This document shows, piece by piece, positions 1 to 50,867 of a stretch of DNA of 50,867 nucleotides. Every line of letters starts with the position of its first letter. The first letter of the stretch is position 1. Source of the stretch: Allosalinactinospora lopnorensis (lineage in GTDB: Bacteria > Actinomycetota > Actinomycetes > Streptosporangiales > Streptosporangiaceae). The DNA lies in NCBI RefSeq assembly GCF_000981225.1, contig NZ_LAJC01000040.1:1-50867 (forward strand), read 5' to 3'. A program made the translations under genes and the position numbers. The notes under the pieces were generated by a model that had not been told where the DNA came from, ran no database searches, and saw only the letters and a program-made list of their open reading frames with translations.

Positions 1-1
1 C

Positions 2-1912
2 GGCGAGGCCCCGCCGGTGCCCGCGGCCGCCCCGGCCGCGGCCCCGCAGTCCGGTCCGGTCCGGCACAGCTACCTGAGCCGTATCGAGGTCCAGGGGTTC
101 CGCGGTATCGGTCCTCCGGCCGCGCTGGACTTCCCGCCGACCCCCGGGCTGACCGTCATCGTCGGGCGCAACGGTTCGGGCAAGTCCAGCTTCGCCGAGG
201 CGGCCGAGGCCGCCCTCACTGGACGCAACCTCCGCTGGGACGCGATGCCCACGGCGTGGCGCGACGGTTGGCGCAACCTGCACTACGAGGAGCACACCGA
301 GGCCACCATCGACCTGATGCTGTCCGGCGACACCGTTCCGACCCGCGTCACCCGGACCTGGACCGGCGACAGCGTGCGCTCGGCCCGTGGCGCGGTCGAG
401 TGGCCTTCCGGTGAGACGACCACGCTGCGCGGCCTGGGGTGGGAGGCAGAGCTCGGACGCTACCGCCCGTTCCTCTCCTACGACGAGCTCGGGCGGGCTG
501 TCACCGGGCGCGCCGCCGAGCTCTACGACACGCTCACCGCCCTGCTCGGCATCACCGAGTTGGCCGAGGCCGAGCGCCGCCTGGCCAGGATGTGCGACAA
601 GCTGGCCAAACAGCGCGACCGCCCCAACCAGGACCTTCCCCACTTGGTCGAGCGGCTGCGCGAGAGCGGCGATCCGCGCGCCGCGCGGGCCGTGGAGGTC
701 CTGACCGCCCCGTCCATCGACCTCGACCGGCTGGGGAGCATCGCCGCCGACAACGGCCCCGCCGATCCCGGGCAGCAGGTGGTGCTGCGCCGGCTGCGGC
801 GGCTCTCGGTGCCCGAGCGCGCCATCCTCACCGATGTCGTCAACGAGCTGCGCGGTGCCGCCATGGAACTCGCCATGGCCGCCGGAACCAAGGGCGACCG
901 CGCCCGGGGTATCGTGGAGCTGCTCCGGCAGGCGCTGGAGCATCATCGCCGGCACCCCACCGACTCCGACTGCCCCACCTGCGGTACCAGCGAGGCGTTC
1001 GGTCCGGGATGGGCGGCGAAGGCCAAGGCGCAGATCGCCGCTCTTGAGCCGTCGGCCGCCACCGCGGCCGCCGCCTACCAGCGCGCCGACGCCGCCCGCG
1101 ACCAGGCCCGGTTCCTGATGGCCCCGATGCCGTCCTGGCTGCCCGCCGACAGCGAGCTCGGCCGCGTCTGGGCGGAGTGGGAGGCTGGGGCCCAGCTCAC
1201 CGATCTGGGAGAGCTGGCCGATCACATCGAGGCCGTTGGGCGCAAGCTGCGTTCCACGGCCAACGCCGCGCGCAAGGCGGCCGGAGCGCGCCTGGAGGAC
1301 CCCACGGACGGCTGGGCGGAGCTGGCCGAGCAGCTTTCGGCGTGGATCGACGACGCCCGCAGGTCAATGCGCGCCAGTGAGACCCTGCATCCCGCCGAGC
1401 AGGCCCTGCGCTGGCTCACCGAACAGGCGCGGGAGATCCGGGCCGAGCGGCTGCACCCGCTCGCGGCGCAGGCCGAGCAGGTCTGGCACCTGCTGCGCCA
1501 GGAACGCTACATCGACCTGGAAGCACTGCGCCTGGTCGGGCGGGGGACACAGCGCCGGGTGGCGGTGGACGTCGCCGTCGACGGAGCCGAGAGCGACGCC
1601 AACTCGCCCGGGCTGCTCAGCCAGGGAGAGTTCCAGGCGCTCGCACTGTCGATCTGCCTGCCGCGCACGATGGTCCCCGGAAATCCGTTCGGCTTCCTCG
1701 TGCTGGACGATCCCGTGCAGGCCATGGACACCGAGACCGTCGAAGGGCTGTCGAGTGTGCTCGCGGAGGTGGGGCGGTACCGGCAACTCGTCGTTTTCAC
1801 CCACGACACCCGGTTGCCCGACGCGCTGCAGCGGTTGGGGCTGCCCGCGACGATCCGCTCCCTCCACCGGGACTCGATGTCCAACGTCCGGGTGACCGGC
1901 TACGGGGACTGA
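2..1912 (+). CDS. SMC/RecF/Rad50-like AAA ATPase (5' end outside window)
   Basis: The reading frame is open to the left edge, so the N-terminus is probably missing; a GTG at 17 is the first internal start. Numbering from that GTG: Walker A GRNGSGKS at residues 50-57, a CPTC motif at 319-322 inside a long Ala/Arg/Glu-rich helical stretch, an ABC signature LSQGE at 534-538, Walker B FLVLDDP with D564/D565, and a switch histidine in VVFTHD. This order (N-terminal P-loop, helical middle with CxxC, C-terminal signature and Walker B) is that of SMC, RecF and Rad50/SbcC ATPases. The short arm and CxxC resemble a reduced Rad50 zinc hook. Role in DNA repair, segregation or defence cannot be decided from sequence. 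The next features downstream are a promoter and tRNA genes, so it is probably the last gene of its unit. Confidence 0.8.
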   Translation, partial: GEAPPVPAAAPAAAPQSGPVRHSYLSRIEVQGFRGIGPPAALDFPPTPGLTVIVGRNGSGKSSFAEAAEAALTGRNLRWDAMPTAWRDGWRNLHYEEHTEATIDLMLSGDTVPTRVTRTWTGDSVRSARGAVEWPSGETTTLRGLGWEAELGRYRPFLSYDELGRAVTGRAAELYDTLTALLGITELAEAERRLARMCDKLAKQRDRPNQDLPHLVERLRESGDPRAARAVEVLTAPSIDLDRLGSIAADNGPADPGQQVVLRRLRRLSVPERAILTDVVNELRGAAMELAMAAGTKGDRARGIVELLRQALEHHRRHPTDSDCPTCGTSEAFGPGWAAKAKAQIAALEPSAATAAAAYQRADAARDQARFLMAPMPSWLPADSELGRVWAEWEAGAQLTDLGELADHIEAVGRKLRSTANAARKAAGARLEDPTDGWAELAEQLSAWIDDARRSMRASETLHPAEQALRWLTEQAREIRAERLHPLAAQAEQVWHLLRQERYIDLEALRLVGRGTQRRVAVDVAVDGAESDANSPGLLSQGEFQALALSICLPRTMVPGNPFGFLVLDDPVQAMDTETVEGLSSVLAEVGRYRQLVVFTHDTRLPDALQRLGLPATIRSLHRDSMSNVRVTGYGD

Positions 1913-1971
1913 GCACCGGAGGCGCGCGACGCGGGTGCCGTTGGAGGCGCAGCGCGGCCCGGAGTCCCGAT

Positions 1972-2002
1972 TTGGCAGAGCACCCCGCGGGGGCTGTATA
2001 GT
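1972..2002 (+). promoter_or_regulatory. Candidate promoter for tRNA-Thr
   Basis: TTGGCA (1972-1977) and TATAGT (1997-2002) are separated by 19 nt. The -10 box is a good match to the housekeeping sigma consensus and lies about 50 nt before the tRNA. The spacer is slightly long. Confidence 0.5.
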
Positions 2003-2050
2003 CGTGACCAACGCGGAGGGCGGATCCCGGAGCGGGTTCCCCGGAGGCGT

Positions 2051-2123
2051 GCCCCTTTAGCTCAGTCGGCAGAGCGTCTCCATGGTAAGGAGAAGGTCTA
2101 CGGTTCGATTCCGTAAAGGGGCT
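2051..2123 (+). tRNA. tRNA-Thr (anticodon GGT)
   Basis: A full cloverleaf can be drawn. The acceptor arm GCCCCTT pairs with AAGGGGC, followed by discriminator T and an encoded CCA at 2124-2126. The D arm is GCTC..GAGC. The anticodon arm TCTCC/GGAGA holds the loop ATGGTAA with anticodon GGT, and the T arm contains GGTTCGATTCC. It decodes ACC/ACU. Confidence 0.95.
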
Positions 2124-2238
2124 CCACCACTTGATGAGGTTCCGATTCACTCAGGTGGGTGGTCGGCGGAAATCTCGTCCGCCGGTCTGACCGGGTTCCG
2201 GTATCCTCCCCGAGAGTGGTCCGGATGTCCCGGAGCGA

Positions 2239-2311
2239 GGCGGGGTAGCTCAGTCGGTAGAGCAAGCGGCTCATAATCGCTGTGTCGTCGGTTCAAGTCC
2301 GGCCCCCGCTA
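2239..2311 (+). tRNA. tRNA-Met (anticodon CAT, elongator)
   Basis: The acceptor strand GGCGGGG pairs with CCCCGCT (G-U at the end pair). T8-A9 and the D arm GCTC..GAGC follow. The anticodon arm AGCGG/TCGCT holds the loop CTCATAA with anticodon CAT, and the T loop contains GGTTCAAGTCC. The first pair is a wobble pair and there is no run of three G-C pairs in the anticodon stem, so it is the elongator type, not the initiator. The 3' CCA is not encoded (ACTA follows). rpmG lies 90 nt downstream. Confidence 0.93.
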
Positions 2312-2401
2312 CTACCTGCGCGACCCCTGGCCCTGAACGAATCAGGGGTCTTCGTGGGTCTTTTGTAGTGTCCAAGTCTTCCAGCAGAAAGGCACTCCGA
2401 C

Positions 2402-2566
2402 GTGGCTACCACTGACGTGAGGCCGAAGATCACCTTGGCGTGCCAGGAGTGCAAGCACCGCAACTACATCACGCGTAAGAACCGCCGGAACAACCCCGAC
2501 CGCCTTACGCTGAAGAAGTTCTGCCCCAACTGCCGGTCGCACTCCGAGCACCGCGAGACTCGCTAG
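2402..2566 (+). CDS. rpmG: 50S ribosomal protein L33 (zinc-ribbon form)
   Basis: This GTG-initiated frame encodes 54 aa beginning (M)[10 protein letters not shown] and ending EHRETR. It carries two zinc-ribbon pairs, CQEC and CPNC, marking the C+ form of L33, a small protein near the E site of the large subunit. Size and basic composition fit the family. It follows the Thr and Met tRNAs and precedes hadA-hadB-murB. A perfect inverted repeat 66 nt after the stop probably ends its transcript. Confidence 0.95.
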
Positions 2567-2631
2567 AACCCGCGGCGGACCGGCCCGGCGGCCCGCCGGG
2601 TCCGGGACCGGACCGGCGTTCATGCGCATCC

Positions 2632-2661
2632 AGCCCAGTGAGCGGTACCGCTCACTGGGCT
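2632..2661 (+). terminator. Perfect 30-nt inverted repeat after rpmG
   Basis: A 15-bp self-complementary arm beginning AGCCCAGTGAGCGG is centred on the TA of GGTACC. There is no T tract, so it would be the U-less hairpin type common in actinomycetes. It separates rpmG from hadA. Confidence 0.6.
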
Positions 2662-2728
2662 ATGAGTGTGTGGTGCTCCGGTCGTGTTGGGGCGGCAGTG
2701 ACCGGATACGCGGCGTGAGAGGGACTGC

Positions 2729-3199
2729 ATGGCGATCAACCGTGATTTTCTGGGGCGGGAGTACCGGGCCCCGGAACCCTATGAGGTGACCCGGGGCAAG
2801 ATCCGGGAGTTCGCCGAGGCGATCCAGGACCCGACCCCGATCTACAGCGACACGGCCACGGCCAGGGCCGCCGGGTACACCGACGTCATCGCGCCGCCGA
2901 CGTTCCCCATCATCCTGGGCATGGCGGGCGCGGGGCAGGCGATCGTCGACCCCGAGCTGCGCCTCGACTTCTCGATGGTGGTCCACCGCGAACAGCGCTT
3001 CCGCTACAGCCGCCCCATGGAGGCGGGTGACCTCGTGGAGTGCGTCACCCGCATCTCCGACATCAAGGCGCTCGGCGGCAACGAGCTCATGACGCTCGAC
3101 AGCGAGATGCTCACCGTCGACGGTGAGCACATCGTCACCGCCGTCAACACGCTCGTCGTGCGCGGCGGGGCCGAGGACGACGGCACCGCGGGGCGGTAG
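2729..3199 (+). CDS. hadA: FAS1-like/MaoC dehydratase, HadA-type subunit
   Basis: The 156-aa protein starts MAINRDFLGREY at an ATG preceded by GAGGG. Features are the N-terminal MaoC/hot-dog region with REFAEAIQDPTPIY and APPTFP (near residues 52-60), and a later beta-rich half with HREQRFRYSRPM. In mycobacterial HadAB the HadA subunit binds the acyl chain and HadB supplies the catalytic Asp/His. Here too the GDFxxIH catalytic motif is absent and is present in the next gene. Likely role: a subunit of the (3R)-hydroxyacyl-ACP dehydratase of type II fatty-acid synthesis, in the cytoplasm. hadB follows after 20 nt, so co-translation is likely. The symbol is by analogy; it could serve another hydroxyacyl thioester dehydratase. 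Confidence 0.82.
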   Translation: MAINRDFLGREYRAPEPYEVTRGKIREFAEAIQDPTPIYSDTATARAAGYTDVIAPPTFPIILGMAGAGQAIVDPELRLDFSMVVHREQRFRYSRPMEAGDLVECVTRISDIKALGGNELMTLDSEMLTVDGEHIVTAVNTLVVRGGAEDDGTAGR

Positions 3200-3219
3200 C
3201 GGAAGAAGGGGACCTGTTC

Positions 3220-3648
3220 ATGACAGCCACAATCAAGTACGCCGACGTCGAGGTGGGCGAGGAGCTGCCCGAGCAGACCTACCCGGTGCGGCGGCTCGAT
3301 CTCATCCGCTACGCGGGGGCTTCCGGGGACTTCAACGAGATCCACTGGAACGAGCGCGTCGCCAAGTCGGTCGGCCTGCCGAACGTGATCGCCCACGGCA
3401 TGTTCACCATGGCCGAAACGGGGCGTTACATCACCGACTGGGTCGGCGACCCCGGAGCGATCGTCGAGTTCGGTGTGCGCTTCTCCGCCCCCGTCGTGGT
3501 GCCCGACGACGACAAGGGGGCCGAGGTCACCGTGAGCGGCGTCATCAAGAAGAAGCTCGACGACAACCAGGTCGTGGTGGCCATCACCGCGCGCTCCAAA
3601 GGAGTGAAGGTACTGGGTGGCTCCACCGCCGTCGTCCGACTCGCCTAA
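3220..3648 (+). CDS. hadB: MaoC-family dehydratase, HadB-type catalytic subunit
   Basis: This 142-aa single hot-dog protein begins with ATG after GAAGGGG. The hydratase-2 motif is clear: YAGASGDFNEIHWN, with D37 and H42 as the expected catalytic pair, then GLPNVIAHGMF. Its length matches MaoC/HadB proteins. With the upstream HadA-like subunit it should form the heterodimer that removes water from (3R)-hydroxyacyl-ACP in fatty-acid elongation. The order rpmG-hadA-hadB-murB is, as I recall, common in actinomycetes. Function is well supported at family level; the exact substrate chain length cannot be read from sequence. Confidence 0.85.
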   Translation: MTATIKYADVEVGEELPEQTYPVRRLDLIRYAGASGDFNEIHWNERVAKSVGLPNVIAHGMFTMAETGRYITDWVGDPGAIVEFGVRFSAPVVVPDDDKGAEVTVSGVIKKKLDDNQVVVAITARSKGVKVLGGSTAVVRLA

Positions 3649-3710
3649 TCCGTCCCGTAGTCGGCCGTGCTCGCGCCGGCTCCGGCCTCCCGTCCCACCA
3701 GAGGTGCCCC

Positions 3711-4790
3711 GTGACCACTGCTCCCGTCCACGACGTCCCGTTGGCCGACTACACCACGCTCGGCCTCGGTGGTCCCGCGGCCCGGTTCGTCACCGCCCGC
3801 GATACCGAGGAACTGGTCAGTGCCGTGGCGGCGGCCGACAGCGTCGGTGAGCCGGTGCTCCTAATCGGCAGCGGCAGCAACCTCGTCATCGGCGACGACG
3901 GCTTCCCCGGGACGGTCGTGCACGTGGACTCCCAGGGGGTGCGCCTGACACCGGTCGGCCCGGCCGGACGCGGCCGGGTGCAGCTGCGCGTGAGCGCGGG
4001 GGCGGAGTGGGACACCCTCGTGGAGTACAGCATCGCCGAAGGGCTCAACGGTCTGGAGTTCCTCTCCGGGATCCCCGGCCGGGTCGGCTCCACCCCCATC
4101 CAGAACGTCGGCGCCTACGGCCAGGAGGTCAGCGAGACCATCGCGGAGGTGCTGGTCTACGACCGGCGCACCGGTGAGCGGCGCGTCATGGCCGGCGATG
4201 AGTGCGGCTTCACCTACCGCAACAGCATCTTCAAAGGTGACGACCGCTACGTCGTCTGCGAGGTGGTGTTCGAGCTCACGCGTGCCCACCGGAGCCGCCC
4301 CGTCCGCTATGCGGAGGTCGCCCGGACGCTGGGGGCCAGGATCGGCGACCAGGTGCCGCTGGCGGAGGCGCGCGACGTCGTACTGCGGCTGCGCAGGAGC
4401 AAGGGCATGGTGCTCGATCCCGGCGACCCTGACACGCGTAGCGCGGGCTCCTTCTTCACCAACCCCGTCCTGGGTCCCGAAGAGTTCACCGAGTTCGGTA
4501 AGCGCGTCGCGGAACGGCTCGGACCGGACGTGGAACCGCCGGCCCATCCGGACGGGACCGGCCGCGTCAAGCTGTCCGCCGCGTGGCTGATCGAGCACGC
4601 CGGATTCGGCAAGGGCTACGGTCGCGGCCCGGCCCGGATCTCCACCAAGCACACCCTCGCGCTGACCAACCCGGGAGGCGCCACAACGGCCGACCTGCTC
4701 GAACTGGCCCGCGAGGTGCGCGCCGGCGTCGCCGAGGTGTTCGGGGTGACCCTGGTGAACGAGCCCGTAATGGTGGGCGCCGGCCTTTGA
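3711..4790 (+). CDS. murB: UDP-N-acetylenolpyruvoylglucosamine reductase
   Basis: This 359-aa flavoenzyme reduces UDP-GlcNAc-enolpyruvate to UDP-MurNAc with NADPH, in the cytoplasmic phase of peptidoglycan synthesis. FAD-binding motifs are GSGSNLVIGDDGF (about 53-65) and SGIPGRVGSTPIQNVGAYGQ (119-138). YRNSIFK (169-175) and RSAGSFFTNP (243-252) carry the substrate arginine R170 and the catalytic serine S247. The GTG at 3711 was chosen because AGAGG lies just upstream and the product starts TTAPVHDVPLADYTTLGLGG, like the family. The frame is open back to 3123, but that part overlaps hadB and reads as out-of-frame Arg/Ala-rich sequence. Confidence 0.95.
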   Translation: MTTAPVHDVPLADYTTLGLGGPAARFVTARDTEELVSAVAAADSVGEPVLLIGSGSNLVIGDDGFPGTVVHVDSQGVRLTPVGPAGRGRVQLRVSAGAEWDTLVEYSIAEGLNGLEFLSGIPGRVGSTPIQNVGAYGQEVSETIAEVLVYDRRTGERRVMAGDECGFTYRNSIFKGDDRYVVCEVVFELTRAHRSRPVRYAEVARTLGARIGDQVPLAEARDVVLRLRRSKGMVLDPGDPDTRSAGSFFTNPVLGPEEFTEFGKRVAERLGPDVEPPAHPDGTGRVKLSAAWLIEHAGFGKGYGRGPARISTKHTLALTNPGGATTADLLELAREVRAGVAEVFGVTLVNEPVMVGAGL

Positions 4791-4874
4791 GGTAGGCCCG
4801 GGAAGTAATTGTTTTCGGTGTGCCGAACTCCTTTATTGGGAAAGTCCATTGAAATCGATTGCGGCGCCGATAAA

Positions 4875-4902
4875 TTGCGTGCCGCCAATTCTCTGCTAAA
4901 GT
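4875..4902 (+). promoter_or_regulatory. Promoter of the riboswitch/GDT1 transcript
   Basis: TTGCGT (4875-4880) and TAAAGT (4897-4902) are 16 nt apart in an unusually AT-rich stretch (about 4801-4911). Transcription would begin near 4909, almost exactly at the 5' base of the riboswitch. That agreement supports the call. Confidence 0.55.
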
Positions 4903-4910
4903 CGAATTTA

Positions 4911-5011
4911 GCGAAGGGGAGTAGTCCCGAATCGTGCGATCGACAGACTGGCCGGCGTAAAGCAGGCCCGGTCGCACGGGCCTGGGGTTTTCCGGGCGGA
5001 CGAGACCTTTG
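4911..5011 (+). ncRNA. yybP-ykoY (Mn2+) riboswitch
   Basis: The 5' conserved block GAAGGGGAGTAG (4913-4924) and the 3' block GGACGAGACCTTTG (4998-5011) are the hallmarks of the yybP-ykoY family. P1 forms between CGAAGG (4912-4917) and CCTTTG (5006-5011, one wobble). Internal helices use AGGCCCG..CGGGCCT. This class senses Mn2+ and commonly controls manganese exporters and TMEM165/GDT1-type proteins, and such a gene follows 85 nt downstream. Confidence 0.85.
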
Positions 5012-5059
5012 ATCCGGCAGGCAGCGCCTGCGGGTCGGAGTGTCGTTCCCGCTTTTCGC

Positions 5060-5091
5060 CTCCGCCCTGCGGGCTGAAACGACGGGTGGAG
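5060..5091 (+). promoter_or_regulatory. SD-sequestering hairpin (putative expression platform)
   Basis: CTCCGCCC (5060-5067) can pair with GGGTGGAG (5084-5091) over 8 bp with one G-U pair. GGTGGAG is the only plausible Shine-Dalgarno of the GTG start at 5097. This suggests translational control by the upstream riboswitch. The switching itself is inferred, not seen. Confidence 0.5.
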
Positions 5092-5096
5092 ACTCT

Positions 5097-5687
5097 GTGG
5101 AATTCCTCATTGTGCTGGCGGTGGGCACCGGGGCTATTTTCGTCGCCGAAATGGGTGACAAGACCCAGCTCGTCGCGATGTCCCTGGCGACGCGCTACCG
5201 GCCCCTGACCGTACTGCTCGGCATCACGACGGCGACCTTCGCGGTACACGCCATCAGCGTTCTCGTCGCCGAGGTTCTGGGGCTGGCGCTTCCCACCGCC
5301 TGGATCACGCTCGCCGCCGGGGTCTCCTTCCTCGTCTTCGGCGCCTGGACGCTGCGCGGCGACGAGCTCAGCGACAGGGACGAGGAGCGCGCGGCCTCCA
5401 GGCGCATCCGGTCCGGTTTCCTCACCGTGTGCGCGGTCTTCTTCGTCGCGGAGCTCGGCGACAAGACGATGCTGGCCACGATCGCCGTCGGCACCCAGTA
5501 CCACTGGCTGCCGGTGTGGCTCGGGTCCACCCTGGGTATGGTGCTCGCCGACGCCATCGCGATCGCGCTCGGCGCCGTCCTCGGCAAGAAGCTCCCCGAG
5601 AGGGCGGTGCAGCTCGGCGCGGCGATCGCCTTCTTCGCCGCGGGAGCGGTGATGACCTTCCAGGGCGTGCGGATGGTGGCGATCTGA
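5097..5687 (+). CDS. TMEM165/GDT1-family transporter (Mn2+/Ca2+ export)
   Basis: This 196-aa protein is nearly all hydrophobic, with about six membrane segments. It carries the two signature motifs of the UPF0016/GDT1 family, EMGDKTQ (residues 18-24) and ELGDKTM (119-125), one per three-helix half, as expected for an inverted repeat. Members move Mn2+ or Ca2+ across membranes. The yybP-ykoY riboswitch in its leader argues for manganese export. The GTG at 5097 is preceded by GGTGGAG, while an in-frame GTG at 5040 lies inside the regulatory leader. The convergent neighbour starts 43 nt past the stop. Confidence 0.88.
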   Translation: MEFLIVLAVGTGAIFVAEMGDKTQLVAMSLATRYRPLTVLLGITTATFAVHAISVLVAEVLGLALPTAWITLAAGVSFLVFGAWTLRGDELSDRDEERAASRRIRSGFLTVCAVFFVAELGDKTMLATIAVGTQYHWLPVWLGSTLGMVLADAIAIALGAVLGKKLPERAVQLGAAIAFFAAGAVMTFQGVRMVAI

Positions 5688-5730
5688 GTCTCCGGGCCTT
5701 TGCCGCCCGTGTGGCGGACTCTCTCCCGGC

Positions 5731-6756
5731 TCACTCGACCGGTGGGGCCGCCAGCCAGGCGTCGATTCCTGCCAGCAGCTCCTTCTTCAGCGCGTCGGGC
5801 GCGGTCGAGCCGTTGACCGACATCCGGGCCAGCAGTGCCAGCTCGTTGTCGGAGAAGCCGAACACCGAGCGGGCGATCTCGTACTGCTCGGCCAGCCGGG
5901 GCCCGAACAGCAGCGGGTCATCGGCGCCCAGGGCGATGGGCGCCCCCGCGTCGAACAGTCGGCGCAGCGGTACGTGCCCGATCTCTTCGACCACCCCCAG
6001 ACTCACATTGGAGGTGGGGCAGACCTCCAGCGTGACCTCCTGGGTGGCGATCCGCTCCACCAGGTAGGGGTCCTCGATCGCGCGTACGCCGTGGCCAAGG
6101 CGATCGGCCGACAGCTCGTCCAGGCACTCCCGCACGCTCCGGGGGCCGTGGAGCTCGCCCCCGTGCGGGGCCGACACCAGCTCGGCGCGCCGCGCGATCC
6201 GGAACGCCCCCTCGAATTCCAGGGCCCGCCCCCGCCGCTCATCGTTGTTCAGCCCGAACGCGCCCACGCCGCGACCGCTGTACTGCGCCGCGAGCCGGGC
6301 CAGCGCCTTGGCGTCGAGCGGGTGCTTGGTGCGGTTGGCCGCGACCATGATCCCGATACCGACTCCGGTATCGCGCTCGGCCGTCCGAGCCGCGTCCAAG
6401 ATGAGTTCGAGCGTGGCGGTGAGGCCGTCGAAACGCGAGGCGTAGCCGCTGGGATCCACCTGGATCTCCAGCCACCCCGAGCCGGCGGAGCGCTCGTCCT
6501 CGGTCGCCTCCCGCATCAGGCGGTAGATGTCCTCGGGCCGCTGCAGCACCGAACGGGCGATGTCGTAGAGACGCTGGAACCGGAACCAGCCGCGCTCGTC
6601 CGTTGCCCGCAGTTTCGGCGGCCACTCCTCCACCAGGGCGTGTGGCAGGTGCACACCGCGCTCGCGGGCGAGCTCGACCAGGGTGGTGTGCCGCATGGAA
6701 CCGGTGAAGTGCTGGTGCAGGTGGGCCTTTGGAAGCCGGGCGATGGGGCGGTGCAT
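5731..6756 (-). CDS. add: Adenosine deaminase family protein
   Basis: This 341-aa TIM-barrel amidohydrolase converts adenosine to inosine in purine salvage, in the cytoplasm. Metal and active-site motifs are KAHLHQHFTGS (H12, H14), SAPHGGELHGP, DRLGHGVRAIED, EVCPTSNVSLG and LGADDPLLFG. These supply the conserved His, Glu, His and Asp residues. The N-terminal HLHQHFTGS variant marks an actinomycete subgroup, so adenine or another nucleoside as substrate cannot be excluded. The ATG lacks a strong SD. It lies downstream of the aminotransferase on the same strand but is separated from it by a strong terminator, so it probably has its own promoter. Confidence 0.88.
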   Translation of the reverse strand: MHRPIARLPKAHLHQHFTGSMRHTTLVELARERGVHLPHALVEEWPPKLRATDERGWFRFQRLYDIARSVLQRPEDIYRLMREATEDERSAGSGWLEIQVDPSGYASRFDGLTATLELILDAARTAERDTGVGIGIMVAANRTKHPLDAKALARLAAQYSGRGVGAFGLNNDERRGRALEFEGAFRIARRAELVSAPHGGELHGPRSVRECLDELSADRLGHGVRAIEDPYLVERIATQEVTLEVCPTSNVSLGVVEEIGHVPLRRLFDAGAPIALGADDPLLFGPRLAEQYEIARSVFGFSDNELALLARMSVNGSTAPDALKKELLAGIDAWLAAPPVE

Positions 6757-6801
6757 GACACAAGGGTGCCTTAAGAGCGCTCGTGTCGCCTAAGGCGGCG
6801 G

Positions 6802-6849
6802 AGAAAAACACGATCGCCCGGAACGGCCGCCGTTCCGGGCGATCGTGTT
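6802..6849 (-). terminator. Intrinsic terminator after aspC
   Basis: A 20-bp stem (6807-6826 with 6830-6849) is capped by a 3-nt loop. Read on the minus strand it is followed by TTTTT, so it is a classical Rho-independent terminator 14 nt after the aspC stop. Confidence 0.85.
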
Positions 6850-6862
6850 CGGGCCGGTGGTG

Positions 6863-8071
6863 CTACTGCGCCTCGTTCAGCAGCTTCTGGATGCGGCCCA
6901 CACCTTCGGCCAGGTTGGAGTCGCCCAGCGCGTAGGACATCCGCAGGTATCCCGGGGTGCCGAACGCCTCACCGGGGACGACGGCGACCTCCGCCTGTTC
7001 CAGGATCACCTCGGCGAGCTCGGCGGAGGTCTGCGGGCGCTGCCCGCGGATCTCCCTGCCGAGCACGTTCTTGACCGAGGGGTAGGCGTAGAACGCCCCT
7101 TGGGGCTCCGGACAGATGACGCCGGGGATCTCGTTCAGCATCCGGACGATGGTCTGCCGGCGCCGGTCGAAGGCGGCGCGCATCTCGGCCACGGCGCTCA
7201 GGTCGCCGGAGACCGCGGCCAGAGCGGCGGCCTGGGAGACGTTGGCGACGTTCGACGTGGCGTGCGACTGCAGGTTCCCGGCGGCCTTGACGACGTCCTG
7301 GGGGCCGGCGATCCACCCGACGCGCCAGCCCGTCATCGCATAGGTCTTGGCGACACCGTTGACGACGACGGTCCGCTCGGCGAGTTCGGGCACCTCCACC
7401 GGAATGGAGCTGAAGCGCGCGTCGCCGTAGACCAGGTGCTCGTAGATCTCGTCGGTGAGGACCCAGAGCCCGTTGTCCTGTGCCCACTGCCCGATCTCGC
7501 GGACCTGCTCCGGCGGGTAGACGGCGCCGGTGGGGTTCGAGGGGGAGACGAACAGCAGGATCTTGGTCCGGGCGGTGCGCGCCGCCTCCAGTTGCTCGAC
7601 GGCGGCGAGGTAGCCGGTCGATTCGTCGGTCACCACGTAGGAGGGAACGCCGCCGGCCAGCTTGATGGACTCCGGGTAGGTGGTCCAGTAGGGGGCGATG
7701 ACGATGACCTCGTCGCCCGGGTCGAGCAACGTGGCGAACGCCTCGTAGACGGCCTGCTTGCCGCCGTTGGTCACCAGGATCTGGCCCGGCTCCACCCGGT
7801 AGCCGGAGTCGCGCAGGGTCTTGGCCGCGATTGCCTCCTTGAGCTCCGGCAGGCCGCCGGCCGGGGTGTAGCGGTGGAAGCGGGGCTCGTGGCAGGCCTT
7901 CGCCGCGGCCTCGACGATGTAGTCGGGTGTCGGGAAGTCGGGCTCCCCGGCGCCGAAGCCGATGACGGGACGCCCGGCCGCCTTCATGGCCTTGGCCTTG
8001 GCGTCCACGGCCAGTGTCGCTGACTCGGAAATGCCGCCGATGCGTGCGGAGATGCGAGGTCGCTCAGTCAT
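6863..8071 (-). CDS. aspC: Class I/II aminotransferase, aspartate aminotransferase Ib type
   Basis: This 402-aa PLP enzyme starts [20 protein letters not shown], matching the usual family start. Motifs are [12 protein letters not shown] (39-50), [14 protein letters not shown] (176-189), [10 protein letters not shown] (206-215) and the Schiff-base lysine K242 in [14 protein letters not shown]. It interconverts aspartate and oxaloacetate with 2-oxoglutarate/glutamate; some relatives also use prephenate. An earlier in-frame ATG at 8200 would add 43 residues of unlikely sequence. No SD is visible; CATAGT ends about 5 nt before the ATG, so a leaderless transcript is possible. It is transcribed divergently from tRNA-Trp-secE-nusG, which I recall as typical of actinomycetes. 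Confidence 0.9.
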
Positions 8072-8175
8072 GTTCACTATGCTTGCATGAGGTGTCGAGT
8101 GGCTTTCCCGGCATGCGGGGGTGCCGCCGGTGCCGAACCGTCGGCAGGGCCCTCCGGCAGGCCGGAGCGGCCGGG

Positions 8176-8205
8176 TTGGTGCTAGGCGGGGATAGGGCAT
8201 AGACT
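8176..8205 (+). promoter_or_regulatory. Candidate distal promoter for tRNA-Trp-secE
   Basis: TTGGTG (8176-8181) and TAGACT (8200-8205) are 18 nt apart in the divergent aspC/tRNA-Trp region. Confidence 0.4.
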
Positions 8206-8255
8206 TCTTTGACCGATGGTGAGGTCACCTCAACGGGTGTGTGCCCGATAATGGC

Positions 8256-8286
8256 TTGCGCCCCGCGGAAAGCGCCTCGCTATCCT
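8256..8286 (+). promoter_or_regulatory. Candidate proximal promoter for tRNA-Trp
   Basis: TTGCGC (8256-8261) and TATCCT (8281-8286) are 19 nt apart and end 22 nt before the tRNA. The -10 is reasonable and the -35 weak. Confidence 0.4.
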
Positions 8287-8307
8287 GGGAGCCGTACGGA
8301 ATCCCGA

Positions 8308-8380
8308 AGGGCAGTGGCTCAATTGGCAGAGCACCGGTCTCCAAAACCGGCGGTTGGGGGTTCGAGTCCCTCCTGCCCTG
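8308..8380 (+). tRNA. tRNA-Trp (anticodon CCA)
   Basis: Acceptor AGGGCAG pairs with CTGCCCT, discriminator G. The anticodon arm CCGGT/ACCGG holds the loop CTCCAAA (anticodon CCA). T arm GGGGGTTCGAGTCCCTC. The 3' CCA is not encoded. Its position just before secE-nusG is, as I recall, conserved in many bacteria. Confidence 0.95.
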
Positions 8381-8467
8381 CAAGGCACTCTGAGAAGGAT
8401 GCGGGGCACCGCGAGCGAGCGCGGTGGAACTCTCCCGACCCGGACCGTCAACTCCTAAGGACCTCAG

Positions 8468-8749
8468 GTGACACAGACTGACGCCGCGGCTAAGCCGGAC
8501 CGGGGGCCCCAGCGTCGAACCGGTCCGGTGACCTTCGTCAAGCAGGTCGTGGGCGAACTGCGGAAGGTCCGCTGGCCCACCCGCCGCGAGCTCGTCACCT
8601 ACACGATCGTCGTCATGGTGTTCGTGCTCATCATGGTCGGTTACGTCTCGCTTCTCGACTACGGGTTCGGCGAAGCCGTCACCTGGCTCTACGGAACGTT
8701 CGGGAGCAGCGGTGAGACGGGCGGCCAGGCGCCGGCCGTTCCGCAGTAG
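8468..8749 (+). CDS. secE: Preprotein translocase subunit SecE
   Basis: This 93-aa protein has a hydrophilic N-terminus, the conserved amphipathic motif QVVGELRKVRWPTRRELVTY (about 24-43) and one membrane helix (TIVVMVFVLIMVGYVSLL). It is the single-span SecE that clamps the SecY channel. The GTG at 8468 follows AAGGA at proper distance. It forms a unit with tRNA-Trp upstream and nusG downstream. Confidence 0.95.
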   Translation: MTQTDAAAKPDRGPQRRTGPVTFVKQVVGELRKVRWPTRRELVTYTIVVMVFVLIMVGYVSLLDYGFGEAVTWLYGTFGSSGETGGQAPAVPQ

Positions 8750-8884
8750 CGGCGCGCCCTGGATCAACACGCCCGGCTGGTCCCATTACCATCGCCGAGA
8801 CCGTAAGCTGGGCAGGGACTGGTACCGGCGCTATCGATCATCGAGCCGGCCCAGAGCGCGTAACCGACGAGAGAAAGAGCAGCC

Positions 8885-9643
8885 GTGTCCGAGTCCCCAC
8901 TGACCTCTGACGACCTCCCCACCGAGGAGCTGGATCAGTCGTCGGCGGAAGAGACGGAGCAGGCGGCGGCCAGCGACGCGGCCGAGGAGGCCGCGGACGA
9001 GGCCGGAGGCGCCACGGCGGAAGAGGGCGAGCCGGAGGAGGCTCCCAGGCTCGACCCCGTCGAAGAGTTCAAGATAGAACTCCGGCTGCTTCCGGGCGAC
9101 TGGTACGTCGTGCACACCTATGCGGGTTACGAGAACCGGGTGAAGGCCAACGTCGAGAGCCGCACCCAGTCGCTCAACATGGAGGACTACATCTTCCAGG
9201 TCGAGGTACCCACGCAGGAGGTCACCGAGGTCAAGAGCGGTAAGCGCCAGCAGGTCACGGAGAAGGTGCTGCCGGGTTACGTCCTCGTGCGCATGGACCT
9301 CACCGACGAGTCCTGGGCCGCCATCCGCAACACGCCGGGTGTCACCGGTTTCGTGGGCCTGTCGAACCGCCCCGCTCCGCTGAGCCTCCAGGAGGTCGCC
9401 GAGCTTCTCGCGCCGGAGGCGGAGGAAGAACCGGAGCAGGTGCAGAAGGAGAAGACCGAGACGCGTTCCGACGTCGCCTACGAGGTCGGCGAATCGGTCA
9501 CCGTGATGGAGGGTCCGTTCGCCACGCTTCCCGCGACGGTGAGCGAGATCAACGCCGACACCCAGAAGTTGAAGGTGCTCGTCTCGATCTTCGGCCGCGA
9601 GACCCCGGTGGAGCTGGGCTTCAACCAGGTCTCCAAGATCTGA
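8885..9643 (+). CDS. nusG: Transcription termination/antitermination factor NusG
   Basis: 252 aa. Residues 1-60 are a Glu/Ala-rich acidic extension seen in actinomycete NusG. The NGN domain follows ([21 protein letters not shown] from about residue 73), binding the RNAP clamp. A linker then leads to the KOW domain ([21 protein letters not shown], about 201-221), which contacts S10 or Rho. The GTG start lies after GAGAAAGAG. Its neighbours secE and rplK match the conserved secE-nusG-rplKAJL order. Confidence 0.96.
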
Positions 9644-9734
9644 GGCCGATCCGGCGCCTTCCGGCGGACCTGCCGGGAGTGCCCTCGTTGGCGTGCGCCG
9701 GCCCCTTCCCGCGCGAGGCGGGCTGGTGAGCGCG

Positions 9735-9948
9735 TAGACTTGGTGGGTCCGCCTTACAGGCGGAACCATCGCGCCCCGCTCCGGCGGGGCGTATTCGCGA
9801 TCCGCTCGGGTCCCGGTGGATGCGCGGTCCTCCACATCGTGTGGAGGCCGGCCCATGGTCCGGCGCCGCACGGATCCGGCCTGTACACCCCACGCATGCG
9901 GAGTGTCAGGGACCTAAACGACAGAGCGAGTCAGGCAAAGGACCCGAA
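9735..9948 (+). promoter_or_regulatory. Structured leader of rplK with putative -10
   Basis: The 305-nt gap between nusG and rplK holds no gene. A -10-like TAGACT sits at 9735-9740 without a convincing -35. Downstream are four consecutive hairpins: 9749-9764 (GTCCGCC/GGCGGA), 9772-9791 (8 bp, TCCG tetraloop), 9829-9847 (CCTCCACA/TGTGGAGG) and 9847-9864 (GCCGG/CCGGC). L1 autogenously represses the L11-L1 leader in other bacteria, so an L1 target here is plausible but unproven. Confidence 0.45.
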
Positions 9949-10380
9949 ATGCCTCCCAAGAAGAAGAAGATCGCAGCGCTGGTCAAGGTCCAGTTGCCCG
10001 CTGGCCAGGCCACACCGGCCCCGCCCGTCGGTACCGCGCTCGGTCCGCACGGCGTCAACATCATGGACTTCTGCAAGCAGTACAACGCTGCTACGGAAGG
10101 CCAGCGCGGCAGCGTCATCCCCGTAGAGATCACCATCTACGAGGACCGCTCGTTCACCTTCGTCACCAAGACGCCGCCGGCCCCGAAGCTCATCCTCAAG
10201 GCCGCGGGCCTGGACAAGGGCAGCGCGGACCCGAAGCGCACCCGCGCCGGTTCCGTCACGGCCGACCAGATCCGGGAGATCGCCCAGACCAAGCTGCCCG
10301 ACCTCAACACCGACGACATCGAGCGTGCTGAGCAGATCGTCGCCGGCACCGCCCGTTCCATGGGGATCGAGGTCAAGTAG
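9949..10380 (+). CDS. rplK: 50S ribosomal protein L11
   Basis: 143 aa starting [19 protein letters not shown], the family N-terminus. [22 protein letters not shown] is the proline-rich N-domain that, with 23S rRNA, forms the thiostrepton/GTPase centre. The C-domain ([15 protein letters not shown] onward) binds rRNA helices 43/44. ATG 9949 follows AAAGGA. An open frame extends upstream to 9820 but falls in the structured leader. The rplA start is 150 nt downstream. Confidence 0.97.
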
Positions 10381-10529
10381 CCCTCCCGTCACCCGCCTCC
10401 ACCCACAGGGGGGGCGCTGGCGCGCCGGGGGAAGCTTCGTACAAGGGGGCGACGGGGCGCCGAGGAGAACCCGCAGTGGCAGGGCCAGGCGCTGGCCCGC
10501 ACACCACAGCTTTCGATCAGGAGAGTCAC

Positions 10530-11237
10530 GTGAAGCGCAGCAAGAACCACCGCAAAGCCAGCGAGCTGGTGGACCGGAGCCGGCTCCACTCGCCGGCCGA
10601 GGCCGTGAAGCTCGCCAAGGAGAGCAGCGTCGCCAAGTTCGACGCGACCGTCGAGGTCGCGCTGCGCCTGGGCGTCGACCCGCGCAAGGCCGACCAGATG
10701 GTCCGCGGCACGGTCAACCTGCCGCACGGCACCGGCAAGACCGCTCGGGTCCTGGTCTTCGCCACCGGTGACCGTGCCGAGCAGGCCCGCGCCGCGGGCG
10801 CCGACTTCGTCGGGGACGACGACCTGGTCCAGGAGATCCAGAACGGCTTCCTGGACTTCGACGCGGTCGTCGCCACGCCCGACCTCATGGGCAAGGTCGG
10901 CCGCCTTGGCCGGGTGCTCGGGCCCCGCGGCCTCATGCCGAACCCGAAGACCGGTACCGTCACCCCCGATGTCGCCAAGGCCGTCGGCGACATCAAGGGC
11001 GGCAAGATCGAGTTCCGCGTGGACCGCCACGGGAACCTGCACTTCATCATCGGCAAGGTGTCCTTCGACGAGCGGCAGCTGGTCGAGAACTACAGCGCGG
11101 CGCTCGACGAGGTGCTGCGGCTCAAGCCCTCCGCTGCCAAGGGGCGGTACCTCAAGAAGGTCACCGTGACGACCACCATGGGCCCGGGTATCCCGATCGA
11201 CCCGAACGCCACGCGTAACCTCGCCGCCGCCCTCTGA
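10530..11237 (+). CDS. rplA: 50S ribosomal protein L1
   Basis: 235 aa, starting [17 protein letters not shown] at a GTG preceded by AGGAGAG. Conserved L1 blocks are [39 protein letters not shown] and [15 protein letters not shown]. It forms the mobile L1 stalk at the E site and is a translational repressor of its own operon in several bacteria. It is paired with rplK and followed directly by a very strong palindrome. Confidence 0.97.
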
Positions 11238-11252
11238 GGACGGCTCACACGG

Positions 11253-11296
11253 CGCGCGAAGTGCCCCGGCCCGTACGGGCCGGGGCACTTCGCGCG
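11253..11296 (+). terminator. 44-nt perfect palindrome after rplA
   Basis: Both arms are 22 nt and perfectly complementary, with no separate loop, centred on CCCGTACGGG; the arm starts CGCGCGAAGTGCCCC. It begins 15 nt after the rplA stop and has no T tract. Probably the terminator or processing end of rplKA. Confidence 0.7.
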
Positions 11297-11360
11297 TTCA
11301 GGGGTGCCCCCGGCGTACGCAGCACTCCGCGGTCTTTAGTATCGTTGGAGACGCCGAAGA

Positions 11361-11500
11361 CCGCCGGTCGTCACCCAAAGGGTGACCTAAGGTTCCATGC
11401 GAAATGGGCGGCCAGCGCAGGTGTGAGTGAGTCGTTGCGATCCGTGCCTTTGCGGCATGGGCCTCTTGGCCCCGCGCACACCCGCGCCGGGGCGTTTTTT
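11361..11500 (+). promoter_or_regulatory. L10 leader with intrinsic attenuator
   Basis: The 328-nt rplA-rplJ gap contains a hairpin GTCACCC-AAA-GGGTGAC (11370-11386) followed by CCTAAGG, resembling the L10 leader where the L10(L12)n complex binds. It ends in a terminator: GCCCCG (11469-11474) with CGGGGC (11488-11493), then G and TTTTTT to 11500. It lies only 65 nt before rplJ, so it should act as an attenuator. A TAGTAT near 11338 may be the -10. No gene is seen in the gap. Confidence 0.65.
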
Positions 11501-11565
11501 ATGCGTTCCGCCTCCTTCGTGCGGCCCCTTGGGAACCGCCGGCGTTCATTTTTGGAAGGAGTCCC

Positions 11566-12090
11566 ATGGCGAGGCCGGATAAGGCAGCCGCGGTCGCCGA
11601 GCTCACGGAGGAGTTCCAGAGCTCGCAGGGCGCCGTGCTGACCGAGTACCGGGGGCTCAGCGTGGCGCAGGTCAGTGAACTGCGCCGCAGCCTCGGCCAG
11701 AACGCGCGATTCCGCATCGTCAAGAACACGCTGACCAAGATCGCCGCCACAGAGGCCGGTCTTGACGAGCAGGTCATCGACCTGTTCCAGGGCCCTACGG
11801 CCATCGCCTTCGTCCGCGGTGACGTCGTCGAGGCCGCGAAGGGGCTGCGTGACTTCTCGAAGGCGAACTCGCCGCTGGTGATCAAGGGCGGCGTCATCGA
11901 CGACAAGGCGATGACGCCGGAGCAGATCAACCAGCTGGCCGATCTCGAGTCCCGCGAAGTTCTGCTCTCGAAACTGGCCGGAGCGTTCAAGGCCAAGCAG
12001 GGCCAGGCCGCCCGGTTGTTCCAGGCGCTGCCGACCAAGACCGTGCGGCTCGCCCAGGCGCTGCACGACAAGCGCTCGGAAGAAGCCTAA
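11566..12090 (+). CDS. rplJ: 50S ribosomal protein L10
   Basis: 174 aa with strong SD GGAAGGAG before ATG. N-terminal rRNA-binding domain: [21 protein letters not shown] and [20 protein letters not shown]. The C-terminal helix (from about residue 140) carries the L7/L12 dimers. L10 anchors the stalk and typically feeds back on its own leader, consistent with the attenuator upstream. rplL follows. Confidence 0.97.
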
Positions 12091-12188
12091 GAAAACCCCG
12101 GACCCGGCAGGGGCGTCCAGACGCCGTGTCGGGGATCGGCACCGCGTCGGTGTACGCGCGTGTTGTTAGAGAAAGAGAGATCGCAACC

Positions 12189-12578
12189 ATGGCGAAGCTC
12201 AGCAACGAAGAGCTGCTCAGCGCTTTCGAGGAGATGACCCTCCTTGAGCTCTCCGAGTTCGTCAAGCTGTTCGAGGAGAAGTTCGACGTCGAGGCCGCCG
12301 CTCCGGCCGCCGCGGTCGTCGCTGCTCCGGCGGTCGGCGGTGGCGAGGCCGCCGTTGAGGAGGAGAAGGACGAGTTCGACGTCGTCCTCGAGTCCGCCGG
12401 AGACAAGAAGATCCAGGTCATCAAGGAGGTCCGTGGTCTCACGAGCCTCGGGCTGAAGGAGGCCAAGGACCTGGTGGACAACGCGCCCAAGCCGCTGCTT
12501 GAGGGCGTCAACAAGGAGGCCGCGGACAAGGCCAAGGAGGCTCTTGAGGGGGCCGGCGCCACGGTCACGCTGAAGTAG
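12189..12578 (+). CDS. rplL: 50S ribosomal protein L7/L12
   Basis: 129 aa: N-terminal dimerisation helix ([20 protein letters not shown]), an Ala/Val-rich hinge (about 36-58), and the C-terminal factor-binding domain with [20 protein letters not shown] and a final GAGATVTLK. It recruits EF-G, EF-Tu and IF2. The ATG at 12189 gives the normal family length; the frame is open upstream to 12126. SD AGAGAG. It is the last gene of rplJL, followed by a hairpin. Confidence 0.97.
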
Positions 12579-12596
12579 CCCTCTTCCGGTTACACG

Positions 12597-12626
12597 GGGC
12601 GGCCGCTCCTGCGGGGGTGGCCGCCC
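12597..12626 (+). terminator. Hairpin terminator after rplL
   Basis: GGGCGGCC (12597-12604) pairs with GGCCGCCC (12619-12626) across a 14-nt loop, 19 nt past the rplL stop, followed by TCTCGTGC. Confidence 0.6.
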
Positions 12627-12862
12627 TCTCGTGCTTCCGGGGCCGGCGAGCTCCGCGGAGCAGCGTCGGCGCCGCCGCGCAGCGGGACCCCGATTGACCT
12701 CTGGATCGGTAAATCATTCCCAATGTCGCCTCGTTCACACTTATCCGGGGCTGTGGGGCCTCTCACGGCGGCCGATTGGCCGGATACAGCTGCTCTGGGC
12801 TTGACGGATTCGCCCGTTAAGGCGATGCTGCCTGGTGTCGTGACAGACTCCGGGGGCCGTTG

Positions 12863-12892
12863 TTGGACAGCGGTGTAGTATTCGGCTACACT
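12863..12892 (+). promoter_or_regulatory. Candidate rpoB promoter
   Basis: The 511-nt rplL-rpoB gap has no gene. TTGGAC (12863-12868) and TACACT (12887-12892) are 18 nt apart, a good housekeeping promoter about 200 nt before rpoB. Weaker TTGACC (12694) and TTGACG (12801) boxes lack convincing -10 partners. Confidence 0.5.
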
Positions 12893-13089
12893 GCCCTTTT
12901 GCGCTGCCCTTTGACGATCCCTGTGCCGGTGACCGTGTGTTGTGTCCGAATTCCCTTGGGGTTTCGGAGCTGAGCACGTGCTCCACGAGATGAGAGCCGA
13001 CCTGTCTCACACCGGTCGTTCTCCTCAGACATGAGGGTCGTCCGGCGTGCGCGCGCATCAACCGCCACAAGCCTTCGGAAGGACCCCTG

Positions 13090-16557
<3,468 letters not shown>

Positions 16558-16591
16558 CTTCCGCGATCTTAAAGAGCAGGGGACGAATTAA

Positions 16592-20467
<3,876 letters not shown>

Positions 20468-20507
20468 GTCGAGGGACGGCCCGTGAGATCAGGTGACTGA
20501 TCTGGCG

Positions 20508-20548
20508 ACGGCGGTAGCGCACTCCAATGGAGGGGGCGCTGCCGCCGT
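20508..20548 (+). terminator. Terminator after rpoBC
   Basis: ACGGCGGTAGCGC (20508-20520) pairs with GCGCTGCCGCCGT (20536-20548), one wobble, with an inner CTCC-AAT-GGAG helix. Followed by TCGTCGTTGTCG, with no T tract. Confidence 0.65.
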
Positions 20549-20623
20549 TCGTCGTTGTCGCTCGGCATACTCGGATTCGGATGGGGCTTCGAGCGCTCAG
20601 GCGCGGTCTGGAGATCGAACACA

Positions 20624-23552
20624 GTGACCGATAACGGGGGAGCGCCGTACGGAACGCCAGGTGATGAACCCGAGCCGCGGCAGGATGACGCGGGCTCATG
20701 GTTCACGCCGACCGGCGGCCGGTACGGCGCTCAGACGCACTACCAGGACCCGTACAGCGAGCAGAGCGAAGGACCTGCCGAGTACCAGGACCGCTGGGAC
20801 TCGGACAGAGCGTCCGCGGCCCCTGGAGAGCATCCGGGCCAGGAACCACCCGCAGGAGGCGAGAGATTCCCGCGCACCGGTGGCTACCCGGGAATGAGCG
20901 GTGAGCGTCCGGGCATGGCGGAGCCTATCCCTCGGCCCTCAGCGGCCTGGGGGGGCCCGGGCCCGGCACCCCACCGGCCTCGGGGCAGTCCGGACAGCCC
21001 TCCGCGTTCCCCGGCTCCTCCTATCCAGGGGTCTCCCCTTACTCAGGGGCGTCCTCCTACCCGGGTGCCCCTGTGTACCCGGGGGCGGGGGACAGCGCGG
21101 GGAACCCGCCGTCCCCGGAATCGGTGAGCCGTCCCTACGCTCCGGACCTCGGCCCCTCGCAGGAGGAGCCGTCCGATCGCTACGCTCCGGAAGCGGCGCC
21201 GGCGGACGACGGCTGGGGCTCCGGCTTGGGAGGCGGCTCCAGTCCCATGGGAAGCGTTCCTCGCGGCGGGGCGCCGTACGAGCCCCAGGCTCCGGCGGGC
21301 TCAGGGGGGTCCACCGGGTGGCCGGGACAGGGGAGCGGTGGCACCGGTGCGTACTGGGAGCCCGCCGGCGGGCAGCCGCCGGCCGGGGGAGAGCCCTACG
21401 CCCCGAGCGTGCCCCCGGAGCAGGGAGAGTTCACGGCACGGCCGGCGGAAAGCCCGGAAGCCGGGGCCTACTGGGAGTCCACCGGCGGGCAGCGGTCCTT
21501 CGGCTACGGGAGCGACTCCTCGTTCGGACAATACGAGCAGGGCGGCTACGAGGGCGGTCAGTACCGCGACTACGAGGCGGGTGCGCCTCGCGGGGCCTAC
21601 CCCGCCGCGCCCGATCCTCTCGGAGGGACCGGGAGCTATTACGAGTGGCAGTCGAGCGCTCCCGGATCGGCGGACGTGTTCACCGATCCCGCGCCGAGAG
21701 AGGACTCCGCCGCCGGCGTAGGAGGGTGGCCCGCTGATCGCTCCGCGCCCGCGGAGGGCACCGGGTGGCAGCGCTCTGACGCCTTCGGCGCCGGGGGCGA
21801 CCGTCCTTCCGCTCCCCAGGAGACGGGGGGAAGCGGAGGAACCGGCTACGCGGCGGGACGGTACCGCGATCCGGGTGAGAGCCCCGAAGCCCGCATCAGC
21901 CGACTCGCCGACCCGCTGAACGACCCGCTCGACGGTCCCCGCACGGCACCGCGCTCCTCCGGGCCTCCCGAGACCGGTGCGGCCCCCGCGCCGGAGATCG
22001 GCTCCTACGGTGCGGTGCCTTTCGGAGACCGCACCGGCGGCCTCGGGGACCGCTCTGATGCCCTCTACTCGAAGGAGGCTCCGGACCGCTACGACGACGA
22101 GCTCTCCCGGCCCCGCACCGACCGGCCCGGTCCGGACGGCGAAGCCGTGCCGTACGCCGGTGCCCCCGGTGGCGGTACCGGGTATCCGGAGTACGGAACT
22201 TATGCTCCAGGCGAGGCGGACCCCGCGGGGATCACGAGGGACCGGTTCGACGAGCCGGATGGGGGGACGGCCGGACCGGAGGAGCGCTGGGGAGCGGCGC
22301 CCGGGACGGCGGATCCGGTGTCGGGGCTTCCCTCCGGTAGCGCGAGCGGTGGCGGACTGGGCACGGGAAGCGGCAATACCTGGGCATTCAACCGCGATGA
22401 CTTCACCCTGCCCGAGGAGCTGCGCCAGGCCGCCATCGACGCCGAGGAGAAGCGGCGCGGCGGCGCACCCGACCAGGCGACCCACGCGTTCCGGCCCGAT
22501 CTCGGCGCCCCGGCCGCCGGCGACCCGGAGTCGGGCCCCGACCCGTACACGGGCGGGCCCGCCGCTCCGGTCGACCGCTTCGGGGACGACTACCCCGGAC
22601 TCGCGGACCGGTACCTGGGCGACCTCGGTGCGCCGGACGCCGGAGCCCCCGCAGAGGAGCCGCCCTCCGCGGGCGCGACCGAGCAGGTCTGGCCCCGTCC
22701 GGAGGATCCCGGTGGGCCGGAACCCGGTGCCGAGCCGCGCGAGTGGGGCGGTCGTCCCTACAACCCGTCCGATCCGGGGTTGGGAACCCAGGAGATGCCG
22801 GTCGTCTCCGACGATCTCGGAGCGGACCGCCGCGTCGATGAGTGGGACCGTGCCCCGGAGGGGGAGTACGGAGCCTACGGACAGTACACCGCTGGCCGCA
22901 TCGGCGAGTACGGCGACGAGCCCTTGGGCTCTGCGGACGGGTTCACCGGTACCGCAGCACCCGGGTACGGCTACGACGAGCCCCCCGCTGAGGACGGTAC
23001 GACTCCTACGGCCCTCCTGAGGAGTACCCGCCGCATGGCGCCGCGGGCTATGCGGCCGAGGACGACGGTTACGGCTACGGCGACCGTGCCGAACGCCGTT
23101 ACGGCGACGAGGACGCCGAGTTCCGCTACGACGAGTACGGCGAGGCGAACTACGACGAATACGAGGGGCAGCACCCCGAACAGGATCCCCGTGGCCGCCG
23201 CACCTCCCTCCAAGAGGATTTCCCCGGCTTCGACGACCAGCCGCTCGGCGGTGCCGCGGGCGATCCGTACCCGGGCTACGACAACCTCGACATGGAGTAC
23301 TGGCCCGAGACCGACCGCGGGGCCACGACCACACTATGGTTGGGCATCCTCGCCCTGGTTCCGGTTATCGGGGTGGTCGGCGTGGTCGCCGCGCTGATCA
23401 TGGGTCCGAAGGCGCGGTCGAGGATCCGGCGCTCCGGCGGAGAGTTGGAGGGCGAGAACCTGGTGCGGATCGGCACGATCCTGGCATGGGTCGGAATCGT
23501 GCTCTCCATCCTCGCTGTCGCATGGGGCGCTGCGTCGTTCATCATCGGCTGA
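20624..23552 (+). pseudogene. Pro/Gly/Tyr-rich DUF4190-type membrane protein, two frameshifts
   Basis: Three overlapping frames read as one protein. Part 1 starts at GTG 20624 (VTDNGGAPYGTPGDEPE, GGAG upstream) and holds to the G7 run at 20949-20955. Part 2 continues one frame over (SGLGGPGPGTPPASGQ onward, Tyr/Pro/Gly/Glu-rich, with two GAYWE(P/S)xGGQ repeats) to about 22997. Part 3 is in the next frame (YDSYGPPEEYPPHGAAGY onward) and ends in two membrane segments around GPKARSRIRRSGGELEGENL, typical of DUF4190. One added base at each junction gives a continuous 976-aa protein. Either both are sequencing errors or the gene is broken. Function unknown; probably a membrane-anchored disordered protein. 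Confidence 0.75.
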
Positions 23553-23562
23553 GGAAGCGAAG

Positions 23563-23606
23563 CGGCGGTGCCCTGCCGCCCGGACCCGGGCGGCAGGGCA
23601 CCGCCG
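23563..23606 (+). terminator. 20-bp perfect hairpin after DUF4190 gene
   Basis: 23563-23582 and 23587-23606 are perfectly complementary around a GACC loop. It begins 10 nt after the stop and is followed by TCTTCTGT. Confidence 0.75.
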
Positions 23607-23700
23607 TCTTCTGTCCACAACGGCGTGTCCCACAGGGCGACCACGCCCCGTGATCGGTGAGAATGCGGGGGTACGCTCGGGGGAGCCTGGGGGCGATGGG

Positions 23701-24963
23701 GTGACGGCGTTCGACGTCGGGCTTACGGCGATCGGGGCGACGGTCCTGGTGCTGGGCCTGCTGTCCGGGCCGATCAAACAGCACTTCCTGTCCGGCCCGC
23801 TGCTCGCCCTCCTTCTAGGGGTCCTGCTGGGTCCGGAGGTCCTGGGCCTGCTCACGCCGGCCGAACTGGGCGAGGAGACCGTCCTTCTGGAACGGCTTTC
23901 CCAGCTCACGGTCGCTGTGTCGCTGATGGCCATCGCCCTGCGCCTGCCCCGCGACTATCTGCGCACGCACGCCCGATCGCTCGCCATCGTGCTGGGACCG
24001 GTCATGATCGCCATGTGGCTGGTGAGCGGGCTCCTCGCCTACGCGGTCCTCGCGGTCCCGCTCTGGGTGGCGCTGCTGGTGGGGGCCGTCATAGCGCCGA
24101 CCGATCCGGTGATCTCCAGCACCATCGTCCAGGGGTCCGAAGCCGAGCGGAACCTCCCCGCGCGGATGCGGCATTTCCTCTCCGCTGAGGCGGGGGCCAA
24201 TGACGCGTTGAGCTATCCGCTGGTGTTCCTGGCGGTTCTGATGCTGACGCTGCCCCCGAGCGACGCGCTGTCGGAATGGCTGCTGAGGGTCATGCTGTGG
24301 GAGGTGCTCTTCGCCGTGGTGTTCGGCGGCGCACTGGGGTACGCGGCCGGGCGGGCGCTGAGGTGGGCGCACCGGAGCGATCGCGTGGCCCGGACCTCCT
24401 ACATCGTCTTCAGCCTCTCGCTGACCGTCACCGTGCTCGGCGCGACCGAGCTGGCGAAGACCAACGGTCTGCTCGGCGTGTTCGTCGCCGGGCTCGTGTT
24501 CCGAAACGTCATCTCCGAGCAGGAGGACCGGGACGAGGAACAGGTCCAGGAGGCGGCCAACGACTTCTTCCTGCTTCCCGTGTTCGTCCTGCTCGGTATC
24601 ACGCTGCCCTGGCAGGAGTGGGCCGAGCTGGGCTGGCGTGGTCCCGTGCTGGTCGTCGCCGTTCTCCTGCTCCGCCGCCTGCCCGCCTTCCTGGCGTTGG
24701 GGCCGTTCATGAGGTCTGTCCACGGCGTGCGGGAGGCCGCATTCCTCGGCTGGTTCGGCCCGGTAGGCGCCGCCGCGCTGTTCTACGCCAGCCTGTCGGT
24801 CCGCGAGACGCCGACCAATCTGGCATGGACGGTGGGCAGCCTCGTCATCTGCGCGTCGGTGCTCGTACACGGGGTGACGGCGACGCCGCTCACCCGGCTG
24901 TTCGGGCGGAGGGCCGGAAAGGGGGCCGCGGACCGCTCCGGGACGCCCCGGCCGGAAACGTAG
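23701..24963 (+). CDS. Cation:proton antiporter, CPA1/NhaP family
   Basis: 420 aa with about 12 hydrophobic segments. The CPA1 core is recognisable: APTDPVISSTIVQ (D135 in the TDPV motif), an RMRHFLSAEAGANDALSYP stretch with the N167-D168 ion-binding pair, and a later GLLGVFVAGLVFRN helix. It exchanges Na+ (or K+) for H+ at the cell membrane. The chosen GTG at 23701 begins VTAFDVGLTAIGATVLV, directly leading into the first helix. A GTG at 23650 would add 17 soluble residues and cannot be excluded. It ends just before a scar of decayed genes. Confidence 0.82.
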   Translation: MTAFDVGLTAIGATVLVLGLLSGPIKQHFLSGPLLALLLGVLLGPEVLGLLTPAELGEETVLLERLSQLTVAVSLMAIALRLPRDYLRTHARSLAIVLGPVMIAMWLVSGLLAYAVLAVPLWVALLVGAVIAPTDPVISSTIVQGSEAERNLPARMRHFLSAEAGANDALSYPLVFLAVLMLTLPPSDALSEWLLRVMLWEVLFAVVFGGALGYAAGRALRWAHRSDRVARTSYIVFSLSLTVTVLGATELAKTNGLLGVFVAGLVFRNVISEQEDRDEEQVQEAANDFFLLPVFVLLGITLPWQEWAELGWRGPVLVVAVLLLRRLPAFLALGPFMRSVHGVREAAFLGWFGPVGAAALFYASLSVRETPTNLAWTVGSLVICASVLVHGVTATPLTRLFGRRAGKGAADRSGTPRPET

Positions 24964-24970
24964 CGGCCGG

Positions 24971-25072
24971 TCACGCGTCGGGGGAAGCGCGGGTGTGCCG
25001 CCGCATGAGCGCGGCAACGGGCAGAGTGAGAGCGGAGAGGCCGACCAGCGAGGCGAACGCCAGGGGGTGGCC
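24971..25072 (-). pseudogene. Membrane-transporter C-terminal remnant (MFS-like)
   Basis: The minus strand encodes GHPLAFASLVGLSALTLPVA, then ALMRRHTRASPDA and a stop at 24971-24973. This is one hydrophobic helix followed by a basic tail, like the last helix of an MFS efflux protein. Upstream of about 25072 the frame turns into low-complexity Arg/Pro/Ala sequence, so the rest of the gene is gone. Family is inferred from a single helix plus context, so confidence is limited. Confidence 0.4.
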
Positions 25073-25261
25073 GCTCTGCGGCACCTCGGGCACCGCAGCA
25101 GCGAGCGGTGGGCGGCGCGCCTGGCCCGGCTGCCGAGTCCTCCCCCGCCGCGCGCGTTCGTCGAGGCGTTCCTCGCCGAGGCGCTTCCCACCGACGAGCA
25201 GAGCCGCACTTTCCATCCCGTGTGGGCCTCGTACTCGGTGCTGGCCATGACCGATCAGTGT
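25067..25261 (+). pseudogene. TetR-family regulator C-terminal remnant
   Basis: From about 25067 the plus strand reads VAALRHLGHRSSERWAARLA, then RAFVEAFLAEALPTDEQS and RTFHPVWASYSVLAMTDQ. This resembles the ligand-binding C-terminal half of TetR/AcrR regulators (LxELLPxDExxRxxxxVW pattern). No helix-turn-helix lies upstream; sequence before 25067 belongs to the transporter remnant on the other strand. After 25261 the similarity ends abruptly. Confidence 0.55.
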
Positions 25262-25396
25262 CAGGAGTCAAGAAGTCGGCAGAGTTTGATCTTGCTCGGG
25301 TCGGGATTCTGCGTCTTTGGAGGGGCTCCTCATCGTGTTCGCGTGAGCGTGGGTAGGCGAGGCGGAAGTAGGTCTGGCGCGGTGTGCGGCCTCCGA

Positions 25397-25783
25397 TCAG
25401 GGGCGGCGGCCCGCAAGGACGCAGAACTCGTTCCCCTCTGGGTCGGTGAGTACGACCCAGCTCTCATCGCCTTGGCCGACGTCGGCGTGTCGAGCACCTA
25501 GATCGAGCAGGCGACGGACCTCTTCGTCCTGCTCCCTGTCGGCTGGGTTGACGTCGAGGTGGAGCCTGTTCTTGACGGTCTTGCCCTCGGGCACGTGCGC
25601 GAATGTCAACGTCGGTGGCACTGGGCCAAGGTGGTTCTTGCCTTCAGGCCCCATAGGGAGGCCAATTGTGACAATTCCGTCGTCTTCGTCTTGCACCTCG
25701 TAGTCAAGGACCGAGCACCAGAACCGGGCGAGACCGCCTGGATCGGCACAGTCGATCGCAAGCTCGGTGAACTTACTGGTCAT
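25397..25783 (-). CDS. VOC-family (glyoxalase-like) protein
   Basis: 128 aa, one vicinal-oxygen-chelate domain starting MTSKFTELAIDCADPGGLAR, with FWCSVLDYEV, NRLHLDVNPADRE and VVLTDPEGNEFCVL, the standard beta-alpha-beta-beta-beta order. Strong SD GGGAGG lies 7 nt before the ATG. Function within the superfamily (glyoxalase, resistance or ring cleavage) cannot be told. It sits between a TetR remnant and a transposase remnant and looks less GC-biased than its neighbours, so it may be an acquired gene. Confidence 0.85.
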   Translation of the reverse strand: MTSKFTELAIDCADPGGLARFWCSVLDYEVQDEDDGIVTIGLPMGPEGKNHLGPVPPTLTFAHVPEGKTVKNRLHLDVNPADREQDEEVRRLLDLGARHADVGQGDESWVVLTDPEGNEFCVLAGRRP

Positions 25784-25828
25784 GTCAGGACCTCCCGGTC
25801 AAGTAGCGGGTCAGCCAAAGGCCACACG

Positions 25829-25921
25829 CTAACCGCAGTGTTCGACGGCGAGGGCGTTGCCGTCGCCGACGGTGGCGCGGTAGAGATGTTCGTACTTCAG
25901 CGTGCCGAAGAACCGCTTAAC
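25829..25921 (-). mobile_element. IS3-type transposase C-terminal fragment
   Basis: The minus strand encodes KRFFGTLKYEHLYRATVGDG followed by NALAVE and a stop within three codons. This resembles the FFGTLKxEhLYR segment of the integrase-core (rve) domain of IS3-family transposases, normally followed by 30-50 more residues. Only about 27 residues survive, just upstream of the VOC gene and on the same strand. No terminal inverted repeats were identified. Confidence 0.6.
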
Positions 25922-25984
25922 GGAACCGGTTCTCTTAGGGTGGTGTCCCCTTGCCGCGCTTCGGAACGGAATCGGGTAGGAGCC

Positions 25985-26812
25985 GTGCCTCCACTGTGCC
26001 GATGGACGGGAGCCACGGTGATCGCGGGGGCGCTGATCGCGCTTCCGGTCGCCTCCCTGTCGAAGGAGAGGGAGCCGGCGGCCACCGCCACCGATGTGGA
26101 GCGCCTCCGGGTCGAGGTCGTCGAAAGCCACCCGCACGATACGGGGGCCTTCACCCAGGGGCTGGAGCTGCGTGGCGAAGCGCTGTACGAGAGCGCCGGC
26201 CGCTACGGCGAGTCCGACGCCCGCATCGTGGAGCCGGAGACCGGAGCGGTCGAGCGCCGTGCGGAACTCCCCGACAGCGCTTTCGGCGAGGGACTCACCC
26301 TCGCCGGCGACACTGTGTGGCAGCTCACCTGGCGCGAGGAGACCGCGATCCGGCGCGACGCCGAGACGCTGGAGGAGACCGGGCGGGCGGACTACTCCGG
26401 CGAGGGATGGGGACTGTGCCACGACCGGGAAGGCGACCGGCTGGTCATGAGCGACGGGAGTGCCGAGCTGACCTTCCGCGACCCGGAGACGTTCGCCCCC
26501 TTGTCCTCCACCCGGGTGACGTTCGGGGGCGAGCCGCTGGAGAGGATCAACGAACTGGAGTGCGCCGACGGCGCGGTGTGGGCCAACGTGTGGCCCACCG
26601 ACGAGATCGTGCGGATCGACCCGGAGAGCGGGGAGGTCGAGGCCGTGGTGGACGCCTCCGGGCTGCTGTCGGAATCCGAGCGCTCCCAGGCCGACGTCCT
26701 CAACGGCATCGCGGTGGTTCCGGGCAGCGACACCTTCCTGGTCACCGGAAAACTGTGGCCTCGGATCTTCCTGGTCAGGTTCATCCCCGGTGAGCCGCCG
26801 TCCTCCGGGTGA
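25985..26812 (+). CDS. Secreted glutaminyl-peptide cyclotransferase (plant type)
   Basis: 275 aa. After a hydrophobic N-terminus (CRWTGATVIAGALIALPVAS), a likely signal peptide or anchor, comes the five-bladed propeller of the plant-type glutamine cyclotransferase family. Motifs: HDTGAFTQGLEL, YESAGRYGES, LTLAGDTVWQLTWRE, GEGWGLCHD, INELECADGAVWANVWPTDE and VLNGIAVVPGSDTFLVTGKLWP. It forms N-terminal pyroglutamate from glutamine on secreted peptides. The start is uncertain: GTG 25985 has AGGAG only 2 nt upstream, and GTG 26021 is an alternative that loses the positively charged N-region. Confidence 0.82.
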   Translation: MPPLCRWTGATVIAGALIALPVASLSKEREPAATATDVERLRVEVVESHPHDTGAFTQGLELRGEALYESAGRYGESDARIVEPETGAVERRAELPDSAFGEGLTLAGDTVWQLTWREETAIRRDAETLEETGRADYSGEGWGLCHDREGDRLVMSDGSAELTFRDPETFAPLSSTRVTFGGEPLERINELECADGAVWANVWPTDEIVRIDPESGEVEAVVDASGLLSESERSQADVLNGIAVVPGSDTFLVTGKLWPRIFLVRFIPGEPPSSG

Positions 26813-26829
26813 GAGGCGGCTCACCGGGG
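26785..26829 (+). terminator. Hairpin spanning the cyclotransferase stop codon
   Basis: CCCCGGTGAGCCGCC (26785-26799) is perfectly complementary to 26815-26829. The stop codon (26810-26812) lies in the 15-nt loop, so the left arm is coding. Confidence 0.7.
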
Positions 26830-26985
26830 ACTCGTCCGGGCCGGCTCCCGCCACCGGCCGCCGCCCCGTTCCAGGCGCGGTGCCGGAAAACCAACGCGAG
26901 CACTCGTGCGGACCGCGTACACTAGAAGAGACCTACGGCAGCATAGGGCGTAGAAGGGCGTGTGCCGGAGTTCACGGTCGCCGTT

Positions 26986-27014
26986 TTGACCGGGCAGACC
27001 GGCTTCGGTACGCT
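26986..27014 (+). promoter_or_regulatory. str operon promoter
   Basis: TTGACC (26986-26991) and TACGCT (27009-27014) with an ideal 17-nt spacer. Transcription would start near 27021, giving a leader of about 255 nt before rpsL. The 464-nt cyclotransferase-rpsL gap contains no gene. A TACACT at 26918-26923 could be a second -10 but lacks a -35. Confidence 0.7.
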
Positions 27015-27276
27015 CTAACTTCGTGCCCGTGAGTCAACGGGTCACACGTGCGCGCTTTTGAACCGTCCCGAGGGGCGGTGGACCGAGAGCGGTGCGTGAT
27101 ACCTCCTCCCACGACAATCGGCCGCCAGGCGGGCTTACTCGGATCCCGCATGCGTGGGACAGATGGCGACACGCCCGGATGCGGGGGTCGGGGGGAACGG
27201 GAAATCCAGCAGGTCATCGATAGCGATATCGGCTAAGAGAACCGGCGTAGGTCACGAGGAGAAGTACGGAGACGCT

Positions 27277-27648
<372 letters not shown>

Positions 27649-27650
27649 GC

Positions 27651-28121
27651 ATGCCGCGCAAGGGCCCGGCGCCAAAGCGCCAGCTGATCACCGACCCGGT
27701 CTACGGATCGCCGCTGGTGACCGCACTGATCAACAAGGTGCTGCTGGACGGTAAGCGCTCCATCGCCCAGAGCATCGTCTACGACGCTCTCGAGGGTGCT
27801 CGGGAGAAGACCGGCCAAGACCCGCTCGTGGTTCTGAAGCGTGCGCTGGACAACGTGAAGCCCGCCCTCGAGGTGCGCAGCCGCCGAGTCGGTGGCGCCA
27901 CCTACCAGGTGCCGGTCGAGGTCCGTGCCTCCAGGAGCACCACGCTCGCCCTTCGGTGGCTGGTCACGTACGCGCGCAAGCGCCGCGAGAAGTCCATGAC
28001 CGAGCGCCTCATGAATGAGCTGGTCGACGCCAGCAATGGTCTGGGCGCCAGCGTCAAACGTCGCGAGGACACCCACAAGATGGCGGAGTCCAACAAGGCT
28101 TTCGCTCACTACCGTTGGTAA
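27651..28121 (+). CDS. rpsG: 30S ribosomal protein S7
   Basis: 156 aa starting [20 protein letters not shown]. Conserved helices [18 protein letters not shown] and [21 protein letters not shown], and C-terminal [18 protein letters not shown]. It nucleates the 30S head. It is tightly spaced behind rpsL and 45 nt before fusA. Confidence 0.98.
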
Positions 28122-28166
28122 TCCCGCGGCCTATTCGATACCTGAGACCGAGAGAAGACAAGCCAA

Positions 28167-30281
28167 ATGGCTACCACTGCTCTTGACCTTGCCACGGTCC
28201 GCAACATCGGGATCATGGCGCACATCGACGCGGGCAAGACCACGACGACTGAGCGGATCCTCTTCTACACCGGCGTGAACTACAAGCTCGGTGAGGTCCA
28301 TGACGGCGCCGCCACCATGGACTGGATGAAGGAGGAGCAGTCGCGCGGGATCACGATCACGTCCGCCGCGACCACCACTCACTGGGACGACCACACCGTC
28401 AACATCATCGACACGCCCGGCCACGTGGACTTCACGGTCGAGGTCGAGCGCTCGCTGCGTGTGCTCGACGGCGCGGTCGCGGTGTTCGACGCCAAGGAAG
28501 GTGTGGAGCCCCAGTCCGAGCAGGTGTGGCGGCAGGCTGACCGCTACGGCGTTCCGCGGATCTGCTTCATCAACAAGATGGACAAGATCGGTGCGGAGTT
28601 CCAGCGCTGCGTCGACATGTTCTCCGACCGTCTCGGCACCACGCCGATGCCGATCCAGTTGCCGATCGGGGCCGAAGCCGACTTCAAGGGTGTCATCGAC
28701 CTCGTCCGGATGAAGGCCTACGTCTGGAACGACGAGGCCGCCAAGGGCGAGATGTACGACACCATCGACATTCCGGAATCGCACGTCGAGGCGGCGCGCG
28801 AGGGGCACGACAAGCTCATCGAGATCCTGGCCGAGGCCGACGACGAGATCATGGAGCTCTACCTGGAGGGCGAGGAGCCCACCATCGAGCAGATCGTGCC
28901 GGCCATCCGGCGCGCCACGATCGCCGGCACCGCGATTCCGGTCCTGTGCGGCACCGCGTTCAAGAACAAGGGCGTGCAGCCCCTGCTGGACGCGATCGTC
29001 GCCTACCTTCCCTCGCCACTGGACGTCAGCGCCATCACCGGCCACGACCCCAAGGACGAGAAGCAGGAGGCCGCCCTCTCCCGCAAACCGAGCGAGGAAG
29101 AGCCCATGTCCGCTCTGGTCTTCAAGATCATGAGCGACCCGCACCTGGGTAAGCTGACCTACCTGCGCGTCTACTCCGGTGTCATCGAGACCGGCACACA
29201 GGTGTTGAACTCGGTGAAGGGCCGCAAGGAGCGCATCGGCAAGATCTACCGGATGCACTCCAACAAGCGCGAGGAGATCGACCGCGTCGGCGCGGGCGAC
29301 ATCGTCGCCGTCATGGGACTGAAGGACACCACGACCGGCGAGACGCTGTGCAGTGCGGCGCAGCCGATCGTCCTGGAGTCGATGTCCTTCCCCGCGCCGG
29401 TCATCCAGGTCGCCATCGAGCCGAAGACGAAGAGCGACCAGGAGAAGCTCTCCATCGCCATTCAGCGGCTCGCCGACGAGGACCCGTCCTTCCAGGTCTC
29501 CACGGACGAGGAGACCGGCCAGACGGTCATCGCCGGTATGGGTGAGCTGCACCTGGAGGTACTCGTCAACCGGATGCGCGACGAGTTCAAGGTCGAGGCC
29601 AACATCGGCAAGCCGCAGGTGGCCTACCGCGAAACCATTCGCAAGAAGATCGAGAAGGTCGAGTACACCCACAAGAAGCAGACGGGTGGCTCGGGCCAGT
29701 TCGGTCGTGTCGTCATCGACCTCGAACCGCTCGTGGCCGATGGTGAAGGCGACAGCGCCGGTTACGAGTTCGTCAACAACATCACCGGCGGCCGCATCCC
29801 GCGGGAGTACATCCCGTCGGTGGACGCCGGATGCCAGGAAGCCGCGGAGTTCGGTGTCCTCGCCGGGTACCCGATCGTGGGCATCAAGGTGACGCTGCAG
29901 GACGGCCAGTACCACGACGTGGACTCCTCCGAACTCGCGTTCAAGGTCGCCGGTTCCATGGCCTTCAAGGAGGCGGCACGCAAGGCCAAGCCGGTCCTGC
30001 TGGAGCCGGTGATGGCGGTCGAGGTCACGACGCCCGAGGACTACATGGGCGATGTGATCGGCGACCTGAACAGCCGTCGGGGACAGATCCAGTCCATGGA
30101 GGAACGCTCCGGCGCACGGGTCGTCAAGGCGCAGGTGCCCCTGTCAGAGATGTTCGGCTACGTGGGTGACCTGCGCAGCCGTACGCAGGGTCGAGCACAG
30201 TACACGATGGTGTTCGACACCTACGCGGAGGTCCCGTCCAATGTCGCCGAAGAGATTGTGGCGAAGGCGCGCGGCGAGTAA
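28167..30281 (+). CDS. fusA: Elongation factor G
   Basis: 704 aa translocase. G1 [10 protein letters not shown] (18-27), switch I region with [15 protein letters not shown]3 DTPGHVDF, G4 NKMDK. Domains II-V follow, ending with the domain IV-V region containing [19 protein letters not shown] and the C-terminal [17 protein letters not shown]. Length and all motifs are standard. Last-but-one gene of the str operon; tuf starts 51 nt later with its own SD (AGGAG). Confidence 0.98.
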
Positions 30282-30332
30282 CCGCGACACGTAACCAGTT
30301 AGCTAGCAACCCGTACGTCTAGGAGAAATCCA

Positions 30333-31526
30333 GTGGCGAAGGCTAAGTTCGAGCGGACCAAGCCGCACGTAAACATTGGCACCATCGGTCACATCGACCA
30401 CGGTAAGACCACACTTACCGCCGCCATCACCAAGGTCCTGCACAACGCGCTTCCGGAGCTCAACCCGTTCACGCCGTTCGAGGACATCGACAACGCTCCC
30501 GAGGAGAAGGAGCGCGGCATCACGATCTCCGTGGCGCACGTCGAGTACCAGACCGAGCAGCGCCACTACGCTCACGTGGACTGCCCCGGTCACGCGGACT
30601 ACGTGAAGAACATGATCACCGGTGCCGCGCAGATGGACGGCGCGATCCTGGTCGTCGCCGCCACCGACGGTCCGATGCCGCAGACCAAGGAGCACGTCCT
30701 GCTGGCCCGCCAGGTCGGCGTCCCCTACATCGTCGTCGCCCTGAACAAGGCCGACATGGTCGACGATGAGGAGATCTTCGACCTGGTCGAGCTGGAGGTC
30801 CGCGAGCTCCTCAACGAGTACGAGTTCCCGGGCGACGAGGTCCCCGTCGTCAAGGTCTCCGCGCTCAAGGCGATGGAGGGTGACGAGACCTGGGGACAGC
30901 AGGTCATGGAGCTCATGAAGGCTGTCGACGAGCACGTCCCGAACCCGGAGCGCGACGTCGACAAGCCGTTCCTGATGCCGATCGAGGACGTCTTCTCGAT
31001 CACCGGCCGCGGCACGGTCGTCACCGGCCGCGTCGAGCGCGGTATCATCAACGTCAACGAGACGGTCGACATCGTCGGCATCAAGGAAGAGAAGCAGACG
31101 ACGACCGTCACCGGCGTTGAGATGTTCCGCAAGCTGCTCGACCAGGGCCAGGCCGGTGACAACGTCGGCCTGCTGCTGCGCGGCATCAAGCGCGAGGACG
31201 TCGAGCGCGGCCAGGTCGTCATCAAGCCGGGCACGACCACCCCGCACACCGAGTTCGAGGCGCAGGTCGTCATCCTGTCCAAGGACGAGGGCGGCCGTCA
31301 CACGCCCTTCTTCAACAACTACCGGCCGCAGTTCTACTTCCGCACCACGGACGTCACCGGCGTCGTCACGCTGCCCGAGGGCACCGAGATGGTCATGCCG
31401 GGCGACAACACCGAGATGTCGGTTCAGCTGATCCAGCCGGTCGCCATGGAAGAGGGCCTGAAGTTCGCCATCCGCGAGGGTGGCCGGACCGTCGGCGCGG
31501 GCCGCGTCACGAAGATCATCAAGTAG
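30333..31526 (+). CDS. tuf: Elongation factor Tu
   Basis: 397 aa from GTG. G1 [10 protein letters not shown] (19-28), [12 protein letters not shown]3 [13 protein letters not shown]4 NKADM, then domains II and III ending AGRVTKIIK. It delivers aminoacyl-tRNA to the A site. No second tuf copy is in this window. A hairpin (31539-31568) follows 12 nt after the stop. Confidence 0.98.
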
Positions 31527-31538
31527 CACCAAACGCGA

Positions 31539-31568
31539 GAGGCGGTGCCTCCACGGCGGCATCGCCTC
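31539..31568 (+). terminator. Hairpin between tuf and rpsJ
   Basis: GAGGCGGTGCC (31539-31549) pairs with GGCATCGCCTC (31558-31568), 11 bp with one G-U, 8-nt loop, no T tract. Marks the str/S10 operon boundary; read-through is possible. The 31569-31780 stretch holds no gene and no clear promoter. Confidence 0.55.
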
Positions 31569-31780
31569 TGGGGCGGTCGGGCCGGAGATCGGCTCGGCCG
31601 CCACACCATGAACGACGTCATCGGGCTCTGTAGCGGTGATGCGCCTCAGGGGACAGCCCTGTAGCAGTTTCTCAGGTGAATAGGGCCTCAAAACGACAAG
31701 GGCAGCCTCTGCAGGGCACAGGGCCGGTCAATCGGTACCGCGCCTCTACGGACACTGAAGCGAAGGACGAAAAGGCCACC

Positions 31781-32089
31781 ATGGCGGGACAGAAGATCCG
31801 CATTCGGCTCAAGGCCTATGACCACGAGGTCATCGACAGCTCGGCTCGCAAGATCGTCGAGACCGTGACGCGGACCGGCGCGCAGGTCGCTGGCCCGGTG
31901 CCGTTGCCGACGGAGAAGAATGTTTACTGTGTCATCCGTTCGCCGCACAAATACAAGGACTCGCGTGAGCATTTCGAGATGCGCACGCACAAGCGGCTGA
32001 TCGACATTATCGACCCGACGCCGAAGACCGTCGATTCGCTCATGCGACTCGATCTTCCGGCCGGCGTCGACATCGAGATCAAGCTGTAA
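31781..32089 (+). CDS. rpsJ: 30S ribosomal protein S10
   Basis: 102 aa, start [20 protein letters not shown] at ATG 31781; the frame is open upstream from 31676 but the family starts here. Motifs [15 protein letters not shown]-like block ([20 protein letters not shown]) and [11 protein letters not shown] at the end. S10 also contacts NusG during coupling. First gene of the S10 cluster; rplC starts 13 nt later. Confidence 0.97.
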
Positions 32090-32102
32090 GGGACGCACAG
32101 AC

Positions 32103-32753
32103 ATGGCCACCAAGCAGATCAAGGGAGTTCTGGGCGAGAAGCTCGGCATGACCCAGGTCTTCGACGACGCGGGCAGGATCGTGCCCGTGACGGTCCTGAA
32201 GGCCGGTCCGTGCGTCGTGACCCGCGTCCGGACTCCGGATACCGATGGCTACTCCGCCATCCAGCTCGGCTACGGGCAGATCAACCCGCGCAAGGTGAAC
32301 AAGCCGCTCGGCGATTACCTGCGCAGGCATGGTCTGACCCCGCGCCGGCACTACGTCGAGGTACGCACGGCCGACGCCCCCGAGTACGAGCTTGGGCAGG
32401 AAGTGAGTGCCGACGCGTTCGAGCCCGGCCAGAAGGTCGATGTCACGGGCAAGAGCAAGGGCAAGGGCTTCACCGGTGTGATGAAGCGCCACGGCTTCCA
32501 CGGCCTCGGCGCCTCGCACGGTACCCAGCGCAAGCACCGCTCTCCCGGGGCCATCGGCGGCGCCGCCACTCCGGCGCGCGTGTTCAAGGGGACGAAGATG
32601 GCCGGACGCATGGGCAACACGCGCAAGACCGTCCAGAACCTCCTCGTGCACCAGGTTGACGCCGAGAAGGGGATCATCCTTGTCAAGGGTGCGGTGCCCG
32701 GTCCCAACGGCGGGCTGGTGCTCGTCCGCACCGCCGTGAAGGGGGACAACTAA
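32103..32753 (+). CDS. rplC: 50S ribosomal protein L3
   Basis: 216 aa. [19 protein letters not shown] at the N-terminus, [19 protein letters not shown], the extension reaching the peptidyl-transferase centre ([34 protein letters not shown]) and a final beta barrel. Essential early assembly protein. rplD starts 3 nt after the stop. Confidence 0.97.
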
Positions 32754-32756
32754 GCC

Positions 32757-33428
32757 ATGGCGACGATCAAGGTCACGAACCCCGATGGTGCGGCCGGACG
32801 GAGCGTCGAGCTCCCGAGCTCGATCTTCGAGCAGCAGGTGAACATCCCGCTGATCCACCAGGTCGTCATCGCGCAGCAGGCCGCTGCCCGCCAGGGGACG
32901 CACTCCACGAAGACCCGCGGTGAGGTCCGCGGCGGTGGCAAGAAGCCGTACCGGCAGAAGGGCACCGGCCGCGCTCGGCAGGGCTCCATCCGCGCCCCGC
33001 AGTTCGTCGGCGGTGGCACGGTGCACGGGCCCAAGCCCCGCGACTACAGCCAGCGCACGCCCAAGAAGATGAAGGCCGCCGCTCTGCGCGCGGCTCTCTC
33101 GGACCGGGCGCGCCACGGCCGGGTGCACATCGTCAGCGAGTTTCTCGCCGAGGACACGACCAGCAAGCGCACCCAGACCGCGCAGAAGGCGCTGCGCCAG
33201 GTCACCGAGTCCCGCAAGGTGCTGGTGGTCCTGGACCGCAACGACAAGCACAACCGTCTGGCGCTGCGCAACCTGGACGAGGTGCACATCCTCGACGCCG
33301 GTCAGGTGAACACCTACGACGTCCTGAAGTCGGACGACGTCGTCTTCACCGAGCGCGGTTACGAGGAGTTCCTGGCTCACGCGGCCGGCACCTCGCAGGC
33401 CGCGACGTCTCAGGAGGACGACCAGTGA
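32757..33428 (+). CDS. rplD: 50S ribosomal protein L4
   Basis: 223 aa. The exit-tunnel loop is recognisable: [20 protein letters not shown] followed by [20 protein letters not shown]. In E. coli L4 represses the S10 operon. The stop overlaps the rplW start (GTGA), which implies translational coupling. Confidence 0.97.
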
Positions 33429-33715
33429 GGATCCCCGACCCTCGGGACATCATCATCGAACCGGTGATTTCCGAGAAGAGCTATGGGCTGCTGGACGAGA
33501 ATAAGTACACGTTCATCGTCCGGCCCGACGCCAACAAGACGCAGATCAAGATCGCGGTCGAGAAGATCTTCGATGTGAAGGTCACCAGCGTGAACACGAT
33601 CAACCGTCCGGGCAAGCGTAAGCGGACGCGTTTCGGTTACGGGAAGCGGCCCGACACCAAGCGCGCGATCGTGAGCGTGCAGGAAGGGGACCGGATCGAC
33701 ATTTTCGGTGTCTGA
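33425..33715 (+). CDS. rplW: 50S ribosomal protein L23
   Basis: 96 aa from a GTG overlapping the rplD stop by 4 nt. [20 protein letters not shown] and [16 protein letters not shown]-type block ([20 protein letters not shown]), then the loop [18 protein letters not shown]. Located at the tunnel exit, where SRP and trigger factor dock. rplB follows after 56 nt. Confidence 0.97.
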
Positions 33716-33771
33716 TCCCGTCCGCTTGACCGCTTCGAACCAATTACCACGCAAAGGAATGCGCGAAGAAG

Positions 33772-34605
33772 ATGGGCATTCGTAGACACAAGCCGACGAC
33801 GCCGGGGCGCCGCGGTTCGAGCGTGAGCGACTTCGTCGAAATCACACGCTCGGAACCGGAGAAGTCCCTGGTCCGTCCGCTTCACTCCAAGGGTGGTCGC
33901 AACGGCCACGGCCGTATCACCGCACGCCACCAGGGCGGGGGGCACAAGCGTGCCTACCGCGTGATCGACTTCCGCCGCCACGACAAGGACGGCGTTCCCG
34001 CGAAGGTCGCGCACATCGAGTACGACCCGAACCGGACCGCGCGGATCGCTCTGCTGCACTACGTCGACGGGGAGAAGCGCTACATCCTCGCCCCGGCCGG
34101 CCTGAAGCAGGGCGACAAGATCGAGAACGGCCCGAAGTCCGACATCAAGCCCGGCAACTGCCTCCCGCTGCGCAACATCCCCACGGGTACGTTCGTGCAC
34201 GCGGTCGAGCTGAAGCCGGGCGGCGGCGCGAAGCTGGGCCGCTCCGCTGGTTCGCAGATCCAGTTGCTGGCCAAGGAAGGCAAGTACGCAACGCTGCGCA
34301 TGCCCTCCGGTGAGATGCGCCAGGTCGAGATCACCTGCCGCGCCACGGTCGGGCAGGTCGGCAACGCCGAGCAGTCCAACATCAACTGGGGCAAGGCCGG
34401 CCGCATGCGGTGGAAGGGCAAGCGCCCCTCCGTCCGCGGTGTGGTCATGAACCCGGTCGACCACCCCCTCGGCGGCGGTGAGGGCAAGAGCTCGGGTGGA
34501 CGCCACCCGGTCAGCCCTTGGGGCAAGCCCGAGGGGCGCACCCGGAAGCCGAAGAAGGCCAGCGATCGGCTCATCGTGCGTCGGCGTAGCAAGAAGAAGC
34601 GGTAA
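33772..34605 (+). CDS. rplB: 50S ribosomal protein L2
   Basis: 277 aa. [38 protein letters not shown] and the peptidyl-transferase-proximal region [16 protein letters not shown] with its conserved histidine, then [15 protein letters not shown]. Required for subunit joining and peptide-bond activity. SD is present in GAATGCGCGAAGAAG before the ATG. rpsS starts 12 nt downstream. Confidence 0.98.
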
Positions 34606-34617
34606 GGAGCACGTCTG

Positions 34618-34896
34618 ATGCCACGTAGCCTAAAGAAGGGCCCCTTCGTCGATCACCACCTTCTCAAGAAGGTGGAGGACCAGAATCAGAAGGGCACCAA
34701 GAACGTCATCAAGACGTGGTCGCGGCGTTCCATGATCATCCCGGAGATGATCGGGCACACGATCGCCGTCCACGACGGTCGCAAGCACGTTCCGGTGTTC
34801 GTGTCCGAATCGATGGTCGGCCACAAGCTCGGCGAGTTCGCTCCCACGCGCACTTTCCGGAGCCACGTCAAGGAGGACCGCCGTAGCCGCCGTTAG
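34618..34896 (+). CDS. rpsS: 30S ribosomal protein S19
   Basis: 92 aa starting [20 protein letters not shown], with [20 protein letters not shown] and [15 protein letters not shown]. It sits in the 30S head and contacts S13 and A-site tRNA. Compact spacing within the S10 cluster. Confidence 0.97.
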
Positions 34897-34966
34897 CGGT
34901 TGCAGCAGGAGTAAGAGCCATTTCCCCACGGTGCGTGGGGGTGATTTCCGTGAGCGAGGGAAAGCG

Positions 34967-35344
34967 ATGGGAACGAGGGCACAGGCACGGTACGTCCGTG
35001 TTACGCCCCGAAAGGCCCGCCGGGTGGTGGACCTTATTCGCGGGTTGCCCGCTGACGAGGCACAGGCGGTACTCCGGTTCGCGCCCCAGACGGCGAGCGA
35101 ACCGGTGGGCAAGGTGCTCGCGAGCGCCATCGCCAATGCCGAGCACAACGACAAGCTGGACCGCGAGACGCTGGTGGTTAGCCGCACCTGGGTGGACGAG
35201 GGTCCGACCCTGAAGCGGATTCGGCCGCGAGGCTTCGGCCGGGCATTCCGGGTCACCAAGCGGACGAGCCACATCACTGTGGTCGTCGAGCCGAAGGAGA
35301 CCGCGGGCGCCTCGTCAACCAAGACGAAGGAAAGGACCCGATAG
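34967..35344 (+). CDS. rplV: 50S ribosomal protein L22
   Basis: 125 aa; ATG 34967 gives [20 protein letters not shown], the family start, after GAGGGAAAG. The tunnel hairpin is [21 protein letters not shown] short Thr/Lys-rich tail follows. Its TAG overlaps the rpsC GTG by one base. Confidence 0.97.
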
Positions 35345-36177
35345 TGGGGCAGAAGGTCAACCCGCACGGGTTCCGGCTGGGTATCTCCACCGATTTCAAG
35401 AGCCGGTGGTACGCCGACAAGCTGTACAAGGACTACGTCAAGGAAGACGTGGCCATCCGCCGGCTGCTCAACCGCGGTATGGAACGTGCCGGAATCTCCA
35501 AGGTGGACATCGAGCGCACCCGCGACCGTGTCCGCGTCGACGTGCACACCGCACGGCCGGGCATCGTCATCGGCCGGCGGGGCTCGGAGGCGGACCGCAT
35601 CCGCGCCGACCTCGAGAAACTGACGAAGAAGCAGGTTCTGCTGAACGTCTTCGAGGTCAAGACGCCTGAGATCGACGCTCAGCTCGTCGCTCAGGGCGTC
35701 GCGGAGCAGCTGTCGAGCCGGGTCGCGTTCCGTCGGGCGATGCGTAAGGCGATGCAGAGCGCGATGAAGAGCGGCGCCAAAGGCATCCGCATCCAGTGCG
35801 GAGGCCGTCTCGGCGGCGCTGAGATGTCGCGTTCGGAGTTCTACCGCGAGGGCCGCGTGCCGCTGCACACCCTGCGCGCCGACATCGACTACGGGTTCTT
35901 CGAGGCCCGGACGACGTTCGGTCGCATCGGTGTGAAGGTCTGGATCTACAAGGGCGACGCCCCGCAGACCCGGGCTGAGCGCGAGGCCGCCCAGGCCGCG
36001 CAGCGCACTCCGGGCGGTGGCGGTGGTGGCGGCGGCCAGCAGCGCCGCGAGCGTTCGCAGCGCCGGCGCCGTGGCGGCCAGCAGCAGGGCGGCCAGGGCC
36101 AGCAGTCGGAGGCCAAGTCCGGCGCGTCCGCCGAGGCGGCGCAGGGCGCCGAGAACTCCGGGAAAGAGGGGAGCTGA
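35344..36177 (+). CDS. rpsC: 30S ribosomal protein S3
   Basis: 277 aa. N-terminal [20 protein letters not shown], type II KH domain with [19 protein letters not shown], and the C-terminal domain [20 protein letters not shown]. Residues from about 220 form a Gly/Gln/Arg-rich then Ser/Ala/Glu-rich tail, common in actinomycete S3 and probably disordered. The GTG start overlaps the rplV stop. rplP starts 3 nt after the stop. Confidence 0.97.
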
Positions 36178-36180
36178 CCG

Positions 36181-36597
36181 ATGCTCATTCCTCGCAAGGT
36201 CAAGTACCGCAAGCAGCACCACCCGGACCTCAGCGGTCGCGCCAAGGGTGGCACGAAGGTCAACTTCGGTGAGTACGGCATCCAGGCGCTGGAGGCCGCC
36301 TACGTCACCAACCGGCAGATCGAGGCCGCCCGTATCGCCATGACACGGCACATCCGCCGTGGCGGCAAGGTGTGGATCAACATCTTCCCGGACCGGCCCA
36401 TGACCAAGAAGCCCGCCGAAACCCGCATGGGTTCCGGTAAGGGTTCGCCCGAGTGGTGGGTCGCGCCGGTCAAGCCCGGGCGCGTGATGTTCGAGCTCTC
36501 GGGTGTGGCGGAGCCGGTGGCCAAGGAGGCCATGCGCAGGGCGATGCACAAGCTGCCGATGAAGTGCAAGTTCGTGAAGCGCGAGGTGTGGGAGTAA
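36181..36597 (+). CDS. rplP: 50S ribosomal protein L16
   Basis: 138 aa starting [60 protein letters not shown] and [20 protein letters not shown] are all standard. It contacts A- and P-site tRNA. Unusually, 73 nt separate its stop from rpmC; see the small ORF that fits there. Confidence 0.97.
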
Positions 36598-36671
36598 TGA
36601 TGCGTGCGATGCACGGGCTCCCGTCACCGGGCTTTGAGAAGGCAAGCAGTAAGCGCGAAGTGGAGGCGTGA
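36597..36671 (+). CDS. Possible 24-aa ORF bridging rplP and rpmC
   Basis: An ATG overlaps the last base of the rplP stop (TAATG) and the frame runs 24 codons ([16 protein letters not shown]) to a TGA that overlaps the rpmC ATG (TGATG). It thus fills the intergenic gap exactly, with translational-coupling geometry at both ends. A GAGG lies about 10 nt before its ATG. No family recognised. It may only relay ribosomes, or be chance. Confidence 0.35.
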
Positions 36672-36925
36672 TGGCGAAGTCCCTGACCGCCCGGGAGCTT
36701 CGGAGCCAGTCCGTGGAGGACCTGGTCGACAAGCTCAAGGAGGCGAAGGAAGAGCTGTTCAACCTCCGCTTCCAGGCCGCCACCGGGCAGCTGGACAACC
36801 ACAGTCGGCTGCGCACCGTGAAGCGTGAGATCGCCCGGATCTACACGGTGATGCGGGAGCACGAGCTCGGCATTGTGCCGCTTGCTGGTGAGTCGGCTGA
36901 GAAGACGAAGGAAGCGGCCGAATGA
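36671..36925 (+). CDS. rpmC: 50S ribosomal protein L29
   Basis: 84 aa, two-helix protein: [35 protein letters not shown] and [20 protein letters not shown] 36671 is preferred over GTG 36668 because GGAGG ends 4-5 nt upstream of it. The C-terminus has a short acidic tail. L29 lies at the tunnel exit. The stop overlaps rpsQ by 4 nt. Confidence 0.95.
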
Positions 36926-37200
36926 GCGAAACCAACAAGCAGACTGCCGCGCGTAACTACCGTAAGGTGCGCGAAGGTTATGTCGTCAGCGACAAGATGT
37001 CGAAGACTGTCGTTGTCGAGGTGGAGGACCGCGTGAAGCACTCGCTTTACGGCAAGGTCATCCGCCGCACCACGAAGTACAAGGCCCACGACGAAGCGGA
37101 GACCTGCGGCGTCGGCGACCGGGTGCGCATGATGGAGACCCGGCCGCTCTCCGCGACCAAGCGCTGGCGCGTCGTGGAGATCCTGGAGAAGGCTAAGTAG
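36922..37200 (+). CDS. rpsQ: 30S ribosomal protein S17
   Basis: 92 aa, OB fold: [40 protein letters not shown], and [23 protein letters not shown] overlaps the rpmC stop (ATGA). Last gene before a hairpin that separates the S10 and spc parts. Confidence 0.97.
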
Positions 37201-37250
37201 ACCCCTGCCTCGGCGGCCGGTTCTCGACCGGAGTCGGCCGCCCAAGGGGT
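37201..37250 (+). promoter_or_regulatory. Compound hairpin between rpsQ and rplN
   Basis: Immediately after the rpsQ stop, ACCCCT (37201-37206) pairs with AGGGGT (37245-37250) and encloses GGCGGCCG/CGGCCGCC (37212-37219 with 37235-37242). No T tract. It could attenuate, stabilise RNA ends or be a protein site at the S10/spc junction. Confidence 0.5.
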
Positions 37251-37304
37251 GAGACCACCTAGCATGCGCGGGCATCGGCTCGTGCGCAGTTATCAGGAGC
37301 AGAC

Positions 37305-37673
37305 GTGATTCAGCAGGAGTCGCGACTCAAGGTCGCCGACAACACGGGGGCAAAGGAGATCCTGACCATCCGTGTCCTTGGCGGCTCGGGTCGGCGCTAC
37401 GCGGGCATCGGCGACACCATCGTGGCGACGGTGAAGGACGCCCTTCCCGGCGCCGGCGTGAAGAAGGGCGATGTCGTCAAGGCCGTGATCGTGCGCACCA
37501 GGAAGGAGCGCCGCCGGCCCGACGGCTCCTACATCCGCTTCGATGAGAACGCCGCCGTGCTCATCAAGGACGGCGGGGACCCGCGAGGCACCCGTATTTT
37601 CGGCCCGGTCGGTCGTGAGCTGCGGGACAACAGGTACATGCGCATCATCTCGCTAGCGCCGGAGGTGCTCTAG
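37305..37673 (+). CDS. rplN: 50S ribosomal protein L14
   Basis: 122 aa, GTG start after [45 protein letters not shown] and [20 protein letters not shown], ending with a terminal IISLAPEVL. It lies at the subunit interface and binds the silencing factor RsfS. First gene of the spc segment; rplX begins 3 nt after the stop. Confidence 0.97.
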
Positions 37674-37676
37674 GCG

Positions 37677-37982
37677 ATGAAGATCAAGAAGAACGACGAG
37701 GTCATCGTCATCGCCGGCAAGGACAAGGGTGCCACCGGGAAGGTCATCAGGGCTCTTCCCAAGGAGCAGCGTGTCGTCGTCGAGGGCGTCAACCTCATCA
37801 AGAAGCACAAGAAGGCCAACCCGGCGGGCGGTCAGCAGGGCGAGGTCGTCACCAAGGAGGCGCCGATCCACGTGAGCAATGTCGCGCTCGCGGAGAACGG
37901 CAAGCCTGCCCGTGTCGGTTACCGCTTCGAGGAAGACGGAACGAAAGTTCGGATCTCCCGCCGTACCGGTAAGGACATCTGA
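37677..37982 (+). CDS. rplX: 50S ribosomal protein L24
   Basis: 101 aa with a KOW motif: [20 protein letters not shown], then [20 protein letters not shown]. Assembly initiator protein of 50S. Its TGA overlaps the rplE ATG by one base. Confidence 0.97.
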
Positions 37983-38575
37983 TGACGGTTACAACTGACG
38001 ACAACGCCACCAGTGCCTCCGAGGCCCGGCCGGTTCCCCGCCTCAAGGAGAAGTACCGCTCCGAGATCGTTTCGGGACTCCGCGAGGAGTTCGGTTACGG
38101 CAACGTCATGCAGATCCCCAAGGTGACCAAGATCGTGGTCAACATGGGGATCGGCGAGGCGGCTCGCGACGCGAAACTGATCCAGGGCGCGGTCGCCGAC
38201 CTGTCGGTGATCACCGGGCAGAAGCCGAAGATCAACCGGGCGAAGAAGTCGATCGCGCAGTTCAAGGTGCGCGAGGGCATGCCGATCGGCGCCAGCGTCA
38301 CGCTGCGCGGCGACCGGATGTGGGAGTTCCTCGACCGCCTGCTCTCGCTGGCGCTTCCCCGGATCCGCGACTTCCGTGGGCTGTCCCCGAACCAGTTCGA
38401 CGGCCAGGGCAACTACACGTTCGGTCTGACCGAGCAGGTGATGTTCCACGAGGTCAACCCGGACAAGATCGATCGGCCCCGGGGTATGGACATCACGGTC
38501 GTCACCTCGGCGGCCACCAATGACGAGGGCCGGAGCCTGCTCAAGCGGCTCGGTTTCCCGTTCAAGGAAGCCTGA
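37982..38575 (+). CDS. rplE: 50S ribosomal protein L5
   Basis: 197 aa with a short Thr/Asp-rich N-terminal extension, then [39 protein letters not shown] and [20 protein letters not shown]. Binds 5S rRNA and contacts the 30S head. One-base overlap with rplX; rpsN follows 13 nt later. Confidence 0.97.
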
Positions 38576-38588
38576 AAGGTGACGACAG

Positions 38589-38774
38589 ATGGCTAAGAAG
38601 GCACTGATCGCCAAGGCGAACCGGAAGCCGAAGTTCGCCGTTCGCGGATATACTCGATGCTCGCGGTGCGGTCGTCCGCGCGCCGTTTACCGGAAGTTCG
38701 GCCTCTGCCGGATCTGCTTCCGCGAGATGGCGCACCGGGGCGAGCTCCCGGGCATCACCAAGGCCAGCTGGTAA
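38589..38774 (+). CDS. rpsN: 30S ribosomal protein S14, zinc type
   Basis: 61 aa, the short zinc-binding form: [20 protein letters not shown] supplies four cysteines. [20 protein letters not shown] is the usual start. A zinc-free paralogue would be expected elsewhere if the genome has Zur-controlled replacements. A hairpin follows 10 nt after the stop. Confidence 0.97.
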
Positions 38775-38784
38775 ATCCCTTCCG

Positions 38785-38810
38785 GGCCGGTCCTATTCGG
38801 GACCGGCCCC
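38785..38810 (+). terminator. Hairpin after rpsN
   Basis: GGGCCGGTCC (38785-38794) and GGACCGGCCC (38801-38810) form 10 bp with a 6-nt loop. No T tract. It breaks the spc cluster before rpsH. Confidence 0.6.
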
Positions 38811-38894
38811 GGGATTGCCGCTGTCCGCGGCAGTTCGATCAAGCGGCCGGTAGGACCCGCCGCGCGAAAGCATTCACAAGACAGTTAACCGATC

Positions 38895-38927
38895 GGGCAC
38901 GATACCGGAGGCTCCGGTATGGTGCCC
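38895..38927 (+). promoter_or_regulatory. Leader hairpin upstream of rpsH
   Basis: GGGCAC and GTGCCC flank ATACCGGA-GGC-TCCGGTAT, giving 14 paired bases broken by a single G-G mismatch. It lies about 108 nt before rpsH in a 260-nt gap with no gene. A promoter is expected between the rpsN hairpin and this element, but none is convincing. Confidence 0.45.
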
Positions 38928-39034
38928 ACGACCACGCCGTAGGTCCTAGAGGAGTCGGTGCGCCAGCGAGCGTGCACGAACAGGCTCAGGCACCTGCCCT
39001 TGGGGAAACCGCGGCGAGGAAGGGCCAATCGGCC

Positions 39035-39433
39035 ATGACGATGACCGACCCCATCGCAGATATGCTCACGCGTCTGCGCAACGCGAATTCGGCATACCAC
39101 GACACCGTCAAGATGCCGTATTCCAAGATCAAGGCACACATCGCCGAGATCCTCCAGCAGGAGGGCTACGTCCAGGGCTGGCGCACCGAGGACGCCCCGG
39201 TTGGTCAGAGCCTTGTGGTGGAGCTCAAGTACGGGCCCACTCGGGAGCGTTCGATCGCCGGCGTCCGCCGGGTCTCCAAGCCGGGTCTGCGGGTCTACGC
39301 GAAGAAGGACAACCTTCCGCGGGTCCTGGGTGGCCTCGGCGTGGCCATCATTTCGACGTCCGGTGGCCTCATGACCGACAAGCAGGCCAAGAAGCGCGGC
39401 GTGGGCGGCGAAGTCCTCGCCTACGTTTGGTAA
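39035..39433 (+). CDS. rpsH: 30S ribosomal protein S8
   Basis: 132 aa starting [21 protein letters not shown]-terminal [20 protein letters not shown] is typical. ATG 39035 is chosen; ATG 39041 two codons later is possible. AGGAAGGG lies upstream. S8 is a primary 16S binder and, in E. coli, the repressor of the spc operon. rplF follows 16 nt later. Confidence 0.97.
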
Positions 39434-39449
39434 AGGGAGAGATTTCAGC

Positions 39450-39986
39450 ATGTCGCGTATCGGTCGACTGCCGATCTCGGTCCCGAAGGGCGTCGAAGTC
39501 ACGATTGACGGGCAAGACGTCAAAGTCAAGGGGCCGAAGGGCGAACTGAGCCACACCGTGACCGAACCGATCACCGTCTCACAGGAGGACGGCACGATCA
39601 CGGTCACGCGTCCGGACGACCAACCCGAGAACCGCTCGCTGCACGGGCTCACCCGTGCCCTGCTCGCGAACCTCATCGAGGGCGTCTCAAAGGGCTTCAT
39701 CAAGACCCTGGAGATCCACGGTGTGGGGTACCGCGTCCAGTCGAGGGGCTCCAACCTGGAGTTCTCCCTGGGCTACAGCCACCCCATCACGGTGGAGCCG
39801 CCGGACGGCATCACCTTCCGGGTGGAGAAGCCGACCGTGCTGCACGTCGAGGGCATCGACAAGCAGCTCGTGGGTCAGGTTGCCGCGAACATCCGTAGTC
39901 TGCGCAAGCCCGACCCGTACAAGGCCAAGGGCGTGCGATACCAGGGCGAGCGGATCCGCCGCAAGGCCGGAAAGGCTGGTAAGTGA
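39450..39986 (+). CDS. rplF: 50S ribosomal protein L6
   Basis: 178 aa, two related domains: [20 protein letters not shown] and [20 protein letters not shown], then [20 protein letters not shown]. Lies near the factor-binding site. Overlaps or abuts rplR. Confidence 0.97.
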
Positions 39987-39988
39987 GC

Positions 39989-40375
39989 ATGGCGAAGAGC
40001 ACGTTGCGGCCCCGGAAGGGCGCAGCCACGCGCGCGGCTTCCCGTGCGCGGCGGCATCTGCGCGTCCGCAAGAAGGTCTCGGGTACGGTCGAGCGTCCGC
40101 GCCTGGTCGTCACCCGCTCCTCCAAGCACATGGTCGCCCAGATGGTGGACGACACCAGGGGAGTTACCGTGGTCTCGGCGTCCACGATGGATCCGGTGAT
40201 CCGCAGCTCCGAGAAGACCAAAACCGAGAAGTCGAGGCAGGTCGGCGAGCTGCTGGCGCAGCGTGCCAAGGACGCCGGAATCGGCGCGGCCGTCTTCGAC
40301 CGCGGGGGTTACCGCTACCACGGCCGTGTCGCCGCGGTGGCTGACGGCGCGCGCGCCGGCGGACTGGAGTTCTGA
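39989..40375 (+). CDS. rplR: 50S ribosomal protein L18
   Basis: 128 aa from ATG 39989 ([20 protein letters not shown]); a GTG at 39983 overlapping the rplF stop would add two residues. [20 protein letters not shown] and [20 protein letters not shown] fit the 5S rRNA-binding family. rpsE follows after 51 nt. Confidence 0.96.
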
Positions 40376-40426
40376 TCAGATGAACTCAGTCCAGGGCAAG
40401 AACTACGACGAGAAGAGGAACCACTG

Positions 40427-41029
40427 ATGGCTGCAGCTCCGCGGCGCGGCGCCGGTGGCGAGCGGCGAGACCGCCGCGACGATCGCCGCGGCGGCGCCGC
40501 AGACAAGGGTGTCTCCTATATCGAGAAAGTCGTGACCATCAACCGGGTCGCCAAGGTCGTCAAGGGTGGTCGGCGTTTCAGCTTCACCGCCCTGGTCGTC
40601 GTCGGTGACGGCAACGGCATGGTCGGCGTGGGTTACGGCAAGGCCAAGGAGGTCCCCTCGGCGATCGCCAAGGGGGTCGACGAAGCGAAGAAGAACTTCT
40701 TCCGGGTACCGCGTATCCAGGGCACGATCACGCACCGGGTGCAGGGAGAGGAGGCCGCGGGCGTCGTCCTGCTGCGCCCCGCTGCGCCCGGTACCGGTGT
40801 CATCGCCGGCGGTCCGGTCCGTGCGGTGCTGGAGTGCGCGGGCATCCACGACGTCCTCAGCAAGTCGCTGGGGTCGGCGAACCCGCTGAACATCGTGCAC
40901 GCGACCGTGGCCGGGCTCAAGCAGCTGAAGCGTCCCGAGGAGATCGCCGCACGCCGCGGTATGCCGCTCGATGACGTCGCGCCGGCCGCCATGCTGCGCG
41001 CCCAGGCGGAAACGAAGGCGGGTGCCTGA
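40427..41029 (+). CDS. rpsE: 30S ribosomal protein S5
   Basis: 200 aa. An Arg/Gly/Asp-rich N-terminal extension of about 28 residues precedes [40 protein letters not shown] and [19 protein letters not shown]. It helps maintain translational accuracy. rpmD begins 2 nt after the stop. Confidence 0.97.
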
Positions 41030-41031
41030 CC

Positions 41032-41217
41032 ATGGCGAAGCTGAAGATCACGCAGGTCCGCTCGAAGATCGGCGGCACCCAGAAGCAGCGCGACAGCCTC
41101 CGTTCGCTGGGCCTCGGCCGGATCGGCAAGTCTGTTTCGCGTGAGGACCGTCCTGAGGTTCGCGGGCAGATCAACGTTGTCGCGCACCTCGTCTCTGTCG
41201 AGGAGGACAACTCATGA
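41032..41217 (+). CDS. rpmD: 50S ribosomal protein L30
   Basis: 61 aa: [20 protein letters not shown], then [13 protein letters not shown]. Stop overlaps the rplO ATG by 4 nt. Standard position between rpsE and rplO. Confidence 0.97.
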
Positions 41218-41681
41218 GTAATGAGTACTCCACCGACGAGCCGCTCAAGCTCCACCACCTCCGTCCGGCAGCCGGTGCCAACAAGGCCAAGATCCGCAAG
41301 GGTCGCGGCGAGGCTTCCAAAGGAAAGACGGCGGGACGCGGTACCAAGGGGACGAAGGCTCGTTCGACCGTTCCGGTGGGTTTCGAGGGCGGTCAGATGC
41401 CGCTCATCCGCCGGGTTCCCAAGCTCAAGGGTTTCAGCAACGCCCGGTTCAAGACGGTCTACCAGGTCGTCAACCTGGACAAGCTGAGCGAGCTCTACCC
41501 GAACGGAGGCGAGGTCACCGTCGAGGACCTGGTCGCCAAGGGAGCGGTTCGCAAGAACAAGCCTGTCAAGGTGCTGGGCACCGGCGAGATCTCGGTGGCG
41601 GTGCAGGTGAGCGCGCACGCGTTCTCCGTCTCCGCCAAGGAGAAGATCGCCGCGGCCGGTGGCAGTGTCACCGAGCGCTAG
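41214..41681 (+). CDS. rplO: 50S ribosomal protein L15
   Basis: 155 aa; [31 protein letters not shown] and [20 protein letters not shown] are typical, with the C-terminal L18e-like fold. Last r-protein gene before a 304-nt gap and secY. Confidence 0.97.
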
Positions 41682-41985
41682 GAAGCGACATCCGACCTAT
41701 GCGTTCATGGGGCGCCCGTTTGGTTACACCCACTAGATTGGGGCCACGCGGGCGCCTCTGTGCGCTTTGCCAGCCCGGGACCGGGAGGACCTTCCGGGAG
41801 CGGCCGGCTACCGGCTGTGAGCTCGAAGATCCTCCCATCCCGGTGGATGGCTGTTACAGTGCCATCTGCTTGATTGATGACTTCCGGGCCCCGGGCAGCC
41901 GCCCGGTGCTGACGCTATACGACGATTCAGGATCGGCCGCGATGTCTCGAATCGGTTCCGCCGCCGAAGCCTCGCAGGAGGAGAC
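41682..41985 (+). other. secY leader region, no gene
   Basis: 304 nt without a credible gene. GGCGCCCG (41711-41718) pairs with CGGGCGCC (41749-41756), enclosing a -10-like TAGATT (41734-41739). A second hairpin CCGGGC-AGCC-GCCCGG lies at 41891-41906. Candidate -10 boxes TACAGT and TATACG lack proper -35 partners. Confidence 0.4.
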
Positions 41986-43299
41986 GTGCTAGGTGCGTTC
42001 GTCCGTGCGTTCCGCACGCCTGACCTGCGTAACAAGCTGCTGTTCACACTGTTCATCCTGACGATCTTCCGGCTGGGATCGGTGATCCCCGCACCGGGCA
42101 TCAACTCAGCGGCGATCAGGGAGCAGATGGAGGCGGTGCAGGCCGCCGACACGTCCGGCATTTACGCGCTGGTCAATCTGTTCAGTGGTGGCGCACTACT
42201 GCAGCTTGCGGTCTTCGCGCTGGGCATCATGCCGTATATCACTGCGAGCATCATCATCAACCTGCTCACAGTGGTCATCCCGCGACTGGAGACGCTGAAG
42301 AAGGAAGGCCAGGCGGGACAGAGCAAGATCACCCAGTACACGCGATATCTGACCCTGGCTCTGGCGATTCTCCAGTCGACGAGCATCGTCGCGATGGCCC
42401 GCACCGGGCAGCTGTTCCAAGGGCAGATCCCGGTGCACACCTACATGCCCAACCAGGACATCCTGACCCTGGTGACCATCGTCTTCGTGATGACGGCCGG
42501 TACCGGCATCATCATGTGGTTCGGTGAACTGATCACCGAGCGCGGTGTCGGAAACGGCATGTCGTTGCTGATCTTCACCCAGGTGATCGCGGTCTTCCCG
42601 TCCTCCATCGCGGGTCTGTGGGAAGAGGAGGAGACCTGGCTGTTCACCCTCATCTGCGTCGCGGGCCTGGTGCTGATCACCGGTGTGGTCTTCATGGAGC
42701 AGGCGCAGCGCCGGATCCCGGTGCAGTACGCCAAGCGGATGGTCGGCCGGCGGATGTACGGCGGCAGCTCCACCTACATTCCGCTGAAGGTCAACCAGGC
42801 CGGCATCATCCCGGTCATCTTCGCCTCCTCGCTGCTGTACCTGCCGCAGCTCGCCATCGGCCTTATGGGCGAGGACTCCGAGAACCGCGTGGTGCGGTTC
42901 CTCCAGGACTACTTCGTCACGGGTACGCACCCGGTGTACATGGCCACGTTCTTCTTCCTGATCGTGGGCTTCGCGTTCTTCTACGTGGCCATCACTTTCA
43001 ACCCCGCCGAAGTCGCCGAGAACATGAAGAAGTACGGTGGGTTCATCCCGGGCATTCGTCCGGGGCGTCCGACCGCCGAATATCTCGACTACGTGCTGAC
43101 TCGGCTGACGACCCCCGGTTCGCTGTACCTGGGTCTGATCGCTCTACTGCCAATGATCGCCCTCGGATCGGCAGGCGCCTCTGGGGGGTTCCCATTCGGT
43201 GGTACGAGCATCCTGATCATGGTCGGTGTCGGGCTGGACACGGTGAAGCAGATTGAGAGTCACCTCCAGCAGAGGAACTACGAAGGTTTTCTGCGATAG
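41986..43299 (+). CDS. secY: Preprotein translocase subunit SecY
   Basis: 437 aa, ten membrane segments, GTG start after [28 protein letters not shown] starts the first helix; [20 protein letters not shown] is the second-helix region near the lateral gate; the cytoplasmic loops carry [20 protein letters not shown] and [13 protein letters not shown]. It forms the protein-conducting channel with SecE (this window) and SecG. Its stop overlaps the adk GTG by one base. Confidence 0.97.
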
Positions 43300-43949
43300 T
43301 GCGTGCCGTATTGGTAGGGCCCCCTGGGGCCGGTAAAGGTACCCAAGCCCAGATCTTGGCGTCAGAATTGTCGATCCCGAAGGTGTCCACCGGTGACATC
43401 TTCCGTGCCAACGTCAGCGGTGGCACGGAGCTTGGTAATCAGGCCAAGACGTACATGGACCGCGGTGAACTCGTTCCCGACGAGGTCACCAACGCGATGG
43501 TCCGCGACCGCCTGGCGCAGGACGACGCCAAGGCCGGCTTTCTGCTGGACGGCTTCCCGCGCAACGTGGCGCAGGCCGAGACCCTGAACAAGATCCTCGG
43601 CGAGCTGGACGAGCTGCTCGACGTCGTGCTCGAACTCAGGGTCGACAAGGAGGAGGTCGTCAAGCGACTGTCCGGTCGTCGTTCCTGCCGGAACTGCGGC
43701 CACGTGCAGCACGTGGACTACGATCCCCCGAAGACCGAGGGCGTCTGCGACTCCTGCGGGGGCGAGCTGTTCCAGCGCGATGACGACCGAGAGGAGACCA
43801 TCCGCCGCCGGCTGGAGGTCTACGACGAGCAGACCGCGCCGCTGGTCTCGTTCTACGACAACGAGGGTCTCCTCGTCCCGATCAAGGCCACCGGGCCGGT
43901 GGAGGACGTCACAGCGCGGGCCATGGAAGCCCTGCGGAGCCGGACCTGA
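43299..43949 (+). CDS. adk: Adenylate kinase (zinc-LID type)
   Basis: 216 aa. P-loop GPPGAGKGT (7-15), NMP domain [19 protein letters not shown]. The LID has four cysteines, C130, C133, C150 and C153, in [11 protein letters not shown] and GVCDSCGG, so it should bind structural Zn2+. Converts AMP and ATP to two ADP. Coupled to secY by a one-base overlap and 1 nt upstream of map. Confidence 0.97.
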
Positions 43950-43950
43950 C

Positions 43951-44775
43951 ATGTTCCGCAGAGCCGACCCCTCGGTCCAGTTGAAGACTCCGGAGCAGGT
44001 GCGGAAGATGCGGGAGGCGGGCCGGATCGTGGCCCGCACCCTGGAGGAGCTTCGGAACACCGCCCGGCCCGGCATGACGACGCTGGATCTCGACGCCATC
44101 GCCGAGCGCAGCATCCGCGATGCCGATGCCGTGCCGTCCTTCAAGGGCTACCACGGTTTCCCCGGGTCGATCTGCGCTTCGGTGAACGAAGAGGTGGTGC
44201 ACGGCATCCCGCGGGACACCAAGGTCCTGCAGAACGGCGACATCATCTCCGTCGACTGCGGGGCGATCCTCGACGGGTGGCACGGCGACTCCGCGATCAC
44301 GATCGCGATCGGCGAGGTGAGCGCGGAGGACCATCGGATGATGCAGGTCTGCGAGGAAGCGATGTGGCGGGGTATCGCCGAGATGCGGCTGGGCCGGCAC
44401 CTCGGTGATATCGGCCACGCGATCGAGAGCTACATACGGTCGCAGGGCAGGTACGGCAACGTCCAGGAGTACGGCGGCCACGGAATCGGCACCGAGATGC
44501 ACATGGACCCGCATGTGCTCAACTACGGCAAGCCGGGCAAGGGCATGAAACTGACCAAGGGCATGTGCCTGGCGATCGAGCCCATGACGAACCAGGGCAC
44601 CCGGCACGTGGCGTCGCTGAGCGATGAATGGACCGTGGTCACCCGCGACGGCAAGCGGTCGGCGCACTTCGAGCACTCGGTGGCGGTCACCGCCGACGGG
44701 CCGCTGGTCCTCACCGCCCGCGAGGAGAACCGCGTGAAGATCGCCGAACTGGGTTTCCCTGATCCCGGTTTCTGA
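43951..44775 (+). CDS. map: Methionine aminopeptidase type I
   Basis: 274 aa from ATG 43951 (MFRRADPSVQLKTPEQVRKM); the frame is open upstream but inside adk. Metal ligands are D102, D113, H177, E210 and E241, with H84 in the substrate site (EVVHGIP). There is no N-terminal SH3-binding zinc extension, so it is the short MetAP type I. Removes the initiator methionine from nascent chains. The order secY-adk-map is conserved. Confidence 0.96.
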   Translation: MFRRADPSVQLKTPEQVRKMREAGRIVARTLEELRNTARPGMTTLDLDAIAERSIRDADAVPSFKGYHGFPGSICASVNEEVVHGIPRDTKVLQNGDIISVDCGAILDGWHGDSAITIAIGEVSAEDHRMMQVCEEAMWRGIAEMRLGRHLGDIGHAIESYIRSQGRYGNVQEYGGHGIGTEMHMDPHVLNYGKPGKGMKLTKGMCLAIEPMTNQGTRHVASLSDEWTVVTRDGKRSAHFEHSVAVTADGPLVLTAREENRVKIAELGFPDPGF

Positions 44776-44882
44776 AAGGGTCCAACCGGTGCCCGGCCCC
44801 CAGCGGTGGCAGGCTTCCTCGGCTACGCTGGCGCTTAACGGCCATCCGGCCGGAAAAGCCGGGATCGACTAAGAGGTGTGCC

Positions 44883-45329
44883 GTGACGGAGGACTCGCCC
44901 GATCTCCGGGTATCGGATGCCGATCGCGAGCGGGTGGCCAAACTGCTGCGGGAGCACTTCGCGCAGGGTCGCCTGGACGACGACGAGTTCAACACCCGTT
45001 TGGAGAGCGCCTACAAGGCGCGTACCCGAGGCGAGCTGGTACCGCTTTTCAGGGACCTGCCCGAGATGGATCTCGGTTCTCTTCCGGCCGAGGCCCCGCG
45101 CCCGCCCGCGGCGGGGAACCGGATGGACCCGGCGCTGGTGATCCCGTGGCTGGTATGGGCCGGGGTGAACGCGTTGTGCTTCACCATCTGGCTGATCCCT
45201 TACCTCACCGGCGCCGGAACGGCCTACCCGTGGTTCCTGTGGGTGGCGGGCCCGTGGGGCGTGGTGCTGTTGTTCATCAGCATCGGGGTCATCGTGCTCA
45301 AGGAGGGACGACAGGGCCGGGCGGACTGA
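44883..45329 (+). CDS. DUF1707 protein with two membrane helices
   Basis: 148 aa from GTG (RGAGGTGTGCC upstream region). Residues 8-60 match DUF1707: LRVSDADRERVAKLLREHFA, GRLDDDEFNTRLESAY and GELVPLFRDLP. Two hydrophobic helices follow (about 84-105 and 113-137). DUF1707 is common in actinomycete membrane proteins and its function is not known. It stands alone between map and infA; the 301-nt gap after it has no gene. Confidence 0.9.
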   Translation: MTEDSPDLRVSDADRERVAKLLREHFAQGRLDDDEFNTRLESAYKARTRGELVPLFRDLPEMDLGSLPAEAPRPPAAGNRMDPALVIPWLVWAGVNALCFTIWLIPYLTGAGTAYPWFLWVAGPWGVVLLFISIGVIVLKEGRQGRAD

Positions 45330-45630
45330 ACGGCCGGCGGTTGGCAGAAGCAGGAACGGCGGCGAGTGCCGTCGAGAGCACTCGCCGGGACGCGCTAGAC
45401 TTAAAGAGCCCATACGCGGGCTGTTGGGTCAGTCTGCCTTCATTCGCATTCGTTCGTTGTACTGGCGTATGCTACTGCAGTTGACCTGATCTTCCAGCGT
45501 GCGCTTCTTGCAGGGGCGGCCTATCGCTCGCTCCCTGCCCTACCTGCGCTCCCGATTGTCGGTCACGAGGGTGGCTGGGAGCGTTCCGGGTTAGTCCAGT
45601 CAACTAGTCGATGAACGAAGCGTGGAGGAC
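45330..45630 (+). other. infA upstream region, no gene
   Basis: 301 nt of comparatively AT-rich, non-coding sequence. -10-like TATGCT (45468-45473) and -35-like TTGACC (45481-45486) are present but not paired with each other at normal spacing, so no promoter is called firmly. Confidence 0.35.
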
Positions 45631-45852
45631 ATGGCCAAGAAAGACGGTGCCATCGAGATCGAGGGCTCCGTTATCGAGTCCCTACCCAACGCTATGTTCC
45701 GAGTGGAGCTCGACAACGGGCACAAGGTCCTTGCCCACATCAGCGGCAAGATGCGGATGCACTACATCCGTATTCTTCCCGACGACCGCGTCGTCGTGGA
45801 GCTGAGCCCGTACGACCTTACGCGCGGGCGCATCGTTTACCGCTACAAGTAG
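45631..45852 (+). CDS. infA: Translation initiation factor IF-1
   Basis: 73 aa, single OB fold: [40 protein letters not shown] and [17 protein letters not shown] 45631 is chosen by family start, although GGAGG is only 2 nt upstream; GTG 45622 would add three residues. Binds the 30S A site during initiation. Confidence 0.96.
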
Positions 45853-45908
45853 TCCATCCCGCACGCTGCGGGGCAGCGTGCCGGCGGTGGTATGAGTTCG
45901 GAGAAACC

Positions 45909-46022
45909 ATGAAGGTCAAGCCGAGCGTCAAGAAGATCTGCTCGAAGTGCCGGGTCATCCGTCGGCACGGCAAGATCATGGTCATTTGCTCGGACCCGCG
46001 GCACAAGCAGCGGCAGGGCTAG
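45909..46022 (+). CDS. rpmJ: 50S ribosomal protein L36 (zinc form)
   Basis: 37 aa: [20 protein letters not shown], then [17 protein letters not shown]. Zinc ligands CxxC, C and H are present (C+ form). GGAG lies upstream of the ATG. Standard place between infA and rpsM. Confidence 0.96.
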
Positions 46023-46108
46023 CGACCCGCTTCTTGCGCGCAGGACGCAGCGGGGATCAAACCGGCCCCGCGGTGTGTTTCCGATAACAAGATAAGGAAC
46101 CCGTTCCG

Positions 46109-46173
46109 ATCCCCCTGCTTTTCGGGGGATATCCCCCGGTCGGAGGCCGGGGCCTCGTCGATTGGGCGACGAG
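46109..46173 (+). promoter_or_regulatory. rpsM leader with competing hairpins
   Basis: In the 204-nt rpmJ-rpsM gap: ATCCCCC (46109-46115)/GGGGGAT (46124-46130); GAGGCC (46143-46148)/GGCCTC (46151-46156); and CTCGTCG (46154-46160)/CGACGAG (46167-46173). The last two share bases 46154-46156, so only one can form. Confidence 0.45.
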
Positions 46174-46226
46174 AGGGCTTAAGGGGCGGGTTACGACCTC
46201 CGCAGAGCACGAAGGAGATCGCCCAC

Positions 46227-46607
46227 ATGGCACGCCTCCAGGGCGTCGATCTTCCCCGCGACAAGCGGGTGGAGATCGCTCTCACATACATTTACGGGAT
46301 CGGCCGCACCCGCGCCGTCGAGACCCTGCAGAACACGGGTGTCAGTTCCGCGACCCGTGTCCACCAGCTCAGTGAGGACGAGCTGGTCAAGCTGCGCGAC
46401 TGGATCGACGCGAACTACCAGGTCGAGGGTGACCTCCGCCGTGAGGTCCAGGCCGACATCCGCCGCAAGATGGAGATCGGCTCCTACCAGGGCATCCGGC
46501 ACCGCCGTGGCCTCCCGGTCAAGGGTCAGCGCACGCAGACCAACGCGCGCACGCGCAAGGGCAAGAAGAAGACCGTGGCCGGAAAGAAGAAGTCCGGCAA
46601 GAAGTAG
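46227..46607 (+). CDS. rpsM: 30S ribosomal protein S13
   Basis: 126 aa: [34 protein letters not shown] and [20 protein letters not shown], with a basic Lys/Gly tail. Contacts tRNA and forms bridge B1. SD GAAGGAG. Confidence 0.97.
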
Positions 46608-46673
46608 TCCGTTCCGGGCGCGGCGGGTGCCCGGATACAGACAACGGACCGATGATCTTGGGAGTTCACAGGT

Positions 46674-47078
<405 letters not shown>

Positions 47079-47097
47079 CCGCACAGCGCCGCGTCGT

Positions 47098-47126
47098 CCT
47101 CGCGGGTTCCGCATGGGGCCGCGAGG
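47098..47126 (+). terminator. Hairpin between rpsK and rpoA
   Basis: CCTCGCGG (47098-47105) pairs with CCGCGAGG (47119-47126), 13-nt loop, no T tract; 86 nt before rpoA. Perhaps an attenuator. Confidence 0.4.
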
Positions 47127-47211
47127 GCAGATATAACACAGGTCCCGCGACTGCGGGGCCGTCCAGTGGCCGTCAAATAGCGGGCGGCCGTGGGAAAGGA
47201 AATCACGGACC

Positions 47212-48231
47212 ATGTTGATCGCACAGCGTCCAACACTCTCCGAGGAACTGATCTCGGACCTCCGTTCGAGGTTCGTCGTCGAACCGCTCGAGCCCGGATT
47301 CGGTTACACGATCGGGAACTCGATGCGCCGGACCCTGCTGTCCTCCATCCCCGGTGCCGCTGTCACCAGCATCCGCATCGAGGGCGTCGAGCACGAGTTC
47401 ACCACCGTGCCGGGCGTGAAAGAGGATGTCACCGAGATCATCCTCAACCTGAAGGGCCTGGTCGTCAGCTCCGAGCACGATGAGCCGGTTCTGATGTACC
47501 TGCGCAAGCAGGGCCCCGGGGTCGTCACGGCCGCGGACATCGCGCCGCCGGCGGGGGTCGAGGTGCACAACCCCGACCTGCACATCGCGACCCTGAACAG
47601 CAAGGGCAAGCTGGAGATGGAGTTGACGGTCGAGCGCGGCCGCGGCTATGTCTCGGCGACGCAGAACAAGCAGCTCGGCCAGGAGATCGGGCGCATCCCG
47701 ATCGACTCGATCTACTCGCCGGTTCTGCGGGTCACCTACAAGGTCGAGGCCACCCGTGTGGAGCAGCGTACGGACTTCGACCGGCTGATCGTGGACATCG
47801 AGACCAAGCCGTGCATCCGTCCTCGTGACGCTGTCGCGAGCGCCGGCAAGACCCTGGTCGAACTGTTCGGCCTGGCGCGCGAGCTCAACCACGACGCCGA
47901 AGGCATCGAGATGGGCCCGTCACCGACGGACGCCGCCCTGGCCGCCGACCTGGCGCTGCCGATCGAGGACCTCAACCTCACGGTCCGTTCCTACAACTGC
48001 CTCAAGCGCGAGGGAATCCACAGCGTCGGCGAGCTGGTCGCTCGCTCCGAGCAGGACCTTCTCGATATAAGGAACTTCGGCGCCAAGTCCATCGAAGAGG
48101 TCAAGCAGAAGCTCATCGACATGGGGCTCTCCCTGAAGGACTCCCCGCCCGGATTCGACCCCACCAGTGCGGCCGACTCCTACGGTTCCGACGAGGATGA
48201 CGAGTCCTTCGTCGAGACCGAGCAGTACTAG
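47212..48231 (+). CDS. rpoA: RNA polymerase subunit alpha
   Basis: 339 aa. NTD (1-230) with [20 protein letters not shown] and the dimer/beta contacts. CTD (about 245-315) with [20 protein letters not shown] and [20 protein letters not shown], which binds UP elements and activators. Acidic tail. Usual actinomycete length. SD GGAAAGGA. Confidence 0.98.
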
Positions 48232-48270
48232 GCCCGCCCGTCGCCCACCACAGCCCTCAAAGGAGGCGCT

Positions 48271-48299
48271 GCGCGCCGCGGTTTTTCAAGCCGTCGCCC
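48271..48299 (+). repeat. Direct repeat copy 1, rpoA-rplQ gap
   Basis: Begins GCGCGCCGCGG, then TTTTT and CAAGCCGTCGCCC. Matches 48320-48349 except for one inserted base in the T run. Confidence 0.9.
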
Positions 48300-48319
48300 G
48301 TCGCCTCAACCGAGGCACC

Positions 48320-48349
48320 GCGCGCCGCGGTATTTTCAAGCCGTCGCCC
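48320..48349 (+). repeat. Direct repeat copy 2, rpoA-rplQ gap
   Basis: Begins GCGCGCCGCGG, then TATTTT and CAAGCCGTCGCCC. It starts 49 nt after copy 1. Between the copies is a small hairpin GCCTC-AACC-GAGGC. Confidence 0.9.
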
Positions 48350-48351
48350 AT

Positions 48352-48383
48352 GGTCCTCGGCCAGCGACAACTGGCCGAGGACC
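48352..48383 (+). promoter_or_regulatory. 13-bp hairpin upstream of rplQ
   Basis: GGTCCTCGGCCAG (48352-48364) is perfectly complementary to 48371-48383 around CGACAA. It ends 22 nt before the rplQ ATG, just upstream of its SD (AGGAG). Confidence 0.6.
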
Positions 48384-48405
48384 GCATCACTAGGAGAACC
48401 ACACC

Positions 48406-48945
48406 ATGCCCACGCCAACGAAGGGGCCTCGCCTGGGTTCCGGCCCGGCTCATGAGCGGCTCATGCTGGCGAACCTGGCGTCCTCGCTGTTCCAGCACGG
48501 CCGCATCAAGACGACGGAGGCCAAGGCGAAGCGCCTGCGTCCGTATGCGGAGAAGCTCATCACTCTCGGCAAGCGGGGCGACCTGCACGCCCGCCGCCTG
48601 GCGCTGCGCAAGATCACCGACAAGGCGATCGTGCACGAGCTCTTCACCGAGATCGGCCCGCGCTACGAGAACCGTGACGGTGGGTACACCCGCATCACCA
48701 AGATCGGTCCGCGTAAGGGCGACAACGCCCCGATGGCGGTGATCGAGCTCGTGGAGGCCGCCCCGGCGAAGCCCGCGGCCTCCCGGAGCGCCGCTCCGGC
48801 TGCGCAGGCGGAGCCGGCCCAGGAGGAGGGCACCGCCGCTCCCGAGGCCGGCGAGCAGGCGGCGGAGGAGCCGACCTCCGGACAGACCGCTCAGGCGGAG
48901 GAGGCAGCACAGGCCGAAGACGAGTCCTCGGACGAGAAGAAGTAG
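48406..48945 (+). CDS. rplQ: 50S ribosomal protein L17
   Basis: 179 aa. Core L17 in 1-120: [40 protein letters not shown] and [15 protein letters not shown]. Residues from about 125 form an Ala/Glu/Ser-rich acidic tail, common in actinomycetes and probably disordered. Sits at the tunnel exit. A repeat-rich 174-nt gap separates it from rpoA. Confidence 0.97.
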
Positions 48946-48975
48946 AGTCCGGGGTTCGTCCCTTCGAGCACACGA

Positions 48976-49004
48976 CGCCCGGTCCCCGTAACGGGGGGCG
49001 GGCG
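48976..49004 (+). terminator. Terminator after rplQ
   Basis: CGCCCG (48976-48981) with CGGGCG (48999-49004), and inner CCCCG-TAA-CGGGG (48984-48996). CTCGTCTTT follows. Confidence 0.6.
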
Positions 49005-49040
49005 CTCGTCTTTGCAGTGGATGCGCGGTGGAGATCATCG

Positions 49041-49871
49041 ATGCGGGATGCGCCGACGGTCCGGTTGCGGCTGGACATCGCCTACGACGGCACTGACTTC
49101 TCCGGTTGGGCCGAGCAGCCGGACCGGCGCACGGTCCAAGGGGAGCTGCAGGCGGCGCTGCGGCGGGTGCTGCGGCTCGCCGGCGTCCAGTTGACCGTTG
49201 CGGGCCGGACCGACGCCGGCGTGCACGCCCGGGGGCAGGTGGCGCATCTGGACGTTCCTGTGGAGCTCTGGGCGGCCGAGGGCGACCGGCTGCTGCGTCG
49301 CCTGGCCGGTGTGCTTCCCGCTGATGTACGGGTGCACGCAGTGACCGAAGCCCCTCCGGGGTTCGATGCGCGTTTCTCGCCGTTGTTCCGCCGCTATGTC
49401 TACCGGGTCAGCGACGCGCCGGGCGGAGTGGACCCGCTGCGCAGGCGCGATGTGCTGTGGCACAAGCACTCTCTCGACCTCGACCGGATGAACGAGGCCA
49501 CCGCGGGCCTGGTCGGGGAGCACGACTTCGCGGCCTACTGCCGCAAGCGCGCGGGCGCGACCACCATCAGGGAGCTGCTGCGCCTGGAGTGGTACAAGGA
49601 GGCGGAGCACCTGTACGCGGCCGCGGTCCAGGCCGACGCGTTCTGCCACAACATGGTCCGTGCGCTGGTGGGAGCGCTGCTCGCGGTCGGGGACGGCCGC
49701 CGGGGGGCCGAGTGGCCGCGGAAGGTGCTGGAGGCGGGTGTGCGCGATTCCGGCGTGCACGTGGTCCCCGCGCACGGGCTGAGCCTCGAAGAGGTCCGCT
49801 ACCCCGAGAACGACGAGCTCGCCGGGCGCGCGGCCGCGACCCGCCGGGTCAGGACCCTGCCCGGCGGGTGA
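49041..49871 (+). CDS. truA: tRNA pseudouridine(38-40) synthase TruA
   Basis: 276 aa; ATG 49041 ([20 protein letters not shown]) has GGTGGAG 7 nt upstream and is preferred to GTG 49017. Catalytic D58 lies in [31 protein letters not shown] and [14 protein letters not shown] also fit. It forms pseudouridine at positions 38-40 of the anticodon arm. rplQ-truA adjacency is typical. Confidence 0.95.
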
Positions 49872-49895
49872 GGGCGCCCCGTTCCGGGGCGCCCT
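49871..49895 (+). terminator. Hairpin terminator at the truA stop
   Basis: AGGGCGCCCC (49871-49880) pairs with GGGGCGCCCT (49886-49895); the first base is the last of the truA stop. It may serve both truA and the convergent minus-strand gene. Confidence 0.7.
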
Positions 49896-49934
49896 CCCGC
49901 TGGACCAGGGTCTAGTCGACTGTATGGCCGGGGC

Positions 49935-50866
49935 CTAGCCGACGTACTCGTCCAGGCCCTCGTAGGGGACCTCGGCGAACCCCTCGCTGATCTCGGTGAG
50001 CTGGGAGCGGTCGTCTTCGGAGACCCGGCCGTCGCTGGTGGAGGCCAGGGAGAAGACCAGGTAGCGGTCCCACTGCGCGCCGGAGCCGTGCCCCTCGGCG
50101 AACTCCATGCGTTCGGCGCCGCTGCCGTCCTCACCGCTGAGTCCGGCGAACCACTCCGCGTTCTCCAGGTCCTGGGCGTCCTGAGCCTGCTCCGCGTCCT
50201 CGGGCGAGGCCATCGCCGCCACGCCGACGGTCACGGCCTGCGTCTTGTCCTCGTTGACGTAGGCGGCGCGCACGATCTGCTCGCAGTCGTTGTCGTCGAG
50301 GACGTCGCCGTAGCTCCGTGGGCCGCCGTTCCGCACTCGTCGGTGTCGTCGGTGAGTACCAGTTCGTAGGTCTCACCGGCGACGTCCACGGTCTCCGGGA
50401 ACACGTCACCGGCCGCGAGTGTGCCCGGGCCGCCGGAGCTATTGGCGGCGAGCAGGAACGCGCCTCCCGCGCCGATGAGCAGCAGGGCGACGAACCCGCC
50501 GATGAGCAGCACGGTCTTGTTGCGGTAGAGGGGCTGCGGGGCGTCGTCGCCTATGTCGGAGAGATCGATCTCAGCCGTGGTGGTGTTGCGGCTGTCCCCG
50601 CTGGGGGCCTCGTCCCGGAACATCGGCCGGCCGCCGAATTCGTCCTCCACCGGAGGGGCCGTCTGGGTAGGGGCGTCGTTGCTGACGGCGCGCATGTTCT
50701 GGGTCGCCTGGCCGGCGTCGGGCGGGAACAGGGGCTCGGCCGCGGGGGCGTCCCCGGCCGCGGAGTCGCCGGTCCCGGGAGGGAGGACATGCCCCTGCAG
50801 CGGTTGCTGCCCGCCGCCTGCGGTGTGCGGTGCCTGGGGGCCGGACATGGGGGGCCGGCCGGGTGG
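49935..50866 (-). pseudogene. Single-pass membrane protein, frameshifted and cut by window end
   Basis: Two minus-strand frames join. The N-terminal part (from the right edge; first internal ATG at 50848) is Pro/Gly/Asp-rich, then has one membrane helix (KTVLLIGGFVALLLIGAGGA) and an extracellular start ending TDDTDEC. The C-terminal part in another frame begins NGGPRSYGDVLDDNDCEQIV and continues to DEYVG at 49935. One added base near 50325-50335 joins them and keeps the two Cys in a C-x(16-18)-C spacing that could form a disulphide. The frame is open upstream of the ATG (PPGRPP), so the true N-terminus is probably beyond the edge. Family not recognised. Confidence 0.6.
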
Positions 50867-50867
50867 G

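Follow-up and report, generated by a model that had tools for sequence, protein, structure and literature searches.

Remnant of a TetR regulator gene and a probable transporter tail between an antiporter gene and the str operon of Allosalinactinospora lopnorensis

TetR genes related to the fragment described here are found in a number of genomes and plasmids next to a divergent gene for an MFS transporter. A DHA2 MFS gene was counted as a partner when it started at most 700 bases away on the opposite strand, and by this measure 13 of 39 loci with TetR homologues carry the divergent pair. These loci were 19 of the 31 non-self places from a search of 120 relatives and 20 of the 24 new ones from a class-wide search, out of 55 non-self matches listed. 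Among the loci at least 60% identical to the fragment, the pair is present at 7 of 10, while the other three, including the closest two (G075 and G021), are without an MFS neighbour. Two partner transporters were tested and both scored above the TIGR00711 cut-off, indicating the DHA2 group. On plasmids, the divergent pair was detected at three of five loci fetched, and both Rhodococcus pDJL1 and pGA2 are annotated with MFS and TetR genes. The pair is intact on Rhodococcus qingshengii pDJL1 (NZ_CP025960.1), with the MFS gene on the minus strand (74370-75791) and the TetR gene, 67% identical to the fragment, on the plus strand (75992-76621). The same relative orientation is seen in the 50,867-nucleotide contig analysed here (NZ_LAJC01000040.1, referred to as the window), which, in contrast, keeps at most the last 33 residues of a transporter, and these show no particular likeness to the tail of the pDJL1 transporter. 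Two intact TetR repressors with a BetI-type C-terminal domain, L048 (G021) and L050 (G106), are 73% and 69% identical over the fragment. Both carry TetR_N and TetR_C_6 above cut-off, whereas the window's fragment has neither the helix-turn-helix nor the C-terminal part.

The fragment lies 25 kb into the contig, in a mosaic that fills the gap between an antiporter gene and a cyclotransferase gene upstream of rpsL (24971-25917). In this region rpoC is followed by a small membrane-protein gene, the antiporter gene, the scar (about 290 bases), a block shared with another genus, the cyclotransferase gene and rpsL. The features are as follows.

23650-24963, plus strand: intact nhaP-like cation/proton antiporter gene, the left neighbour (Pfam Na_H_Exchanger, 150.2 bits)
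24971-25072, minus strand: probable C-terminal tail of an MFS transporter, a helix and a basic end, with the stop codon at 24971-24973
25066-25072, no strand: first junction, where the edges of the two similarities meet or overlap
25070-25254, plus strand: TetR remnant, about residues 59-120 of a 207-residue relative, from similarity searches and alignment
25255-25259, no strand: second junction, between the end of the TetR similarity (25254) and the start of the cross-genus block (25259)
25259-25853, no strand: block 92.8% identical to G023, a member of another genus, by DNA comparison
25397-25783, minus strand: intact glyoxalase-like (VOC) gene within the block (Pfam Glyoxalase_6, 105.2 bits)
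25841-25917, minus strand: C-terminal scrap of an IS481/IS3-type transposase, 92% identical to L056:7353-7429
25997-26812, plus strand: glutamine cyclotransferase gene, the right neighbour (Pfam Glu_cyclase_2, 312.3 bits)

The plus-strand remnant belongs to a TetR gene, as the first-pass annotation had proposed. When the 65 residues encoded by 25067-25261 were used as query, TetR frames were detected in 28 non-self genomes (29 of 120 with its own, E <= 0.001), the ten best non-self matches ranging from E 2.3e-24 to 4.9e-10, and the class-wide search gave 27 genomes besides its own (28 of 394 at E <= 1e-6). The three best identities among the 120 relatives were 74, 73 and 69%, and that of G873 from the class-wide search was 71%. 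The similarity covers the ligand-binding part (74% over 62 residues at best), and the 62 codons are at most 74% identical to intact TetR proteins. Its own genome contains neither a second copy nor a close paralogue, the next best match being at E 0.17. The remnant gave only 15.8 bits against Pfam TetR_C_6, below the cut-off of 27, and no match in NCBIfam, both remnants being too short for direct searches with family profiles.

Both ends of the TetR gene are missing. In L048, a protein of 207 residues, the counterpart of the remnant is residues 59-120, and the TetR_N helix-turn-helix is absent from the window, since the similarity begins only at residue 59 and the sequence to its left is the antisense tail. 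The loss of the N-terminal DNA-binding part was thus correctly recognized at first, but the remnant is not the C-terminal half that it was taken for, because the similarity stops at residue 120 (window 25254) and about 87 residues of the C-terminal domain are lost as well. Only 2 of 22 conserved columns deviate in the remnant, compared with 0 to 6 of 22 to 27 in intact relatives. The codons therefore show no sign of decay, the break looks recent, and an old, decayed TetR piece is not supported.

The switch between the two remnants is as abrupt as first described. The TetR homology begins at 25070 and that of the tail extends to its Ser-Gly-His codons (about 25066-25074), so that the similarities overlap by about 7 bases (25066-25072), as expected from a simple illegitimate join. 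The boundaries given in the first-pass annotation hold within a few bases, except that the TetR similarity ends at 25254 and not at 25261. It is at this edge that DNA similarity to the TetR relatives (G021) ends and, after the second junction, the foreign block begins. The block is found at 92.8% identity in an unrelated context in G023, and its G+C content is about 0.61-0.63 against 0.70-0.75 around it. Parts of it surrounding the glyoxalase-like gene are also present in G026, G027, G028 and G008 (75-92%), and recent transfer of 25259-25853 is likely from these sequence comparisons. The core of the block also occurs, at 84%, on a plasmid record of Streptomyces cadmiisoli. The longer transposase piece of L056 matches Pfam rve_3 (1.4e-14). 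Within the transposase scrap of G023 (L056) and G025 (L010), the sequence of 25841-25853 exists as two imperfect 13-bp copies 90 bases apart, and the window keeps a single copy, as after deletion between direct repeats.

The best explanation, to which we assign a probability of about 0.6, is an ordinary pseudogene scar with two breaks in a TetR gene whose divergent neighbour was probably an MFS efflux gene. A TetR gene, perhaps together with the divergent efflux gene, would have entered this variable spot. An illegitimate deletion with its ends meeting at 25066-25072 would then have removed the N-terminal third of TetR and, if the transporter gene was its neighbour, the operator as well as most of that gene. 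A separate rearrangement, before or after the deletion, would have joined TetR at 25255-25259 to the mobile block of VOC gene and transposase scrap, with loss of the 3' part. A single internal deletion, once thought to account for the exact arrangement, is insufficient because the TetR gene is cut at both edges and the right one needs the second junction. Since, in addition, none of 20 rpoC-rpsL intervals of relatives carries the pair, we infer the origin from a resident pair, as we do the nature of the tail as transporter and the former neighbourhood of the two genes. The predicted leftover product cannot bind DNA, form the usual dimer or transport, and no function is proposed for it, as it has neither the DNA-binding domain nor the transporter core.

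The tail consists of 33 residues, one hydrophobic stretch or helix followed by a basic, RRHTR-rich end. Set against the 12 or 14 membrane helices and the profile match of an MFS transporter, it is a remnant at most. The best match among the 120 relatives is to an MFS protein of G027 that is 391 residues long. The match covers its final 30 residues (50% identity), and the protein itself scores 129 bits against MFS_1. With a profile of 30 DHA1-like MFS proteins, the frame of the tail ranks first in the whole window, albeit at E 0.25, and is aligned with the last, C-terminal positions of the profile. A profile of 28 such proteins, from which the two nearest ones (L149 and L150) were omitted, was matched as well by only 1 of 5000 shuffles. 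The transporter-like character first noted for the tail is plausible, but 33 residues are too few to prove it. From sequence comparison it is probably an MFS remnant of undecided subfamily, fitting the shorter DHA1-like MFS better than the DHA2 partners of this TetR.

This better fit speaks for the most serious rival, still unlikely by our estimate, that a real TetR piece and the tail of a DHA1-like MFS or other membrane protein came from unrelated genes and that no pair ever existed here. Of the single proteins, L149, itself found by the search with the tail, and its relative L150 score best (z 11.9 and 8.1), whereas the score on the profile of ten DHA2 partner transporters was equalled by 150 of 5000 shuffles. 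Origin of the tail from the usual DHA2 partner is unsupported on that profile. A DHA1-like gene paired with TetR of the remnant's family was also considered, but none of 30 loci of the DHA1-like group has such a TetR gene adjoining (best tblastn E 0.013). Against unrelated genes, two partner MFS proteins of close TetR relatives, L213 (z 5.4) and L214 (z 4.9) of G873 and G126, match the tail at their C-termini with 0 of 1000 shuffles as good for each, and both orientation and position fit the usual pair. The divergent orientation reconstructed for the locus does exist elsewhere, as described above. The L213-type group as a source was rejected, the G021 homologue L233 being equalled by 39 of 1000 shuffles and no member being detected on plasmids. 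The same applies to a convergent gene native to other contexts of the antiporter, for the end of the 534-residue ORF located behind the antiporter gene in three Saccharomonospora loci is unrelated to the tail by eye.

A view in which only the TetR fragment is real, and the hydrophobic tail is an accident of translating non-coding DNA on the antisense strand, we consider improbable. The tail has no match in Pfam or NCBIfam, and the E value of 0.0035 for the G027 match applies to one genome out of 120 searched. Searched alone, the tail gave no convincing relative either in the 120 related genomes or in 396 genomes of the phylum (5 of 396 at E <= 0.05 including its own, best other 0.005), and the only match among plasmids (E 4) is annotated as MFS but is internal, not C-terminal. 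When 70 MFS C-termini, with L149 omitted, were used as control, the score of the tail was reached by 11 of 1543 arbitrary 34-mers ending at a stop codon, by 1 of 18 of matching hydrophobicity and by none of 153 membrane windows taken from proteins outside the MFS. Against a chance reading, the best match falls precisely on the C-terminal end of an MFS protein, this frame is the best of the window for the DHA1-like profile, at the profile's last positions, and the G+C content of the three codon positions (0.76/0.62/0.85) is coding-like.

A wider proposal, that divergent MFS-TetR pairs are repeatedly lost through deletions of the shared front that leave scars, with the window as one case, is quite improbable. 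The second candidate would be the Tsukamurella plasmid pTpau01 (NC_014159.1, L182:2552-2653), where an opposite-strand 34-residue match to an MFS N-terminus accompanies an intact TetR homologue; this is perhaps another decayed MFS-TetR pair. An assembly chimera is very improbable, for although the draft assembly comprises 220 contigs, the TetR piece is single in the assembly and the stretch is located inside a 50.9-kb contig with the expected genes on both sides.

To return to the pseudogene scar, its setting resembles that of prokaryotic pseudogenes in general. As among such pseudogenes (surveyed in PMC522871), a gene fragment is found at a variable spot next to horizontally acquired DNA, and no difference of principle is apparent. 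Within the portions of the literature covered, general pseudogene surveys were found and none on the rpoC-rpsL scar locus. The scar most likely represents everyday gene decay where DNA comes and goes, and opens no new mechanism. For annotation, small TetR-like proteins or ORFs that may be called here should not be mistaken for regulators; the plus-strand frame 24995-25501, for example, runs for 168 codons without a stop.

The presence of the scar further identifies the region from the antiporter gene to the str operon as a variable site of gene gain and loss. The content of the rpoC-rpsL interval differs between relatives, and none of 20 intervals, all from genomes of other genera, gave a match to TetR queries or to MFS queries at a threshold of E 1e-4. 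Relatives lacking the pair at this locus were what the first-pass annotation had named as evidence against its proposal. These intervals were 19 hand-picked stretches, mostly among the best rpsL matches (rpsL was matched in 280 of 297 genomes), and that of G006. The pair may possibly have been gained and then lost inside the window's own genus. G006 (RJMB01000014.1, Nocardiopsaceae bacterium YIM 96095) has the order rpoC, small membrane-protein gene, cyclotransferase gene, antiporter gene and rpsL, and the antiporter copy adjoining rpsL is 77% identical to the nhaP-like gene of the window. The order of antiporter and cyclotransferase is thus swapped between the window (23650-26812) and L057 (G006). 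In G087 the cyclotransferase gene is present and other genes occupy the gap. Other contexts of the antiporter (G023, G087, G178, G180, G230 and the three Saccharomonospora loci) gave no match to the remnants, the surroundings having been read in 6 of 7 non-self genomes, all except G239. The antiporter homologue of G087 (L087, G087:C2, 10096-11385) is located within about 340 bases of a contig end and is not near the str operon, although that genome is nearly complete.
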